From: Chitinophagaceae bacterium
GTDB lineage: Bacteria > Bacteroidota > Bacteroidia > Chitinophagales > Chitinophagaceae
Assembly (NCBI GenBank): GCA_017307735.1
Contig: JAFKGR010000003.1
Span: forward strand, 62,001 to 126,000
Length of the DNA: 64,000 nucleotides
Direction: 5' to 3'
Shown here: positions 1 to 64,000 of the stretch, in pieces
Layout: each line of letters begins with the position of its first letter
Position numbering within the stretch: the stretch's first letter is position 1
The notes under the pieces: model-generated
Databases searched by the model: none
The model's input: the letters and a program-made list of their open reading frames with translations, nothing else
What the model was told of the DNA's origin: nothing
Made by a program: the position numbers and the translations under genes

Positions 1-1
1 A

Positions 2-1822
2 TATTTGTGGATGGATAAATTCACTGTCCGGAATCTTGAACTGCTTCCAACAAGTGAAAGGCAAAACTCTCTTCTGCAGGTGATGGACAATACGGTCTCA
101 GCCATGGGAGCGAGGTTGTTGAAAAGATGGATGTTGCTTCCCTTGACAGACCAGGCGCGAATTGAAGAACGGTTGAATCTGGTGGAATATCTTATCCTGC
201 ATCTCGATGATAAAAACTCTTTGAGTCAAAATATCAAACAAGCCGGTGATATTGAAAGGCTGGTCAGCAAAATCCCTCTGAAAAAGATTAATCCCCGGGA
301 GGTGTTGCAGATTGCACGAGGTTTGCAAATGGTGAAACAGGTTAAAGAATTATGCGGAAAAAGTGAGAATACTTATTTGAAACGACTAGCCGATAGCCTG
401 AATGAATGCCAGTTTATTTCAGATAAAATTTCAAAAGTTATTATTCAGAATCCACCGGTATCAGCCAACAAAGGCAACATCATTGCAGATGGCGTGGATG
501 CTGCATTAGACGAATTGAGATACATTGTCAAAAACGGAAAAGAAAGCCTGGTCAGGATTCAGCAAAAGGAAATTCTTGAAACCGGGATCAGTTCACTCAA
601 GATAGGATTCAACAGTGTATTTGGCTATTACCTGGAAGTAACAAACACACACAAAGACAAAGTCCCGGAAACATGGATGCGTAAGCAAACTCTTACCAAT
701 GCGGAGCGGTACATTACACCGGAATTAAAAGAATACGAAGAAAAAATTACCGGTGCAGAAGAAAAAATCCTGACTGCCGAACTCGGCATTTTTGAAAAGC
801 TGTTGAATGAACTCGAAGATTTTATTCATCCGATGCAGGTCAATGGCCATGTATTCGCAATTCTCGATTGCCTGTGTTGTTTTGCATCCAATGCCATTCA
901 GTTCAAGTATTCAAAACCGTCTATCCACAACAGTTATGAAATTAAACTGAAAGGGAGCCGGCATCCGGTGATAGAAAGGAATTTGCCCATTGGAGAACAA
1001 TACATCGACAATGATATTTTTCTCGATCAGGAAAATCAGCAAATTATTATTCTGACAGGCCCCAATATGAGCGGTAAAAGTGCATTGCTTCGGCAGGTAG
1101 CTCTCATCACCATCATGGCACACATGGGAAGTTTTGTGCCGGCGGCAGAAGCATCAATTCCGTTGACGGATAAAGTATTCACCCGCGTGGGAGCGAGTGA
1201 CAACCTGAGCAGTGGCGAAAGTACTTTTATGGTCGAAATGAATGAAACAGCGAGTATCATCAACAACATCACCAAAAGAAGTTTGATCTTGCTGGACGAA
1301 ATCGGAAGAGGAACAAGTACTTATGACGGAATTTCCATTGCCTGGAGTATTGTGGAACATCTGCATGCTTCTCCGCTCAAGCCCAAAACTTTATTTGCCA
1401 CACATTACCACGAGCTGAATGAATTGGAAAATAAATTACCCAGGGTAAAAAATTATCACATATCCAACCAGGAAGCGGGCAACCAGATTATTTTTCTGAG
1501 AAAATTAGTTCCCGGAGGAAGCCAGCACAGTTTTGGAATTCACGTAGCAAAGATGGCCGGAATGCCGCCATCACTGATCGATCGTGCCAATGAAATTTTA
1601 AAACAGTTAGAATCCAAGCAGGCATCCATCAGTGAAGAAAAAGAAAATATCCATCAGAAAATAAAAAAACTGGCCACACCGGAAGTCCAGTTGAGCATTT
1701 TTGATGTGCATTCTCAGGCGTTCGAGGAAATCCGTGAATTGATATCATCCATTGATATCAACCGGCTGACACCTGTGGAGGCACTCTTGAAATTGCAGGA
1801 GATAAAGAATAAAATACATTAG
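2..1822 (+). CDS. mutS: DNA mismatch repair protein MutS (5' end outside window)
   Basis: This is the C-terminal two thirds of MutS, which binds mismatched bases as a dimer and uses ATP to recruit MutL. The reading frame is open at the window edge, so the true start lies upstream; the 605 visible residues compare with about 870 for the family. The core/clamp region is followed by the ABC-type ATPase: Walker A GPNMSGKS near visible residue 352, the DNLSSGESTFMVEM signature, and Walker B ILLDEIGRGTSTYDG near 431. The FATHYHEL histidine motif follows. The last residues (RLTPVEALLKLQEIK) are the typical MutS1 tail, which argues against MutS2. The neighbour downstream is convergent, so mutS ends its own transcript. 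Only the missing 5' end is uncertain. Confidence 0.97.
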   Translation, partial: YLWMDKFTVRNLELLPTSERQNSLLQVMDNTVSAMGARLLKRWMLLPLTDQARIEERLNLVEYLILHLDDKNSLSQNIKQAGDIERLVSKIPLKKINPREVLQIARGLQMVKQVKELCGKSENTYLKRLADSLNECQFISDKISKVIIQNPPVSANKGNIIADGVDAALDELRYIVKNGKESLVRIQQKEILETGISSLKIGFNSVFGYYLEVTNTHKDKVPETWMRKQTLTNAERYITPELKEYEEKITGAEEKILTAELGIFEKLLNELEDFIHPMQVNGHVFAILDCLCCFASNAIQFKYSKPSIHNSYEIKLKGSRHPVIERNLPIGEQYIDNDIFLDQENQQIIILTGPNMSGKSALLRQVALITIMAHMGSFVPAAEASIPLTDKVFTRVGASDNLSSGESTFMVEMNETASIINNITKRSLILLDEIGRGTSTYDGISIAWSIVEHLHASPLKPKTLFATHYHELNELENKLPRVKNYHISNQEAGNQIIFLRKLVPGGSQHSFGIHVAKMAGMPPSLIDRANEILKQLESKQASISEEKENIHQKIKKLATPEVQLSIFDVHSQAFEEIRELISSIDINRLTPVEALLKLQEIKNKIH

Positions 1823-1890
1823 CAGAAAAACTCCGTTTGGGTGTCAGGTAAATCCAAATTTTTTTTAAACACCTGATTCCAAAAAAATTT

Positions 1891-2613
1891 TCACACCATC
1901 TCAATCTGCTCTTCCGCCAATAACGGTTCTCTGTTCAACTTCCGAACAATATTTGCAACGCATACCACGTCACGACTGCAATAGGCAGCAATGCGTTTGA
2001 GATTTTTTTCTTTGTAAAAAACTTCTGCAACCTGACTGCCGTTAATATCTTCTTTCGGAGAAGGAATTCCCAAAGCGGTTGCCAGAAGATCGAGGGATGT
2101 ATAGTTTCTGTAATCTCCGACAAACCTCCAGAAATGCATCGTATCAAAAACCGGAATATCCCATGGTTTCAATTTCTGAAACGACATACTTTGAGGGATA
2201 TCCAAACCATTAATCAACATTCTTCTTGATAAATAAGGAAGATCAAATTCCCTGATGTTATGCCCTGCAAAAATCCAATTCTTGTGATGGTTTTCAAATT
2301 GAGTAATCATTTCATTAAACTGCTTCAGAATCTTTGCTTCATCATCATAGGCCAGGGCTTTTACCCGGAGTTTCCTCTCCGTACCATCGGAACGGTAATA
2401 TCCAATACAGATACAAACCACTCTGCCGAATTCAGCATACAACGCAGATTGCTGTGAATAAAAATCCTCCGGTGTGATGCCTTCGGGCACCAGCCGGGCA
2501 ACTTTTTTATTCCATAATTCCTGCCACACATCAGGCAGACTTTGAAAATCCGGGTTGCCCGGAACGGTTTCGATATCAAGGAAAATTAAATTCCCGGTTT
2601 GTATTTTATCCAT
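1891..2613 (-). CDS. Predicted DEDDy 3'-5' exonuclease (PolB-exonuclease-like)
   Basis: This 240-residue protein resembles the stand-alone family related to the proofreading exonuclease of family B DNA polymerases. The DEDDy residues can be read off: D13 and E15 in FLDIET, D124 in GHNIREFD, and Y211/D215 in YCSRD. There is no polymerase domain, signal peptide or membrane segment, so it is probably cytosolic and acts on DNA or RNA 3' ends; its natural substrate is unknown. It is convergent with mutS, 68 bases away. A shared repair role is an inference from position only. The start is the ATG of MDKIQTG, which leaves the usual short lead before the first catalytic motif. Confidence 0.85.
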   Translation of the reverse strand: MDKIQTGNLIFLDIETVPGNPDFQSLPDVWQELWNKKVARLVPEGITPEDFYSQQSALYAEFGRVVCICIGYYRSDGTERKLRVKALAYDDEAKILKQFNEMITQFENHHKNWIFAGHNIREFDLPYLSRRMLINGLDIPQSMSFQKLKPWDIPVFDTMHFWRFVGDYRNYTSLDLLATALGIPSPKEDINGSQVAEVFYKEKNLKRIAAYCSRDVVCVANIVRKLNREPLLAEEQIEMV

Positions 2614-2855
2614 AGAAGTGAATTTACAATAAAATCAAGATAATTACGGAACAGCGAAGTTTTAAGAATCAGGCCAAATTGAAAATCGAAGTAAAAAATA
2701 AATTAATCCTAATTATCCATTTTTTAAGAACTATTTATCATATTTTTCTTACCTATCTCAATCCGTAAAAAATAAATCTCTGTGCTAAATCAATAGTCAC
2801 AGGTATTTTTTAATTGAAAACGCTTTGAAAGCTAAAAACAAGTAAATAAATAACT

Positions 2856-3689
2856 ATGAACAAAATATTAGACAGCCTTGGAAAATTCGCGGACAGCCTG
2901 CTGGACGCCATGCCGAAGTACATCACAGGAATTATTGTACTGATTGCCGGTGTTTATATTATCAGAATATTGTTGAGGATAATGGCGAGGCGTTTTGACA
3001 AACGTGATTTGGATAAATCGCTCAGAGGTTTTTTGCTGAGCCTGATAAACATTGTGCTCTACATTGCTTTGATTGTTTTGGTAATCGGGATCATGGGTTT
3101 CAAATCTATGAGTCTGACTGCAATTTTCGGGGCAGCAGGACTTACAGTAGGGCTGGCATTGCAGGGAAGTTTGTCCAACTTTGCCGGCGGTGTTTTGATC
3201 TTATTATTCAGGCCGTTTAAAGTTGGTGATTATATCACAAATCCGTCCGGAACAGTAGGCACCGTTGAAAAAATCGATTTGCTTTACACCACGCTGACAA
3301 ATGACGACGGATTAAAAATATTCAGCCCAAACGGAGCACTGGCAAATTCTGTTATCACCAATTACACGGAGATATCAGTCCGGAGATTCAGTTTTGTAAT
3401 CGGTATCTCCTACGATTCGAATATCAAAACGGCACAGAAAATTATTCTGGACACACTGACCAAAAATGAAAATGTATTGAAAAGCCCGGCGCCATTGGTT
3501 TTTGTAAAAAATCTTGCGGCGAGTTCTGTCGATCTGAGTATTATAATCTGGATGAACAAAAATGTTTATTGGGATACGGTGTTTAAAATTCAGCAGGTAG
3601 TGAAAGATGCGCTCGACGAGGCAAACATTGAAATTCCGTTTCCGCAAACTGATTTGCATATTGTCAGCGATAAAACAAAAGCAAATTGA
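2856..3689 (+). CDS. Small-conductance mechanosensitive channel (MscS family)
   Basis: This is a 277-residue inner-membrane channel of the MscS family, which opens when membrane tension rises and so protects against osmotic downshock. Three hydrophobic helices lie at about residues 15-37, 60-83 and 88-118. The third is the pore helix with the Gly/Ala-rich packing pattern (GAAGLTVGLALQGSL) and runs into the beta domain motif RPFKVGDYI. The soluble C-terminal part has the usual length. No extra domain is present, so this is the short form. It is alone on its strand, with a 242-base leader region upstream and no clear terminator downstream. Confidence 0.93.
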   Translation: MNKILDSLGKFADSLLDAMPKYITGIIVLIAGVYIIRILLRIMARRFDKRDLDKSLRGFLLSLINIVLYIALIVLVIGIMGFKSMSLTAIFGAAGLTVGLALQGSLSNFAGGVLILLFRPFKVGDYITNPSGTVGTVEKIDLLYTTLTNDDGLKIFSPNGALANSVITNYTEISVRRFSFVIGISYDSNIKTAQKIILDTLTKNENVLKSPAPLVFVKNLAASSVDLSIIIWMNKNVYWDTVFKIQQVVKDALDEANIEIPFPQTDLHIVSDKTKAN

Positions 3690-3857
3690 ATTGGACTATT
3701 CAATCGGAAAAATAAATAATTCCCAATCGGAGTTTGTCAAAATTCCGGAATTCCGAAAACCTCAATATTTCATTTCGAATGGACAGGCCTTTATGAACAG
3801 CGCAAAAGAATAAAATTTTAATTACACGATCATCCGTGAAAGCCTGTCCTGAAAAAT

Positions 3858-5900
3858 TTAATCATTCGTTTCATAAAACGATTTTTGTGAAGTGACATAT
3901 CCGAGCGGGCTGACTACGGTTATAAAACAATTTCCATTGTTCACCTCATTTACTTCCACATAAGCCGATTGACCAGGTTTCAATTCTGGAATTGCATAAG
4001 GCCTGGAAAGGTGGTAATTATTTTCATGGGTGCTTACATATAATTTATAACCATGGGTTGTGTACTGAGGCAATCCCATGCTGCCGAAAATTAAAACTTT
4101 TTGCTTTCCTTTTCCTGACGAAATCAAATTTTGCACTTCCAATGGCGAAGACATTTCCCGCAATACTTTCATGGAAGGTTTTGGATTTCCATACATATCA
4201 TACACACCATGAATCCTGCGGCGGAACTTATCATTATCTGAAGTGCCCGGATAATGCGTTCTGTAATCGGTAAGATCAAAATAAATCGCTCCCTGCACAA
4301 AAGGTTTGCTTTCAAATAAACTCATGTGATAAATCATATCCTGCAGGCGCCTTTCATCACCACCCCGGAAATTGGGTTCGCACAATCCAAACTCCGAAAT
4401 GAAAAATGGCATTTTGGGATATGTTGTGTGAATGCTGTCGAGATAATATCCAATCTGTCCGGCAGGCAGGCTCCACCACGAAGTGCCATATTCATTCATC
4501 ATCAGATAATCCCCGTCAGATGCAGCATCCGGAACAAAACCCGGCGTATTGTAAAATCCGTAAGTCAGCGTATTGCTTACATAAGCGGAATGTCTTGAAG
4601 TATCCAACGAACGGGCTTCATTGATAAGATCCTTTATTATGGCAATCATCTTCGGATCCCTGCCTCTCAATTCATTTCCTGCTCCCCATGAAAAAATGCT
4701 CGGATGATTGTACAAATTTGTAATCATCTCTTTCATCTGGCTCATTGCAATTCTCCTGATGGTATCATTGGCCGGTGTTTCACCACCCCATAAAGGAACT
4801 TCCTGCTGAACAATAATTCCATTGCGATCGCAAAAATTATAAAATACATCACCCTGCTGAAAATGCTGACGGCTGAAAATTGCATTTACATTTTTCATCA
4901 ATTTCCCCATCGCAATAATCTGAGAATCGGATTCGGCAAAACCAAAATCCGGATTCGAACCGGCTGTCCATTCTACTCCCATCAACTTTACAGGTTCACC
5001 ATTGAGGTATGTCTGGCCATCAACAAAATCAATTTTTCTGAACCCAACACTCGCGGATAGCCTGTCCACCGTCTTTCTGTCTTTTAATACGGTTACATCC
5101 ACTCTGTACAAATTCGGGAAATCAAACTGCCAGAGATGAATATTTTTTAGTTCCAGGTTAAAACCCGCTTCACCCTGATTCCACTGAGGTACAACAGTCT
5201 GCTCATAAATTTTTTTTGAAGTCGGCTGGTTGTCCTCAGTGATGGTTACATGATATTCGAGGTTGGTTTGAGGTTTATCAAAACCCAATGTAATATTCAT
5301 TTTGCCATCGGTCCAATTCGGGAGCAAGGTCGGCGTAACATGAATATAATTTGCAGCCGGCATTCCGCTTACAATAAAAGAAACGGGTCGAATAATTCCC
5401 CCGTCGTTGGGCCAGTCAAAGGAACTGCCGAATGGAACTTTATTTCTCCCATAATCATTGTTTACTGCAACTGTAATGCGGTTTGATTTCCCGTATTTCA
5501 ATTTGCCATTGAGATTAATAAAAAACTTATTGAACCCGTCTCCCACATGTTCTCCGATCTTTTCACCATTGAGATAGATGTATGCCGAATGGTTCACTGC
5601 ACCAAAAACCAAAACCACATTCTTCGTCTTCCAAAATGCCGGTGCAAAAACTGTTTTCTCATACCATCCCCATCCATAGTGATTTTGATTTTCAGTTTCA
5701 ATATTCCAGGTGTGGGGCACATTCACCTCACGCGTATCTGTCAACGGTTTTAAAAACCATCGCTGCTGGTTTCCTGCGCCATCATTATCGATTTTAAATT
5801 TCCAATCGGTATCAATTTTGATAGTGTCTCTCTGGGCCTTAGTGCCATAAAAAAATGAGACGAATAGCATTGCCAATAGAGCGTATTTCAATTTTTTCAT
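3858..5900 (-). CDS. Secreted glycoside hydrolase family 2 enzyme (beta-galactosidase/glucuronidase type)
   Basis: This 680-residue exported GH2 enzyme cleaves terminal beta-linked sugars from glycans; the exact sugar cannot be read from the sequence. Residues 1-22 form a signal peptide ending TKAQ. The sugar-binding jelly-roll domain covers about 25-180, an immunoglobulin-like domain about 185-290, and the TIM barrel from about 300. The likely acid/base is E410 in SWGAGNE and the nucleophile E503 in FFISEFG. The usual NRHxxxP loop is replaced by a segment around residues 309-324 (VEWTAGSNPDFGFAES), as in some Bacteroidota subfamilies. No SusC/SusD pair, sulfatase or other hydrolase lies beside it, so it is not in a recognisable polysaccharide utilisation locus. 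Its start codon is only 25 bases from a divergent gene. Confidence 0.9.
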   Translation of the reverse strand: MKKLKYALLAMLFVSFFYGTKAQRDTIKIDTDWKFKIDNDGAGNQQRWFLKPLTDTREVNVPHTWNIETENQNHYGWGWYEKTVFAPAFWKTKNVVLVFGAVNHSAYIYLNGEKIGEHVGDGFNKFFINLNGKLKYGKSNRITVAVNNDYGRNKVPFGSSFDWPNDGGIIRPVSFIVSGMPAANYIHVTPTLLPNWTDGKMNITLGFDKPQTNLEYHVTITEDNQPTSKKIYEQTVVPQWNQGEAGFNLELKNIHLWQFDFPNLYRVDVTVLKDRKTVDRLSASVGFRKIDFVDGQTYLNGEPVKLMGVEWTAGSNPDFGFAESDSQIIAMGKLMKNVNAIFSRQHFQQGDVFYNFCDRNGIIVQQEVPLWGGETPANDTIRRIAMSQMKEMITNLYNHPSIFSWGAGNELRGRDPKMIAIIKDLINEARSLDTSRHSAYVSNTLTYGFYNTPGFVPDAASDGDYLMMNEYGTSWWSLPAGQIGYYLDSIHTTYPKMPFFISEFGLCEPNFRGGDERRLQDMIYHMSLFESKPFVQGAIYFDLTDYRTHYPGTSDNDKFRRRIHGVYDMYGNPKPSMKVLREMSSPLEVQNLISSGKGKQKVLIFGSMGLPQYTTHGYKLYVSTHENNYHLSRPYAIPELKPGQSAYVEVNEVNNGNCFITVVSPLGYVTSQKSFYETND

Positions 5901-5925
5901 AACGAGGGTAAATTACAATTTTACA

Positions 5926-6141
5926 ATGATTACACAATTTAAAATCGGAGATCACGTCACCTGGAATTCCGAAGCCGGACATGTTAGCGGCAGAATTATC
6001 AAAGTTCACACCAGCGATTTCCAGTACAAAGGTTACACACATCACGCATCTGCCGAAAATCCACAATACGAAATTAAGAGTGACAAGTCAGACCACATCG
6101 CTGCACACAGAGGCACAGCGCTAAAAAAATTAAAAGATTAA
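5926..6141 (+). CDS. Hva1/TUDOR-like small protein (DUF2945 type)
   Basis: This 71-residue protein starts MITQFKIGDHVTWNSEAGHVSGRI and continues with the HTSDF...YKGYTHHASAENPQYEIKSD pattern of the hypervirulence-associated (Hva1) TUDOR-like family. It is a small beta-rich domain with many charged residues and a basic tail (KKLKD). The molecular function of the family is not established; a nucleic-acid or protein-binding role is only inferred from the TUDOR-like fold. There is no signal peptide. It is divergent from the GH2 gene across 25 bases, so its promoter must reach into that gene's coding sequence. Confidence 0.75.
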   Translation: MITQFKIGDHVTWNSEAGHVSGRIIKVHTSDFQYKGYTHHASAENPQYEIKSDKSDHIAAHRGTALKKLKD

Positions 6142-6161
6142 AACGAATCGGATTTTTTACA

Positions 6162-6202
6162 TAAAAAAACCAGGAAGAGGAATTATATTTTCTTCCTGGT
6201 TT
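6162..6202 (-). terminator. Intrinsic terminator of tRNA-Ala
   Basis: A perfect 12-bp stem (6167-6178 with 6191-6202) and a 12-nt loop are followed on the minus strand by a run of seven T (6169-6163). The hairpin begins four bases after the tRNA 3' end. No T-run follows it on the plus strand, so it serves the tRNA transcript. Confidence 0.88.
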
Positions 6203-6206
6203 GCAG

Positions 6207-6279
6207 TGGAGAATACCGGATTCGAACCGGTGACCCTTTGCATGCCATGCAAATACTCTACCAACTGAGCTAATTCCCC
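6207..6279 (-). tRNA. tRNA-Ala(GGC)
   Basis: A 73-nt cloverleaf. The acceptor stem GGGGAAT pairs with ATTCTCC (one G-U pair), the discriminator base is A and CCA is not encoded. The D-arm is AGCTCAGTTGGTAGAG. The anticodon stem TTTGC/GCAAA encloses loop ATGGCAT, giving anticodon GGC (Ala). The T-arm contains GGTTCGAATCC. The 5' end directly touches the U-tract of the terminator after citrate synthase, and its own terminator follows at once. A promoter box lies just before the upstream hairpin. Confidence 0.97.
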
Positions 6280-6312
6280 AAAAAAAGGCGCTGACAAAAA
6301 AATGGCAGCGCC
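6280..6312 (-). terminator. Intrinsic terminator after citrate synthase, abutting tRNA-Ala
   Basis: On the minus strand GGCGCTG (6312-6306) pairs with CAGCGCC (6293-6287) across a 12-nt T-rich loop and is followed by seven T (6286-6280). It lies 27 bases after the citrate synthase stop codon. The T-run ends exactly at the first base of the tRNA, so both signals share the same few bases. Confidence 0.85.
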
Positions 6313-6313
6313 G

Positions 6314-6321
6314 CAAATATA
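6314..6321 (-). promoter_or_regulatory. Probable -7 box of tRNA-Ala (TATATTTG)
   Basis: A perfect match to the Bacteroidota -7 element TAnnTTTG, directly upstream of the citrate synthase terminator. Transcription from it would begin inside the 5' arm of that hairpin, so the tRNA transcript would lack a complete terminator. No good -33 TTTG is visible. Confidence 0.55.
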
Positions 6322-6338
6322 GTAATCTGATTCATTAA

Positions 6339-7661
6339 TTAACCCCAGATTTCATCTTTTCCCTGCAACCACAATTTTACGTGCTCTGTGGTTACAGATT
6401 TCGGGCGTTCAATCGGCATTCCAAGCGCCCGGTCCCAGCAAAGAGTTGCCAGCACTCCGAGTGAACGTGCCACGCCAAACAGTACGGTATAAAATTCATA
6501 TTCCTTCAAACCATAGTGCAAAAGCAGTGCACCACTGTGCGCATCTACATTCGGCCATGGATTTTTAATCTTGGCTATGCTTCCCAAAATTTCCGGAACG
6601 GTATCATAAATATTCCAAACAGTTTGCAACAATTTATCATCCGGCATGTGTTTCTTTCCAAATCTCATCTGGGCTTCAAAACGGGGATCGGTCTTTCTCA
6701 AAACTGCATGCCCGTATCCCGGTATAACTTTTCCTTCCGACAAAGTTTTTCTTACATAATCTGCAATTTGTTCTTTGGTAGGAAGGTCGCTGCCGATTTC
6801 ATTTTCCATTTCCAGTATCCACTTGATCACTTCCTGATTGGCCAATCCGTGCAGAGGACCTGCCAATCCGTTCATTCCCGCAGCCAGCGACAGGTACGGA
6901 TCGCTCAATGCAGAACCCACCAGGTGAGTTGCATGTGCTGAAACATTACCTCCTTCATGATCGGCGTGAATGGTCATGTACAAACGCATCAGTTCACGGA
7001 ATTCTTCATCTTTGTAGCCAAGCATGTGTGCAAAATTTCCGGCCCAATCCAATAATCCGTTGGGTTGAATATGATTTCCCCCTTTGTATTTACGGCGGTA
7101 AATGTAGGCGGCTATTCTTGGCAGGCGGGCAATCAAATCCATCACATCATCAAAGGTTGCATCCCAATAATCTTTTTTGCTCATTCCTTCCGCATAACGT
7201 TGTGCAAAAGTGCTTTCGTTTTGCAGCGCCATAATGCCAACCACAAACTGTGTCATCGGGTGCGTGCTGACAGGCAATGCTTCAATGGTATCAAATACAT
7301 AATTCGGGACATGGCTTCTCCTTTGCCACACGCTTGTCATGTGTTGCACATCTTCTTCGGTAGGCAATTCTCCTACAAGCATCAAATAAAATAAACCTTC
7401 GGGAAGAGGCTCGCTTCCTCCGTTTGCTTTCGGCAAAGATTCCTGTAATTGAGGGATGGAATAGCCTCTGAACCGAATTCCTTCCTGTGGGTCTAAAAGA
7501 GAAGTTTCTGTTACCAACCCAGTAATACCGCGCATTCCCGTGTATATCTGTGATAATTTTACCTGGCCAATCGGCTTGTCACCATTTTCTTTTAGGATGT
7601 CCTTAATTTCAGCGGCCAATTTGTCTGCTTTGGCCTTAAACCGGTCTTTTACAAATCCCAT
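6339..7661 (-). CDS. gltA: Citrate synthase (long, eukaryote-like type)
   Basis: This 440-residue enzyme condenses acetyl-CoA and oxaloacetate to citrate at the entry of the TCA cycle. The catalytic residues are visible: H271 in GPLHGLANQEV, H318 in GYGHAV and D373 in NVDAHSG. The acetyl-CoA/oxaloacetate loops (HADHEGGNVSAH, YGHAVLRKTDPRF) follow the mitochondrial pattern rather than the hexameric E. coli GltA pattern. There is no targeting or signal sequence, so it is cytosolic. It is a single gene with its own terminator, upstream of tRNA-Ala on the same strand. A weak -7 box (TACCTTTA) lies about 50 bases before the ATG. Confidence 0.96.
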   Translation of the reverse strand: MGFVKDRFKAKADKLAAEIKDILKENGDKPIGQVKLSQIYTGMRGITGLVTETSLLDPQEGIRFRGYSIPQLQESLPKANGGSEPLPEGLFYLMLVGELPTEEDVQHMTSVWQRRSHVPNYVFDTIEALPVSTHPMTQFVVGIMALQNESTFAQRYAEGMSKKDYWDATFDDVMDLIARLPRIAAYIYRRKYKGGNHIQPNGLLDWAGNFAHMLGYKDEEFRELMRLYMTIHADHEGGNVSAHATHLVGSALSDPYLSLAAGMNGLAGPLHGLANQEVIKWILEMENEIGSDLPTKEQIADYVRKTLSEGKVIPGYGHAVLRKTDPRFEAQMRFGKKHMPDDKLLQTVWNIYDTVPEILGSIAKIKNPWPNVDAHSGALLLHYGLKEYEFYTVLFGVARSLGVLATLCWDRALGMPIERPKSVTTEHVKLWLQGKDEIWG

Positions 7662-7706
7662 AATTCTTTAAAATTTAAATCGTGTAAACAAATTTTTCAT
7701 CGCGTA

Positions 7707-7714
7707 TAAAGGTA
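7707..7714 (-). promoter_or_regulatory. Possible -7 box of gltA (TACCTTTA)
   Basis: A seven-of-eight match to TAnnTTTG on the minus strand, which would give a 5' leader of about 40 bases before the citrate synthase ATG. No convincing -33 element is visible. Confidence 0.35.
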
Positions 7715-7860
7715 AACCATACCCTTTAATGCCAAAAAAAATAAATATTTCAGGGGTGATTTTTGAATTTTTTTCAAAGGATGCCGGATATTTTCCCATT
7801 AATTTTTTTTATTTGAAAATCACAATCACCTTTGCCGGCAATAAAACCTGATTGGAAAAA

Positions 7861-8409
7861 ATGCTGAAGAAAATCGATAAGAGCTGGACTTTATTTCTCG
7901 ATCGGGACGGAGTGATTAACGAAAGGAAACCCGGAGATTATGTTCGACATTGGGAAGAGTTTAATTTTCTCAAAGGCGTCAAAGAATCATTGCGGGTGCT
8001 CAATAACCATTTTGGAAAGATCCTGATTATTTCCAACCAGAGAGGCATTGCCAAAGGATTGATTAAACCGGAAGAACTGGTGCGTATCCATTCAAAAATG
8101 CTAAATGAAATTGAATCTGCCGGTGGAAGAATAGACAAAATCTATGTTTGCCCCGATATGGAGGGAGAAAATAGGAAACCCAATCCAGGCATGGGTTTGC
8201 AGGCAATAAAAGATTTCCCGGACATTGAACTGAAAAAGTCGGTTATGGTTGGAGATTCTTTGACAGATATGGAATTCGGTAGAAATTTAGGAGTGGAAAT
8301 AAATGTCCTTTTAAAGTCAACGCGGAAAGATGTGTATGAGAGGCTTCCACCGGTTGACCTGGTTTTTGATGACCTTTCAGCATTCACAAAAGAATTACCT
8401 GTACGTTAA
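7861..8409 (+). CDS. HAD-IIIA phosphatase (histidinol-phosphate/heptose-bisphosphate phosphatase-like)
   Basis: This 182-residue HAD phosphatase has motif I LFLDRDGVIN, motif II IISNQRGIAKG, and motif IV MVGDSLTDMEFG. It contains VCPDMEGENRKPNPGMG in the place where GmhB-like enzymes bind zinc through Cys residues; here only one Cys is present, so the zinc site looks reduced. The family includes GmhB (heptose bisphosphate) and HisB-N enzymes, and the substrate cannot be assigned. I chose the ATG of MLKKIDKS; a TTG three codons earlier is also in frame. No LPS-heptose genes are adjacent. Confidence 0.8.
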   Translation: MLKKIDKSWTLFLDRDGVINERKPGDYVRHWEEFNFLKGVKESLRVLNNHFGKILIISNQRGIAKGLIKPEELVRIHSKMLNEIESAGGRIDKIYVCPDMEGENRKPNPGMGLQAIKDFPDIELKKSVMVGDSLTDMEFGRNLGVEINVLLKSTRKDVYERLPPVDLVFDDLSAFTKELPVR

Positions 8410-8469
8410 AACCGTAATTGCTTAACAATAATTTTAAATATTTCAAGTTTATTTTGTTCAAATCATTTC

Positions 8470-9408
8470 ATGAAAACTTTGCTGTTCACTTTAACCATTT
8501 GTTTTTTCTCAACAGCAGCTTTCTGCCAGTTGCAACCGGAAGAATATAAAGCTCTGCAGGAACAGGAAGATACCATGAAGACTTTTTCAAAAGCCATCCT
8601 GAGAGGGAGGAGCCCCGAAGAGAGGATTGAAGCCGACAGCATTTTCACAAGAATGTTTGTAAAAGCACTCAGTACAAAATATTCTTTCGATTATCCATTT
8701 GATTCATTGGTTACGATTTCCAAAGTAGAACCGCCGGATAAAAGTTTCAGGATATTCACCTGGCAACTGTTTATTGATGAAGCTACCACGCGCCAGCATG
8801 GAGCTATTCAGATGAAAACAGAAGACGGCTCGCTCAAATTATTTCCGTTGATTGACCGTTCGCCTGTTATGAAAGATGAAGAGAAAATGATCGGAGATAA
8901 TTTCAATTGGGTAGGCGCTGTGTATTACAACATTGTGGAAAATGAAGCGAACGGAAGAAAATATTACACGCTTCTCGGATTTGATGAAAATGATTTTAAG
9001 AGTAACCGGAAAATCATAGACATGCTGACATTTCATGACGGCAAACCCGTTTTCGGCGGACATGAATTTATGATTCCCGGCAGTATTTTACATCCGACAG
9101 GGGCGACCAGGTACATTATGGTTTATAAAAAGAATGCAAGTCCGAAACTCAACTATGATCCGGAAATGAAAATGATCGTCATTGAACATATGATTTCGGA
9201 AACCAATGAACCGGAGAAAAAGTTCACTTATATTCCTGATGGCGATTATGAAGGATTGGTTTGGAAAGATGGCAAATGGATTTACATCAAAAAAATATTT
9301 AATCAAATAACGCCCGAAGGGAAAGAGCCTGTCCCCCATCCTATCCTGGATGAAAAAGGAAATGTGGATCAGACGAAATTGAAAAATAATTCTAATCAGA
9401 ATCTATAA
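8470..9408 (+). CDS. Uncharacterised secreted protein
   Basis: This 312-residue protein begins with a clear signal peptide (MKTLLFTLTICFFSTAAFCQ, cut near residue 20), so it is exported to the periplasm or beyond. The mature part alternates charged helical stretches (about 25-60) with beta-rich segments containing many Trp/Tyr (FNWVGAVYYNIV, YYTLLGFDEND, YEGLVWKDGKWIYI). I recognise no catalytic motif, lipobox, repeat or T9SS tail. Similar lengths are common among Bacteroidota secreted proteins of unknown function. It is convergent with tgt and their coding ends overlap by 6 bases (stop codons TAA on plus and TAG on minus lie side by side), so neither gene has room for its own terminator here. 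Confidence 0.7.
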   Translation: MKTLLFTLTICFFSTAAFCQLQPEEYKALQEQEDTMKTFSKAILRGRSPEERIEADSIFTRMFVKALSTKYSFDYPFDSLVTISKVEPPDKSFRIFTWQLFIDEATTRQHGAIQMKTEDGSLKLFPLIDRSPVMKDEEKMIGDNFNWVGAVYYNIVENEANGRKYYTLLGFDENDFKSNRKIIDMLTFHDGKPVFGGHEFMIPGSILHPTGATRYIMVYKKNASPKLNYDPEMKMIVIEHMISETNEPEKKFTYIPDGDYEGLVWKDGKWIYIKKIFNQITPEGKEPVPHPILDEKGNVDQTKLKNNSNQNL

Positions 9409-10542
9409 CCTCTGCTGCAATTTCACTACCATTTCATTTTTCCAGGTAGCAAAATCTCCTGCGAAAATGTGTTTGCGCGCCTGTTTCACCAGGTCGAGAT
9501 AGAAAGCAAGATTATGAATGCTCGCAATTTCAAGCGCCAGTAATTCTTTGGATTTAAAAAGATGCCGCAAATAAGCCCTGGAATAATACCGGCTCACTTC
9601 ACAATCCAGTTCCGGATCAATGGGCGAGAAATCATTTTTCCATTTTTCATTGTCGATATTAATGATTCCCTGAGTTGTGAACAGCATGGCATTGCGGCCG
9701 TTGCGTGTAGGCATTACGCAGTCAAACATATCCACACCCATGGCAATACATTCGAGAATATTCCACGGAGTGCCCACGCCCATCAGATATCTGGGTCTAT
9801 TTTCCGGTAAATGGTCGCAGCAGAAGTTGCAGATTTCATACATTTTTTCAAGTGGTTCACCCACGCTCAATCCGCCTATCGCATTGCCCGGGGCATCTAT
9901 GGAAGAAATGTATTCGCACGAAGCCAGTCTCAAATCGTGATAGGTTCCTCCCTGCACAATCGGAAATAAGTTTTGCGTGTAACCATACTTGTCATTAGTG
10001 GAAGTAAACTGTTTCTCACATCTTTCAAGCCAGCGATGAGTCAGTTCCATTGAATCTTTGGCATACTTGTATTCGCTGCCTCCCGGCGGACATTCATCAA
10101 AGGCCATCATGATATCCGCACCAATTGACCTTTCTATGTCCATCACTTTTTCGGGAGAAAACAAATGTTTGCTCCCATCAATATGTGCCTGAAACCAGAC
10201 ACCTTCTTCCGAAATTTTTCTTGTGCCGCTCAATGAAAAAACCTGAAAGCCACCGCTGTCGGAAAGAACCGGCCTGTCCCAATGAATGAATTTATGCAAA
10301 CCGCCCGCAGCTTCCAGCACCTGTGTTCCCGGCCGGAGATACAAATGATACGTATTTCCAAGAATGATCTGAGCTTTCACATCGCTGACCAAACGCTGTT
10401 GTGAAACGGCTTTCACACTTCCCACAGTTCCCACCGGCATAAAAATCGGTGTTTCAATTTTTCCGTGATCCGTTGTGATTGTTCCACACCTTGCCTTCGT
10501 TTGTGTATCTGTCTTTTCTAAATCAAATTTCAGTCGGGCCAT
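9403..10542 (-). CDS. tgt: tRNA-guanine transglycosylase Tgt
   Basis: Tgt exchanges guanine-34 of GUN-anticodon tRNAs for the queuosine precursor preQ1. The 379-residue form starting MARLKFDLE has the family length; an in-frame upstream ATG would add 47 residues unlike Tgt, so I rejected it. The substrate-binding D95 (LSDSGGFQ) and nucleophile D274 (FDCVMPTR) are present. The zinc site is unusual: the family pattern CxCxxC...H reads LDCEVS...H, leaving only C314 and H343 of the four ligands. It diverges from rsmG across 73 bases, with a promoter box for each gene in that interval. The 3' end overlaps the neighbouring gene. Confidence 0.93.
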   Translation of the reverse strand: MARLKFDLEKTDTQTKARCGTITTDHGKIETPIFMPVGTVGSVKAVSQQRLVSDVKAQIILGNTYHLYLRPGTQVLEAAGGLHKFIHWDRPVLSDSGGFQVFSLSGTRKISEEGVWFQAHIDGSKHLFSPEKVMDIERSIGADIMMAFDECPPGGSEYKYAKDSMELTHRWLERCEKQFTSTNDKYGYTQNLFPIVQGGTYHDLRLASCEYISSIDAPGNAIGGLSVGEPLEKMYEICNFCCDHLPENRPRYLMGVGTPWNILECIAMGVDMFDCVMPTRNGRNAMLFTTQGIINIDNEKWKNDFSPIDPELDCEVSRYYSRAYLRHLFKSKELLALEIASIHNLAFYLDLVKQARKHIFAGDFATWKNEMVVKLQQRL

Positions 10543-10560
10543 ACTCTTTTTATTGGCGGG

Positions 10561-10568
10561 CAAAGATA
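10561..10568 (-). promoter_or_regulatory. -7 box of tgt (TATCTTTG)
   Basis: A perfect TAnnTTTG match on the minus strand, 18 bases before the tgt ATG. It supports the internal ATG chosen for tgt, since the longer reading frame would start upstream of this promoter. Confidence 0.6.
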
Positions 10569-10602
10569 ACCATGAATGAATTTTCTGATCAGGGCAGACC
10601 AT

Positions 10603-10610
10603 TATCTTTG
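10603..10610 (+). promoter_or_regulatory. -7 box of rsmG (TATCTTTG)
   Basis: A perfect TAnnTTTG match ending only 5 bases before the rsmG ATG, so the transcript is probably leaderless or nearly so. It is the same octamer as the divergent tgt box 34 bases away. Confidence 0.55.
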
Positions 10611-10615
10611 TCTGC

Positions 10616-11236
10616 ATGATCTGGCAGGGAGAAGATTTTCCGACACTTACAGAAGAACAAAGGATTTCATTGGAAAGGCTCAAAGAGATTTATCTTTTCT
10701 GGAATGAACGCATCAATGTCATCTCCAGAAAAGATTTGGATAACTTTTTTATTCATCACGTGTTGCACAGCCTTGCCATAGCCAAAGTATTTTCATTTCA
10801 GGCACACAGCACTATAATGGACCTTGGATGTGGCGGGGGTTTTCCGGGGATACCGCTTGCCATTTATTTTCCCGAAGTTCATTTTCATTTGGTTGACAGT
10901 ATTGCCAAAAAGATAAAAGTAGTTGATGAAGTTGCAAAAGAATTGTCCCTGCAAAACGTTTCGGCAGAACAAATTCGAGCCGAAGATATCAGAAATCAGA
11001 AATTCAACGGGGTTATTTCCCGTGCGGTAGCGCCGCTGAAAGATTTGTGGAAATGGAGTGCGTCATTGCTCTTGCAGAAAAAAGAACCTTATTATGGATT
11101 GATTTGTTTGAAAGGAGGAGACTTATCCCGGGAAATTCATGATGTACGAAAAAAAGTACACCAATGGGAAATTCACAAAAAGATTTTTAGAGACGACTGG
11201 TTTGAGAATAAGTATGTATTGCAAGTGAAGGGGTGA
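10616..11236 (+). CDS. rsmG: 16S rRNA (guanine527-N7)-methyltransferase RsmG
   Basis: RsmG methylates N7 of G527 in 16S rRNA using SAM. The 206 residues match the family length. The lead segment FWNERINVISRKD and the SAM-binding motif MDLGCGGGFPGIPLAI are characteristic, and VISRAVAPLKDLWKW follows at the expected place. The start is supported by the family N-terminus and by the promoter box immediately upstream. No gid/mnmG or parAB neighbours are present, unlike in many bacteria. It is cytosolic and diverges from tgt, another RNA-modification gene, which may simply reflect a shared promoter region. Confidence 0.94.
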   Translation: MIWQGEDFPTLTEEQRISLERLKEIYLFWNERINVISRKDLDNFFIHHVLHSLAIAKVFSFQAHSTIMDLGCGGGFPGIPLAIYFPEVHFHLVDSIAKKIKVVDEVAKELSLQNVSAEQIRAEDIRNQKFNGVISRAVAPLKDLWKWSASLLLQKKEPYYGLICLKGGDLSREIHDVRKKVHQWEIHKKIFRDDWFENKYVLQVKG

Positions 11237-11279
11237 GAGTTTAGAGTTCCAGGTTGTTTGGCTGATGAGGAACAGAAAC

Positions 11280-11310
11280 GTTTAGGCGTTTAGATGTTTA
11301 GGCGTTTAGG
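11280..11310. repeat. Short tandem repeat, 8-bp unit GTTTAGGC
   Basis: Nearly four copies of an 8-bp unit (GTTTAGGC, GTTTAGAT, GTTTAGGC, GTTTAGG) lie in the 258-base gap between rsmG and the glycosyltransferase. It is not in a recognisable gene; it could be a slipped-strand repeat. Confidence 0.7.
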
Positions 11311-11452
11311 ATCATAGGAACTTGGGCGGCCTGGTGGTTTCACGCCTGTCTGTCGTGGCGAATTCCGGGTTCGGTTTTCAGAAATTAACTTCATGTGGAT
11401 ATTTATATCAAAAGCATTCATAACAAACAAATCACTGAATCTATCTTTCACC

Positions 11453-11460
11453 TAAGTTTG
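11453..11460 (+). promoter_or_regulatory. -7 box of the GT2 gene (TAAGTTTG)
   Basis: A perfect TAnnTTTG match followed by CACCCC, 34 bases before the GT2 start codon, giving a leader of roughly 28 bases. The -33 region is not clear. Confidence 0.5.
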
Positions 11461-11494
11461 CACCCCGAACCTAACATCAATCTTTTTAGTCTGA

Positions 11495-12628
11495 ATGAAC
11501 CTCGCGAAGTTTTTGGGAAATCCTTACAATTATATATTTATTGGTTTTTGTATTGTGGCCCTGGTGCAGATATTCTATTACCTGTATTTTTTCAGCCGGC
11601 TGGCTTTTTTCAAAATCAAACCACCTGATAAATCGCAAACACAACCGGTTTCTGTCATCATCTGCGCAAAAAATGAGGCAGAAAACCTTGCCAACTTTTT
11701 GCCCGGATCATTGGTACAGAAATACAGCACGACACATGAGGTCATCCTGGTAAATGACAATTCCACCGACGAGAGCAAATACATTCTGGAAGAATATCAA
11801 AAAACATTTAAACAATTACAGATTGTCGAGTTAAAGCAGGAAGCCGCACTGATTCCCGGAAAAAAGTTTCCGTTGAGCGTTGGGATCAAAACCGCCAAAT
11901 ACGAAGTGGTTTTACTGACAGATGCCGATTGTGTACCGGCATCTGAAAACTGGATTGAAAAAATGCAGGAATGTTTTGCGGGCGGAAAAGAAATTGTTTT
12001 GGGTTACAGTCCGTTTCAAAAGAAAAAAGGGATTCTCAATAAGATCATTCGCTGGGAAGGCTTTCACACGGCTATGCAATACCTGTCTTTTGCAAAAGCC
12101 GGAATACCTTACATGGGTGTGGGCAGAAATTTAAGTTATAAAAAAACCATATTCTTCCGGCATAAAGGATTCAGCGCTTTCAACAATTTACCGGGAGGCG
12201 ACGATGACCTTTTTATTAATAGGGCAGCCACAAAAGATAATGTGGCTATATCCATTGATCCCGAAACATTCACAATTACCAGGCCTGCTTCCACATTCAA
12301 TCAGTGGAAACGTCAGAAACAAAGGCATTACAGCACTTCACGTTATTACAAAACCAAACACAAATTTCTTCTTGGGTTATATGCTTTCACCTCATTTCTT
12401 TTTTATCCCCTGCTTATCGCTTCTTTTCTTTTTTTCGACTGGAAATTTGTATTGTCTGCATTTTTCTTAAAAACAATTATCCAATATTTTATTGTTTACA
12501 AGTGTGAGGCAAAACTGAAGGAAAAAGATCTCGCTCCTTTTACATTTCTTTTTGATCTCTGGATGTTTGCATATTATTTAATTTTTGCCGGTTCATTAAT
12601 CAGAAGGCCGAGAAAAGTGTGGAAATAG
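11495..12628 (+). CDS. Membrane-bound glycosyltransferase family 2
   Basis: This 377-residue GT-A transferase is anchored by an N-terminal helix (about 12-36) and two or three C-terminal helices (about 292-320, 325-340 and 352-370). The catalytic domain shows VSVIICAKNEAENL, the nucleotide-sugar DxD in LLTDADCVP, the acceptor-side GGDDDLFI motif and a QxxRH-like QWKRQKQRHYS, an arrangement typical of processive or lipid-linked transferases. Donor and acceptor cannot be named. No other envelope-sugar genes flank it, so it may act alone on a membrane lipid or surface polymer. Confidence 0.85.
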   Translation: MNLAKFLGNPYNYIFIGFCIVALVQIFYYLYFFSRLAFFKIKPPDKSQTQPVSVIICAKNEAENLANFLPGSLVQKYSTTHEVILVNDNSTDESKYILEEYQKTFKQLQIVELKQEAALIPGKKFPLSVGIKTAKYEVVLLTDADCVPASENWIEKMQECFAGGKEIVLGYSPFQKKKGILNKIIRWEGFHTAMQYLSFAKAGIPYMGVGRNLSYKKTIFFRHKGFSAFNNLPGGDDDLFINRAATKDNVAISIDPETFTITRPASTFNQWKRQKQRHYSTSRYYKTKHKFLLGLYAFTSFLFYPLLIASFLFFDWKFVLSAFFLKTIIQYFIVYKCEAKLKEKDLAPFTFLFDLWMFAYYLIFAGSLIRRPRKVWK

Positions 12629-12676
12629 GTTAAGCCTTTATTGACCTAAATCAATTCTGCTTCTTTTACAAACAAA

Positions 12677-12684
12677 TAATTTTG
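12677..12684 (+). promoter_or_regulatory. -7 box of the MDR gene (TAATTTTG)
   Basis: A perfect TAnnTTTG match ending 17 bases before the ATG, which predicts a leader of about 12 bases. Confidence 0.5.
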
Positions 12685-12701
12685 CCAGAAATGTTTGTAA
12701 C

Positions 12702-13664
12702 ATGAAGGCGGCAATAATAACCGGATTAAACACCACACCTGAACTCAGAGAAATCAATGAACCCAACTTAGAAAACGATCAACAACAAATCATAACTGTC
12801 GTTGCATCTCCTCTAAAAAACTATGACAGGCTCAGAACAAAAAGTGGGTTTTATGGATCGTTCAAAACTTTTCCGTCGATTACAGGAAGTGACGGAGTGG
12901 GCACACTTGAAAACGGAACACATGTTTATACACAGGGAATTTCCGGAATGTTTGCAGAGAAAGCCGTTATTACCAAAGGGCAGTATGTCGTTCTTCCGGA
13001 ATCTCTCAATCCTGCATTGGCAGCGGCTTTGCCGAATGCAATCACAGGATCTCTTGTTCCATTGCGACTCAGGGGTTATATGAAAAAAGACATGACTGTA
13101 CTCATCAATGGCGCTACTGGATTTACCGGACAAATCGCAGTGCAAGCTGCCAAATATTTAAAAGCAAAAAGAATCATCGCCACAGGGAGAGATCAGGAAA
13201 GGCTCAATCACCTGAAGAATCTTGGAGCGACAGAATTAATTTTACTAAATCAATCAGAAGAAAAAATTTCAGGGCAATTTAAAAAGATACAATCTGTTGC
13301 ACCCATTGATATCGTTCTCGATTATTTATGGGGACATGTTGCCGAATTATTCATTCGTCTGATTAAAGACGGCCCCACACATCAGACTCGTTTCATCAAT
13401 CTGGGAAATAACGCAGGAACTGATATCAAACTTAATGCAGATACCATCAGAAGTTCGGCGATAGAAATTATTGGTGCAGGCACAGGGAGCTACACAAAAG
13501 AAGAGTACAACAGAATCCACCAGGAAATATTTCCTGAGATATTTCAGTTAGCTGCCAAAGGTATTTTGACTGCAAATCTTGAGACAGCCGCATTGGAAAA
13601 TATTGCAGAAGTATGGAACAGAAAAGCGGAGGCCGGAAGGAGAATTGTTTTTACAATGAACTAA
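12702..13664 (+). CDS. Zinc-free MDR family oxidoreductase (quinone-reductase-like)
   Basis: This 320-residue medium-chain dehydrogenase/reductase probably uses NADPH. The N-terminal GroES-like half (1-115) lacks the Cys/His zinc ligands of alcohol dehydrogenases. The Rossmann part has VLINGATGFTGQIAVQAAKY near residue 130 and a basic patch ATGRDQERL that suits NADPH. The C-terminal end VWNRKAEAGRRIVF is family-typical. Such enzymes reduce quinones, enones or acyl chains; the substrate is not deducible. It stands alone between its own promoter and terminator. Confidence 0.8.
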   Translation: MKAAIITGLNTTPELREINEPNLENDQQQIITVVASPLKNYDRLRTKSGFYGSFKTFPSITGSDGVGTLENGTHVYTQGISGMFAEKAVITKGQYVVLPESLNPALAAALPNAITGSLVPLRLRGYMKKDMTVLINGATGFTGQIAVQAAKYLKAKRIIATGRDQERLNHLKNLGATELILLNQSEEKISGQFKKIQSVAPIDIVLDYLWGHVAELFIRLIKDGPTHQTRFINLGNNAGTDIKLNADTIRSSAIEIIGAGTGSYTKEEYNRIHQEIFPEIFQLAAKGILTANLETAALENIAEVWNRKAEAGRRIVFTMN

Positions 13665-13774
13665 AAATTCCGTTCTTGTCTATTTATAAGAAATCAAAAC
13701 AAAACCGCCTGCAAATTGCAGATCAACGTAATTGAGAAAATCTTTAAAATGTTTTTAAATTCATTTTAAGGGAT

Positions 13775-13811
13775 AAAGCAGAACAGCGTTTCAATTCTGT
13801 TCCGCTTTTTT
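13775..13811 (+). terminator. Intrinsic terminator after the MDR gene
   Basis: AAAGC-GAACAG pairs with CTGTTC-GCTTT (one A/C mismatch) around a 10-nt loop and runs into a T-run (13806-13811). On the minus strand the T-run is weak, so it mainly serves the plus-strand gene. Confidence 0.7.
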
Positions 13812-13838
13812 CTCAGTTGAATTTGCCGCGCTCAATTC

Positions 13839-14615
13839 TCATGCAATCTTATCAAAACTTGCGGTCACACCTTTGATAACGGAAGAGCTGAACCCGTGAT
13901 GTTCCATTTCATTCAGACCGGAGATGGTGCATCCGCGTGGAGTTGTTACCTTATCAATTTCCTGTTCAGGATGTGAATGATTTTTCAACAACAAAGATGC
14001 TGCGCCATCCACAGTTTGAGACACGATTTGAGAAGCCTGCTCTGCACTGAACCCGATTTGAATTCCACCCTGGATGCACGCCCTGATGTAACGCATGGCA
14101 AATGCGATACCACAGGCGCCCACGACAGTTGCCGCATCCATCAGTTTTTCATCAATCACAACAGAACTACCCAAATGATCAAAGAGGCCACTCACAACTT
14201 TCACCGAATCTGAATCTTCATTCTGATGTGCAATACAGGTTATGCTTTTACGGACGGCAATGGCTGTATTGGGCATCACCCTGAAAATTCTCAAGTCCTT
14301 GCCAGCCCATTGTTTCAGGTCTTTCAGCCAGATACCGGTAACAGTACTTACCAGGATTTGGTTTTTCGAAAAATGAGTTTGTTCCAAAACGTCCTTGATC
14401 TGAAAAGGCTTGACGGAAAGGATAATGATGTCTGCTTTCTTAACTGCTGTATTGTTATCACATTGAACGTTGATACCTCTTTTTTTGAGAGATTCCAGGG
14501 GTTGCAGGTTTCTGCGTGTGATGGTAATGTTTTTTGCTGAAGTGTATTTTGATTCTAATAATCCGGCAGCAATGGAAGTACCGAGGTTTCCACCGCCAAT
14601 GATAGTGATATTCAT
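13839..14615 (-). CDS. proC: Pyrroline-5-carboxylate reductase
   Basis: ProC reduces 1-pyrroline-5-carboxylate to L-proline with NAD(P)H, the last step of proline synthesis. The 258 residues include the Rossmann motif IIGGGNLGTSIAAGL (residues 5-19), VMPNTAIAV near 114, and the C-terminal signature VTTPRGCTISGLNEME. The protein is slightly shorter than E. coli ProC (269) but complete. It is a single gene, preceded by an unusually long leader of about 160 bases that contains a short ORF with prolines and a stem-loop. No proA/proB lie in the window. Confidence 0.94.
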   Translation of the reverse strand: MNITIIGGGNLGTSIAAGLLESKYTSAKNITITRRNLQPLESLKKRGINVQCDNNTAVKKADIIILSVKPFQIKDVLEQTHFSKNQILVSTVTGIWLKDLKQWAGKDLRIFRVMPNTAIAVRKSITCIAHQNEDSDSVKVVSGLFDHLGSSVVIDEKLMDAATVVGACGIAFAMRYIRACIQGGIQIGFSAEQASQIVSQTVDGAASLLLKNHSHPEQEIDKVTTPRGCTISGLNEMEHHGFSSSVIKGVTASFDKIA

Positions 14616-14687
14616 GTTTTGTAAAAATTAAAATAGAAAATGCGAATGCGGGAAATCCGCTGAAATAATTGAATGGAAAGAAATTCA

Positions 14688-14719
14688 CTGACAGGAGGCT
14701 AACCGCACGCGCCTGTCAG
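14688..14719 (-). promoter_or_regulatory. Hairpin in the proC leader
   Basis: CTGACAGG (14719-14712) and CCTGTCAG (14695-14688) form a perfect 8-bp stem with a 16-nt GC-rich loop, about 73 bases before the proC ATG. It is followed by TGAATTTCTTTCC rather than a clean U-tract. The stop codon of the leader ORF lies inside its first arm. Confidence 0.5.
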
Positions 14720-14775
14720 CATCCGGGTGCCGGGCTGGGAAAGGAAAAAGAAATATGGGATAAATGATCCGTCAT
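14716..14775 (-). CDS. Putative 19-residue leader peptide of proC
   Basis: A short ORF reads MTDHLSHISFSFPSPAPGC and then TGA. It has three prolines at positions 13, 15 and 17 (codons CCC, CCG, CCC), directly before a stop codon placed in the 5' arm of a hairpin. The ATG is 9 bases downstream of a perfect -7 box, so it would be almost leaderless. Its location before proC fits a proline-sensing attenuation peptide. This is inference: an ORF of this length can arise by chance, and no ribosome-binding site is seen. Confidence 0.35.
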   Translation of the reverse strand: MTDHLSHISFSFPSPAPGC

Positions 14776-14783
14776 TGATGAAT

Positions 14784-14791
14784 CAAATATA
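14784..14791 (-). promoter_or_regulatory. -7 box of proC (TATATTTG)
   Basis: A perfect TAnnTTTG match on the minus strand, 168 bases before the proC ATG and immediately before the putative leader ORF. It is the only good box between proC and the upstream gene. Confidence 0.55.
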
Positions 14792-14843
14792 GAGAAGAAA
14801 TTTATTTCGCAAAGTTATTTTTTTCGAAATCCACATCAACCTG

Positions 14844-15263
14844 CTACTCAATTGTCGGGAAATAAGGCAGTATTTTATCCTTAATGACATGCGGCATCTC
14901 AGCTCTTTTTTTTCCACTCTTCTCCATAAAATAAAGGGTGACACTGCCGGTCGTCAGCAATTCATTTTGTTCGTTATAAATTTCAGAGATAAAGGTAATT
15001 TTTGAATGTACGGGTATTTCCCGCAGGGTTGTCACAATTGTAATCAGGTCATCATATCTCGCAGGCCGCAGAAATCGTGTATGTAACTCCGTTACAGGCA
15101 TGATGACTCCGCTCTGTTCAATTTCTTTGTAGGTAATTCCCAATTGCCGGAGGGCTTCGGTCCTGCCTATCTCAAAAAATTCGGCATACCTGCTGTGATA
15201 AACAACACCCATCTGATCGGTGAGTGCATAGTGAATTCTCAAGGTTGTTTTTGAAATATACAT
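14844..15263 (-). CDS. Hotdog-fold acyl-CoA thioesterase (YbgC/4HBT family)
   Basis: This 139-residue single hotdog domain begins with the 4HBT signature region RIHYALTDQMGVVYHSRYAEFFEIGR, where the Asp (about residue 17) is the expected catalytic residue. Members hydrolyse short or aromatic acyl-CoA thioesters and YbgC associates with the Tol-Pal envelope system, but no tol genes are present here. The thioesterase follows the DoxX gene by only 3 bases on the same strand, so the two are co-transcribed. It is probably cytosolic. Confidence 0.87.
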   Translation of the reverse strand: MYISKTTLRIHYALTDQMGVVYHSRYAEFFEIGRTEALRQLGITYKEIEQSGVIMPVTELHTRFLRPARYDDLITIVTTLREIPVHSKITFISEIYNEQNELLTTGSVTLYFMEKSGKKRAEMPHVIKDKILPYFPTIE

Positions 15264-15266
15264 CTC

Positions 15267-15674
15267 CTATTTTTTCAAAATTCCATCCATACTGATTTTG
15301 CCCGGACCCACCATCAACAACAAAAATGCGGCTGCCATATAAACTCCTCCCCTTTCTCCATTTTGAAAAAGATCTGCATCGGATGCAACAAAAAACACAA
15401 CACCCATTCCTATCAATACCGGGATTGCGGCTAATCTGGTGAGCAGGCCAATGATTAATAAAAAGCTGCAAAAGAATTCTGCAAAAATGATCAGCACCAG
15501 AGAAGTGGTGCTACCCATGTGCATAAAGTTCATGAACTTGTCTTTCAACCCGTGAAACTGAATCAGCTTCTGGTATCCATGTCCGATAAGCACCAAACCG
15601 AGGAAGACCCTCAACACAAGCATACCCACATTGAATGCGGCATCAGAATATTTAGTACTGAAAAAGTTCTTCAT
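15267..15674 (-). CDS. DoxX family membrane protein
   Basis: This 135-residue protein has four hydrophobic helices (about 15-35, 55-75, 78-95 and 108-125) with the DoxX pattern VLRVFLGLVLIGHGYQKL in the first helix and ERGGVYMAAAFLLLMVG near the end. DoxX proteins sit in the inner membrane and are linked to terminal oxidase or oxidative-stress functions, though the biochemical role is unclear. It is the first gene of a two-gene operon with the thioesterase. A near-match -7 box sits about 40 bases upstream. Confidence 0.85.
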   Translation of the reverse strand: MKNFFSTKYSDAAFNVGMLVLRVFLGLVLIGHGYQKLIQFHGLKDKFMNFMHMGSTTSLVLIIFAEFFCSFLLIIGLLTRLAAIPVLIGMGVVFFVASDADLFQNGERGGVYMAAAFLLLMVGPGKISMDGILKK

Positions 15675-15744
15675 AAAATACGCTCTTTTATTAACAAAGA
15701 TTTTCGCAAATTAAGGCGTTTTTATTACCCTCATTCAACTAATA

Positions 15745-15773
15745 TTGAAAAAACAAGTGAATTGGTATTTTTG
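15745..15773 (+). promoter_or_regulatory. Promoter of the TPR/barrel operon
   Basis: The -7 box TATTTTTG (15766-15773) is preceded by a TTG (15745-15747) at 18-bp spacing, a complete Bacteroidota-type promoter. The leader before the TPR gene would be about 42 bases. Confidence 0.55.
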
Positions 15774-15821
15774 CCGCAATATTTTTCTAAAAGACATTCT
15801 TGATTTTCATAAACTATTTGA

Positions 15822-18800
15822 ATGAACAGAATCCTAATCTCCCTGTTTTTTGTTCTCACAGTACAATCCGCATCCTCTCAGGCCAACTACAGTGTAACCG
15901 ATCCTGAGAAAACCTACAAACAGGCAAAAGATTATTTCATGAAAGGTGATTATCTTTTGGCTTATCCGTTGCTAAAAACGCTCAGAGACAAATACCCGGA
16001 TAATACATCTTCAGAACACGCATACCTGAATCAGGACGTCAATTATTTTTTTGTAGCTACCGGCCTTAAACTGGATCAGTCTGTAGCCGAAGAAGAAGCG
16101 CAAAGATTTCTCAAATCTGCCATTGACGAACCCCGAAAACAATTGATGAGTTTTTTTCTGGCTCAGTTTTATTTTCAGAAAGAAAACTTTCCCAGGGCAG
16201 CCCTCTATTACGAACGTGCAGGTTATGAGAACCTGAGCAATGATCAAATTGCCGATGCCAAATTTGAATTGGCATATTCCTATTTCAGGATGAATGAATT
16301 TGCCAAGGCAAAACCTTTGTTCAATGAAATTCATCAGTTACCCGATAACAAGCATTATGCAGATGCCAATTATTATTACGGATATATCTGTTTCAAAGAC
16401 GGGAATTACAATGAAGCACTCGCTTCATTCCGACAGGTAGAAAACAATAACAACTATTCGAACAAAGTACCTTACTATATTGCTCAGATTTATTATTTGC
16501 AGGGAAACAAAAATCAATCTCTCAGGTATGCTGAAAATGCATTGAACAAACCGGCAGTAGAAAACAGAAACGACCTCAGGCTCCTGACCGGTCAGATTTA
16601 TTTTGAACAAAGGCAATTTGCCAGAGCGCTTCCTCTTCTTCAGGACTATGTAAACAGCACGTCCCAGGTCAGCAAAGAAGTAATGTATGAATTGGCTTAT
16701 TGTTACTATGACGGCAATCAGGTGAACAAAGCCATTGAAGCCTTCAAACAACTGAGCAATGAAAATGATTCCCTCGGCCAGAACAGCATGTATCTTCTCG
16801 GAGATCTTTATTTGAAAACGAATCAAAAAGCCAATGCACGGAATGCATTTAAATTCAGTGCAGACAACAGCAGCAACCGTTTTCAACAGGAAGTGAGCCG
16901 GTTCAATTATGCAAAGCTATCCTATGATTTGGGATACAATGACATCGCCCTGAATTCCATTCAACAATTCCTGGATCTCTATCCTCAATCTGCCTATGCG
17001 AATGAAGCCAAGGAAATTCAGATTAACCTGCTTGCTAACAGCAACAATTATTCCGACGCACTGAAACTTTACAATTCATTTGATAAACCAACGCCCACCA
17101 TGCAGCGTATTCATACAAGAATCCTGCTTGGCAAAGCGTCTGAATACATCAATAATTCGCAGTACGCGGAGGCGAATGATTTGCTCGATAAAATAATCAG
17201 GGATCCCTATCCAGGCCAGTCCCTTCCGTTCGCTTATTTCTGGAAAGGAGAAATTGCGTACAGGCAATCCCGTTATGATGTATCTATTCAAAATCTCAGC
17301 AAGTATTTGCAGACTGGCGGGGTGCAGGGAGAAGCCAATCCTGACAATGCCCATTATACCCTCGGCTATGATTATCTCAACCTGGAAAATTATCCGGTAG
17401 CACACAATAATTTCAAAGCACTGGCACCCAACATAAATGCAAGTTCATCTTCGATTATGCAGGATGCTTATGTACGCTCAGCCGATGCACTCTACATGCA
17501 AAAGAATTATTCCACTGCAAAAAAAATGTATCAACGGGTTGTGGATCTCGGTTTGCCACAGAGCGACTATTCATATTTTCAAATTGCTTTGATCAACGGA
17601 ATCAATAACCAGCCTGCAAAAATCCAAACGCTGGATCGGCTCGTTCAAAGATATCCGCAAAGCGATCTTGTTCCTGAATCGTACATGCAAATAGCAAATG
17701 CCTACATGACACAGGAAAAATTCAGCAGCGCCATTCCCTACCTGGACAGGATTCTTGCAGATCCTTCTGCAACTGCCTTCTATCCCGCCGCCTATCTCAA
17801 ACTGGGACTTGCCAATTACAACATGAACAACAATCAGGAAGCACTGAATAATTATCAGAAACTCGTCAGCAAATACCCGCAATCAAAAGAATCGGATGAG
17901 GCAATGGACAACATGAAAAGTATTTATGTGGAAATGGGAAAGCCCAATGAATTCATTGCATTTCTCAAAAAATCAGGAAAACAAATCAGTGTAACCGAAG
18001 CTGATTCGCTCACCTATGTTTCAGCAGAACGCCAGTTTTTGGACAACAATTGCGCAGCAGCGATTGCAGGATTCGACAACTATATTTCAAAATATCCACA
18101 GGGAGGTTTTGTGCTGAATGCACTTTATCACAAAAGCCAGTGTTATGAAAAAAGCAGTGACTGGAAAAATGCAGTGACGGGTTACACCGCCGTCGTTCGC
18201 CAGGGAAGCAGCCCTTTCGCAGAACAGTCAGCACTTTCGGCAGCACGTATTTATTATTTTAATCTGGTGAATTATGACAGCGCAAAATTTTATTTCCAAA
18301 ACCTGTTGTCAATTGCATCCACACAGGAAAATCAATTGGAAGCCTTGCGCGGACTGACGAGGAGTTATTATCAGACCAAAGATTTCGCTCAGGCAAATTC
18401 AGCAGCAGAACAATTGCTCACAAAAAAAGGAATCAGCACAGATGACAAAGCAATTGCTAATCTTGTTTTAGGAAAATCACTGGAAATAAATAACAAATGG
18501 AATGATGCCATTGATGCATTCAAAAAAGTAGCAGCCATCAACAAATCAATCTGGGGAGCAGAAGCCCGTTACGAAATTGCCCGTAGTTATTTTATGCTGG
18601 GAAATTTAAGCGCATCTGAAAAGGCCGGGATGGAAGCAATTAAAGTGGCAGGTTCAGATTACTGGGTGGCAAGTTCCTACATACTCCTGGGTGATATTTA
18701 TCTGAAACAAAAAGATTATTTCAATGCCAAAGCCACTTACAAGAGTGTGGCTGACAATGCTACCATACCCGAATTGAAGGAAGAAGCAGCTACAAAATAC

Positions 18801-18854
18801 CAGCAGGCAGTTGATGAAGAAAAATCAGTATCCAAAGTAAAACAGGAAAACTAA
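15822..18854 (+). CDS. Large secreted TPR-repeat protein
   Basis: This 1010-residue protein has a signal peptide (1-20, ...SASSQA) followed by nearly continuous tetratricopeptide helices. Repeated Y-x-x-G/A-x-x-Y patterns run from about residue 30 to 1000 (for example YPLLKTLRDKYP, ALASFRQVENNNNYS, LDRLVQRYPQSDLVPESYMQIANAYM), giving well over twenty repeats. It has no enzymatic motif and no membrane anchor, so it is a periplasmic or surface scaffold for protein-protein contacts. It is followed after 10 bases by a plug-less outer-membrane barrel, which suggests that the two act together at the outer membrane. The sequence resembles TPR proteins that partner TonB-dependent systems in Bacteroidota, but I cannot name the function. 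Confidence 0.85.
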   Translation: MNRILISLFFVLTVQSASSQANYSVTDPEKTYKQAKDYFMKGDYLLAYPLLKTLRDKYPDNTSSEHAYLNQDVNYFFVATGLKLDQSVAEEEAQRFLKSAIDEPRKQLMSFFLAQFYFQKENFPRAALYYERAGYENLSNDQIADAKFELAYSYFRMNEFAKAKPLFNEIHQLPDNKHYADANYYYGYICFKDGNYNEALASFRQVENNNNYSNKVPYYIAQIYYLQGNKNQSLRYAENALNKPAVENRNDLRLLTGQIYFEQRQFARALPLLQDYVNSTSQVSKEVMYELAYCYYDGNQVNKAIEAFKQLSNENDSLGQNSMYLLGDLYLKTNQKANARNAFKFSADNSSNRFQQEVSRFNYAKLSYDLGYNDIALNSIQQFLDLYPQSAYANEAKEIQINLLANSNNYSDALKLYNSFDKPTPTMQRIHTRILLGKASEYINNSQYAEANDLLDKIIRDPYPGQSLPFAYFWKGEIAYRQSRYDVSIQNLSKYLQTGGVQGEANPDNAHYTLGYDYLNLENYPVAHNNFKALAPNINASSSSIMQDAYVRSADALYMQKNYSTAKKMYQRVVDLGLPQSDYSYFQIALINGINNQPAKIQTLDRLVQRYPQSDLVPESYMQIANAYMTQEKFSSAIPYLDRILADPSATAFYPAAYLKLGLANYNMNNNQEALNNYQKLVSKYPQSKESDEAMDNMKSIYVEMGKPNEFIAFLKKSGKQISVTEADSLTYVSAERQFLDNNCAAAIAGFDNYISKYPQGGFVLNALYHKSQCYEKSSDWKNAVTGYTAVVRQGSSPFAEQSALSAARIYYFNLVNYDSAKFYFQNLLSIASTQENQLEALRGLTRSYYQTKDFAQANSAAEQLLTKKGISTDDKAIANLVLGKSLEINNKWNDAIDAFKKVAAINKSIWGAEARYEIARSYFMLGNLSASEKAGMEAIKVAGSDYWVASSYILLGDIYLKQKDYFNAKATYKSVADNATIPELKEEAATKYQQAVDEEKSVSKVKQEN

Positions 18855-18864
18855 CCAATAGAAT

Positions 18865-20505
18865 ATGCATTGTACTATGTCAAATATTTTAAAAGCCGGG
18901 TGTACCTTATCGTTGTGCATTTTTCTGACCCATGGTTTGTTAGCTCAGGAACCCGTGCAAAAGCAAACAATTGAAATTACCTCTTCGTTCAAACCGCACC
19001 TGAACAATGCAGTTAAAATCAATCTGCACGCGACTCCTCTGACCATCGATACCTCGCGTCCCCGGATGGCCTATTACATTCCTGCACAAAATCTGGAATT
19101 TGCTTTTCAGCCTGTGGTGCGCAAACCCGCGCCACTCACACCCGACACTACCCAATTGTGGGGTACACGTAATTATGTGAAAGCAGGTTTCGGAAGTATG
19201 ACTACGCCTTATTTTGAAGGAGCCATCAGTTCCTTAAATCCCGAAAAAGGGTTTGTTGAATTGTATGGTGATTATATTTCAAGCCGCGGGAAAATCAAGA
19301 ACCAGGACATGAGTGAAATCAATGCACGTGTTTCCGGCAGCTTGTTTACCGGTAACAATGAAGCCTACGGAACTTTCGGTTTTCAAAACAGAGAAAATTA
19401 TTTATACGGATACGACCACAACCAATTTCAATATGACAAGACAGATATCAGAAGAAGTTACCGCGATATGGTTCTCAAAGCCGGGTTCCGTAACAAGGAT
19501 GTCAACAGCGTTGGAATCAATTTTGATCCGCATGTAGAACTCCATGCATTTTCAAGAGAAAGTTTCGTAGATGAAAGCACACTCATTGCAACACTGCCCG
19601 CAGAAAAAACGGTAGGAGATAATGTGAAAGTCAAAGTGGAAGTGCTGGCTAACGTGGATGGTTACAAGAAGAAGGCTGCCAATCTCCAAATCACCAATAA
19701 ACTTTTTCAGGTAAGCCCATCGTTGGAATACAACAGCGATCTCTTTAATATCCATGCGGGCTTTACGCCTTCATGGAATAATGGCGAATCTCATGTATTG
19801 CCCAACATTTATGGTGATGTGAAACTGGAGGAAAATGTATTTTCCATCCAGGGTGGATGGGTTGGGCGGTATATTGCAAACAGTTTCCGCACTTTGAGCG
19901 AAATGAATCCGTACATGGCAGATCCCGTTTTCCTGAACAATACCAAAGAGACACAATTTTACGGAGGCATCAAAGCAAGTGCGGGCGGGCATTTCAATTT
20001 CACTGCCAAAGCTGCCTACATCAGATATAATGATATACCGCTATTTGTCAATGACAATTTTGACCAGAAGAGCTTCCTTCTTTTGAATGAAAGCAAGATG
20101 AACAATTTCAGAATTCACGGCGATTTGAATTACGTTGATCAGGACAATTTTTCCGTTACAGCCGGATTGGATTTAAATAATTATTCCGGATTAAAAGACA
20201 ATACCAATGCATGGGGATTATATCCGTTGAAACTGACGGGTTCATTAAGATGGAATGCATTTCAGCAACTCCTCGTCAAAGCAGATTTTGCAGCATTTTC
20301 CGGAGCAAAAGCTTTACTTCCCAATGGCTCTGATAAAAAGCTGAACGGTGGAACAGACCTGAGTCTTGGAGCTGAATTTAAGATCAATAAAATGTTCAGC
20401 GCCTGGGCCGATTTCTACAATGTCTTTAACGACAAATATCAATATTGGAATAATTATCCCGTGTATGGTGTGCAGGTGCTGGGAGGAATTATTGTTAGGT
20501 TTTGA
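18865..20505 (+). CDS. TonB-receptor-like outer-membrane beta-barrel without plug domain
   Basis: This 546-residue protein carries a signal peptide (to about residue 27, GLLAQE). The mature protein consists of alternating amphipathic strands ending in VLGGIIVRF, the terminal aromatic strand that the BAM machinery recognises. The C-terminal half (ADFYNVFNDKYQYWNNYPVYG) looks like the last strands of a TonB-dependent receptor, but there is no plug domain and no clear TonB box. It is co-transcribed with the TPR protein (10-base gap). It may form a channel or docking site for that scaffold. A start codon four residues downstream (ATG of MSNIL) is equally possible. Confidence 0.78.
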   Translation: MHCTMSNILKAGCTLSLCIFLTHGLLAQEPVQKQTIEITSSFKPHLNNAVKINLHATPLTIDTSRPRMAYYIPAQNLEFAFQPVVRKPAPLTPDTTQLWGTRNYVKAGFGSMTTPYFEGAISSLNPEKGFVELYGDYISSRGKIKNQDMSEINARVSGSLFTGNNEAYGTFGFQNRENYLYGYDHNQFQYDKTDIRRSYRDMVLKAGFRNKDVNSVGINFDPHVELHAFSRESFVDESTLIATLPAEKTVGDNVKVKVEVLANVDGYKKKAANLQITNKLFQVSPSLEYNSDLFNIHAGFTPSWNNGESHVLPNIYGDVKLEENVFSIQGGWVGRYIANSFRTLSEMNPYMADPVFLNNTKETQFYGGIKASAGGHFNFTAKAAYIRYNDIPLFVNDNFDQKSFLLLNESKMNNFRIHGDLNYVDQDNFSVTAGLDLNNYSGLKDNTNAWGLYPLKLTGSLRWNAFQQLLVKADFAAFSGAKALLPNGSDKKLNGGTDLSLGAEFKINKMFSAWADFYNVFNDKYQYWNNYPVYGVQVLGGIIVRF

Positions 20506-20527
20506 TTGAGGAAGGTTTTGAAAATAC

Positions 20528-20549
20528 GGATTATTGATCCTCTTTTTTT
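20528..20549 (+). terminator. Weak intrinsic terminator after the barrel gene
   Basis: A short GGAT/ATCC hairpin is followed by TC and seven T, 23 bases after the stop codon. The stem is only 4 bp, so confidence is low. Confidence 0.4.
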
Positions 20550-20654
20550 CAGTGCAGCAGAGATCGATGAAAAGTCCTCCTCACCGATCATCCCACTTCT
20601 CACCAGGTTTTTTTCAGCATACATATTTCATAAACGTCTTTCGTCTATTGAGAC

Positions 20655-20662
20655 TAACTTTG
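20655..20662 (+). promoter_or_regulatory. -7 box of the 276-residue barrel gene (TAACTTTG)
   Basis: A perfect TAnnTTTG match, 45 bases before the ATG; the predicted leader is about 40 bases. Confidence 0.45.
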
Positions 20663-20707
20663 CATTCTGTGAGTCCTCTGAAATTTTTTGCAACATTTTT
20701 TATCTGA

Positions 20708-21538
20708 ATGAAAAAGATCATTTGTTTGTCCCTCATGATAGGGATGGTAATTCCTGCTTTTGCCCAAAATCAAAATTTTACCATAAACCCTCCCAAAAAG
20801 AGCCGTTTTATTTCGGGAATGTATATTCAGTGGGGTTGGAATAATGTGTGGTTTACAAGAAGCAATATCCACTTTAAACTGAGTAACGGGGATAATTTTA
20901 CCCTGCATAATGCCAAAGCCCATCAGCGTCCCGGCTTTTATGATATTTACAAAAATCCGACACAGGTATCTCTTCCCCAATACAATTACCGGGTTGGATT
21001 TTATCTCAATGAGCAACATACCAGGGCTATTGAAATCAACTTTGATCACACTAAATATGTAGTTACAGATGGGCAAACAGTTCACGTAACCGGGACTATC
21101 GCAGGCAAACCCGTTGATCAGGATATGGTAGTAGATCCACAAACATTTCTTCATTTTGAACATACCGATGGCGCCAACTGGCTACACATCAATTATGTAA
21201 GGCAGTATCCCTGGGTATATTCTAAAAAATTAAAGAGGAATATACTTACGTATTTGTGGAAGGCAGGCGCTGGCATCAATATCCCGCGAACTGATTTCAC
21301 CTACCATGGGGACAGGTTGAATAATAAATTTCATGTTGCCGGATTTAATTTTGGTTTGGAAGGCGGGGCCAGAGTCTATCCGTTCAAAATCTTTTTCCTG
21401 GAATTCACCGGAAAAACAGGATTTGTAGATTACCTGGATGCATTGGCCAACACGAAAGCAATGAAGGGAAACCGCGCCAGCCAGACATTTGAGTACGTGG
21501 AAGTGATAGGCACATTTGGATTTGATATAAAATTTTAA
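20708..21538 (+). CDS. Predicted outer-membrane beta-barrel protein, function unknown
   Basis: This 276-residue protein has a signal peptide (1-20, ...IPAFAQ). The mature part has repeated amphipathic strands (NYRVGFYLNEQHTRAIEINFDHTKYVV, VAGFNFGLEGGARVYPFKIFFLEFTGKTGFVDYLDAL) and ends in YVEVIGTFGFDIKF, the aromatic last strand typical of small barrels. No catalytic motif is seen. It has its own promoter and is not obviously linked in function with its neighbours. A porin or surface protein is the likely class. Confidence 0.7.
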   Translation: MKKIICLSLMIGMVIPAFAQNQNFTINPPKKSRFISGMYIQWGWNNVWFTRSNIHFKLSNGDNFTLHNAKAHQRPGFYDIYKNPTQVSLPQYNYRVGFYLNEQHTRAIEINFDHTKYVVTDGQTVHVTGTIAGKPVDQDMVVDPQTFLHFEHTDGANWLHINYVRQYPWVYSKKLKRNILTYLWKAGAGINIPRTDFTYHGDRLNNKFHVAGFNFGLEGGARVYPFKIFFLEFTGKTGFVDYLDALANTKAMKGNRASQTFEYVEVIGTFGFDIKF

Positions 21539-21645
21539 AACGCCTGCTCTATTCCCAATTTGAGATGTTGGCACCAAAACAAACGTGCATCATCCGTGCG
21601 AATCAGGTATTTTAAATTTTATTCTTTTCAATTTTTCTTTATTCA

Positions 21646-21653
21646 TAGATTTG
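21646..21653 (+). promoter_or_regulatory. -7 box of the HU-CCDC81 gene (TAGATTTG)
   Basis: A perfect TAnnTTTG match ending 7 bases before the ATG, so the mRNA is probably leaderless. Confidence 0.5.
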
Positions 21654-21660
21654 TTGCAAA

Positions 21661-22278
21661 ATGAATGAGGTTATAGCTTCATATCTGGTTCAGAAAGGTT
21701 CCTGCAAGTTGCCCAACATTGGGCGGCTTACAAGGGAACGTTCCTTTGCGGTGAATGATGTGGCATCCAAAGAAATTCAACCTCCGCAAATTCATTACAA
21801 TCTTTACAACGAAGACAATGAATTATCAGAAGGCCTGATAGAATATGCAGCCGAAAAAAAATCTCTGAATCTGCAGGCCGCCAAGCAACTATTATTGACA
21901 TGGTGTGATGAAACGGCCTATAACCTGGGATCCAATAAAACAGTTATCCTCCCTTTGGTGGGTACTCTAAAAAAAGAAGGGGAAGGAATTGTTTTACTTC
22001 CCGTGAAAAAAAAATTTTCACTTTCATCCGTAAAAGCAGAAAGAATAATTCACGAAGCAGATTCCCATAAAATCATTGTAGGCGATAAACATTCCACCAA
22101 CGTGGCAATGAAAGAATATTACAATAACCATGAGGATGAACAGGATTTGAGATGGCACAAACCCGCATTGATACTCTTTATTGCGGCTGCGGTCACCTAT
22201 CTCATCTATATTACCTCCAATGGATTTGGAGTGCACCTGAATCCCGCTGAACCCCCCTCCACTTATATTTCCAAATGA
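21661..22278 (+). CDS. Membrane-anchored HU-CCDC81-like protein
   Basis: This 205-residue protein starts with a domain resembling the prokaryotic HU-CCDC81 module (residues about 1-110: VIASYLVQKGSCKLPNIGRLT ... LPLVGTLKKEGEGIVLLPVKK), a fold related to HU DNA-binding proteins. A linker and one membrane helix (about 169-186, ALILFIAAAVTYLIYI) follow, then a short tail. Related proteins in Bacteroidota often carry a periplasmic SPOR domain after the helix, but here only about 20 residues remain, so SPOR is missing. The membrane position suggests a nucleoid-envelope or division-linked role (inference). Its stop overlaps the start of the methyltransferase gene by 4 bases, so they are translationally coupled. 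Confidence 0.72.
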   Translation: MNEVIASYLVQKGSCKLPNIGRLTRERSFAVNDVASKEIQPPQIHYNLYNEDNELSEGLIEYAAEKKSLNLQAAKQLLLTWCDETAYNLGSNKTVILPLVGTLKKEGEGIVLLPVKKKFSLSSVKAERIIHEADSHKIIVGDKHSTNVAMKEYYNNHEDEQDLRWHKPALILFIAAAVTYLIYITSNGFGVHLNPAEPPSTYISK

Positions 22279-23168
22279 TCCGTTACCAGCAATGCCCGTC
22301 GTGCGGCAGTGAAAAAATACAAAAGGAAATCACCGTTAAAGACCATTCCGTTTCAGGAGAGGAATTCGAAATATGGCGTTGTTCAAATTGCCATCTTTTT
22401 TTTACTCAGCATATTCCCAATGAATCCGAAATCGGAAAATATTATCGTTCTGAAAACTATATTTCTCATTCAGATACCCGCAAAGGAATCGTCAACAAGT
22501 TGTATCACCTGATCAGAGAATATACACTCGGCCAAAAGAAAAATCTTTTACAAAAGAGTTGCGGGTTACAACGTGGAAGTTTGTTGGATATCGGAAGTGG
22601 AACGGGAAGTTTTCTCACCACCATGCAGAAGGCAGGTTGGGAAATAACAGGCATTGAACCGGATAAAATTGCGCGAAAAAACTCAGAGGAACTGCATCAT
22701 ATAAAACCACTGGAACCCGCCGCTATTAAAGATTTGCCCTCTTCATCTTTTGATGCCATTACCATGTGGCACGTGATGGAGCATGTGCATCAGCTACAAA
22801 ATCAATTTAAAGAATTAAACCGCCTTATCAAACCTGAAGGAAGGGTCTTCATTGCAGTACCGAACCATACTTCCGGCGATGCAGACCATTATCGCGATTA
22901 TTGGGCAGCGTGGGATGTGCCCCGGCATCTCTATCATTTTTCGCCTGAAAGTATGCGTTTTCTTGCCGGGAAATTCGGATTCACCATTGAAAACTATAAG
23001 CCGATGTGGTTTGATAGTTTTTATGTGAGCATGCTCAGCGAAAAATACAAATCAGGAAAGTCGCACCTGTTGAGTGCATTGATTTCCGGGATAAAATCAA
23101 ATCTGAAAGCCATGAAGAATGTTGAGCATTGCAGTTCGGTCATTTATATTCTCGAGAAAGTCAGATGA
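22275..23168 (+). CDS. SAM-dependent methyltransferase with N-terminal zinc ribbon
   Basis: This 297-residue class I methyltransferase begins with a four-cysteine zinc-ribbon (CPSCGSEK...WRCSNCHLFF). The SAM site reads LLDIGSGTGSFLTTM near residue 98, and the later FDAITMWHVMEHVH is motif IV-like. The region DVPRHLYHFSPESM is common in the family that modifies sugars or lipids in envelope synthesis. The target is not identifiable. It is coupled by ATGA overlap to the membrane HU-like gene upstream. Its 3' end overlaps the convergent epimerase gene by 8 bases. Confidence 0.85.
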   Translation: MIRYQQCPSCGSEKIQKEITVKDHSVSGEEFEIWRCSNCHLFFTQHIPNESEIGKYYRSENYISHSDTRKGIVNKLYHLIREYTLGQKKNLLQKSCGLQRGSLLDIGSGTGSFLTTMQKAGWEITGIEPDKIARKNSEELHHIKPLEPAAIKDLPSSSFDAITMWHVMEHVHQLQNQFKELNRLIKPEGRVFIAVPNHTSGDADHYRDYWAAWDVPRHLYHFSPESMRFLAGKFGFTIENYKPMWFDSFYVSMLSEKYKSGKSHLLSALISGIKSNLKAMKNVEHCSSVIYILEKVR

Positions 23169-24207
23169 CCTGAAAACCTCCGGCATAGGGATCATCAGCC
23201 GGATCTATCGAAATCGTATTGTATCCGTAAACCTTTGCCCAGCCTTTGATTCCCGGTTTGATGGCCGGCATTCCTGCCACCGTAGTTTCTTCTTCTATCG
23301 TTCCGGTAAATGTTGCACCGATAATACTTTCATGGATAAAATTATCTCCTCTTTTTAATTTTCCTTTGGCATACCACTGAGCCATTCTGGATGAGGTGCC
23401 GGTTCCGCATGGTGAACGGTCGATAGCTTTGTCGCCATAAAAAACCGCATTGCGGGCTGTGGAATGTTTATCCAGAACTTTTCCTGTCCACAACACATGT
23501 GAACAACCTTTGATGGTTGAATCTTCCGGATGAACAAAATTGCATTTTTCATTAATCTGCTGTCTGACGGTTCGGCTCATACGAATTAATTCATCCGCTG
23601 AAAAATATTCGAGTCCGGAGAAATTTTCTTGTTTATCAACGATAGCATAAAAATTCCCACCGAAAGAAACATCAGCTGAAATCTTCCCCAATGGATCAAT
23701 ATCAAGTTGAATATTTTCTTTAAACAGAAAAGAAGGTACATTGATCAGTTTTACCCATTCCACTTTCCCTTTTTTCAATTTGTACGAAGCAAGTACAAGC
23801 CCGGCGGGCGTTTCAAGCCTTACGAGGCCCGGTGTTTTCGGATGAATAATTCCTTCCTCAATGACAATTGTAACAAGCCCGATAGTTCCATGGCCGCACA
23901 TCGGCAGGCAACCGCTTGTTTCGATAAAGAGTACGGCAACATCATTTTCCGGATGATGGGGCGGATACAAAATACTTCCGCTCATCATATCGTGCCCACG
24001 CGGTTCGAACATCAGTCCTTTCCTGATCCAATCAAAATGTTTCAGAAAATATTGCCGTTTTGCGCTCATATCTTTCCCTTCCAGTGCAGGCCCGCCGGAA
24101 ATGACAAGCCTTATAGGATTACCGCAAGTATGAGCATCTATGCAATGAAATAAACTTCCGCCAAGCCGGCTTTTTTTAATAGTATGTTCGAGTGGTTGTG
24201 TAGCCAT
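23161..24207 (-). CDS. Proline racemase / 4-hydroxyproline epimerase family protein
   Basis: This 348-residue protein of the proline racemase superfamily inverts the alpha carbon of proline or hydroxyproline by two-base catalysis. Both catalytic cysteines are present, in MCGHGTIG and in DRSPCGTGTS, which favours a racemase/epimerase over the Thr-containing dehydratases. The N-terminal GGSLFHCIDAHTCGNPIRLV is typical. I chose the ATG of MATQPLEH, because the longer frame adds 23 residues that look untranslated. The usual hydroxyproline catabolic partners (D-amino-acid oxidase, pyrroline dehydratase) are not adjacent, so the role may be in D-amino-acid or collagen-breakdown use. It converges on the methyltransferase with an 8-base overlap. 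Confidence 0.88.
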   Translation of the reverse strand: MATQPLEHTIKKSRLGGSLFHCIDAHTCGNPIRLVISGGPALEGKDMSAKRQYFLKHFDWIRKGLMFEPRGHDMMSGSILYPPHHPENDVAVLFIETSGCLPMCGHGTIGLVTIVIEEGIIHPKTPGLVRLETPAGLVLASYKLKKGKVEWVKLINVPSFLFKENIQLDIDPLGKISADVSFGGNFYAIVDKQENFSGLEYFSADELIRMSRTVRQQINEKCNFVHPEDSTIKGCSHVLWTGKVLDKHSTARNAVFYGDKAIDRSPCGTGTSSRMAQWYAKGKLKRGDNFIHESIIGATFTGTIEEETTVAGMPAIKPGIKGWAKVYGYNTISIDPADDPYAGGFQVI

Positions 24208-24486
24208 GGCTTTTAATTTCAGGTAAACAATAATCTTGTTACGTAAAATTATTGAATTACAGCAACAGAATTTCAAAAGCTTAAACCACTACTTCAACCA
24301 ATCTCCCTTGGTAGTTCAGCAAGCCAATAACAAAATTTTATAAAATCGCCAACAATCGGAATTAAAGAAAAATAACAACAGCATCCCGGATGAACAGTCA
24401 GCCCAAGCCCACGTCAGACATGCATTTCGGCAAAATCATTAAAAAAATATTTAATACACAGTATAGGAATTCAGAAATTTCAACAT

Positions 24487-24502
24487 TGTGATTAAGGTCA
24501 AA
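24487..24502 (+). promoter_or_regulatory. Weak CRP-type half-palindrome upstream of the porin
   Basis: TGTGA-N6-TCAAA matches the CRP-type consensus in one arm fully and the other in four of five bases. Its centre is 22 bases upstream of the FNR-like site. The rest of the 379-base interval between the epimerase and the porin is AT-rich with no gene. Confidence 0.3.
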
Positions 24503-24509
24503 TTGAATT

Positions 24510-24523
24510 ATGATTGAAATCAA
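24510..24523 (+). promoter_or_regulatory. FNR/DNR-like operator before porin-nirK
   Basis: ATGAT-N4-ATCAA differs from the FNR/DNR consensus TTGAT-N4-ATCAA at one base. Its centre (24516.5) is about 42 bases before the transcription start predicted from the -7 box at 24546, the class II activator position. That fits oxygen- or NO-responsive control of the nitrite reductase island. Confidence 0.5.
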
Positions 24524-24545
24524 TTTCTGCAAATTCTCACAGCAA

Positions 24546-24553
24546 TTCCTTTG
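24546..24553 (+). promoter_or_regulatory. -7 box of the porin gene (TTCCTTTG)
   Basis: A seven-of-eight match to TAnnTTTG, giving a start about 28 bases before the porin ATG. No TTTG is seen at -33, as expected for an activator-dependent promoter. Confidence 0.42.
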
Positions 24554-24586
24554 TGCCCATCCAGTTAAAAATAAAACCATTTATCT

Positions 24587-25948
24587 ATGTTGTACACAAA
24601 ATACCTCAACAGGATTTTAACCCTCTCAATCATTTTCAACTTTTCTCTTTTCCCGCTTTTATCCAGGGCACAGAAAAACCAACAAAACCAGGAACCGGAA
24701 AACTCTTTCATTTTTTCCGGGCAATTGCGGCCCCGATTGGAATTCAGAGATGGCAATTTTCAGCCGCTGGTCAAGGGCCAGGATCCGGCTGCACTGATCA
24801 GTGAAAGAATCCGTTTTAAAATGGATTACCATTACAAGGATTTTCTCACGGTGAGGTTGTCTCCGCAAACTGTGGGTGTTTGGGGACAGGAAGCCATGGT
24901 TCAGGGTGCTGAAAACAGCGGCAACAAAATTGCTTTCTTTGAAGCATGGTCACAATTGAAATTAAGCCCAAACTGGGATGTCAGACTGGGCCGGCAGGTA
25001 ATCTCCCTTGATGACGAACGCATGTTTGGAGAACTTGATTGGGCCCAGGGTGCACGTGCACACGATGCATTGTCATTTTTCTTTCACAAAAATAATTACG
25101 AAGTAAAAAGTTTCTTTGCCTACAACCAGAATTACAAAACCAATTATGCAGACAATCTGAATAATCCAACCGGAAATCTTTATAACACAAATGATGCGTT
25201 TCCTTACAAATGGATGCAAACCGTTTGGGCAGGATTGCCGGTTAGCAAAACATCAAAACTCACTTTCCTGTTTACCAATCTCGGATTGCAAAATGCAATA
25301 CCTCAATCCCCGTCGGGTACTTATTTTTCACAAACCTATGGAGCCAATCTTTTTCATACCGGTGAAAGGTGGGGCGTCAATATCTCCGCTTATTACCAGG
25401 GTGGAAAGAATATTGCCAATACCAACACAAGCGCATATTTGCTCGCAGCCAATGTCAGTTACAAACCTGACACAAAATGGAATGTGGGCATTGGAAGTGA
25501 TTGGCTGAGCGGAAATGACGTGGGTACACCTTCTTCAAAAAATAATGTTTTCAATCCCTATTTTCAGACAGGTCACAAATTTTACGGATCGATGGATTAT
25601 TTCGCTAACGGCAGTTCCATCAAAGGGGCTGGCCTTACGGACAGTTATTTAAAAGTGAACTACAACGCCAATGAGAAACTTTCATTGAACGTGGCCATTC
25701 ATCAATTCACAACACCCAATGACATCAGGGATGTAAACAGGGAGTACAATCAAAACCTCGGTCAGGAAACCGATCTCGGATTTGGCTACAAAGTCAACAA
25801 ATTCGTCAGCATGACGGGAGGTTATTCCTTTTACCTGACAAACACAAGCCTGAGATTTTTGAAAGGGACTGTTGGCGGAAGGAACTATCAGCAATGGGCA
25901 TGGTTTTCGATAAATGTTACACCTACATTTTTTAAAGCAAAATGGTAA
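24587..25948 (+). CDS. Alginate-export-family outer-membrane porin
   Basis: This 453-residue barrel of the alginate export (AlgE-like) family has a signal peptide ending about residue 29 (LLSRAQ). It then shows FSGQLRPRLEFRDG and the conserved WSQLKLSPNWDVRLGRQVISLDDERMFGELDWAQGARAHDAL near residues 130-170. The rest is strand-rich to the final FSINVTPTFFKAKW. The family is widespread in Bacteroidota and is not limited to alginate. It lies 76 bases before nirK on the same strand with no visible promoter between, so it may be the outer-membrane pore for nitrite or another small anion used by NirK (inference). Confidence 0.85.
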   Translation: MLYTKYLNRILTLSIIFNFSLFPLLSRAQKNQQNQEPENSFIFSGQLRPRLEFRDGNFQPLVKGQDPAALISERIRFKMDYHYKDFLTVRLSPQTVGVWGQEAMVQGAENSGNKIAFFEAWSQLKLSPNWDVRLGRQVISLDDERMFGELDWAQGARAHDALSFFFHKNNYEVKSFFAYNQNYKTNYADNLNNPTGNLYNTNDAFPYKWMQTVWAGLPVSKTSKLTFLFTNLGLQNAIPQSPSGTYFSQTYGANLFHTGERWGVNISAYYQGGKNIANTNTSAYLLAANVSYKPDTKWNVGIGSDWLSGNDVGTPSSKNNVFNPYFQTGHKFYGSMDYFANGSSIKGAGLTDSYLKVNYNANEKLSLNVAIHQFTTPNDIRDVNREYNQNLGQETDLGFGYKVNKFVSMTGGYSFYLTNTSLRFLKGTVGGRNYQQWAWFSINVTPTFFKAKW

Positions 25949-26024
25949 AGTGTAATCCAAAAAATGAACTCTTTACAATGACAAATAATTATTTTCTTAA
26001 ACCGTAAGATTCTTAACAATTAAA

Positions 26025-27155
26025 ATGATAAAAATGAAAAACAAATTCGGGCTTCTCAAATCTGTTTCACTTTTAGGCCTGATTGTAATTCTCGGTTCCT
26101 GTAACATCACAGGAAACAAGTCGGGTGTCATCGACAAAACATATTCCGGAGACGGCGATGGTTTGCCAAGGGTACAGGAAGAATTGGTAGCACCACCGGG
26201 CATTCCAAAATTTGATCAAGTGGAAAAGGGCGGGCCAAAAATCATTGAAGTGACTTTGACCGCAGAAGAAAAAAAGATGGAAGTTGCCCCCGGCGATTCT
26301 ATCTGGGCCATGACCTTCAACGGTTCGGTACCCGCTCCTTTGATTGTAGCTCACGAAGGTGATTTTGTAGAACTGACATTAAAAAATCCGGCATCCAATA
26401 CACAAGGCCACAATATAGATTTCCACGCATCCACCGGGAAAATGGGTGGTGGAGATATTTCCCACGTGCAACCCGGCCAACAGGTTACTTTCCGTTTCAG
26501 GACTACACGTGCGGGAGCTTTCGTATATCACTGCGCTCCCGGCGGGTTGATGACACCGATGCATGTGGTTTCAGGAATGAATGGCGTGATTCTGGTTTTG
26601 CCAAAGAATGGACTGACAGACGAAAACGGGAATTCTGTAAAATTTGATACCGCTTTCTACATTGTGCAACAGGAATACTATTTGCCAAAAGGCCCGGATG
26701 GCAAAACCCTTGATTTTAAAACACCTGCGGAAAGCCTGAATGCCATGCAGGCATCTATGGAAAAACTGATACCTACAAATATAGTTTTCAATGGATATAA
26801 AGGATCTCTCACCGGCAAGAATGCATTGAATGCAAAGGTCGGGCAAAAGGTTTTGTTCATCAGCGCCGATGCCAATTCAGATACGCGCATGCACCTGATT
26901 GGCGGACACGCTGATTTGTACTGGCCTCTGGGAAAATTTCACAACAAACCTTTGGTTGATCTGGAAACATGGAACATCCCTGCGGGTTCAGCAGCTGCTG
27001 CATTGTACAGGTTCCGCGAACCGGGAGATTATGTATATCTCGATCACAATCTGATAGATGCCATTGCTTATGGAGCTATGGCGCAGATAAAAGTTTCAGG
27101 TAAGTGGGATAATTCCCTGATGAAAGTAATTTCCAAACCAGGTCCGATAAAGTAA
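26025..27155 (+). CDS. nirK: Copper nitrite reductase NirK (lipoprotein)
   Basis: NirK reduces nitrite to nitric oxide in the periplasm. The 376 residues include a lipobox LGSC (C26), so the enzyme is tethered to a membrane. The first cupredoxin domain has H129, D132 and H134 (HNIDFH), then H169/C170 and H180/M185 in the loop HCAPGGLMTPMHVVSGM. The second domain has H293 (LIGGHADLYW) and H339 (YLDHNLIDA). All type 1 and type 2 copper ligands plus the catalytic Asp are therefore present. Between C170 and H180 there are nine residues, one more than in the Alcaligenes-type enzyme, and Met takes the place of its Trp. No norB, nosZ or nirV genes lie nearby. An ATG three codons later could also be the start. 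Confidence 0.95.
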   Translation: MIKMKNKFGLLKSVSLLGLIVILGSCNITGNKSGVIDKTYSGDGDGLPRVQEELVAPPGIPKFDQVEKGGPKIIEVTLTAEEKKMEVAPGDSIWAMTFNGSVPAPLIVAHEGDFVELTLKNPASNTQGHNIDFHASTGKMGGGDISHVQPGQQVTFRFRTTRAGAFVYHCAPGGLMTPMHVVSGMNGVILVLPKNGLTDENGNSVKFDTAFYIVQQEYYLPKGPDGKTLDFKTPAESLNAMQASMEKLIPTNIVFNGYKGSLTGKNALNAKVGQKVLFISADANSDTRMHLIGGHADLYWPLGKFHNKPLVDLETWNIPAGSAAAALYRFREPGDYVYLDHNLIDAIAYGAMAQIKVSGKWDNSLMKVISKPGPIK

Positions 27156-27178
27156 GGCTGGAGAATTAAATTTTCAAA

Positions 27179-27215
27179 AAAACCTATAAGTCACAACGAT
27201 CTTATAGGTTTTTTT
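27179..27215 (+). terminator. Strong intrinsic terminator after nirK
   Basis: AACCTATAAG (27181-27190) pairs perfectly with CTTATAGGTT (27201-27210) around a 10-nt loop and is followed by five T beyond the stem. It closes the porin-nirK unit 25 bases after the stop codon. Confidence 0.9.
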
Positions 27216-27492
27216 GTACAGAATAAAACTGATTAAGAGTTCCGAATGCAGCACATTTAAGAATTACATTGAATGCGGCTTTGATCCCAATAGTAAATAC
27301 CCTTCGTTTAAACACCTTGCCACAAACTTTAATTACCGGGTTAAGTAAAATTCAATGGATGAAAGTTATTTTTTCTGAATAAATATGAAGTCCGGGAATC
27401 AGGAATTATAAATTAAAAAGGATTATCCATTTTCAGGCTAATTTATTAACTTGAAAAAAGAATAATCAATCCCTCCCATCAAGTCTGATTGG
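27216..27492. other. AT-rich gap between nirK terminator and HhH gene
   Basis: I see no ORF of note, RNA gene, strong promoter box or long repeat in this stretch. The promoter for the following HhH gene is presumably here but matches no clear TAnnTTTG box. Confidence 0.5.
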
Positions 27493-27771
27493 ATGACAGG
27501 AAAAAACAACACGATAAAATCATTGACCGCGATTCCGGGTGTCGGAAAATCCATCGCTGCAGACCTTTATAATATTGGCATCAGAAATGTTGAAGACTTG
27601 AGAGGAGAAGATGCACAATTGCTTTATGAAAGGTCAAATCAGTTTGCCGGCTGTATCCAGGACAGATGTTTACTTTATGTTTTCCGGTGTGCTGTTTATT
27701 TTGCCAATACCCCTGCCATTTTACACGATAAGGAGAAATTAAAATGGTGGAATTGGAAGGATAAAAAATAA
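27493..27771 (+). CDS. Helix-hairpin-helix protein (Cdd1/pathogenicity-locus family)
   Basis: This 92-residue protein begins with a helix-hairpin-helix segment, LTAIPGVGKSIAADLYNIGIRNVEDLRG, where PGVGKS is the nonspecific DNA-binding hairpin. The remainder (GCIQDRCLLYVFRCAVYFAN ... KLKWWNWKD) matches the Cdd1 family, a small group of unknown function first named from Clostridium difficile. There is no signal peptide. It has no evident operon partner. DNA binding is an inference from the HhH motif. Confidence 0.82.
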   Translation: MTGKNNTIKSLTAIPGVGKSIAADLYNIGIRNVEDLRGEDAQLLYERSNQFAGCIQDRCLLYVFRCAVYFANTPAILHDKEKLKWWNWKDKK

Positions 27772-27885
27772 ATACTGAAAGTTGTTAAAAATAATAACGA
27801 AATAATTAGTTGTAAATCCGGAAGCAACGGATAATAGTATCTTTAAGAAAACAAATTAATCATTATTCCTGACCAAAACATTTTT

Positions 27886-29121
27886 ATGAAAAAGATTGCC
27901 ATTTTCACTGGATGCCTGCTTCTCATGTCGGTTGTTGCATGCACAGCCGGAGATCCCAAAAAAGAAAATACTTCAGGGCCTGTCACGGATACTTTGCCGC
28001 CTGTTGAAACCAGTAAACCCAACACAAATTATTCACCGGCGTTTAAAGGACAAACCAGGATAAACGGGATGAAAACAAAAACGCCATTTACGGGGAAAGT
28101 TTTAACAGACAAGTTATCCCGGCCATGGGGAATGACGGCTTTACCGGATGGCCGCCTGTTGATTACACAAAAGGCCGGTACAATGGTAATCGTCAGTGCC
28201 ACCGGGAAAGTAAGCGACCCCATTACCGGAATACCCGGTGTAAATTCAAAAGGCCAGGGCGGATTACTCGGTATTACTTTAGATCCGGAATTCAGCAACA
28301 ACCGGATGGTTTACTGGGTTTTTTCAGAGAGCACTCCGGACGGCAACCTTACAGCCGTAGCCAAAGGAAGGCTGGCAAATAATGAAAAAACCATAGAGAA
28401 TGCACAAATAATCTATCGTGCTACGCCTGCTCACAACAGCAATCTGCATTATGGAGGACGGATTTTATTTGACAAGGATGGTTATCTTTTTGTGAGTACT
28501 GGCGAGAGATCTGATATACAAACGCGGCCGCAGGCTCAGCAATTGAATTCAGCGCTTGGAAAGGTTTTACGAATCACCAAAGAGGGCAAACCGGCTCCCG
28601 GAAATCCATTTGAAAATAAACCGGAAGACCACCCAGAAATCTGGTCTTATGGACATCGCAATGTGCAAGGGCTTGCTATTAATCCGGTGACCCGCGATTT
28701 GTGGGGATCAGAATTCGGTCCCCTTGGAGGTGATGAAATAAATCTGATAATGCCAGGTAAAAATTATGGATGGCCAACCATTACCTATGGCCTGGAATAT
28801 AGCGGCGCTACAATAGGTAACGGGATCACTCAAAAAGAAGGGATGGAACAGCCGGTGTATTATTGGGATCCGGTGATTTCACCAAGCGGTATGGTTTTTT
28901 GCAGCAGTGCCAATATTCCTGAATGGAAAAATAATCTGTTTGTCTGCGGGCTTAGCGGCCAGCATATTGCGAGGTTAAGAATTGAAAATAACAGGGTGAC
29001 GGGAGAAGAAAGGATTCTTTCGAAAGAGGGGCAACGATTTCGCGACATCATTCAGGGGAAAGATGGAAATCTATATACGGTGACAGATCAGGGGAGATTG
29101 TATAAGTTGGAGAAAAAATAA
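27886..29121 (+). CDS. PQQ-dependent aldose/sorbosone dehydrogenase (lipoprotein)
   Basis: This 411-residue soluble PQQ sugar dehydrogenase of the YliI/Asd type oxidises aldoses to lactones in the periplasm, passing electrons to quinone or cytochrome. A lipobox (VVAC, C19) anchors it. The six-bladed propeller shows LSRPWGMTALPDGRLLITQKAG, GQGGLLGITLDPEF, HYGGRILFDKDGYLFVSTGE (His near the catalytic site) and WSYGHRNVQGLAINP. The C-terminal part (GLSGQHIARLRIENNRV, FRDIIQGKDGNLY) is family-typical. PQQ biosynthesis genes are absent from the window, so PQQ may be scavenged or made elsewhere. The gene stands alone with a large 3' gap. Confidence 0.92.
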   Translation: MKKIAIFTGCLLLMSVVACTAGDPKKENTSGPVTDTLPPVETSKPNTNYSPAFKGQTRINGMKTKTPFTGKVLTDKLSRPWGMTALPDGRLLITQKAGTMVIVSATGKVSDPITGIPGVNSKGQGGLLGITLDPEFSNNRMVYWVFSESTPDGNLTAVAKGRLANNEKTIENAQIIYRATPAHNSNLHYGGRILFDKDGYLFVSTGERSDIQTRPQAQQLNSALGKVLRITKEGKPAPGNPFENKPEDHPEIWSYGHRNVQGLAINPVTRDLWGSEFGPLGGDEINLIMPGKNYGWPTITYGLEYSGATIGNGITQKEGMEQPVYYWDPVISPSGMVFCSSANIPEWKNNLFVCGLSGQHIARLRIENNRVTGEERILSKEGQRFRDIIQGKDGNLYTVTDQGRLYKLEKK

Positions 29122-29142
29122 ACTATTCCGACTCTAACCCGG

Positions 29143-29175
29143 ATTTTGCAGTAGTACTAAAAGCTACTGCAAAAT
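29143..29175. repeat. 12-bp perfect inverted repeat after the PQQ dehydrogenase
   Basis: ATTTTGCAGTAG and CTACTGCAAAAT enclose a 9-nt spacer, 21 bases after the stop codon. There is no T-run, so it may be a 3' stabilising hairpin. The remaining gap up to the HtrA terminator shows no gene. Confidence 0.6.
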
Positions 29176-29470
29176 GCGTAAGGGGTTGTGGGAAACATTC
29201 CGGTAACCCGAATTAGAAAATCTTTGCGAAAATATTTTATTTGAGCATTAGGCTTTCTTAGCCGCTTTGCAGCCAATTGCAAAATTTGGGTTTAAACACG
29301 CGATGAAAGAAAAATCCTACAGCAATAAATGAATCCAAAAAATTGAAAACTTTTAAGCACAGCGAACCGTCAATAGATATTTGATTGATGGAATAATTTG
29401 TCTATATGCAACGCTCATCTGGAAATTTCACCCGTAGCTTGTAAAACCTATACTATGAATGGCGTATAAA

Positions 29471-29516
29471 AAAGACGGCTGTAAAATTTTAATTATTTAC
29501 AGCCGTCTTTTTTTTT
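29471..29516. terminator. Bidirectional terminator serving degP
   Basis: A perfect 15-bp stem (29471-29485 with 29496-29510) with a 10-nt loop is flanked by T-runs in both directions. It lies 25-70 bases past the degP stop on the minus strand, and can also stop plus-strand read-through. Confidence 0.92.
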
Positions 29517-29540
29517 AAATTCTATTAATGCTTATACTAC

Positions 29541-31067
29541 CTACTGCTGGCCAAATTCCAGGGGGTATTCAAATATTTCACTATAACCAGGATAAACACC
29601 TGAGATGGTTACCTGGTTGCTATTACCAATCGCATTCTTCAAATCATCCAGGTTTTTCACTGTCTTCCCGTTGGCTTTGGTTATAATAAATCCATCACGC
29701 ATCCTTGTCTGGTCATTCAACACCCCATCATTGATTTTCTTTACTATCACTCCTCCTTCCAATCCCAATGACTTGGATCTTGCAGCATCCAGATTCTGCA
29801 ATTGGGCGCCAAACTTATCTTCCAATGCATCGGATTTCACAATTGCATAGTTGCCTGCATTATTTTTTAGTGTAGCCGTAACTGTTATTAACTTGTCGCC
29901 TCTTTGAACTGTTACGGGTACTTTATCACCAGGGCGGAAATGACTTAACTGTTCCTGAAGTTCAGGACCTGTGGCAATATTAGCGTTTCCTATCTTGCGG
30001 ATCTGATCTCCGACCTTGATACCAGCCTGAGCTGCTGCACCGTCCTTTACCAAATCCTGAATATAAACACCATCAACAGATTCCGGAATTTTGGCTTGTT
30101 CCTTTTCACTGCTCGACATGCCGCTTGCATCCACATACATAGCGCCAAGATAACCTCTCTGAACACTTCCGTATTTAATCAAATCATTTACTACTTTCTT
30201 TACGATATCAACAGGGATGGCGTAGCTGTATCCACTGTAATAACCGGTGGGTGACGCGATGGCCGAGTTGATACCAATCAACTGTCCGTTCGTATTAATC
30301 AGCGCACCACCGCTGTTACCGGGGTTTACGGCAGCATCTGTTTGCAGATAAGATTCAACTGCATATTTATTTGAACCATCAGGGCCGCTGTTCAAACCGA
30401 GAGATTGTCCCTTTGCACTGATGATTCCTGCAGTAACTGTAGCATTCAGTGTAAGAGGATATCCGATAGCCAATACCCATTGGCCAATCTGTACATCGGC
30501 GCTGTTACCATAAAGAAGGAACGGCAAATTGCTGGCATCAATTTTTATCACAGCAAGATCATAATTCGGATCAGCAGCTATCACTTTTGCCTTGTACGTT
30601 TTACCCGTGCTCGCTGTAACTGTGATATCATCGGCGCCGGCTACCACATGGTTATTGGTAACAATATATCCATCAGAGCTAATGATAACGCCACTTCCAG
30701 AGGCTCTTTGAGGAAGCATCCTTTGCGGGCTTTGTCCAAAAAATTGTTGGAATAAATCATCCGGAAACATTTGGGAGAATGGATTATTTCCTCTTTGATT
30801 CGGAAGATTATTGCTAATCTGTTTTGGGTTTGTTTTAGTTTTAATATGTACCACTGTTGGAATAGCTGCTTTGGCAGCCTCTACAAAATCAGACGGCCCT
30901 GCAAATTTGCCATTAGAATCAAAGAAGCCCGCATAATTTGCCGGAACTTTTGAGTTCACAAAATTCAAACTGTTCGGCGAAGAATAAAACTTTGAATAAC
31001 CGAACATTACTGCCAGGGAAGTAACTGCACTAATCAGGACAGTAAATAACACATTTCTCGTTTTCAT
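29541..31067 (-). CDS. degP: Periplasmic serine protease/chaperone DegP (HtrA family)
   Basis: This 508-residue HtrA protein degrades or refolds misfolded envelope proteins. An N-terminal hydrophobic segment (8-25) acts as a signal or anchor. The trypsin-like domain contains the triad His (IVTNNHVVAGAD), Asp (NYDLAVIKID) and Ser (VNPGNSGGALIN). Two PDZ domains follow, at about 295-390 (YIQDLVKDGAAAQAGIKVGDQI) and 410-500 (GGVIVKKINDGVL). The length is right for the two-PDZ form. No sigma-E or CpxR type genes are nearby. It is a single gene with a strong terminator. Confidence 0.94.
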   Translation of the reverse strand: MKTRNVLFTVLISAVTSLAVMFGYSKFYSSPNSLNFVNSKVPANYAGFFDSNGKFAGPSDFVEAAKAAIPTVVHIKTKTNPKQISNNLPNQRGNNPFSQMFPDDLFQQFFGQSPQRMLPQRASGSGVIISSDGYIVTNNHVVAGADDITVTASTGKTYKAKVIAADPNYDLAVIKIDASNLPFLLYGNSADVQIGQWVLAIGYPLTLNATVTAGIISAKGQSLGLNSGPDGSNKYAVESYLQTDAAVNPGNSGGALINTNGQLIGINSAIASPTGYYSGYSYAIPVDIVKKVVNDLIKYGSVQRGYLGAMYVDASGMSSSEKEQAKIPESVDGVYIQDLVKDGAAAQAGIKVGDQIRKIGNANIATGPELQEQLSHFRPGDKVPVTVQRGDKLITVTATLKNNAGNYAIVKSDALEDKFGAQLQNLDAARSKSLGLEGGVIVKKINDGVLNDQTRMRDGFIITKANGKTVKNLDDLKNAIGNSNQVTISGVYPGYSEIFEYPLEFGQQ

Positions 31068-31268
31068 AATCTAAAATTTTTGTTGCTTCAATCTTTAACG
31101 CTCTATCAAATCGTATGCCTCAACCATAAAAATAAAATAGAGTGGATACCATTTTATACAAGTTATTTACAATTAACAATAAATTACACCGCCTTGCTAT
31201 TTGTCATTTTCAGGCGCCATCCAACACATAAATTCATGCACTTTGATTTATAAATCTCTTAAGAAAAT

Positions 31269-32264
31269 TCAGATGGACAAAAGAAATTGCATAGTGTCCA
31301 CGCCATCAGCATAATCAAAAAGCCCCGTTTCCTGCGCTCTCCCGAATTCAATGTGCCCCTTACCTACAACACACTGAATCGATTCTTCTTTCATCAATTT
31401 ATTTTCAAGCTCATCGATAGAATTATAGTAAGTATAATATAATTCACTTACCGGAGAAAAAAGATGATCACCTTCCACCAGCACCAGACAATCATTACAC
31501 ATATACTTCCTGTCATTCATGATTAATATGGCAAGGTGATAATCGTAATTATTCTTAAATTTTACATGATCTTTCAACGAATCATATTTCTTAAATGCAT
31601 TGAGCAATGGAACAAAATCGTAATCCTTCGGTACAAATAATTGCGTAACATTTCTGCATCCCAATCCAAAATACAAAAACACATCATCAGCAAGAGATTT
31701 TAATTCCTCCTCAGACTCTCCGCCAGTCAGAACAGCAACCGATGTTTTGTTTTTTCTGATAACAGAAGGATATTTTCCAAAATAATATTCAAAGTATCTG
31801 GATGTATTGTTGCTACCGGTAGCAATATAGGCATTGCACTCTTTCAGCATTTCGGAAATAGTAACCAGGTTTGCAATGTCCTGATCAAAGCAGATCAGTT
31901 TATCCACCAGCTTTTTGAACATCACTTTATCCTTGTCAGATAATTTCAAGTAGGCATGGTGGCCGGTTATAAAAACACAAAGAAAGTCGTGAAACCCAAC
32001 AAGAGGTATGTTTCCCGCCATAATGATACCCACCTTCTTTGATTCAATATTTTCATCGAGATGATAATGACGGATCCAGAGGTCCAGTTTTTCTTCATCC
32101 AGATATTGGTCAACAATACTTTTTATTCTATGTTTCAAAAATTCTTTTGTAAACCATTTGTTATTTTCATAAGCTTCTTTCATGGCTGATTCCAGTTCCT
32201 CACTTTCTTCAGAGAGCCAGTCCTTCAGCTTTTGCAATGCTTCTATTCTTTTTGCCAATTTCAT
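31269..32264 (-). CDS. LuxC-like acyl-CoA reductase
   Basis: This 331-residue aldehyde-dehydrogenase-like protein of the LuxC family reduces acyl-CoA to fatty aldehyde with NADPH through an acyl-enzyme on cysteine. The expected nucleophile is C203 in YFGLGCRNVTQLFVP, and the nucleotide-binding section has IMAGNIPLVGFHDFL near residues 81-95. It is shorter than LuxC (about 480), so the N-terminal acyl-binding part is reduced. It is divergent from a ferredoxin gene across 101 bases, an arrangement I associate with Bacteroidota genomes, but the pathway is not known. No signal peptide; cytosolic. Confidence 0.82.
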   Translation of the reverse strand: MKLAKRIEALQKLKDWLSEESEELESAMKEAYENNKWFTKEFLKHRIKSIVDQYLDEEKLDLWIRHYHLDENIESKKVGIIMAGNIPLVGFHDFLCVFITGHHAYLKLSDKDKVMFKKLVDKLICFDQDIANLVTISEMLKECNAYIATGSNNTSRYFEYYFGKYPSVIRKNKTSVAVLTGGESEEELKSLADDVFLYFGLGCRNVTQLFVPKDYDFVPLLNAFKKYDSLKDHVKFKNNYDYHLAILIMNDRKYMCNDCLVLVEGDHLFSPVSELYYTYYNSIDELENKLMKEESIQCVVGKGHIEFGRAQETGLFDYADGVDTMQFLLSI

Positions 32265-32287
32265 AAAAAAGGGATACCTATCTTTTT

Positions 32288-32295
32288 TATATTTG
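32288..32295 (+). promoter_or_regulatory. -7 box of the ferredoxin gene (TATATTTG)
   Basis: A perfect TAnnTTTG match, giving a leader of about 65 bases before the ferredoxin ATG. It lies 24 bases from the divergent acyl-CoA reductase start, so the two genes share control space. Confidence 0.55.
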
Positions 32296-32365
32296 TGTTT
32301 AAATCAGTGCCAGCAAAATTCGTTAATAATTCTGTTGGTTTTCCAATAAATTAAATACTCAAAAA

Positions 32366-32716
32366 ATGGCTATCAAAATAACCGAAGAATGTATCAATTG
32401 TGGCGCCTGTGAACCTGAATGCCCGAACAACGCAATTTATGAAGGTGGCGTGGAATGGGCTTTCTCAGACGGCACCGCTCTCAAAGGCGACGTAACACGC
32501 ATGGATGGCACCGTCATCGATGCAGATCAAAGAATGGAACCCATCGCAACAGATGTTTATTATATTGTTCCTGATAAGTGCACCGAATGTCAGGGTTTTC
32601 ATGAAGAACCCCAGTGTGCCGCAGTTTGCCCGGTGGATTGTTGCATACCCGATGAATTATACAGGGAAACAGTCGAGGAACTTTTAGCAAAAAAGGATAA
32701 ATTGCATGGTAAATGA
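32366..32716 (+). CDS. 4Fe-4S dicluster ferredoxin
   Basis: This 116-residue electron carrier has two cluster motifs: [16 protein letters not shown] at the N-terminus and [22 protein letters not shown] near residue 73. The second has a longer insertion between its cysteines, as in the YfhL-like group. About forty residues separate the clusters. It is cytosolic. It faces the LuxC-like reductase across a shared intergenic region, which makes it a candidate electron partner for that pathway (inference). A terminator follows about 50 bases after its stop. Confidence 0.93.
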
Positions 32717-32765
32717 TTAATAAAGGTGCAATACCTACAAAAGCAGGTGATATTTCCTGTTACAG

Positions 32766-32804
32766 GAGCGAAGGATTTTATAAAACCTTCGCTTCTTATT
32801 TTTG
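32766..32804 (+). terminator. Terminator after ferredoxin overlapping the next promoter
   Basis: GCGAAGG (32768-32774) pairs with CCTTCGC (32786-32792) around an A/T loop and is followed by TTCTTATTTTTG. The same T-rich tract supplies a TATTTTTG box for the next gene. Confidence 0.6.
32797..32804 (+). promoter_or_regulatory. -7 box of the NTF2-like lipoprotein (TATTTTTG)
   Basis: A perfect TAnnTTTG match ending 7 bases before the ATG. It lies inside the U-tract of the ferredoxin terminator, and predicts a near-leaderless mRNA. Confidence 0.42.
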
Positions 32805-32811
32805 ATGCATT

Positions 32812-33276
32812 ATGAAACAAAGTTTTAAGGTATTGTTCTTTGGTTTTTCCGTTTTGATGTTCATTTCGTGTAATGAACAAAACCAATCTCGTGCGGAGGA
32901 AATTGCATCGCCGGCCCAGCTTATGCAGGCGGACAATGATTTCTCTAAAATGAGCGAAGAAAAAGGGATGAGAAAAGCTTTCACACATTTTATGGCCAGA
33001 GAAGGTGTTTTGTTACGTCCCGATGAGCGTCCGATGATCGGCGCTGATGCAATTCAATATATCAGTGAAGTTGACGACAGTGATTATTCAGTTTTATGGC
33101 ATCCAATCCGTGCTGATATCAGCGATGACGGTCAACTTGGATATACGTATGGGATTTATGAAGTGAAAACAAAAGACACAACCGTTGAAGGCACCTATAT
33201 AAATGTTTGGAAAAAACAAAACGGCCAGTGGAAATTTGTGATAAACACAGGTAACCAGGGGCTTTCACCAGAATAG
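32812..33276 (+). CDS. NTF2/SnoaL-like lipoprotein (DUF4440 type)
   Basis: This 154-residue protein has a lipobox FISC (C20), so it is anchored in a membrane. The mature part looks like a cone-shaped NTF2-like domain: MQADNDFSKMSEEKGMRKAFTHFMAREGVLLRPDERPMIGADAI and a C-terminal YINVWKKQNGQWKFVINTG. Such domains bind small molecules or act as simple isomerases or lyases; here no catalytic residues can be named. It lies 7 bases before ddl on the same strand and may share its transcript. Confidence 0.75.
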   Translation: MKQSFKVLFFGFSVLMFISCNEQNQSRAEEIASPAQLMQADNDFSKMSEEKGMRKAFTHFMAREGVLLRPDERPMIGADAIQYISEVDDSDYSVLWHPIRADISDDGQLGYTYGIYEVKTKDTTVEGTYINVWKKQNGQWKFVINTGNQGLSPE

Positions 33277-33283
33277 AATAATT

Positions 33284-34282
33284 ATGAAACCACGTATCGC
33301 ACTTGTAACAGGAGGTTACTCGGGAGAAGCCGAAGTAAGTTATGGATCGGCAAACACCATTCAGAAAAATATCGATCGGAATAAATTCGATCTGTACAGA
33401 ATTGATATTACCAGAGACGGATGGTATTATACCAATACCGAAGGAGTAAAAAGTACCGTAAACAAAAATGATTTTTCCATTCACATCGGAAGCCAAAAAA
33501 TATTGTTCGATGGCGTTTTGATTGCCATCCATGGGACTCCCGGAGAAGACGGAAAACTGCAGGGATATTTTGACATGCTTGAAATTCCTTATACTACCTG
33601 CGATGCGGGTGTATCTTCCATCACCTTCAACAAAAGATATACCGTTGCTGTCGCTTCCTTTTCGGGCATCACGGTTTCCCGTTCTGTATTGCTGTTTAAA
33701 GAAGACAGCACCAAATTTGAATTTCTGGCCGAAGCTAAAAAACTAAAATTCCCGGTATTCGTAAAACCCAATAATGGAGGAAGCAGTATCGGAACTACCA
33801 AAGTGGATAAAAAAGAATCGCTGGACAATGCTGTTGCACGTGCATTGAAAGAAGATTCCCAGGTTCTGGTAGAAGAATTTATCCCCGGAAGGGAATTCAC
33901 CATTGGTGTTTATAAAACGAAAGGAAATATAGTGCCCCTGCCTGTAACGGAAATTATTTCTAAAAAAGAATTTTTTGATTTTGAAGCAAAATATCACGGA
34001 GCCAGTAATGAAGTCACTCCGGCAGAAATCGATAACGCCTTAAAAAACCTGATCCAGACTCAGGCGGTTAAGATTTACAAAATATTTAATTGTAGCGGAG
34101 TTGTCAGGATAGATTTCATTTACAATTCTGCTGACCGTAAATTATATATGCTTGAAATCAATACAGTTCCCGGACAAACGGATGCCAGCCTTGTTCCGCA
34201 GCAGATTTTATCTGCCGGTGGTAATCTGAAAGATTTTTATTCAGCTCAAATAGAAGAATGCCTGAGAAAAAAAGAGAAATAA
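33284..34282 (+). CDS. ddl: D-alanine--D-alanine ligase
   Basis: Ddl joins two D-alanines with ATP to make the dipeptide for peptidoglycan precursors. The 332 residues have the ATP-grasp order expected: an N-terminal ALVTGGYSGEAEVSYGS, the nucleotide loop VKPNNGGSSIGTTKV, the metal-site MLEINTVPGQTDASLVPQQ and the phosphate-binding region VEEFIPGREFTIGV. It lies 7 bases after the NTF2-like lipoprotein and about 80 bases before a PASTA protein that could bind the resulting peptidoglycan stems. It is cytosolic. Confidence 0.94.
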   Translation: MKPRIALVTGGYSGEAEVSYGSANTIQKNIDRNKFDLYRIDITRDGWYYTNTEGVKSTVNKNDFSIHIGSQKILFDGVLIAIHGTPGEDGKLQGYFDMLEIPYTTCDAGVSSITFNKRYTVAVASFSGITVSRSVLLFKEDSTKFEFLAEAKKLKFPVFVKPNNGGSSIGTTKVDKKESLDNAVARALKEDSQVLVEEFIPGREFTIGVYKTKGNIVPLPVTEIISKKEFFDFEAKYHGASNEVTPAEIDNALKNLIQTQAVKIYKIFNCSGVVRIDFIYNSADRKLYMLEINTVPGQTDASLVPQQILSAGGNLKDFYSAQIEECLRKKEK

Positions 34283-34360
34283 AATTTTTATTCGTCATTC
34301 GGAGAAAATATGGGCTTCTGAAAAATTTATTTATTTTGTGACGTAAGCTTTTAATGTAAA

Positions 34361-35224
34361 GTGTTTAAATTTATTACAAAACAATCCTTCCTCGTCAACC
34401 TGATAGTTGCAGCCATATTAATTTTCGCCGTGATTTCTGTTTTCTTTTTATCACTCGGCTGGCTGACTCATCACGGAAGTTATCTTCAGGTGCCATCTGT
34501 GGTAAATATGCCGGTAGATAAAGCTGTTGATCTGTTGGAAAAAGAAGGATTTGATGTGGTGATTACTGATTCAGCATACAATGACAGTGCACCTTTAAAC
34601 ATAGTGAAAAGACAATTGCCAATAGCATCAGCAACAGTAAAGGTGAACCGCACAGTATTCCTGAATATCAATCCGGTTGAATTGCCAATGGTAACCATGC
34701 CCAAACTGGAGGGGCTTAGTTTCAGATTTGCTGTGGAAAGTTTAAAAAAGAGCAACCTTAAATTGGGAGATACTACCCAAAAACCAAACTTCATGGAAGG
34801 CTCGGTTCTGGATCAATTGTACAATGGAAAACCTATTACGGCCGGTGATAAGGTGAGGTGGGGTTCTGCCATCAGTCTGGTTGTGGGTGGCGGCGTTCCG
34901 CAGGTATCTATTCCGGTACCTGAACTACTTGGTCATACAGTGGAAGAGGCGAAAATAATTCTTGAAGCCAATGGAATCGTAATGGCTTCTGTTATTGCTG
35001 CCGGAGATATATCAGATACAGCAAATGCATTTATCTATAAGCAGAATCCTGAAACAAAAGATTTTCAGGGGAATCCTGTTTTCATCCAACCCGGGCAAAC
35101 CATGGATATCTGGATCCAGAAAGAAAGGCCCATCATTGATACATCTCTCCTACCCGCTCCTCCGCAGGCAAATGCACATCCGCAAAATGAACCGCCTGCG
35201 CGACCGGAAAAGAAACCATACTGA
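34361..35224 (+). CDS. Membrane-anchored PASTA-domain protein
   Basis: This 287-residue protein starts with GTG and has one membrane helix (about 10-36), placing the rest in the periplasm. Three PASTA domains follow, at about 44-110 (VPSVVNMPVDKAVDLLEKEGFDV), 112-180 (VTMPKLEGLSFRFAVESLKKSNL) and 186-252 (IPVPELLGHTVEEAKIILEANGI), then a Pro-rich tail. PASTA modules bind unlinked peptidoglycan stems or beta-lactams in kinases and penicillin-binding proteins. Here there is no kinase or transpeptidase domain. Placement just after ddl suggests a cell-wall-sensing role (inference). Confidence 0.87.
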   Translation: MFKFITKQSFLVNLIVAAILIFAVISVFFLSLGWLTHHGSYLQVPSVVNMPVDKAVDLLEKEGFDVVITDSAYNDSAPLNIVKRQLPIASATVKVNRTVFLNINPVELPMVTMPKLEGLSFRFAVESLKKSNLKLGDTTQKPNFMEGSVLDQLYNGKPITAGDKVRWGSAISLVVGGGVPQVSIPVPELLGHTVEEAKIILEANGIVMASVIAAGDISDTANAFIYKQNPETKDFQGNPVFIQPGQTMDIWIQKERPIIDTSLLPAPPQANAHPQNEPPARPEKKPY

Positions 35225-35250
35225 AATCTCATTTTATAACTTTTACAATA

Positions 35251-35553
35251 ATGGAAAATATTACAGTTCAGGATGTCAGGAAAAGGCTCAGGGATGGCGA
35301 AAATCTCAACCTGATTGATGTACGCCAACCGGAGGAGCACAACGAATACAACATTGGAGGAATCCTCCTTCCTCTGGGTCAGATTGAGGCAATGAATACC
35401 GATTCAATTAACAACCTGAAAGATTCAGAAATTATCTGTTACTGCAGAAGCGGACAAAGAAGTATGATGGCTTCGGTATATTTGGAACACATGGGATTCA
35501 AAAATGTAAAAAATATGGCGGGTGGAGTAGAGGCTTATAAAAAGCTCTCCTGA
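35251..35553 (+). CDS. Single-domain rhodanese-like protein
   Basis: This 100-residue rhodanese domain has the active-site loop CYCRSGQRSMMA, in which the last Cys of CYC is the expected persulfide carrier. The N-terminal NLIDVRQPEEHNEYNIGGILLP and the C-terminal NMAGGVEAYKKL are complete family features. There is no signal peptide, so it probably acts in the cytosol. It follows the PASTA gene by 26 bases and is probably in the same transcript. The sulfur donor and acceptor are unknown. Confidence 0.92.
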   Translation: MENITVQDVRKRLRDGENLNLIDVRQPEEHNEYNIGGILLPLGQIEAMNTDSINNLKDSEIICYCRSGQRSMMASVYLEHMGFKNVKNMAGGVEAYKKLS

Positions 35554-35663
35554 ATCCTGAAATCTGCTCCCTCTGTATTTCCTGTTCAATCTGCACGCAC
35601 AATAATATCTGTGGAATAGCTGAATCTATTTGTTTGTAATTTTATAGCAAATATTACGATACA

Positions 35664-36425
35664 ATGGAGAAAACAGATATTGACAAGCTGGTAGTAATCA
35701 TGAATGAATTACGCGAAAAATGTCCCTGGGATAAAAAACAAACTATCGATTCGCTTCGTCAACAAACTGTAGAAGAACTGTATGAATTAACGGATGTTCT
35801 TGAATCAAAAGATTGGAAAGGGATTAAGGAAGAACTTGGTGATATGCTGATGCACATCATTTTTTATTCAAAAATCGCTCAGGAAGAAAATCATTTTCAA
35901 ATACAGGATGTCATCAATGGGATTTGCGAAAAATTAATTCAAAGGCATCCGCACATCTATGGCGATGTGAAAGTGGAAAACGCAGAAGATGTCAAAAAAA
36001 ATTGGGAACGCATAAAACTCAAAGAAGGTAAGAAAGGTGTGATGAGTGGAATCCCCGGTACCATGCCTTCCCTTATCAAATCCATGCGAATCCAGGAAAA
36101 GGCCGCCAAAGTAGGGTTTGAATGGGAAAACCGTGATGATGTCTGGAAAAAAGTGGAAGAAGAAAAATTCGAACTACTGGAGGCATTGGAACAGAAAGAC
36201 AATGCCTCAGCCGAAGCGGAAGCTGGAGATTTGTTGTTCAGCATTGTTAATTATATCCGTTTTTTGAAGATCGATGCTGACAAGGCGTTGAAACTTACAA
36301 ACGAAAAATTTCTCAACAGATTTGCAGAAATGGAAAATGCCGCAATGGAAAAGGATAAAACACTTCCGGAAATGAGCCTTCAGGAGATGGATCAGATCTG
36401 GAATGAGATTAAAAGCCATCAATAA
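35664..36425 (+). CDS. mazG: Nucleoside triphosphate pyrophosphohydrolase MazG
   Basis: MazG hydrolyses dNTPs and rNTPs to monophosphates, a house-cleaning activity. The 253 residues hold two MazG modules: the first with CPWDKKQTIDSLRQQTVEELYELTDVL and EELGDMLMHIIF, the second with VEEEKFELLEAL and AEAGDLLFSIVNY. The metal-binding E-x-x-E and E/D-x-x-D pairs are present in both. The length matches full-size MazG. The next gene starts inside its last codons (23-base overlap), so mazG and the histidine kinase are coupled. Confidence 0.95.
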   Translation: MEKTDIDKLVVIMNELREKCPWDKKQTIDSLRQQTVEELYELTDVLESKDWKGIKEELGDMLMHIIFYSKIAQEENHFQIQDVINGICEKLIQRHPHIYGDVKVENAEDVKKNWERIKLKEGKKGVMSGIPGTMPSLIKSMRIQEKAAKVGFEWENRDDVWKKVEEEKFELLEALEQKDNASAEAEAGDLLFSIVNYIRFLKIDADKALKLTNEKFLNRFAEMENAAMEKDKTLPEMSLQEMDQIWNEIKSHQ

Positions 36426-39400
36426 TACTTTGTTACAAAAAAAAACAAATTCTTTTTTCAGAAGAAATAGTTATCTGCTACTCGCTGCAGCATGGCTGCT
36501 GACTTTTGCCTTTATCATCAATAATTATTGGGGGGTGAACTCCAGCCCTGATTCGATAAGAAATTCCATTCAAAATATTTTGGAGGCAAAACAAAATAAC
36601 GTTTCTGATTTCTTTGAGGATACCACGCTCATCAATACCATCGTAACAGAAAAATACAATGAAAGCGATCTGAACAGATTAATCAGCAAAGACTTTTTTA
36701 TTTATGCCTATAGCAAAGATGAGGGTGGAAATCCAAGGTCAATTTTCTGGAATACACAGGAAACAGATCCGGGGCAAACGATATTTTCCGGACAAGGAAA
36801 AAGCCTTCTCATTCGGTTGTTAAACGGCTGGTTTATTAAAACACAAAAAAATTACTATCACGATCAAAAAGAATACCTGATCGTTTGCCTCATTCCTGTA
36901 AAATGGGATTATTACATTCAGAATAATTATTTACAAAATGATTTTGTCGGTGCAAAAGGTGTAGCAAAAAATTATGATATCAGTCAGCGGCCTACTGCTC
37001 TTCCGGTAACCGATAGTAATGGAAAGGCGCTGTTTTACCTGCAACAAACAGGAAATATCCACGGTGGAAATGCAAACCCGGTTTCACTTTCCCTGAGCCT
37101 TCTTGCCACATTACTTATCCTGTTTTTTGTGCACATACTATCCAACCATATATCAAAAAAATACAATTTTCTTAAAGGGCTCGCTTTTCTCGTTGGTTCA
37201 CTCGTGTTGTTCAGAACGATTTTTTATTTACTCAACCCATACAATTTTCGTCAGCTCATATTGTTTAGCCCTTCGGTCTTTGAAAAGAGTTTTGTTGTGA
37301 GTTCGCTCGGAGATCTGTTTATAAACTCCATTCTTTTTGTCTGGGTTATTTTATTTATCAGATATCATTTTCGTTTTGAAGAATTGAATTTTCAAAAACT
37401 CAGCAAGGAGGTTAGGTATGTTATTACCGCATTGGTTGCCCTGTTCATGACACTTATTACTTTCTTTTTCGGAAATATTATCATCGGATTGGTCACCGAT
37501 AAACAAGTATCCTTTGATGTCATCAACTTTTTCTCACTTAATATTTACAGCGTAATTGGCTTCATTGTCCTGAGCTGTATGGCCACAGGTTATTTCTTTC
37601 TTATTCAGATACTGAAACAATCTTTCCGCATATTATTGCCCGACCAGAAATACCTTCCTTTCATTTTCATCGCTGCTATCGGATTATTACAACTGACCCT
37701 GACAGAAAGCATACACATTAATTACAGGATCTGTTTATTGCTGTGGCTTTTGCTTTTTGTTTTTCTGCTCGATTTTAAAATCCTGTTGCTGCATGCATAC
37801 CGGCTCGCCAGCTCAGGTTTTATTTTCTGGGCATTCTTTTTCAGTGTTTCAATTACCACGGTCATCGTTATTCAAAACCGCGCAAAAGAACTGGATGAAC
37901 GTGAAAGATTCGCCGAAAACTTAGCCGACAAAGCTGATCCCTCAGGACCCGTAATTATGAGTATTATTCTTACTGATTTTAAGAATGTGTATCTGTCTAA
38001 AAACTTTTACAAATTCAGAGATCCAAAACAAAGTTTGTTACTCAAGGATAGCCTTATCAGAGAAACCTTTTCAGGTTACCAGAATAAATACAATACTGAA
38101 ATCTACACATTTGATGCAGACGATCAGCCATTGAATAATTTCAGGCCTGTTACATACAACGACCTTAATACAATTATTCAAACACAGGGGAAACCTGCAG
38201 GCGTTCCTGATTTGTATTATTACGATGTGTCCTATTCAAACTTCAATTACATAAGTAAAAAAACAATCACCGATTCGACAGGGAAAAAAGAAGGATATGT
38301 ATTTATAGTTTCGAAACCCAAAAAGTTTAAAAGCGAAACTTTATATCCCGAACTTTTTTCAAAAGGAAACAGCAATTCAATTGAAAGTTCATCTGAATAT
38401 GCCTATGCAATTTACAATCATGGAAAGCTGTCCACGAGCTACAATGACTATCCCTTCAGCACACTCATTAAAAAAGATATTTTTCAACACAATGGATTTA
38501 AAACGATTCATAAAAACGGATATGATGAATTGTGGTACCAGCCTCAACCGGGAAAGATAATTGTAATTACGAAACCCGACCGGTTTCTGTTGGAATCGAT
38601 CACTCTTTTTGCATATTTGTTCCTCTCATTTCTCGTCATTACTATTTTCTTTAATCTGCTGGGACATTTGATTTCAGAAAGAAAGGCCAAAAACGAACAA
38701 CGCCCATTCTGGCAGCTCACTATCCGGAGCCAGGTACACGGCACCATTATCCTCATCAGTGTCTTTTCATTTATCGTCATCGGGATATCCACCATTCTCT
38801 TTTTTATCAACAAATCACACGACAATAACAAAGAATTTCTGAGCCGCACCATTCATATTATGGAGAATGAATTGCAAAATGCACTCGACTCCACATCCCT
38901 CCAGACTTTATCAACGGGTTCTTTGCAAGACATTCCAATTGAAAAACTAAGCCGGATTATTGACAATGTAAGCAGCATTCATGCTACGGACATCAACCTG
39001 TACGATCCGGATGGAAATTTAAAAACATCTTCTTTGCCTCTTCCTTATGAAAAAGGGATACTGAGTGAAAGGATGGATCCTCTGGCATGGTACCATTTAA
39101 ATATTTTGCGTGAATCACAATTTTTCACCGAGCAGCAAATCGGTTCACTGAAATATGTGAGCAATTACCTGGCGATAAGAACGGACAACGGAAGGGAATT
39201 CGGATACCTGAATATTCCTTATTTCGAATCGCAGAAAAAATTGCAGGATGAAATATCAAATTTCCTTGTTGCCATTATCAATCTAAATGCTTTTATATTT
39301 CTTATAGCCGGTATCATTGCGTTGTTCATCACAAACCGAATTACACGGTCATTCTCTCTTATCAGCGATAAAATGAAACGCATTAACCTGCAAACCGGCA

Positions 39401-40212
39401 ATGAAGAAATTGTGTGGAACAGGAAAGACGAAATCGGAGATCTCGTTAAGGAGTACAACAAAATGGTGAAACAATTAGAAGTAAGCGCTCAAAAACTGGC
39501 AAGAAGCGAGAGAGAAGGAGCATGGAGAGAAATGGCAAGGCAGGTTGCACACGAAATTAAAAATCCTTTGACGCCGATGAAACTGAACCTGCAGTATCTG
39601 CAAATGACCATCGATAAAAACAAGGGCGACATCAAAGAGATTACCCAATATGTGTCAAAAATCCTGCTTGAACAAATTGATCATCTTTCACAGATAGCGA
39701 GCGACTTTTCACAATTTGCAAACATCAACAATGCGAAACTGCAAGACTTCGACCTTAACGAAATTCTGCAAAATGTGGTTTCCTTATATGCCACGAATGA
39801 GAAGATTGAAATCATCTCAGATATGGAAGAACCCCTGAATATTTATGCAGACAAAACCCAGATCAATCGCTTGTTCACCAATCTCCTTCAAAACGCTGTA
39901 CAGTCCGTTCCGGAATTTCGCAGAATAAAAATCATCATCAAAAGTACGCTTCAGGACAATTATGCCCTGGTATCCGTAAAAGATAATGGTACCGGCATTC
40001 CTGTTTCGATGAGAGATAAAATATTTACTCCCAACTTTACCACCAAAACCAGCGGTACAGGTTTGGGGCTTGCTATGTGCAAGGGAATTGTTGAAAAAGC
40101 CGGAGGAAAAATCTGGTTTGAAACAGAAGAAGGAAACTGGACCATATTCTATGTCAAAATCCCGGCATCAGGTTATGCAGTTGAAAAAGTTCAGGAAAAG
40201 ATTTCGATTTAA
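36403..40212 (+). CDS. Very large NtrY-like sensor histidine kinase
   Basis: This 1269-residue kinase has an elaborate sensor. A first helix (about 24-43) is followed by an extracytoplasmic domain (50-220) and a block of about eight helices (227-490). Next come a second extracytoplasmic domain (500-725), helices at about 730-755 and 785-805, and a third sensor domain (815-950). A helix (955-978) and a HAMP-like linker lead to the kinase. The H-box reads RQVAHEIKNPLTPMKLNLQYL with H1050. The ATP site shows VKDNGTGIPVS and TSGTGLGLAMCKGI. The kinase part is of the NtrY type. No response regulator lies beside it, so the partner is encoded elsewhere. It overlaps mazG by 23 bases; a TTG about 9 codons downstream is an alternative start. 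Confidence 0.88.
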   Translation: MRLKAINNTLLQKKTNSFFRRNSYLLLAAAWLLTFAFIINNYWGVNSSPDSIRNSIQNILEAKQNNVSDFFEDTTLINTIVTEKYNESDLNRLISKDFFIYAYSKDEGGNPRSIFWNTQETDPGQTIFSGQGKSLLIRLLNGWFIKTQKNYYHDQKEYLIVCLIPVKWDYYIQNNYLQNDFVGAKGVAKNYDISQRPTALPVTDSNGKALFYLQQTGNIHGGNANPVSLSLSLLATLLILFFVHILSNHISKKYNFLKGLAFLVGSLVLFRTIFYLLNPYNFRQLILFSPSVFEKSFVVSSLGDLFINSILFVWVILFIRYHFRFEELNFQKLSKEVRYVITALVALFMTLITFFFGNIIIGLVTDKQVSFDVINFFSLNIYSVIGFIVLSCMATGYFFLIQILKQSFRILLPDQKYLPFIFIAAIGLLQLTLTESIHINYRICLLLWLLLFVFLLDFKILLLHAYRLASSGFIFWAFFFSVSITTVIVIQNRAKELDERERFAENLADKADPSGPVIMSIILTDFKNVYLSKNFYKFRDPKQSLLLKDSLIRETFSGYQNKYNTEIYTFDADDQPLNNFRPVTYNDLNTIIQTQGKPAGVPDLYYYDVSYSNFNYISKKTITDSTGKKEGYVFIVSKPKKFKSETLYPELFSKGNSNSIESSSEYAYAIYNHGKLSTSYNDYPFSTLIKKDIFQHNGFKTIHKNGYDELWYQPQPGKIIVITKPDRFLLESITLFAYLFLSFLVITIFFNLLGHLISERKAKNEQRPFWQLTIRSQVHGTIILISVFSFIVIGISTILFFINKSHDNNKEFLSRTIHIMENELQNALDSTSLQTLSTGSLQDIPIEKLSRIIDNVSSIHATDINLYDPDGNLKTSSLPLPYEKGILSERMDPLAWYHLNILRESQFFTEQQIGSLKYVSNYLAIRTDNGREFGYLNIPYFESQKKLQDEISNFLVAIINLNAFIFLIAGIIALFITNRITRSFSLISDKMKRINLQTGNEEIVWNRKDEIGDLVKEYNKMVKQLEVSAQKLARSEREGAWREMARQVAHEIKNPLTPMKLNLQYLQMTIDKNKGDIKEITQYVSKILLEQIDHLSQIASDFSQFANINNAKLQDFDLNEILQNVVSLYATNEKIEIISDMEEPLNIYADKTQINRLFTNLLQNAVQSVPEFRRIKIIIKSTLQDNYALVSVKDNGTGIPVSMRDKIFTPNFTTKTSGTGLGLAMCKGIVEKAGGKIWFETEEGNWTIFYVKIPASGYAVEKVQEKISI

Positions 40213-40587
40213 ATTCCATTCCGGTTTGGCTCTGTAATAAAATTTTCCAGGTGTATTAAATTTAAATTTCAAAAGTTTATTTTCAAAAATTCATTCAACA
40301 AAAAATATTTCCCTCGATTGTTTCCGCATTCCTTTGCATAAACTTTAACTTTTCCTATATCGTCATTGTTCTTCCGGCAACTACATTTTTAAAAATTATT
40401 AAAAGGGATAAGGGCGTCTAACTGTTATGGGTACATGAAGTAAGTTTAGCAGATAATTTCTTTACCTGAAAATTCAATATGAATGACTTCAACCATCTAT
40501 TAAATGAATCGCTTGTTTGAAAATCAATTGATTTGAACTGGAAAAAATGAAACGAAGAGTTCTTTGAAAGCATCAGGTATAGATATG
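40213..40587. other. AT-rich noncoding gap
   Basis: I see no credible gene in this stretch between two convergent units. Only very short ORFs occur (for example 13 codons from 40480). It is AT-rich and may be spacer or decayed sequence. Confidence 0.5.
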
Positions 40588-40613
40588 AAAAAAGTCCCGC
40601 GGGGCGGGACTTT
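40588..40613 (-). terminator. Terminator of the rplU-rpmA-H1 operon
   Basis: On the minus strand AAAGTCCCG pairs perfectly with CGGGACTTT (9 bp, 5-nt loop), followed by a run of six T. It closes the unit 27 bases after the stop codon of the histone-like gene. Confidence 0.9.
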
Positions 40614-40640
40614 AAATGATATTCGCTGAAAAAAGCTAAC

Positions 40641-40802
40641 CTATTTTTTCTTAGGAGCTGCTTTCTTCTTAGGAGCTGCTTTTTTTGCTGCTGCTTTTTT
40701 AGGAGCTGCTTTCTTTGCTGCTGCCTTTTTAGGAGCTGCCTTTTTCTTAGGAGCTGCTTTCTTTGCTGCCTTTTTAGGAGCTGCTTTCTTAGCTGCTGGC
40801 AT
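40641..40802 (-). CDS. 53-residue histone H1-like Lys/Ala/Pro protein
   Basis: This gene encodes only 53 residues, made almost entirely of Lys, Ala and Pro in repeats of AAPKK and AAKK, starting MPAAKKAAPKK and ending AAPKKK. It resembles bacterial histone H1-like (Hc1/Hc2, C-terminal H1) proteins, which bind and compact DNA through the basic Lys-rich chain. It has no globular domain. It lies 80 bases downstream of rpmA on the same strand and is followed by a strong terminator, so it is the last member of a ribosomal protein operon. The coding DNA is itself a tandem repeat (AGCAGCTCCTAA-like), and repeat number may vary between strains. Confidence 0.85.
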   Translation of the reverse strand: MPAAKKAAPKKAAKKAAPKKKAAPKKAAAKKAAPKKAAAKKAAPKKKAAPKKK

Positions 40803-40882
40803 GTTTTTGAATTTAATTGTTAGTAAATAATAATTAAAAGTAAAAACATTTTTATTATTACCAAAACTTATTTGAAAAAATT

Positions 40883-41146
40883 TTATTCGGTAGCAGCGTC
40901 ATTTACAGAAACAACGGTTCTGTTTCCGCGTGATTTTTTGAATTCCACGATTCCTGAGGCAGTAGCAAAAAGAGTAAAATCTTTTCCGACACCTACATTT
41001 TTTCCCGGGTGATAAACTGTACCTCTCTGACGAAGAATAATATTTCCTGCGAGAGCAGCCTGACCTCCGAAGATTTTTACTCCGAGTCTTTTACTTTCTG
41101 AATCTCTTCCGTTCTTTACGGAACCTTCACCAACTTTGTGTGCCAT
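40883..41146 (-). CDS. rpmA: 50S ribosomal protein L27
   Basis: L27 sits near the peptidyl transferase centre of the large subunit. The 87 residues start [24 protein letters not shown], with the N-terminus directly usable (no Firmicutes-type cleaved prepeptide). The middle [35 protein letters not shown] is characteristic. It follows rplU by 39 bases, the usual order. Confidence 0.98.
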
Positions 41147-41185
41147 GAGATGATGCTTTTATATTTTTTAAAAAGATGGAATTGC

Positions 41186-41485
41186 CTAAGCAATTCCGGT
41201 AATTTTAATCTGGGTGTATTGAGTACGATGACCTGTTTTCTTCCTGAACCCTTTTCTTTTTCTCATTTTAAAAGCGATCACTTTGTCGCCCTTTACAAGT
41301 TCATTCAAGATTTCTGCTTTCACAGTCACCTTACCGTCTGTCGCAACTTTATTTTCGTTGCTGGTCAGCAATACATCTGAGAATTCTACATTGTCTCCTT
41401 GTTTTCCACCAATATGTGGAACGTAGAGGCTCTGGCCTTCACTCACCTTAAACTGCTGGCCTGCAATTTTAACGATAGCAAACAT
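41186..41485 (-). CDS. rplU: 50S ribosomal protein L21
   Basis: L21 binds 23S rRNA in the large subunit. The 99 residues contain FAIVKIAGQQFKVSEGQ at the start and the signature KMRKRKGFRKKTGHRTQYTQIKI at the end. It is the first gene of an operon with rpmA and the histone-like gene. A perfect -7 box lies 20 bases upstream of the ATG. Confidence 0.98.
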   Translation of the reverse strand: MFAIVKIAGQQFKVSEGQSLYVPHIGGKQGDNVEFSDVLLTSNENKVATDGKVTVKAEILNELVKGDKVIAFKMRKRKGFRKKTGHRTQYTQIKITGIA

Positions 41486-41504
41486 TTTTTCAAATTTTGG
41501 AGGG

Positions 41505-41512
41505 CAAAGGTA
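41505..41512 (-). promoter_or_regulatory. -7 box of rplU (TACCTTTG)
   Basis: A perfect TAnnTTTG match on the minus strand, predicting a leader of about 15 bases. Confidence 0.55.
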
Positions 41513-41695
41513 AGGTAAATATTGATCTGAATAAAAAGTGTTTTTCCCCTCCTCTTGCCATTTAAAATACAGAAATTAGATTATATAAAGGATTAGTCAA
41601 ATATGTTTTCCATTCATTACAATGAATACCAAATCAAATACTGCACCCGGATAGTAAAAATAGCCTGATTTCAAAATAACAAAACATTTACCAAT

Positions 41696-44600
41696 ATGAA
41701 GATCAGTAAAGTTTATAAGGCGCTGCCAAATACTCTTAGCACAGGTTTCAGTTCTGAGAGATATGTCAAATTGGTAATGTCACATGCGATTCTTATTTCG
41801 TTTTTATCCCTGGATTTTTCAAAAGAAAGCCTGAATAAAGTATTGTTAAGAGATACACACGAATGTTCGGTACTTCTTAACCAGCCATTTACAAAATATT
41901 TTACCCTCCTGCAAAAAGGTTCCGGACAAATCGGAAAAAGTATTTTGAATGAAGATCCTGCTTCCTACTTTAGAAGTAAAGACAACGGGATGTGGAATTC
42001 TCCATCCAGTTGGGAAACATCTGATGACGGAACCACTAATTGGATTGAATCCGAGTCAATCCCCGGATCAGAAGCAAGTGAAATTGTAGTTCGCAATGGT
42101 CATACCATCACACTGAATGCTGCTACCTCGGCCAGGATGTTAAGAATAGAAGCCGGAGGGACACTTGATGGTGGAGGAAACACAAGCGGCTCCAGCGGAT
42201 ACCAATTGACAATTCATGATGATGGAACTCCGGCAAGTGATTTTGATATTCATGGCACTTTTATTCTTTATGGGCATGAGGTAGCCTTCAATAATACAAG
42301 TGCATCTGCAACCATTTATACAGGTGGACTGGTTAGAGTAGATAATAATATTCCAGCAAAAAAGAGTGATGAATTTGCAAAAAGTTGGCAGGTTAATTTT
42401 AATAACGGTGCAATTTTCCAATGGAATACAACGACAGCTTTCTCGACGAGTAATGCCATTTATTTTCCAAATGCAGGTGAAAATACAATTCCATACTTTG
42501 TAATAAGTAAGGAAGTCACAGTTGGCGGAGGAAGTAATACCACTATTAATGGTCTTACGATTATAAATGCAAATACAATTTTTCAGAGTGGGGGGAATAA
42601 AATTTTCAGAAACGGGATTGCAGGGAATGCAACTCTCACTCAAGATGGAGGAATTGATAATCCCGGAAATTTTCAGATAACAGGAAATAATGCAATTCTT
42701 GGCGGATCCAATCTCACTCTTAACCTGACTAATATCCTAAATCTTAATTCAAATACCCAGGTACCAATTGATTCAGTGGTTATCATTAATAAACAATCAG
42801 GGAATCGTACAAAAGGCAGCATTTCAAAAGGCAGTTCTGCAGTTTTCACTATCAATGGGACGGCTGATATGACAACAATAAATATGGATAACACCTCCGG
42901 ATCGGTTGATATAAATGGATATCTGAAAACAGCGGCTACCGATGGTTTAAAAGGTAGCTCTAACTCTACTGTTTCCGGTGGCAATGTCAATGTAAACACA
43001 GGAAGTACTGTGGAATATAACAGCAGCTCAGATCAAAAAATCACCAGTTCCACAACCTTATCTGGCACTTCCCCTTATTACAACCTGATTTTATCCGAAG
43101 GGGGCACTAAAACTCCGGGAAGTACAATATACCTTGATGTCAACGGTTCGCTGAAAATTACAGGGGCAACAACTATTGTGGACGCTACATCAAATAACAT
43201 CGGTCCTAATAATGCTATTAACTCAACAACCTTCACAATGGATGGAGGCCGGTTCAAAATGGGGACTCTCGGATTTACAGGATCAGGAACAATGCCTATC
43301 ATGAAAGGGGCTTTTAATTTAACTGGAGGAATTATAGAATTTGCCGGAGGGTCATCTTCAACAAGCCAGTCTATAAGGTCGGGAGCCGAATACCCATATT
43401 TTAATATAGAAGTCTCGGGACAAAATGTTTCAACTTCTGGTGGGAACATTAACCTGAAAAACGGAGGAAGTTTTATTGTAAAAAACGGAGGAAATTTTAC
43501 CATCAATATAAACAGCATAAATAGTGTGAATAATCCGGATATGGTTTTTGTAAAAGTTGAATCCGGCGGCACATTCAATAGCGGCAATAAAGGTGGTTTC
43601 AATGGAAAATCACTCTCATCAATTGGCGATACTACCTCCTCGATACACGTTAATATTACAGACATCCGTCTTGAAAGTGGAAGCACTATTAATTATTCAA
43701 GAAACAACAGCCTCGCCGGCGATGGCAGCCAGCCCATCACGACAGGAAACTTCACCTATCAAAACCTGACACTCTCCGGCACAGGAAATAAAATCGCACC
43801 TTTCAAAACCAACCTGCCCATCAATGGTGACTTCACGGTTATGGGCGCTGCACAATTTGTACACGACAGCAGCACCGTAACTTTTATTAATGCAACTGCT
43901 GCACAAAACATCAATGCATCAGGCGTTACCTATCCTCCGGTATTTTACAATCTGAGCAACCAAAATACTCAGGGACTTAACATCAATGACAAAATATCCG
44001 TAAAGAGTGAGTTAACCCTCGGTAATTCTTCAAAACTAAATCTTTCGGATAGCATCCGTTTGATCAGTGATAATGATCAGACTGCTTCTGTTGCTCCGGT
44101 TCCAGAAGGAACCAACGCTGCAATCATTAACTACCTACCCAAAGGCGCTTTCGTGGTTGAGCGATACATCCCAAATCATCCCAAAGCATGGCAATTGCTG
44201 AGTGTGCCAACAAAAGGAAGCACTATCAAACAATCGTGGCAAAACAATCAGGCTAATACACCGGGAAGAGGAATAAATATTACCGGCCCTTTCACAGACT
44301 GGGAAGCCAGGGGATTTGATAAATATTCTCCGGCGCCTTCCATGAAAACTTATGACCCTGCCACAAATTCTTATACCGGAATTCCAAACACTACCATGCC
44401 TATTGAAAACCCCAACGGTTATTTTGTATTTGTACGTGGCGACAGAAGCGCGAACGACATCAATAGCTCTCCCACTGAAGTGACACTGCAAACATCAGGG
44501 ATGATTTATGCACCTACCCCATCTTCAGCAGCACCGCCACAGATAATTGTACAGGCCGGAAAATATGCCATGATTGGAAATCCGTATGCATCTTCCATTA

Positions 44601-45880
44601 GCTTCAGCAATCTCAATCTTTCAAATAATTTCACGACAACTTATTACATCTGGGATCCGCGACTGACCAATCCGGATCAGGGTTCGGCCTACGGATTAGG
44701 GGCTTATAAAACCGTCAGCGGCGGAGCGGTTGTTCCCGGACAAGAAGATGATGGCGGCGATGTCATTCAATCGGGCCAGGCTTTTTTTGTTTATAATCCT
44801 GAAACAATTGACCAGACTGTTACATTCTCTGAACAAGCCAAAACATCCGCAAGCCAATCTGTTTTCAGGACTCATACCAATATCCCCAAAGCGTCAGCAT
44901 TCATCCGCACCAACCTATTTATAAAAGGAAATAACAGCGAAAATATTTTGATAGATGGAAACCTGGAACTTTTCGGGAAATCATTTTCAAATCAGATTGA
45001 TAAATACGACGCGAAGAAAATGATGAACAGTTCAGGAAATATTGCTATTCATTCATCGGAATATCCTTTGGCTATTGAACGCAGGATGCCGCCTTCTGAA
45101 AATGACACCACATTCTTTGAACTAACCGGAATAACCAAACAAAATTACGTTCTGGAAATTTCAACTTCCGGAATGAAGGAAATGGATATAAATACTTTCC
45201 TGCATGATATCTATCTGAACAACATTACACTTCTTCAACAAGATAAATCTCAAATTAATTTTTCAGTTAATGGTGACAAAAATTCTTATGCGATCAACAG
45301 ATTTTTCATTACGTACAAAGCCATTCCAAAACCATTTTTATTCAGCAATGAATCAGCCACTCCGCAAAATGAATCTGTTCTGTTGAGTTGGGAAGTCAAT
45401 AACCAAAATAACGTTATTGGTTATGCGGTGGAGAAAGGAAGAGATACACTGAACTTTAGAAATCTTGTAAACATCACTCCGGTTGCCGGAGCAAATGCTT
45501 CATATCAATGGAGAGACTATCCTCAAAATGCAGGTTGGAATTATTACAGGTTTGCAGCCCGTCTTTCAGATAGCTCAATCATTTTATCAAAAATTATAAA
45601 AGCTGATGTTAGTTTCAAAAATCCTTCGATCCTCTTTTATCCGAATCCGGTAACAAAAAATAACCTGAGATTAAAGTTGACACGAATGAAAGAAGGCAAA
45701 TACCAGATTCGATTGATCCAGCAGGATGGAAAATATGTTTATTCACAAGCGATTCACCACAATGTACATTCAAACGAATATAAACTTCATTTGCCCCATT
45801 TGGCTCCGGGTATTTATCAGGCTGAGGTCGTTTTGCCCGACGGAAGAAAAGAAATTGAACAAATATTTATAAAAAAATAA
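41696..45880 (+). CDS. Large T9SS-secreted adhesin-like protein
   Basis: This 1394-residue surface protein ends with a T9SS type A sorting domain (from about residue 1310: ILFYPNPVTKNNLRL ... LHLPHLAPGIYQAEVVLPDGRKEIEQIFIKK). The middle (about 130-850) is a Gly/Asn/Ser/Thr-rich beta-helix-like region with many VxxGGxxN and SGG units. The region around 100-140 (GMWNSPSSWETSDDGTTNW) is a typical start of such passengers. The N-terminus is odd: about 25 polar residues precede the hydrophobic stretch VMSHAILISFLSL, so the signal peptide is long or the start is at an internal ATG (41777). It probably mediates adhesion or gliding; no enzymatic motif is seen. No T9SS machinery genes are in the window. 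Confidence 0.8.
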   Translation: MKISKVYKALPNTLSTGFSSERYVKLVMSHAILISFLSLDFSKESLNKVLLRDTHECSVLLNQPFTKYFTLLQKGSGQIGKSILNEDPASYFRSKDNGMWNSPSSWETSDDGTTNWIESESIPGSEASEIVVRNGHTITLNAATSARMLRIEAGGTLDGGGNTSGSSGYQLTIHDDGTPASDFDIHGTFILYGHEVAFNNTSASATIYTGGLVRVDNNIPAKKSDEFAKSWQVNFNNGAIFQWNTTTAFSTSNAIYFPNAGENTIPYFVISKEVTVGGGSNTTINGLTIINANTIFQSGGNKIFRNGIAGNATLTQDGGIDNPGNFQITGNNAILGGSNLTLNLTNILNLNSNTQVPIDSVVIINKQSGNRTKGSISKGSSAVFTINGTADMTTINMDNTSGSVDINGYLKTAATDGLKGSSNSTVSGGNVNVNTGSTVEYNSSSDQKITSSTTLSGTSPYYNLILSEGGTKTPGSTIYLDVNGSLKITGATTIVDATSNNIGPNNAINSTTFTMDGGRFKMGTLGFTGSGTMPIMKGAFNLTGGIIEFAGGSSSTSQSIRSGAEYPYFNIEVSGQNVSTSGGNINLKNGGSFIVKNGGNFTININSINSVNNPDMVFVKVESGGTFNSGNKGGFNGKSLSSIGDTTSSIHVNITDIRLESGSTINYSRNNSLAGDGSQPITTGNFTYQNLTLSGTGNKIAPFKTNLPINGDFTVMGAAQFVHDSSTVTFINATAAQNINASGVTYPPVFYNLSNQNTQGLNINDKISVKSELTLGNSSKLNLSDSIRLISDNDQTASVAPVPEGTNAAIINYLPKGAFVVERYIPNHPKAWQLLSVPTKGSTIKQSWQNNQANTPGRGINITGPFTDWEARGFDKYSPAPSMKTYDPATNSYTGIPNTTMPIENPNGYFVFVRGDRSANDINSSPTEVTLQTSGMIYAPTPSSAAPPQIIVQAGKYAMIGNPYASSISFSNLNLSNNFTTTYYIWDPRLTNPDQGSAYGLGAYKTVSGGAVVPGQEDDGGDVIQSGQAFFVYNPETIDQTVTFSEQAKTSASQSVFRTHTNIPKASAFIRTNLFIKGNNSENILIDGNLELFGKSFSNQIDKYDAKKMMNSSGNIAIHSSEYPLAIERRMPPSENDTTFFELTGITKQNYVLEISTSGMKEMDINTFLHDIYLNNITLLQQDKSQINFSVNGDKNSYAINRFFITYKAIPKPFLFSNESATPQNESVLLSWEVNNQNNVIGYAVEKGRDTLNFRNLVNITPVAGANASYQWRDYPQNAGWNYYRFAARLSDSSIILSKIIKADVSFKNPSILFYPNPVTKNNLRLKLTRMKEGKYQIRLIQQDGKYVYSQAIHHNVHSNEYKLHLPHLAPGIYQAEVVLPDGRKEIEQIFIKK

Positions 45881-46090
45881 CAAGCAGGTTGGAAACAGGT
45901 TGCAAGAACTAAATAATTCCATTGCCCATTTTCTTTTTGAACATTGTTTATCCGGCAGATTAAAATTAACAAAAAAGAACTATACCCATTGGTTATAAAG
46001 TTTCATTAATATATTTTACCCACTAATAAAGCTTGTAACAATAGAAATCCGTCAACACTCTATTCAGGGAAGTAAAAAAAACAAAAAAAT

Positions 46091-46098
46091 TATATTTG
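46091..46098 (+). promoter_or_regulatory. -7 box of the amidotransferase cluster (TATATTTG)
   Basis: A perfect TAnnTTTG match ending 4 bases before the ATG, so the first mRNA of the cluster is probably leaderless. No -33 TTTG is visible. Confidence 0.5.
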
Positions 46099-46102
46099 TA
46101 GA

Positions 46103-46951
46103 ATGATTTTGAATGAAAAACCACAATTAAATATTGCAATTCTCGATTTGTATAATGGGGCAGTCAATCAGGGTATGCGGGGATTGAAAGAGATAATCAA
46201 CAACTTCGGAATAAAAAAAGGATTACAAATAAAATTATCCATATTTGATGTACGTCAAAAAAGTGAATTACCGGATCTGAATTTTGATCTTTATTTAAGC
46301 ACCGGCGGACCGGGCAGTCCGATAGAAAGCGAAGGAGAAAAATGGGATACCCTCTATTTTCAATGGATCCGCGATATTGAAGCATATAATCATTCACCGG
46401 AGAATATTCAGAAACGACCGGTGTTTTTTATTTGTCACAGTTTCCAATTGGCTTGCCGCTATTTCAAAATCGGGAAGCTCACCAAACGGAAATCCAATTC
46501 CTTCGGGGTATTTCCGGTTCACATGCTTGAAGACGGGGCTCACGAACCGGTATTCAATGGATTGAAAAATCCTTTTTATGCCATGGACAGCCGCGATTAC
46601 CAGGTGATAGAACCGGATTATCAAAGGATACATGAATTAGGTTCTAAAATTCTTGCTATCGAAAAAAAACGACCGCATGTTCCTTTGCAAAGAGCAATGA
46701 TGGCAGTTCGTTTTACTGATCAGTTTATCGGAACTCAATTTCATCCTGAGGCCGATCCTGAAGGGATGCTTAAATGGCTCAACAATCCCGAAAAAAAAGA
46801 ATCTATCATCGAAAATCACGGATTTGAAAAATGGAAGAGCATGATAGAACAATTGCACGATCCGGATAAAATAAGAATGACACATGCACATGTGCTTCCC
46901 AATTTTCTGCAACTTGCATTGAATAATTGCCTGACGGCTACGGAAGTTTAA
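46103..46951 (+). CDS. Class I glutamine amidotransferase-like protein
   Basis: This 282-residue protein has a class I (triad) glutamine amidotransferase domain, which hydrolyses glutamine and channels ammonia to a partner. The triad is present: C111 in FFICHSFQLAC, H214 and E216 in GTQFHPEAD. The nucleophile loop is unusual because the Gly of the family pattern GxCxGxQ is Ser here. STGGPGSP near residue 66 corresponds to the GGPxS strand. No synthetase domain is fused, so a separate acceptor enzyme is needed. The gene lies 54 bases before the ATP-grasp-like gene, its likely partner. It is annotated in some genomes as GMP synthase-like, but it lacks the PPase domain. Confidence 0.85.
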   Translation: MILNEKPQLNIAILDLYNGAVNQGMRGLKEIINNFGIKKGLQIKLSIFDVRQKSELPDLNFDLYLSTGGPGSPIESEGEKWDTLYFQWIRDIEAYNHSPENIQKRPVFFICHSFQLACRYFKIGKLTKRKSNSFGVFPVHMLEDGAHEPVFNGLKNPFYAMDSRDYQVIEPDYQRIHELGSKILAIEKKRPHVPLQRAMMAVRFTDQFIGTQFHPEADPEGMLKWLNNPEKKESIIENHGFEKWKSMIEQLHDPDKIRMTHAHVLPNFLQLALNNCLTATEV

Positions 46952-47005
46952 AAAATCCGGCGTTACTGAAAATACATTAATTTCCAAGACTACAAATACG
47001 ATATC

Positions 47006-48199
47006 ATGATCCCCGATTTAAGAGAAGCCTTCAATCGCAGCTTCACTGAAAAAAAATATCACGAATTCCTCAATGACCTGGATAGTAAACATCCCGGAGC
47101 CATCCAATTCCGTGTGGCTGAAACGCCGGTCTTTGTTCCAAAATCTTTTGAAAAAAAAATTTTGGATGCCTGTGAAAGTATTGTAGATATTATACTTGAC
47201 AGCGATTTCAAAGGATTGACCGAAAGAGCAATTCCTGAAAAAGAAAGAGTGCCGGGTGATGATGGGCATCCGGAATTTATCGCTTTCGATTTTGGACTTT
47301 GCCTCAATGAAAACGGGCAGTATGAACCCCAGTTGATCGAGATGCAGGGATTCCCAACGCTATTCGGATTTCAGGTTTATTATCCGGAAGTAATCAGAAA
47401 ACATTTCAATATTCCTGAAAATTTTTCTCAATATCTCAACGGATACAACAAAAAAACTTATACCGAACTTCTAAAGAGGATTGTCATTGATGATCACGCT
47501 CCCGAAAATGTCATTCTTCTGGAAGTGAAACCACATGAGCAAAAAACAAAAATCGATTTCTATAGCACTCAGGATTTGCTTGGGATTCCAATTGTGGGAT
47601 TGGAAGAATTGAAAAAGGAAGGAAGGAAACTTTTTTATGAAAAAAACGGTAAACGAATTCCGGTAGAAAGAATTTACAACCGGATTATTTTCGATGATTT
47701 CAATCACATTAAAGATTCATTGGGAGAGGTTGTGGATATCACCCAGCCATTGGATGTTGAATGGGTACCACATCCCAACTGGTTTTACAGAATCAGCAAG
47801 TTTACTTTGCCGTATATCAATCACCCTTATGTGCCGGAAACATTTTTTTTAAACGAGGTTTCTGAAATTCCCGCCAATCTCGATCAATATGTTTTAAAAC
47901 CCCTTTTCAGTTTTGCCGGTCAGGGGGTAATCATTGACGTAAAACTTAGTGATATTCAAAAAATAAAAGATCCCGAACACTGGATTCTACAGAAAAAAGT
48001 GCATTATGCAGAAGCCATCAAAACGCCGGATGAGCCGGTAAAAGCGGAAATCAGGATCTTTTATTTCTGGGAAAAAAATAAAAAGAGGCCGGTGGCGGTT
48101 TGTAATCTGGCAAGGCTGAGCAAAGGAAAAATGATAGGCGTTCGCTACAATGCCGATAAAGACTGGGTTGGCGGATCTGTTGTCTTTTTTGAACAATAG
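47006..48199 (+). CDS. Uncharacterised protein with circularly permuted ATP-grasp-like signatures
   Basis: This 397-residue protein matches no family I can name with certainty. The N-terminal half has FDFGLCLNENGQYEPQLIEMQGFPTLFGFQ (about 94-123), resembling the metal-binding E-x-N/Q region of permuted ATP-grasp enzymes. The C-terminal part has YVLKPLFSFAGQGVIID (about 295-311), which looks like the ATP-binding Lys and Gly loop, and VKAEIRIFYFW (345-355). This order, metal site before Gly loop, is the permuted arrangement. If it is an ATP-grasp ligase, it would activate a carboxylate for amide formation, with ammonia from the adjacent amidotransferase. There is no signal peptide. The assignment is inference from motifs. 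Confidence 0.6.
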   Translation: MIPDLREAFNRSFTEKKYHEFLNDLDSKHPGAIQFRVAETPVFVPKSFEKKILDACESIVDIILDSDFKGLTERAIPEKERVPGDDGHPEFIAFDFGLCLNENGQYEPQLIEMQGFPTLFGFQVYYPEVIRKHFNIPENFSQYLNGYNKKTYTELLKRIVIDDHAPENVILLEVKPHEQKTKIDFYSTQDLLGIPIVGLEELKKEGRKLFYEKNGKRIPVERIYNRIIFDDFNHIKDSLGEVVDITQPLDVEWVPHPNWFYRISKFTLPYINHPYVPETFFLNEVSEIPANLDQYVLKPLFSFAGQGVIIDVKLSDIQKIKDPEHWILQKKVHYAEAIKTPDEPVKAEIRIFYFWEKNKKRPVAVCNLARLSKGKMIGVRYNADKDWVGGSVVFFEQ

Positions 48200-48307
48200 T
48201 TTTAAAAACACTTTCTTAGGTCCGGAGAAATATTATCCAAAACATTTTTGGGGTAAAATTGTCATTATTTGTGACTCTTAAAAGTGATATATCGTTTCTG
48301 CAAATTG

Positions 48308-48315
48308 TACTTTTG
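48308..48315 (+). promoter_or_regulatory. Possible internal -7 box before the MOCOS-like gene (TACTTTTG)
   Basis: A perfect TAnnTTTG match in the 162-base gap after the ATP-grasp-like gene, about 47 bases before the ATG. It could give extra expression of the third gene. Confidence 0.4.
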
Positions 48316-48361
48316 CAATCAGAAAGTAGGAATATCGCAGATATCATTAAAACACATTTCT

Positions 48362-49771
48362 ATGTCAAACCAAATCTTAGAAAAAGAAATCCCGGAGACA
48401 AAGGCAATTTCACTTTCCGATGACGCTTTTTTTTCAGAATTAAGAAAAAAAGAATATTCCAGAATTGACAAAAATTCTGAAGTATATCTGGACTTTACCG
48501 GAGGGAACATCTACCCTGAGTCTCTTATAAAAAAACACCACGATTTTCTGCTGAAAAATGTTTTTGGAAATCCTCATTCTATAAACCCGACTTCCAAAAG
48601 ATCATCCGAATTCATTGCTGAAACCCGCCAGAAGGTTCTGGATTTCTTTAATGCAAAAGATTATATCTGCGTATTTACACAGAATGCAACAAACGCTTTG
48701 CGCATTGTCGGAGAAAGCTATCCTTTCAATGAAAACACAGAATACATTTTACTTTCAGACAATCATAATTCAGTAAATGGCATCCGGGAATTCTGTAAAA
48801 ACAAAGGAGGTGCCGTAACTTATGTCCCGGTACAATACCACGATTTGCAAATCAATGAACCTCTTTTAAAAAAACTCCTCACTGAACATTCAAAAAATAA
48901 AAAGGTACTGTTTTCCTTTCCTGCCCAATCCAATGTTACCGGTGTCAAGCACGATTTGAAATGGGTGGCTTATGCAAAAAACCTGGGTTGCGATGTAATT
49001 CTGGATGCGGCTGCATTTGTACCCACTTCACGGTTGGACCTTTCAGAAATTCAACCGGATTTCATTCCCATTTCTTTCTATAAAATTTTTGGATACCCGA
49101 CAGGATTGGGATGCCTGCTTATCCACAAAGATTCATTTCAGGAATTAAAGAAACCGTGGTTTGCCGGCGGAACCGTTTCGCTTGTATCTGTCAATGCACA
49201 AGACCATTTCCTTACAAACACACATGAACGTTTTGAAGATGGCACCCTCAATTATCTGGATATTCCCGCCATTAAAAACGGGTTGGAATTCATTGAGTCT
49301 ATTGGCATGGATAAGATTTCAAAAAGGGTACACACTATTGTGGAATTGCTGGCGCATAAACTTTCAAAGATGACACATAGCAACGGGAAACCGCTTTTGA
49401 AAATATTCGGACCCGAAGATTTTAGCAAACGGGGAGGGAATATGATCATGAGCTTTTATGATATTAACGGAAATACTTTCCAGACAGAATTAATTGAAGA
49501 AAGGGCCAGCCTCAAAAATATTTCAATACGTACCGGGTGTTTTTGCAATCCGGGTGTGGACGAAATAAATAGTTGTATCACCACCGAAGAATTGTCCGGA
49601 TATTTCACAAGCCATAGCGACGGAAATTATCATGACATGGTTTCTTTCATTGGCAAAATGAGAGGATCGGTTCGGGTTTCAGTTGGGTTTATAACCAATG
49701 AAAATGATATTGAAAAATTTTGCGGTTTCGTATCCGAATTCAAAGACAAGGATGCCTCCGAATTTAACTGA
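48362..49771 (+). CDS. MOCOS-like class V aminotransferase/sulfurtransferase
   Basis: This 469-residue PLP enzyme resembles the N-terminal domain of molybdenum cofactor sulfurase (MOCOS/ABA3). Seen are FGNPHSINPTSKRSSEFI (69-84), VFTQNATNALRIVGESYPF (104-122), D215 in LDAAAFV, and the PLP lysine K241 in ISFYKIFGYPTGLG. RTGCFCNPG (390-398) follows, where MOCOS carries its persulfide cysteine (C393/C395), and GSVRVSVGFITNENDI comes near the end. The MOSC domain of MOCOS is missing and no molybdoenzyme is nearby. It may therefore be a cysteine desulfurase/lyase acting with the two upstream genes. I chose the ATG of MSNQILEK; an earlier in-frame start adds 26 unlikely residues. A terminator follows. 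Confidence 0.85.
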   Translation: MSNQILEKEIPETKAISLSDDAFFSELRKKEYSRIDKNSEVYLDFTGGNIYPESLIKKHHDFLLKNVFGNPHSINPTSKRSSEFIAETRQKVLDFFNAKDYICVFTQNATNALRIVGESYPFNENTEYILLSDNHNSVNGIREFCKNKGGAVTYVPVQYHDLQINEPLLKKLLTEHSKNKKVLFSFPAQSNVTGVKHDLKWVAYAKNLGCDVILDAAAFVPTSRLDLSEIQPDFIPISFYKIFGYPTGLGCLLIHKDSFQELKKPWFAGGTVSLVSVNAQDHFLTNTHERFEDGTLNYLDIPAIKNGLEFIESIGMDKISKRVHTIVELLAHKLSKMTHSNGKPLLKIFGPEDFSKRGGNMIMSFYDINGNTFQTELIEERASLKNISIRTGCFCNPGVDEINSCITTEELSGYFTSHSDGNYHDMVSFIGKMRGSVRVSVGFITNENDIEKFCGFVSEFKDKDASEFN

Positions 49772-49805
49772 CAGATCCGGAAAATAGTTTCTAATTTAAC
49801 CAATT

Positions 49806-49836
49806 AAAAAACCCGGGACGAAGCCCGGGCTTTTTC
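49806..49836. terminator. Bidirectional terminator between the cluster and the metalloprotease
   Basis: CCCGGG (49812-49817) pairs with CCCGGG (49824-49829) around ACGAAG, with a T-run on both strands (49831-49835 on plus; 49811-49806 on minus). It ends the three-gene cluster and the convergent metalloprotease gene. Confidence 0.88.
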
Positions 49837-49856
49837 TATACTAAAAATCAACACAA

Positions 49857-52436
49857 TTACCTTGTTACCAAAGGGTCCAAACCATCTCTCAACCTGTCGG
49901 CTACATCTTGGAGATGCATCTTGCTTTGTGGATCCGTTGTTCTTTGGATGGCAGCTCTAACCTCAGCCAATAACGTTCTCATGTGGCCTTTGATCACTGA
50001 AATACCATCATTGTTATCAATCGTCGGAGGGGTAAATTGTCCCTGACGGGGAAATTGCTGAGCCTGAGCATTGGCAGCGGGTTTGGCCGGCTTAACCAGA
50101 TCTACCAAAGCATCAACATACAACTTCTGAAGGTTTCTTCTGTAGATATCAATTGCCTGCCCTGTTTTCAGCTCACTCCATATCCCGGCCTTGAGATCAT
50201 TCAGCATATTGGTTTCCGTGTAGGCATTAGCCGGATCGTATTGTTCAAAACTAACAAGATTCGCTATCGTTCTCGGGTTGAACAAACGGCTGAATTCATT
50301 TTTCTGCAATGTTGAAATTGTATTTAACTGATCCACTCCTATGAGGCTGAATAGATTTTTGTCTATTAGCCATTTGGGAGTGGTGAATAGCTGATCCTGC
50401 AAAAATTTAATTGCATCTTTCTGCCTGTTTTTCGGGGTAAAATTATATACCGTTTTATTCTGTTCAATGGTACTTGGGTTCCATTCGATACCGCCTACAT
50501 TTTTGCTTACATGGCCCATATAACGGTTGAATTGAGCCACAACCTGTCCATAAATATTTTTTGCATTATCATATCCTTCATTTGGTTCTTTGGTCCAGTT
50601 GATCAGATTCGGAATAATGCGTTTCAGATTTTTAATACCGTAGGCGCTGGCCACCATTGCATTGTTGCCAAGGTCTTCACTTTGGTTGCGCGGATCATTG
50701 GGATCTGTTTCTGTTCCGAAAAACAAACGCGGATTTTTTGCAAGGCTGTCGCTTACGATCTTGTTCAAATATCCTTCTTCATCTTCCGGCCCTTTAAACT
50801 GAGGCAGCCACATGTAACCCCATTGAATAGCCCATTTGTCGTATTCACCAATTCTCGGGAAGAGATCGTTTTCAGGAAGGTTATCTTCCGGCTGTGCTAC
50901 GTAATTAAAACGCGCATAATCCATAATAGAGGGAGTATGCCCGTGTACATCCAGCCAATTTTTATCGCGAAGTTTTTCCACAGGAACTGTAGATGAAGAA
51001 CCAAAGTTGTGGCGCAATCCAAGTGTATGGCCCACTTCATGTGAAGAAACAAAACGGATCAGTTCACCCATCAGATGTTCACTGAAATTCATCGTTCTCG
51101 CGTTGGGATCCACCACTGAAGTTTGTACAAAATACCAGTTGCGCACGAGTTCCATTACGTTGTGATACCAGTTAATATGGCTTTCCAGAATTTCTCCACT
51201 TCTCGGATCGTTGACATTGGGCCCGCTTGCATTGGCAACGGACGAGGGTTTATAAACAATTGCAGAATGGCGTGCATCGTCGAGGCTCCAGGTAGAATCG
51301 TTTGTTGGAGCTTCTTTCCCGACAATGGCATTCTTAAATCCTGCCTGTTCAAAAGCGACATTCCAGTCATTGATTCCCTGAATAAGATATGGTACCCATT
51401 TTTTTGGAGTGGTAGGATCTATATAATAAACGATTTGTTTTTGTGGTTCTACCAGTTCACCTTTCAAATATTTCTGAACATCCTCAGGTTTCGGTTCCAG
51501 GCGCCATCTTACAGCAAGAGAGATTTTTTTGATTCCCTGGGGATTCGCATCAAAATCTGTGGTTGATGTTGCAAAATACCCAACTCGCGGGTCGAAATAC
51601 CTTGCCTTCATTGGCACCTTCGGAAGCATTACAATAGAACTATTTAATTCAAATGTTGTAGGTTCAGCAGAACCCTGTGCCTGCCCAAATGAAGGTTGGG
51701 TACTTCCACCTCTCTGATTTGAATTCGGAGAACGGTTATAAGTCTTCATTGTGCGAATCTCAATATTCACCGGGAATGCCCTGACACTGACAATGTAAGA
51801 ACGATCAGCAATCTGTTGGGTCAATCCGAGACTGCGCTTGGTTCCTGTACTGAAAAACAAAACATCATTGTCACCATTGATGTATTTTGTAATATCAATC
51901 ACAATGCCTTTATGATTGGGAGAGAAAGCAGCAACATCAAAACTTGCTGCAATAGGCTGAAGGCTGCTGTTCTTTAGATTTCGATACATACCGTCCGGCG
52001 TAGAATCAGTTGCAGTTTCACTGAAAGAAATCGTTTTCAGAAATACCTTGTTTTCCGGTCCTTTTACAAATTGTACTACTTCTTTACCGATTTGGTCTCC
52101 GGCATATCCGGTAAATCCCGCTCTTACACCGGCAGCAGCTTTGGCTATCCGGTTTACAACCAACAAATCCCGGTTGAAAACAGAATCAGGGATTTCAAGA
52201 AAATATTCATCCTTCACTTTGTGCGAGGTAATAAATCCGTTCATTGTTATTGCACCCTCGGTAATCACTTTGTCGTAAGGCTTAGGGCCTTTCCGGGCCT
52301 GATTCGCCGGAGAAGTGGTATCACTTCCGTTTCGGGGAAAATTGAATTGCGGATTTTGTCCCGGAGCTCTTCTTTGTGCTATTCCGGCATTAAATAAAAA
52401 TGCCATCGCCACGAGCAGAAATAGTTTAGATCTCAT
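49857..52436 (-). CDS. Secreted zinc metalloprotease (DUF5117/DUF4953 type)
   Basis: This 859-residue exported protein has a signal peptide (1-20, ...NAGIAQ). The zinc site HEVGHTLGLRH near residue 465 fits HExxHxxGxxH and is followed by the Met-turn-like PSIMDYARF, so it is metzincin-like. The region before it (residues about 30-330) carries the DUF5118/DUF5117 patterns, including VITEGAITMNGFI, FLEIPDSVFNRDLLVVNRIA and VGYFATSTTDFDANPQGI. The C-terminal 350 residues are helix-rich. Its substrates are unknown; the family is abundant in Bacteroidota and related to TonB/peptide use. It is a single gene, convergent with the amidotransferase cluster. Confidence 0.87.
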   Translation of the reverse strand: MRSKLFLLVAMAFLFNAGIAQRRAPGQNPQFNFPRNGSDTTSPANQARKGPKPYDKVITEGAITMNGFITSHKVKDEYFLEIPDSVFNRDLLVVNRIAKAAAGVRAGFTGYAGDQIGKEVVQFVKGPENKVFLKTISFSETATDSTPDGMYRNLKNSSLQPIAASFDVAAFSPNHKGIVIDITKYINGDNDVLFFSTGTKRSLGLTQQIADRSYIVSVRAFPVNIEIRTMKTYNRSPNSNQRGGSTQPSFGQAQGSAEPTTFELNSSIVMLPKVPMKARYFDPRVGYFATSTTDFDANPQGIKKISLAVRWRLEPKPEDVQKYLKGELVEPQKQIVYYIDPTTPKKWVPYLIQGINDWNVAFEQAGFKNAIVGKEAPTNDSTWSLDDARHSAIVYKPSSVANASGPNVNDPRSGEILESHINWYHNVMELVRNWYFVQTSVVDPNARTMNFSEHLMGELIRFVSSHEVGHTLGLRHNFGSSSTVPVEKLRDKNWLDVHGHTPSIMDYARFNYVAQPEDNLPENDLFPRIGEYDKWAIQWGYMWLPQFKGPEDEEGYLNKIVSDSLAKNPRLFFGTETDPNDPRNQSEDLGNNAMVASAYGIKNLKRIIPNLINWTKEPNEGYDNAKNIYGQVVAQFNRYMGHVSKNVGGIEWNPSTIEQNKTVYNFTPKNRQKDAIKFLQDQLFTTPKWLIDKNLFSLIGVDQLNTISTLQKNEFSRLFNPRTIANLVSFEQYDPANAYTETNMLNDLKAGIWSELKTGQAIDIYRRNLQKLYVDALVDLVKPAKPAANAQAQQFPRQGQFTPPTIDNNDGISVIKGHMRTLLAEVRAAIQRTTDPQSKMHLQDVADRLRDGLDPLVTR

Positions 52437-52707
52437 TTTTGTGATTATTGTTTTTTTTTGAAAAAGTAGTTTCAGATTTTATTGCGACAGTTAGTTAGAC
52501 GCTTTCCTGTTCGAATTACTTCGCAGTAAAATATCTTAACCGGTTTACTTTCAGATCAATATCATATTTGATAAAAACCTTAAGATTAAAAGATCCAAAT
52601 ACCAACCAGCCAACGAGTTTTAAATTCGGGATCAAAATTTATTATGGAAACAAATACGATGTAAAAATTCATTTTGCATTGCGCAGACATCCTTTCTGAT
52701 AAAACAA

Positions 52708-54798
52708 TCATTTCTGATCTTTCAAGGCAACTGTCTGTTCAGACGCTTTATATTTAGCAACAACCTCATCAAGCATATTCCTGAATTTATCCACATCTGT
52801 ATCATATCCGTATCCATCCGGCATCAGCCTTTTCTGATTGCCATCGAGGAAAAAGTAAAAGGGTTGTGAGTTGGCATGATAAACCGAAACCTGTAGATCA
52901 GTACTCTTCTCCCCTATTGTTTTCACCGTTTTCTTCAGGGACTCAGAATAATATTGTTCATTCTTGGGCAGATATACATTCTGCACATCCACATAAAGAG
53001 AAACAATTACAAAATCATTTTTTAACCTCTTCATTACCTCCGGATCACTCCACACTTTTCCTTCCATGGCGCGGCAATTCACACAATTGATGCCTGTAAA
53101 ATCAATCATCAGCGGACGTTTTAACCTCCTCGCCACCTCCAATGCTTCGTTGTAATCAAAATAAGTAACCATTCCATATTTCACTACTACTTCGGGTTCA
53201 TACATTTTCATTCTGTCGTAAAACTTCACAGGCTGCGGCAAAATATTAGAATTATTTTTCTCACCGGAACCACCAGCAATTACTGCTGATGAGCTGCTGC
53301 TTCCACCCAGTGTGAAATCCTGTGTACCCATGGGCGGGACAAATGCAGAAATCTTTTTCAATGGCGCACCAAATAATCCGGGAACCATGTACACCACAAA
53401 TGAAAAAGAAACAATGGCAAGGAATAATCTGGTTATGCTAATGTATGAATGGCCAAAATCATTTTTCGGTAACTCATCATCATGATGGAACTTTAATCTG
53501 CCCAAAAGATAGAATCCGAGCAATGCGAATATAACAATCCAGAGACTGATGAAAACTTCTCTGTCGAGGATCCTCCACCCCTTTGCCAAATCTGCGTTAG
53601 ACAAGAATTTCAACGCCAGCGCCAGTTCGAGGAAACCAAGAGTCACCTTTACTGAATTGAGCCACCCCCCGGATTTTCCAAGTTTGTTCATCAGGCCAGG
53701 GAAGAAAGCGAAGAAAGCAAAAGGCAATCCCAGCGTTAACGAGAATCCAAACATTCCTACCAGGGGCCCATAAAAACTTCCTTCCGACGCAAGTACCAGC
53801 AGGCTACCCAGAATCGGACCCGTACAAGAAAATGAAACGACAACCAAGGTCAGGGCCATAAAGAAAATCCCGACAATACTGCCAGTGTTTGATTTGCTGT
53901 CTATCTTATTGGCGACTGCACTTGGCAATGTGATATCAAAAGCGCCTAAAAATGATATTCCGAAGATGACGAAAATGAGAAAGAATATCAGGTTCGCCAC
54001 CCAATTTGTCGAAATGATATTCAATGCATCCGGCCCGAAAATAATTGTGATCAAAAATCCAAGACAGGTGAATATGAATATTATCGATAATGAATATAAA
54101 ACTGCATTCTTAATCCCCTCGGAAGATGTATTGCTTTTCTTTGTGAAGAAACTTACCGTGATAGGAATCATGGCGTAAACACATGGGGTAATCAATGCGA
54201 GCAATCCTCCCAGCAGACCACTTCCAAATATCCACCAGAGAGATTTTGTTGCGATGGAACTCTTTGCTGTCGAGCTTGCTTCTGCATTATTTATACTGGC
54301 CAGTTCTGCGGTGGATGCGTTGGCCTCCGGCAAAACAAATTCCTGGAAGCCCTCTTCTCCTGATGGAAAATCTTCGCCTTTTTTATACATAAAATCCACC
54401 TTGCCGATCACCAGAAAACTATCTGTTGGTTTGGCGAGTAAAGGTTGATTCCAGACAACTGAATCTGTGAAGAATTGTATTTCGCCATCCAATGCCGGGT
54501 CTTTTTCTTTGTGAAGGTTTCCCTCAAAATCAGGTTTACCGGCAATCTTTGATTTAATGGAAGAATCAAATGAAAGTGTTGAATAAACGAGATCTTCCGG
54601 AGAATTCTGCAGTGCAAATAATTTTATACCCGGTGCTATTTTTGCTTTGATTTGCAGGTAGGCAATACTGTCATTGACATGGCGGGTACTGAATGAAAAC
54701 TGAACAGGCTTTGAATTTTGTGAATAGGCTGCCTGAACAAAAAACAAAAGGCCAATTGCACAGAAAACACGATGGAAAACCTTCAAATAGGAATGCAT
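52708..54798 (-). CDS. dsbD: Thiol:disulfide interchange protein DsbD
   Basis: DsbD moves reducing power from cytosolic thioredoxin to periplasmic targets. The 696 residues have a signal peptide (to about residue 26), then an N-terminal beta domain, eight membrane helices (about 190-470) with the redox cysteines in ITPCVYAMIP and SFSCTGPIL, and a C-terminal thioredoxin domain with CVNC (GINCVNCRAM). Its N-domain has no cysteines, because the place where nDsbD carries its pair reads YKKGEDFPSG. That function may have moved to the separate 152-residue protein 13 bases upstream in the same operon. Confidence 0.92.
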   Translation of the reverse strand: MHSYLKVFHRVFCAIGLLFFVQAAYSQNSKPVQFSFSTRHVNDSIAYLQIKAKIAPGIKLFALQNSPEDLVYSTLSFDSSIKSKIAGKPDFEGNLHKEKDPALDGEIQFFTDSVVWNQPLLAKPTDSFLVIGKVDFMYKKGEDFPSGEEGFQEFVLPEANASTAELASINNAEASSTAKSSIATKSLWWIFGSGLLGGLLALITPCVYAMIPITVSFFTKKSNTSSEGIKNAVLYSLSIIFIFTCLGFLITIIFGPDALNIISTNWVANLIFFLIFVIFGISFLGAFDITLPSAVANKIDSKSNTGSIVGIFFMALTLVVVSFSCTGPILGSLLVLASEGSFYGPLVGMFGFSLTLGLPFAFFAFFPGLMNKLGKSGGWLNSVKVTLGFLELALALKFLSNADLAKGWRILDREVFISLWIVIFALLGFYLLGRLKFHHDDELPKNDFGHSYISITRLFLAIVSFSFVVYMVPGLFGAPLKKISAFVPPMGTQDFTLGGSSSSSAVIAGGSGEKNNSNILPQPVKFYDRMKMYEPEVVVKYGMVTYFDYNEALEVARRLKRPLMIDFTGINCVNCRAMEGKVWSDPEVMKRLKNDFVIVSLYVDVQNVYLPKNEQYYSESLKKTVKTIGEKSTDLQVSVYHANSQPFYFFLDGNQKRLMPDGYGYDTDVDKFRNMLDEVVAKYKASEQTVALKDQK

Positions 54799-54811
54799 TT
54801 AATTCACTGGT

Positions 54812-55270
54812 TTATTTGAGAGCAACGGTAAATTTACGAGTTGTAGGAGGCAAACATTCACGGTCATTGCATGTCATAAACTGGACGGCCACATCCACTG
54901 ACGTTTTTACATTGGCTTTCAGTTTTACGGTTTGTTTAAATTCTACCTGATTTGAATATTGCCTGACATCCACGCCAAACAAGGGTTCAAAACGTTGTTC
55001 AAGCTTTCCGCTTTCCTTCATGTGTCCGGACGGAAGAATCACCAACGGATTTTTCGAGAAAGTAATTTTGGTCGGCAAAGGACCACCATCCGGTGTATTT
55101 TGTGAATACATGTGCCAGCCACTCCCGATGTTGGCCACAAGTGTAATCTCATAAGTTTTGTCACCTGTCTTCCTGGTGCTTGATGTCCAGCTAACCGGGT
55201 TCTTCACCATCTGCGCAAAAAGAAAGTTACCACACAATAAAAAAGCAGCTATAAAATAAATTTTTTTCAT
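54812..55270 (-). CDS. Stand-alone DsbD N-domain protein
   Basis: This 152-residue exported protein (signal peptide to about residue 19, ...LFAQ) is a single immunoglobulin-like domain of the DsbD alpha/N-terminal family. The core SGWHMYSQNTPDGGPLPTKITF and the end VAVQFMTCNDRECLPPTTRKF are clear. The two cysteines (spaced C-x4-C) match the active pair of nDsbD, which hands electrons to periplasmic partners. The gene is the first of an operon with dsbD (13-base gap). A cysteine-less copy of the same fold is fused to DsbD itself, so this protein could carry the redox function. Confidence 0.87.
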   Translation of the reverse strand: MKKIYFIAAFLLCGNFLFAQMVKNPVSWTSSTRKTGDKTYEITLVANIGSGWHMYSQNTPDGGPLPTKITFSKNPLVILPSGHMKESGKLEQRFEPLFGVDVRQYSNQVEFKQTVKLKANVKTSVDVAVQFMTCNDRECLPPTTRKFTVALK

Positions 55271-55288
55271 GTATTAATTTTTAGGGTA

Positions 55289-55296
55289 CAAATTTA
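55289..55296 (-). promoter_or_regulatory. -7 box of the DsbD-N/dsbD operon (TAAATTTG)
   Basis: A perfect TAnnTTTG match on the minus strand, 18 bases before the ATG of the first gene; the predicted leader is about 14 bases. Confidence 0.5.
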
Positions 55297-55464
55297 CTTT
55301 TCTAAATCTTAAAAACGTTTTATAATTAACGGTTTGAACGGTAATGAATTGTTTATTGTAATGAAAGACGGAAGTCAGATGAAAAACACCCCATCGAAAT
55401 TTGATTTTTTATCTTTTTTAACGATTGAATCAGAGAACTGCCAAGAAGTGATTCGAAATTTTTT

Positions 55465-56001
55465 CTATTCATCCATTAGCCTCTCAAGAGACTTTCTCAC
55501 ATCAGATTTTGCATAATTCATAGCGCCTGCCACACGGGCAACTACATCTCCGTTTTTATTCAGAATAAAGGTTGCCGGAATCATATTTGGCATGAAACCC
55601 TCCGGCAGATTACTTTTCAGACCAAATACATCAAGATCAAAATTCTTCCTATGCATATATTGAGAAGACTTTGTAAGATCGCCATCGGTATCAACAGTCA
55701 TAAAAACTATTTGACCGTTTTCTTTAAAAGATTTTTTCAGCTTGTTGATCCCCGGCATTTCCATTCTGCATGGCAGGCACCATGTTGCCCAGAAATTAAT
55801 GAAAACAACTTTTCCTTTTAATGCCCCCAAGCGAATATCTTTTCCGTCTGAATTCATAAAAACAATATCCCTGGTGTCATTCCCGCTGATGATTGGAGAA
55901 GATTTTGAAATTGTATTCGCAAGGCCTTTTGTATTTTGACAAGAACTTATACAAAATGCAAAAGAGAAAAGAATCGCAGAAACGAAAAAGGTAGTTTTCA
56001 T
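55465..56001 (-). CDS. TlpA/ResA-type thiol-disulfide reductase lipoprotein
   Basis: This 178-residue lipoprotein (lipobox ISSC, C21) has a thioredoxin-like fold with the active site CLPC in INFWATWCLPCRMEMP, and the cis-Pro loop PATFILN. TlpA proteins keep periplasmic cysteines reduced, for example those of apocytochromes or copper carriers. It lies about 195 bases upstream of the DsbD group on the same strand with its own promoter box, and would take electrons from DsbD. The start is the ATG of MKTTFF. Confidence 0.9.
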   Translation of the reverse strand: MKTTFFVSAILFSFAFCISSCQNTKGLANTISKSSPIISGNDTRDIVFMNSDGKDIRLGALKGKVVFINFWATWCLPCRMEMPGINKLKKSFKENGQIVFMTVDTDGDLTKSSQYMHRKNFDLDVFGLKSNLPEGFMPNMIPATFILNKNGDVVARVAGAMNYAKSDVRKSLERLMDE

Positions 56002-56044
56002 TTTACAACTTATGGTTTTATCAACACATAAAAAAGCAACCGTT

Positions 56045-56052
56045 CAAACATA
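56045..56052 (-). promoter_or_regulatory. -7 box of the TlpA gene (TATGTTTG)
   Basis: A perfect TAnnTTTG match on the minus strand, giving a leader of about 39 bases. Confidence 0.5.
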
Positions 56053-56127
56053 GCATTAAATATCTGACAAGGAATAAACAAGATCTTCATTTTTGCCCAA
56101 TTGAAACATTATGGTTATTTTCAATGT

Positions 56128-56481
56128 ATGGCACATCACAATGAGTTAGGACAAAAAGGTGAAGAACTGGCTGCTGAATATTTAGTAAAAAATAATTTCA
56201 AAATACTTTATCGTAACTGGACATTTAAGCATCTCGAGATTGATATTATCGCATTAAAAGAAGGTGTATTGCATTTTGTTGAAGTTAAGACGCGCAACTC
56301 CCTGCAATTTGGATATCCGGAAGAAGATGTAACCAAAAAAAAATTAAAAAATGTCATCAACGCTGCTTCTGAATTCCAATATCAAAATCCAGGTTGGGAA
56401 AAAATTCAGTTTGATGTGTTATCCATCATCTTACTTCCCGATAAAGAAGAATATTTTTTTATAGAGGATATATACGTTTGA
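56128..56481 (+). CDS. YraN/UPF0102 family endonuclease-like protein
   Basis: This 117-residue protein has a PD-(D/E)XK nuclease-like core: E-LAAEYLVKNNFKIL ... EIDIIALKEGVLHFVEVKTR, where D and the E-x-K pair fill the metal-site positions. Family members are small, lack a recognition domain and are of uncertain function, often near DNA uptake or rnhB genes. I chose the ATG of MAHHNELGQKG; an earlier in-frame TTG adds nine residues. It converges on the cysteine desulfurase with 13 bases between stops. Confidence 0.85.
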   Translation: MAHHNELGQKGEELAAEYLVKNNFKILYRNWTFKHLEIDIIALKEGVLHFVEVKTRNSLQFGYPEEDVTKKKLKNVINAASEFQYQNPGWEKIQFDVLSIILLPDKEEYFFIEDIYV

Positions 56482-56494
56482 AAAGCCAATCCCA

Positions 56495-57619
56495 TCAAAG
56501 AATCTTTTTCAGTATTTCAATAACCTGATCAACTTCCTCTTTAGTATTGAATTTACTGAAAGAAAACCTGATTGTGGTTTGGTCTTTCGGATGGATGGCA
56601 GCAATAACATGGCTTCCGGTTAAAGCCCCGGCAGAACAGGCACTCCCGCCACTTGCACACACGTGATGCAAATCCAGATTGAACAACAACATATCTGACT
56701 TATCAGTTTTTGGAAACCCGACACTTAATACGGTGTATAAGGAATCGCCTTCCGGATCACCATTAAAACAAACACCCGGGATTCCTTCCTCCAGTTTTTT
56801 CTTCATGTAATCCCTTAGTCCACGAATATACCCGCTATCTTCTTCCATATTGTCAGAGGCCATTTGAAGCGCTTTGGCAAGCCCCACAATTCCATACACA
56901 TTCTCAGTTCCCGATCTCATTTCTCGTTCCTGCCCACCACCTTCCAGATAAGGTGAAATTTTTATATCCCGGTTTACGTACAAAATTCCGACGCCTTTGG
57001 GGCCGTGAAACTTGTGTGCCGAACCACTCAGAAAATGTATTTTAAAACTACTGACATCTATCGGAAAATGGCCCAGGGTCTGAACGGTATCCGAATGAAA
57101 AATGGCCTTGTACTTTTCACAGATTTCAGAAACAGCCTTAATATCAGTCCTGGTACCGATTTCATTATTTCCATGCATCAGGGTTACCAGGCATTTCTCT
57201 TTACTCTCTTCCAAAATTGTTTCAAGATCCTCCAGATCAATATATCCTTTCGGTGAAACCCTTACATAGGAAGCTTTAACTCCTCTCGTCTTTACCAAAT
57301 AATCAACCGTATGCAACGTTGCATGATGCTCAACCGGTGAGGTGATAATATGCCTGCAGCCCAAATCTTCTACAGCACCATGAAGTGCGGTGTTGGTACT
57401 TTCCGTACCACAACTTGTAAAAAATATTTCTGAAGGGTGGGCATGAAGAACCTGCGCAACAGTTTTTCTTGCATTTTCTATCGCAAGCCGTGTCTCTCTT
57501 CCATAAGAATAAATGGAAGACGGATTACCAAACTTTTCGGTAAAGTAAGGTTTCATTTCTTCAAACACAGCGGGATCAATTGCCGTTGTGGCAGTATTGT
57601 CAAAATAAATTCTGTTCAT
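56495..57619 (-). CDS. Cysteine desulfurase (IscS/NifS type)
   Basis: This 374-residue PLP enzyme takes sulfur from cysteine as a persulfide for Fe-S clusters, tRNA thiolation or other uses. PLP-binding residues include SPVEHHATLH and the lysine of SGSAHKFHGPKGVG. The catalytic cysteine lies in SGGSACSAG, in the long flexible loop typical of class I enzymes. It is translated right after glmM (15-base gap), so it is a second gene of that operon. The sufE gene about 6 kb away is a likely partner in the cell, although SufE normally works with SufS-type enzymes. Confidence 0.92.
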   Translation of the reverse strand: MNRIYFDNTATTAIDPAVFEEMKPYFTEKFGNPSSIYSYGRETRLAIENARKTVAQVLHAHPSEIFFTSCGTESTNTALHGAVEDLGCRHIITSPVEHHATLHTVDYLVKTRGVKASYVRVSPKGYIDLEDLETILEESKEKCLVTLMHGNNEIGTRTDIKAVSEICEKYKAIFHSDTVQTLGHFPIDVSSFKIHFLSGSAHKFHGPKGVGILYVNRDIKISPYLEGGGQEREMRSGTENVYGIVGLAKALQMASDNMEEDSGYIRGLRDYMKKKLEEGIPGVCFNGDPEGDSLYTVLSVGFPKTDKSDMLLFNLDLHHVCASGGSACSAGALTGSHVIAAIHPKDQTTIRFSFSKFNTKEEVDQVIEILKKIL

Positions 57620-57634
57620 ATCAAATTGTGAAAA

Positions 57635-59026
57635 TCACTTTTGTACATTGAGTTCCTCCTGAATGTCGCTGATGATTTTTTTTGCGATATTTTCTGCGGT
57701 AGTTTCAAAATTGCTTTCTGAATAAATTCTCAGAATAGGTTCCGTATTACTGGGCCTCAGATGTACCCAATCATTGTCAAATTCAATCTTCAAACCATCT
57801 TCGGTATTTACTTTCTGATTCTTATACTTGTCTTTGATTTTTTCGAGAAGTTTTTTTACATCTGTTTCTTTGTCTAATGGAATCTTATTTTTACTGATCA
57901 CATAATCGGGGTAAAGTGACCTCAGTTTTTTAATACTCTTTCCTGAATTGGCAAGGTGAGAAAGGAAAAGTCCTATACCAATCAAAGCGTCGCGGCCATA
58001 ATGGAAATCCGGAACAATAACACCACCGTTTCCCTCGCCACCGATCACTGCATTCACCTGTTTCATTTTTTCTACCACATTCACTTCGCCCACCGCACTC
58101 GGAAAATATTCTCCGCCGTGCTGGATGGTGATTTCTTTCAGGCTCTTTGTTGAGGAAAGATTACTGACGGTATTGCCTTTTCGTTTACCTAAAACATAAT
58201 CAGCCACAGCAACCAGCGTGTATTCTTCGCCAAACATGCTGCCATCCTCGCAAACAAAACAAAGGCGGTCCACATCAGGATCCACTGCAATTCCAAGATC
58301 AGCTTTTTGCTGCACTACTTCATTGCTCAGTGTAGTAAGATTTTTAGGAAGAGGTTCAGGATTGTGATTGAATATTCCATTCATTTCTGAATTAATAACT
58401 ACCACATCCTTCACTCCCAATTCTCTCAATAATGCCGGAACATAAACTGAGCCACTGCTGTTGATTCCATCTACCACAATTTTATACTGTTGCTTCCTGA
58501 TAGCTTTCACATCAACAAGCGGATAATGAAGCACTGCATCAATATGCTTTTTCAAATAAGAGTTATCGCAGGAATAGAATCCAAGTTTATCCACCTTCTC
58601 AAAACTAAACTCTTCTTTTTCGGCCAAATCCAAAACATCATTCCCTACTGAAGCGTCAATAAATTCTCCCTGGTCATTCAATAATTTCAATGCATTCCAT
58701 TCAGCCGGGTTGTGGCTGGCTGTAATGATAACCCCACCCGCAGCACTTTCTGCTTTTACAGCCATTTCAACTGTAGGCGTGGTTGTTATTCCCAAATCAA
58801 TTACATTGAAACCACATGCCAGGATTGTACTTGAACATAGCGTACTCACAATCTTCCCACTGATTCGTCCATCTCTTCCAATCACAATTGTTTTTGATTT
58901 CGATTTTCCGGATATGATGGTGATAAAAGCGGCAGTAAATTTTACGATGTCAACCGGTGTCAGATTTTCACCAGGCACTCCACCAATCGTGCCTCTGATT
59001 CCTGAAATACTTTTTATAAGCGCCAA
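57635..59026 (-). CDS. glmM: Phosphoglucosamine mutase GlmM-type phosphohexomutase
   Basis: This 463-residue alpha-phosphohexomutase interconverts sugar 6- and 1-phosphates. GlmM makes glucosamine-1-phosphate for peptidoglycan and LPS. The phosphoserine loop is ITASHNPAEWN, the metal loop is DPDVDRLCFV and the sugar-binding loop is IGGEGNGGVI. The C-terminal RPSNTEPILRIYSE binds phosphate. GlmM and phosphomannomutase cannot be fully separated from sequence alone; the GEGNGG loop favours GlmM. It is first in an operon with cysteine desulfurase and has its own -7 box. Confidence 0.87.
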   Translation of the reverse strand: MALIKSISGIRGTIGGVPGENLTPVDIVKFTAAFITIISGKSKSKTIVIGRDGRISGKIVSTLCSSTILACGFNVIDLGITTTPTVEMAVKAESAAGGVIITASHNPAEWNALKLLNDQGEFIDASVGNDVLDLAEKEEFSFEKVDKLGFYSCDNSYLKKHIDAVLHYPLVDVKAIRKQQYKIVVDGINSSGSVYVPALLRELGVKDVVVINSEMNGIFNHNPEPLPKNLTTLSNEVVQQKADLGIAVDPDVDRLCFVCEDGSMFGEEYTLVAVADYVLGKRKGNTVSNLSSTKSLKEITIQHGGEYFPSAVGEVNVVEKMKQVNAVIGGEGNGGVIVPDFHYGRDALIGIGLFLSHLANSGKSIKKLRSLYPDYVISKNKIPLDKETDVKKLLEKIKDKYKNQKVNTEDGLKIEFDNDWVHLRPSNTEPILRIYSESNFETTAENIAKKIISDIQEELNVQK

Positions 59027-59048
59027 ACCCTGATTTTTTTTAGAACGT

Positions 59049-59056
59049 CAAAGGTA
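59049..59056 (-). promoter_or_regulatory. -7 box of glmM (TACCTTTG)
   Basis: A perfect TAnnTTTG match on the minus strand, 22 bases before the ATG. Confidence 0.5.
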
Positions 59057-59147
59057 AAAAACTTAAAAGATTTCAGCATACAGATAAATTTTGACGTCAT
59101 CCTAAAGAATAAAAAATTATACTTCGCCGAAATATCCGGAAAACCTA

Positions 59148-60404
59148 TCATCGGGCCTGAGTTTGAAAGGAGGATTTATTTTTCTCACGTTCTTTTTTCA
59201 AATTGGGTAATAACCACGTAATAAGTCCGATCAATGGGAGGAAAGAACAAACATGATACACATAAAATATATCTTTTGCATCAGCAAGAAGCCCCAACAA
59301 GGCTGCAGCAAGGCCACCCATCCCGAAAGAAAAACCATAAAATAATCCTGACACCATACCAATTTTTCCCGGCATTAATTCCTGTGCATACACCACAATT
59401 GCTGGAAATGCCGAAGAAATAATAAAACCGATAATCACACTCAAAACTCCCGTCCAGAACAGATTTACAAAAGGCATCAACAGAGTGAATGGCGCCACAC
59501 CAAGGATGGAAAACCAAATGACATATTTTCTTCCGTACCTGTCGCCCAACGGCCCGCCAAAATAGGTTCCCACTGCTGCAGCAGCCAGAAAAGCAAATAA
59601 AAAGAATTGAGAATCTCTGATACTTACATGAAATTTTTGAATGAGAAAAAAGGTATAATAACTGCTGATACTTGCGAGATAAAAATATTTGGAAAAAATA
59701 AGAACCAGTAAAATCAAAATTGAATAATGAACAGTACGTTTTGAAAAATGGCTGTGATATTCTTTCAACGTCCCTTTTTCTTTTTGCCTCTTCATCCGAT
59801 ACAAATGAGGTTTTGACCATTTACCCACATAAATTAAAACCACAATTGCAATCAAAGCGAGAATTGCAAAATAAGCCGTGTGGTTCCTGCCATATTTTAC
59901 GATCACCAAAGCCGCAAGCAGCGGCCCGATAGCGGTTCCGGTGTTTCCGCCTACCTGAAAAACCGATTGTGCAAATCCCCTTCTGCCACCAGAGGCGAGG
60001 TATGCGATTTTTGAAGATTCGGGATGAAAAACTGATGAACCTGCACCGATCAATGCAACCGAAACCAAAACCATTTCAAAACTTCCTGCGAATGCAATCA
60101 ATATTAAACCAGTCATCGACACACACATTCCGATGGCCAAAGAAAACGGTTGTGGCCTTTTATCGGTAAAAGTTCCTACCATAGGCTGAAGGATACTTGC
60201 TGTCATCTGAAATGTGAGTTGAATCAATCCAACCTGCGCAAAAGTCAGGGCAAAAGAATCTTTTAAAAGCGGATAAATTGATGGTATCAATGACTGAATG
60301 GTATCGTTCAGCATATGAGAGAAACTGATACTGAACAGTATGCTGTAAACAGTCAACTGCTGAACTTCCTTAGGTACACTCTTTGTGAGGGCGGTGGGTT
60401 GCAT
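59148..60404 (-). CDS. fsr: MFS transporter, fosmidomycin-resistance (Fsr) type
   Basis: This 418-residue major facilitator has twelve hydrophobic helices. The N-terminal part SFSHMLNDTIQSLIPSIYPLLKDSF and the loop GAGSSVFHPESSKIAYLASGGRRGFAQSVFQVGGNTGTAIGPLL are hallmarks of Fsr proteins, which export fosmidomycin and similar compounds. The intracellular loop GPLGDRYGRKYV is the MFS motif A of the second half. Natural substrates are unknown. It is a single gene with a promoter box at its start. The 406-base gap to nadA holds only the two promoter boxes I list. Confidence 0.87.
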   Translation of the reverse strand: MQPTALTKSVPKEVQQLTVYSILFSISFSHMLNDTIQSLIPSIYPLLKDSFALTFAQVGLIQLTFQMTASILQPMVGTFTDKRPQPFSLAIGMCVSMTGLILIAFAGSFEMVLVSVALIGAGSSVFHPESSKIAYLASGGRRGFAQSVFQVGGNTGTAIGPLLAALVIVKYGRNHTAYFAILALIAIVVLIYVGKWSKPHLYRMKRQKEKGTLKEYHSHFSKRTVHYSILILLVLIFSKYFYLASISSYYTFFLIQKFHVSIRDSQFFLFAFLAAAAVGTYFGGPLGDRYGRKYVIWFSILGVAPFTLLMPFVNLFWTGVLSVIIGFIISSAFPAIVVYAQELMPGKIGMVSGLFYGFSFGMGGLAAALLGLLADAKDIFYVYHVCSFLPLIGLITWLLPNLKKEREKNKSSFQTQAR

Positions 60405-60413
60405 TTAAGAATA

Positions 60414-60421
60414 CAAAATTA
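60414..60421 (-). promoter_or_regulatory. -7 box of the Fsr-type gene (TAATTTTG)
   Basis: A perfect TAnnTTTG match on the minus strand, 9 bases before the ATG; the mRNA would be nearly leaderless. Confidence 0.45.
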
Positions 60422-60744
60422 GTGAGGTATGAAAAGAAAGAGAAAGACTTTTTACGATAAACAAACCATTTCCTTTTTCTCAGGTATTTCTTTTTGATGT
60501 AAAGGAAAGAATAAGATGAATTGTTTTCTAACAGGAAAGTCGAGATTATATGTGATGGAAATGTTTATTTTAAATAAAGATTCTTTAGCAGATCTGGCCG
60601 GACTTTTGACTGATTGCTTAGGACAGATGATGTTTGATCATTTGTATTCTAATTTTATATTCCCATATTCGTAAACATTAAAAAAAACGCGGTTTAGATC
60701 GCTTGTATTTTGGTGGAACAGGTGGGAAAGAATAGAGAGTGATC

Positions 60745-60752
60745 TATATTTG
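60745..60752 (+). promoter_or_regulatory. -7 box of nadA (TATATTTG)
   Basis: A perfect TAnnTTTG match followed by CAGCC, 58 bases before the nadA ATG. It predicts a leader of about 52 bases with no recognisable riboswitch. Confidence 0.55.
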
Positions 60753-60810
60753 CAGCCACGTTATCCCCGGAAAGGCGATTGCATGACACGTAGAAAAATA
60801 ATTGCAAATC

Positions 60811-61758
60811 ATGATAGCAACCGAAATTGAAAAAAAGAGTATTCGCCAGGAGATTCGCGAACTGGCTAAAATGAAAAATGCACTGATTTTGGCTCATTAT
60901 TATCAAAGGCCGGAAATACAGGAAGTGGCTGATTTTGTTGGCGACAGCTTGGGGCTGGCTAAAAAGGCGAAAGAAACAAATCATAAAATCATTGTTTTTG
61001 CCGGAGTAAAATTCATGGCAGAGAGCGCCAAAATACTGAACCCGGATAAACGTGTATTTCTTCCCGACATGGCTGCAGGATGCTCCCTGGCAGATAATTG
61101 CCGCCCAAAAGAGTTTGGTGAATTTTTAAAAAAATATCCGGATCATGTAGTGGTGACTTATGTGAATACCTCGGCAGAAATCAAGGCAATGAGCGATGTG
61201 ATTTGCACCTCTTCCAATGCTGAAGCCATTGTCAGAAAAATTCCTTCAGATAAAAAAATTGTCTTTGCTCCCGATGCGAATTTGGGCAGGTATATCATAA
61301 AACAAACCGGAAGAGATATGGTATTGTGGAATGGGTTCTGCATTGTGCATGAAGCTTTTTCGGTTGAAAAGCTGATTAATCTTATGCACGAACATCCGGA
61401 TGCTGTATTGATCGCTCATCCTGAATCGGAAGCTCATGTTTTAAACATGGCGGCCTTTGTGGGTTCTACAAAAAAGATGATTGACTACGTTAAACAGAGC
61501 GAAGAACAAACCTTTATCGTAGCCACTGAAGCGGGGATATTACTAAAGATGCAGGAAGAAGCTCCCGGCAAAACGCTCATCCCGGCTCCTGCTAATGAAG
61601 ATAACTCCTGCCATTGCAGTGAATGTGCTTTTATGAAGGTGAACACAATGGAAAAGGTGTATAACTGCCTGAAAAATGAAACACCTGAAATCATATTGGA
61701 CGATCAATTGATAAAAGATGCATCAGTGCCTTTAAACCGGATGTTTGAATGGGCATAA
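60811..61758 (+). CDS. nadA: Quinolinate synthase NadA
   Basis: NadA condenses iminoaspartate with dihydroxyacetone phosphate to quinolinate using a [4Fe-4S] cluster, in de novo NAD synthesis. The 315 residues include ILAHYYQRPEIQEVADFVGDSLGL and three cluster-region cysteines in DMAAGCSLAD, NGFCIVHEAF and the C-terminal CHCSECAFM. I chose the ATG of MIATEIEKK; a TTG three codons earlier is also in frame. It is followed by nadC on the same strand. nadB (aspartate oxidase) is not in the window. Confidence 0.96.
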   Translation: MIATEIEKKSIRQEIRELAKMKNALILAHYYQRPEIQEVADFVGDSLGLAKKAKETNHKIIVFAGVKFMAESAKILNPDKRVFLPDMAAGCSLADNCRPKEFGEFLKKYPDHVVVTYVNTSAEIKAMSDVICTSSNAEAIVRKIPSDKKIVFAPDANLGRYIIKQTGRDMVLWNGFCIVHEAFSVEKLINLMHEHPDAVLIAHPESEAHVLNMAAFVGSTKKMIDYVKQSEEQTFIVATEAGILLKMQEEAPGKTLIPAPANEDNSCHCSECAFMKVNTMEKVYNCLKNETPEIILDDQLIKDASVPLNRMFEWA

Positions 61759-61834
61759 GCACATTGCCGTCGCTACATGAGTTTTTTTTAATTGATTTTC
61801 GATATCCCATTCACCCTTTTAAAGTATTCTGAAA

Positions 61835-62686
61835 ATGTCTGATGAAAGCTATTTGCAAACATTTATACAACGCTCATTAGAAGAAGATGTTGGAGCTGGT
61901 GATTATTCTTCATTAGCCTGTATTCCTGCAGGAACAACAGGTAAGTCTGTTTTGAAGGTAAAAGAAAGTGGAATGCTGGCTGGAGTTTTTGTGGCAAAGA
62001 GTATTTTTAAATACTTAGACGCTGAAATGGAAATGCATCAGTTCATGAATGATGGAGACTTCATGAAACCCGGAGATATTGCATTTGAAATAACCGGAAA
62101 TGTACATGCTCTACTGAAAGGAGAACGGCTTGCTCTGAATTGCATGCAAAGGATGAGCGGCATTGCAACGCTGACTAACAAGTATGTTCAAAAATTGAGT
62201 GGATATCATACCAGACTTTTGGATACCAGAAAGACAACGCCGGGGCTTCGTTTTTTAGAAAAAGCAGCCGTCAGGACGGGTGGCGGATACAATCACCGGA
62301 TGGGTTTGTTTGATATGATTATGTTGAAAGATAATCACATAGATTTCTGCGGCGGAATTACCCAGGCTATTGAAAAGGCAGATCAGTATTTAAAGAAAAA
62401 TAATTTAAAGCTTCCGGTAGAGGTGGAGGTGCGGACATTGGAAGATGTTCGCGAAGTGATGAAAATTGGCAAGGTTGATCGCATCATGTTCGATAATTTT
62501 TCTACTGAACGGACCGCCGAAGCTGTAAAAATGGTAGGCGGAAAATATGAGACTGAATCATCGGGTAATATCACTTTGGATACCATTGAATCGTATGCCG
62601 GGACAGGCGTTGATTTTGTGTCCAGCGGCGCCATTACCCATCATGCAGTCAGCCTGGATTTGAGTTTAAAAGCTACTTTTTCCTGA
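61835..62686 (+). CDS. nadC: Nicotinate-nucleotide pyrophosphorylase NadC
   Basis: NadC (quinolinate phosphoribosyltransferase) converts quinolinate and PRPP to nicotinate mononucleotide. The 283 residues show LNCMQRMSGIATLTNKYV, the active-site LLDTRKTTPGLRFLEKAAVRTGGGYNHRMGL, and MLKDNHIDFCG. The C-terminal VDFVSSGAITHH closes the barrel. It lies 76 bases downstream of nadA and completes the step after it. It converges with sufE, with 13 bases between the stop codons. Confidence 0.96.
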   Translation: MSDESYLQTFIQRSLEEDVGAGDYSSLACIPAGTTGKSVLKVKESGMLAGVFVAKSIFKYLDAEMEMHQFMNDGDFMKPGDIAFEITGNVHALLKGERLALNCMQRMSGIATLTNKYVQKLSGYHTRLLDTRKTTPGLRFLEKAAVRTGGGYNHRMGLFDMIMLKDNHIDFCGGITQAIEKADQYLKKNNLKLPVEVEVRTLEDVREVMKIGKVDRIMFDNFSTERTAEAVKMVGGKYETESSGNITLDTIESYAGTGVDFVSSGAITHHAVSLDLSLKATFS

Positions 62687-62699
62687 TTGAGCAATTAAA

Positions 62700-63140
62700 T
62701 CAGTTTGCGCGGTTACGCGCTTTGAATGTCATCGCATGGCTTTTCAATTGAATAATCATGGACCGCAATCCATTGGAGCGTGTCGGCGCCAGATGTTGAT
62801 GCATTCCGATCGTATCTATAAAATTTAATTTTGCACTCAGGATGGTTTCGGGTGATTGACCCGAAAGAACCCGAATGAGTAAACTCATCAATCCCTTTAC
62901 AATAAGCGCATCGCTATCGGCTTTGAAATAAACTTTTCCATCTCTGTATTCTGCCACCAACCATGCACTGGATTGGCATCCCCTGATCAGATTTCTTTCG
63001 GTCATCTCCGCTTTATCAAGATGTGATAGCTTTTTTCCCAGGTCAATTAGGTATTCATATTTCTCGTCCCAGCTTTCGAACCGCAAAAACTCTTCTGTTA
63101 TTTCTGCTTCAATTTGAGATATGTTCTTTGCCGGCTTCAT
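62700..63140 (-). CDS. sufE: SufE-like sulfur acceptor protein
   Basis: SufE takes persulfide sulfur from a cysteine desulfurase and delivers it to Fe-S scaffold SufB. The 146 residues contain the sulfur-accepting cysteine in RGCQSSAWL and the preceding FESWDEKYEYLIDLGKKLSHL. The C-terminal MGMHQHLAPTRSNGL-like stretch (IGMHQHLAPTRSNGLRSM) is family-typical. I chose the ATG of MKPAKNISQ, since the longer frame begins with TTG. No sufBCD genes are nearby. A promoter box ends 7 bases before this ATG. Confidence 0.94.
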   Translation of the reverse strand: MKPAKNISQIEAEITEEFLRFESWDEKYEYLIDLGKKLSHLDKAEMTERNLIRGCQSSAWLVAEYRDGKVYFKADSDALIVKGLMSLLIRVLSGQSPETILSAKLNFIDTIGMHQHLAPTRSNGLRSMIIQLKSHAMTFKARNRAN

Positions 63141-63146
63141 AGGATG

Positions 63147-63154
63147 CAAAAATA
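63147..63154 (-). promoter_or_regulatory. -7 box of sufE (TATTTTTG)
   Basis: A perfect TAnnTTTG match on the minus strand ending 6 bases before the chosen ATG. It overlaps the codons of the alternative TTG start, which argues for the ATG. Confidence 0.45.
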
Positions 63155-63317
63155 GTATCCATATCGTTTCGCAAACATCAGCCGGCCAGAGTCAGAGTTG
63201 CCTAATTTACAATAAGGAAAGAGCCAATTCCTTTAAATGGATATACCATTTCTTCATCAAAATTTTAAAATCAAAAAGTTTATCTTTCCTGAAAATCTTT
63301 GTATATAAAATTCAACT

Positions 63318-64000
63318 ATGGCTACACGAAGAGACTTTTTAAAAGAGGCTTCTTTACTAGCCGGCGGAGCCGGAATCTGGCATTCATTGCCGCCCTCCAT
63401 TCAAAAAGCTTTGGCCATCAATCCCGAACCGGGAACTACTTTTCTCGATGCTGAACATATCGTTTTTCTGATGCAGGAAAACAGATCTTTTGATCATTGT
63501 TTCGGAACTCTTCAGGGAGTAAGGGGATTCAACGACCCGCATCCAATTACGATTCCCGGCCAAACCCCGGTTTGGATCCAGACCAATGAAAAGGGTAAAA
63601 AATATGTACCGTTCAGGCTCAACATGAAAGATACGCGTGCGACCTGGATGGGAGGATTGCCTCATTCATGGACAGACCAGGTGGATGCCAGAAATAATGG
63701 GAAATACGATAAATGGCTGATTGCTAAAAAGGCCGGCGGCGATTACAAAGAAATGCCTTTGACATTGGGCTATTACAACCGGGAAGATATCCCTTTTTAT
63801 TACGCACTTGCAGATGCTTTCACTATCTGTGACCAGAATTTCAGTTCGGCCTTGACGGGAACAACTCCCAACAGATTATTTTTCTGGTCTGGAACTATCC
63901 GCGAAGCTTCCGGTAAACAGGCAAATGTATGGAACAGCGATGTCTATTATAACAAAGAAGTCAATTGGAAAACATATCCTGAAAGACTGGAAGAAAACGG
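63318..64000 (+). CDS. Tat-exported phospholipase C (3' end outside window)
   Basis: This is the first 227 codons of a phosphocholine-specific phospholipase C (phosphoesterase family), which cleaves phosphatidylcholine or sphingomyelin head groups outside the cytoplasm. It begins with a Tat signal, MATRRDFLKEASLLAGGAG. The metal-site motif IVFLMQENRSFDHCFGTLQGVRGF follows at residues 49-72. Further on, FTICDQNFSSALTGTTPNRLFFWSG is also typical. The full protein would be about 800 residues, so most lies beyond the window. The reading frame is open to the end. Confidence 0.92.
   Translation, partial: MATRRDFLKEASLLAGGAGIWHSLPPSIQKALAINPEPGTTFLDAEHIVFLMQENRSFDHCFGTLQGVRGFNDPHPITIPGQTPVWIQTNEKGKKYVPFRLNMKDTRATWMGGLPHSWTDQVDARNNGKYDKWLIAKKAGGDYKEMPLTLGYYNREDIPFYYALADAFTICDQNFSSALTGTTPNRLFFWSGTIREASGKQANVWNSDVYYNKEVNWKTYPERLEEN

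Follow-up and report, generated by a model that had tools for sequence, protein, structure and literature searches.

The window analysed here is a stretch of 64,000 nucleotides from a Chitinophagaceae bacterium (GenBank assembly GCA_017307735.1, contig JAFKGR010000003.1, positions 62,001 to 126,000 of the forward strand). Three open reading frames follow each other on its plus strand, as had been stated in a preliminary description of this DNA. The first (46103–46951) codes for a glutamine amidotransferase-like protein of 282 amino acids, here called GAT, the second (47006–48199) for a protein of 397 amino acids, here called MID, and the third (48362–49771) for a MOCOS-like class-V PLP enzyme. 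GAT and MID are separated by 54 bases, and a plus-strand match to the TAnnTTTG pattern (46091–46098), a putative promoter motif of the –7 type for this pair, ends four bases 5' of the ATG of GAT. A second match on the same strand (48308–48315) is located within the 162 bases between MID and the preferred start of the PLP gene, and thus outside the pair and upstream of the PLP gene only. As this motif sits within the longer reading frame opened by GTG 48284, the ATG at 48362 was preferred and the GTG is an unlikely start. These two are the only plus-strand copies of the pattern between 45 and 50 kb. Over the window 46 copies were found where 70 were expected, so that the pattern is not enriched and the second motif can only suggest a separate promoter for the PLP gene. 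No terminator-like site was found in the gaps between the three genes, and a GC hairpin with a T tail (49812–49829, plus strand) lies between the PLP gene and the gene converging on it. From the transcriptional frame initially proposed, the motif in front of GAT and the hairpin at the far end were recovered, while a single promoter for all three genes was not confirmed in view of the second motif.

The assignment of the third gene to the cofactor-sulfurase type of PLP enzymes was confirmed. It matches PF00266 with an E value of 9e-44, carries the motifs SFYKIFGYPTGLG and RTGCFCNPG, the latter with the Cys, and belongs to the cysteine desulfurase/MOCOS class; a C-terminal MOSC domain yielded no Pfam match up to E 1. 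Its membership in a common set with GAT and MID did not hold. Among related genomes, 101 loci extend far enough upstream to be informative, and GAT adjoins MID in 84 of them (on the same strand in 82). Of the 96 loci that extend far enough downstream, none has the PLP gene near MID; in both counts some loci are one contig entered twice, having been fetched by two routes. Where GAT was not adjacent to MID it was still present elsewhere in the genome (seven of seven cases), and four genomes without MID were also devoid of GAT. Near orthologues of the PLP gene (79–80%) occur in three genus-mates only (G017, G006 and G004), on contigs other than those of the pair, and a split copy (49–59%) is found in a fourth. 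On the grounds of adjacency and of these off-contig orthologues the three genes were rejected as a single system and the pair was kept. GAT and MID are a genuine and widely conserved pair, and the MOCOS-like gene is an unrelated neighbour with no role in the pathway. The conserved adjacency across Bacteroidota which had been asked for is thus a property of the pair, and with the exclusion of the sulfur-handling enzyme, which also has a TAnnTTTG motif of its own, the earlier idea of a thio-containing product has lost its support.

GAT passes the threshold of the class I glutamine amidotransferase family PF00117 with 39.2 bits at a cut-off of 22.8, and the triad C111/H214/E216 noted before is unchanged across 26 orthologues. 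It is a stand-alone Cys-His-Glu enzyme of the class I glutamine amidotransferase type. Its predicted structure (pLDDT 93) matches TM1158, DnfC, gamma-glutamyl peptidase 1 and MetA with Z scores of 21–23. With the first three of these it has the fold and the triad in common, but the sequence identity is 12–18% and the genomic partners are different. The modelled fold would suit a glutaminase and a gamma-glutamyl hydrolase alike and does not discriminate between them. Because gamma-glutamyl peptidase 1 is among the structural neighbours, gamma-glutamyl hydrolysis is nearly as plausible a reaction for GAT as the donation of ammonia.

Sequence comparison alone gave marginal results for MID. PF14403 was reached with an E value of 0.003, which is under the gathering score; this family and PF04174 were the only Pfam models to appear, both sub-threshold, and no match was obtained with NCBIfam, so MID was rejected as an ordinary member of any of these. 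The permuted ATP-grasp architecture suspected earlier was instead confirmed by the predicted fold, and the structural comparison which had been asked for thus came out in its favour. An AlphaFold2 model built with 22 orthologues (pLDDT 91) matches solved ATP-grasp members with Z scores of 19–27 over 319–369 residues, and the predicted three-domain fold extends across the whole length of the protein. Among solved structures the best match is YjfC of E. coli (Z 26.8 over 343 residues, rmsd 3.5), followed by YgiC, GspS, eukaryotic glutathione synthetases and Cp1B, and the top Foldseek match is 3n6x, a putative glutathionylspermidine synthase. By its predicted structure MID is a circularly permuted ATP-grasp ligase with the GspS/YgiC/glutathione synthetase fold.

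YgiC, YjfC and GspS, the latter being the glutathionylspermidine synthetase of E. coli, share this fold with the model of MID over 328–349 residues (Z 25–27) at only 12–16% identity, and they have other genomic partners. In a joint alignment with 16% identity D95, E112 and K298 of MID, which correspond to Mg/ATP ligands and the lysine of the A-loop, are common to all three. The KP-FS--G--V ATP loop also aligns, with an E value of 0.3 in the profile comparison with YgiC, which is weak when taken alone. The arginine two residues N-terminal of the Mg-binding aspartate is absent in the same 16% identity alignment, MID orthologues having alanine, glutamine, threonine or valine at this position, and the asparagine of the E-x-N motif is replaced by Q114. 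MID is accordingly placed at a distance from these enzymes, with a changed site and outside the curated families. RefSeq lists both YgiC and YjfC as peptide-spermidine ligases, and the experimental paper on them is cited in PMC12568646. Cp1B from fungal E-64 biosynthesis (PDB 9cjn; Z 22.6 to MID) is a glutathione synthetase-like ATP-grasp ligase in a small-molecule pathway free of nonribosomal peptide synthetases, in which R139, D141, E163 and N165 are required for full activity (PMC12568646). It differs from MID in being fungal and in having no reported amidotransferase partner, and its catalytic R139 apparently has no counterpart in MID. With the upstream arginine missing, the chemistry of MID may differ from that of GspS, YgiC/YjfC and Cp1B.

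When the neighbouring reading frames were clustered, three more families were found to recur: an ATP-grasp protein resembling RimK (DDL), a ligase of the GCS2 type and esterases of PF00756. Together with the pair they make up a fuller operon across Bacteroidota, in the order esterase, DDL, GCS2, GAT, MID. The last four were found on one fetched stretch in 18 loci, and their order recurs in many other families of the phylum (L193, L194, L195, L198, L204–L207, L224 and L225). In loci of this arrangement an esterase gene often precedes DDL on its 5' side and a second esterase gene is divergent from DDL. In the genome of the window DDL, GCS2 and an esterase are clustered on contig 32 (G000:C32, about 76.6–79.6 kb), apart from GAT and MID. 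These partners of the pair were missing from the set of three genes originally proposed. DDL had no match in Pfam; its profile found D-Ala-D-Ala ligase and biotin carboxylase at an E value of 4e-4, one member matched TIGR00768 of the RimK family (E 2.4e-5), and several DDL proteins bear long tails rich in lysine and alanine. The GCS2 partner from the genome of the window scored 510.9 bits with NCBIfam PRK13515 (cut-off 371) and thus resembles the YbdK-family/PRK13515 carboxylate-amine ligases. Genes for M29 and M42 peptidases and for an amidohydrolase recur within or beside the operon, and four loci have a gene for an M29-type aminopeptidase at the position of GAT. A plasmid-borne MID or DDL was not found in PLSDB. 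PADLOC gave no match for GAT, MID, GCS2, DDL or the esterase and recognised the PLP gene by the generic desulfurase models SspA/DndA only, and a defence system was rejected.

Of 61 related genomes, 35 have an orthologue of MID. Hundreds of named contigs carry one as well, and the 80 with the best matches come mostly from Chitinophagaceae and other Bacteroidota. All four of MID, GAT, DDL and GCS2 are present in 28 of the 61 relatives and none in 23; the remaining 10 are mixed, and half of these are less than 90% complete. A survey was extended to 296 Bacteroidota genomes from across the phylum, which are related to each other and not independent samples. MID was found in 95 of them, DDL in 110 and GAT in 71. 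MID and DDL occur together in 91 genomes (Fisher p 2e-51, with relatedness ignored), and 70 of the 71 genomes with GAT also have DDL. The 15 genomes with GAT and without MID all contain a different, CP_ATPgrasp_2-like protein of about 455 residues, the gene for which normally separates DDL from GAT; none of 13 other genomes checked has it. Each of the 71 genomes with GAT thus has a permuted ATP-grasp protein (MID in 56, the replacement in 15). The profile of the replacement protein finds 3n6x with an E value of 1e-8, and a direct comparison with that of MID linked the two only weakly (E 0.014, probability 3%). As each of the two matches structures of the 3n6x type they were assigned to a common fold class, and it looks as if in these genomes one ligase of this class has been swapped for a non-orthologous one. 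Conversely, 39 of the 95 genomes with MID lack GAT. GCS2 was present in 31 of 32 such genomes checked and is missing from 8 of the 15 which have GAT and no MID. These 39 genomes, and the aminopeptidase gene in the GAT position, indicate that MID can be independent of GAT. The pattern of co-occurrence points to a core of DDL and a permuted ATP-grasp protein, usually accompanied by GCS2 where the latter is MID, with GAT as an optional member tied to the permuted ATP-grasp protein.

Taken together, the window probably carries two genes of an uncharacterised non-ribosomal pathway to an amide or peptide, with MID as a ligase and GAT most likely as the ammonia donor, and with the PLP gene outside. 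The conserved pair, the predicted fold of either protein, the retained catalytic residues and the joint occurrence with DDL and GCS2 are shown by the data, and the enzymatic roles that follow are inferred. DDL and GCS2 would assemble a short peptide or isopeptide, a carboxylate of which may be phosphorylated by MID with ATP to an acyl phosphate and then joined to an amine. The substrate hydrolysed by GAT could be glutamine or else a gamma-glutamyl amide; where a lineage has GAT, the ammonia it releases would most likely pass to MID and form a terminal amide. Reactions on the product, or on compounds leading to it, may fall to the PF00756 esterases and, in some lineages, to the aminopeptidases. 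Ammonia from GAT was preferred because GAT tracks the permuted ATP-grasp protein and not GCS2, and because it usually adjoins the ligase in both arrangements. Of the earlier proposal that an amidotransferase and an ATP-grasp protein cooperate in making an amide or peptide, the pair and the fold have stood; a direct supply of MID by GAT is possible and, in view of the MID genomes without GAT, not obligatory.

The closest competitor, which we consider less probable as a whole although glutamyl clipping as such comes close in likelihood to ammonia donation, regards GAT as a gamma-glutamyl peptidase or amidase which strips a glutamyl residue or breaks again the bond that the ligases have formed, after the model of GGP1 from Arabidopsis or of the amidase part of E. 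coli GspSA, with MID ligating a polyamine or an amino acid and not ammonia. GGP1 is among the top structural matches of GAT (Z 21–22), the fold of MID is nearest to YgiC/YjfC, the peptide-spermidine ligases, and to the amidase-fused GspS, and the peptidase and amidohydrolase genes around the operon fit such a role, as does the usual activity of GCS2 and RimK-like proteins, which is the addition or joining of glutamate. Amidoligase clusters of a similar general kind were predicted earlier, for example GCS2-size ligases beside a GATase-like thiol peptidase in Iyer et al. 2008 (PMC2588565). What weighs against a clipping function is that GAT follows the permuted ATP-grasp protein without exception even though GCS2 is so often missing where MID is replaced. 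A role of the pair in modifying proteins or ribosomal peptides, in the manner of RimK or graspetide enzymes, in place of making a free small molecule is unlikely: the weak RimK likeness of DDL and its Lys/Ala-rich tails would agree with this, but no recurring short precursor gene was seen among the called reading frames (at least 80 amino acids), and the nearest folds to MID are ligases of small peptides. A single operon of all three genes, devoted to a metabolite with a thio or amide group and using the PLP enzyme as sulfur source, is very improbable despite the shared strand, the terminator-free gaps and the desulfurase/MOCOS class of the enzyme, given the absence of this gene from the vicinity of MID in all 96 loci compared, its orthologues on other contigs and its separate motif.

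Among known systems the one for the dipeptide-amide osmolyte NAGGN resembles the preferred pathway of peptide ligation with ammonia from GAT, as it also combines an amidotransferase with an ATP-grasp ligase and sometimes an M42 peptidase. The NAGGN amidotransferase (AsnO) is of class II, however, and an acetyltransferase/ATP-grasp fusion is also used there, whereas GAT belongs to class I and a fusion of this kind was not seen here; identity with this system was rejected on account of the amidotransferase class. A literature search found no paper on the present gene set, and an earlier prediction may be contained in the survey of ATP-grasp and GS-like amidoligases which Iyer et al. reportedly published in Mol. 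BioSyst. in 2009.

MID adds a family with an altered catalytic site to the GspS/YgiC fold. It marks a multi-enzyme pathway carried by about one in three of the sampled Bacteroidota genomes, with strictly kept catalytic residues and no assigned product, and contiguous operons such as DDL–GCS2–GAT–MID offer a direct route to that product. Tentatively, and with a little less than an even chance in our estimation, this may be a phylum-wide pathway of Bacteroidota leading to an undescribed peptide amide by two ligases of the ATP-grasp type, one GCS2 ligase and, optionally, an amidotransferase; in one set of lineages the permuted ligase would have given way to a non-orthologous one belonging to the same class of fold. 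If this is true, the metabolite would match compatible solutes or low-molecular-weight thiols in its reach.

Between the gene of the RimK-like ATP-grasp protein DDL and that of the class I glutamine-amidotransferase-type protein GAT, 15 genomes carry another permuted ATP-grasp protein (locus L231, 6883-8256, and its equivalents; L coordinates are counted within each locus) instead of the permuted ATP-grasp ligase MID, and in the genomes tested MID and this replacement were mutually exclusive. In some lineages the GAT position, i.e. the interval between MID and the carboxylate-amine ligase gene GCS2, is filled by an M29-type aminopeptidase gene (L196:5285-6304; also L197, L200, and L208).

Further neighbours were observed. 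In lineages devoid of GAT, DDL adjoins a putative histidine/aromatic ammonia-lyase gene, a resemblance judged by eye (L238:7650-9185, L240:4542-6119, and L241:4401-5906). In several families the operon is flanked by the gene for a third ATP-grasp protein, which has about 400 amino acids and belongs to PF13535 (L048:5375-6577, L195:5420-6619, and L230:11136-12314). Several distant lineages have a member of the Amidohydro_3 family as the gene immediately upstream of MID or GAT (L217:7931-9388, and as GAT neighbour in loci such as L060).

Within the window, a MOCOS-like class-V PLP enzyme without MOSC domain is encoded at 48362-49771, with close orthologues in a few genus-mates only. The repetitive, secreted-looking protein of 1394 amino acids at 41696-45880 has a C-terminus which, by eye only, is like a type IX secretion sorting signal.

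Some DDL proteins bear long, histone-like C-terminal tails rich in lysine, alanine, and proline (L195:10005-11303, with more than 100 tail residues, L193:9735-10787, and L043:3908-5005), which could serve as a nucleic-acid-binding tail or as a ligation target.
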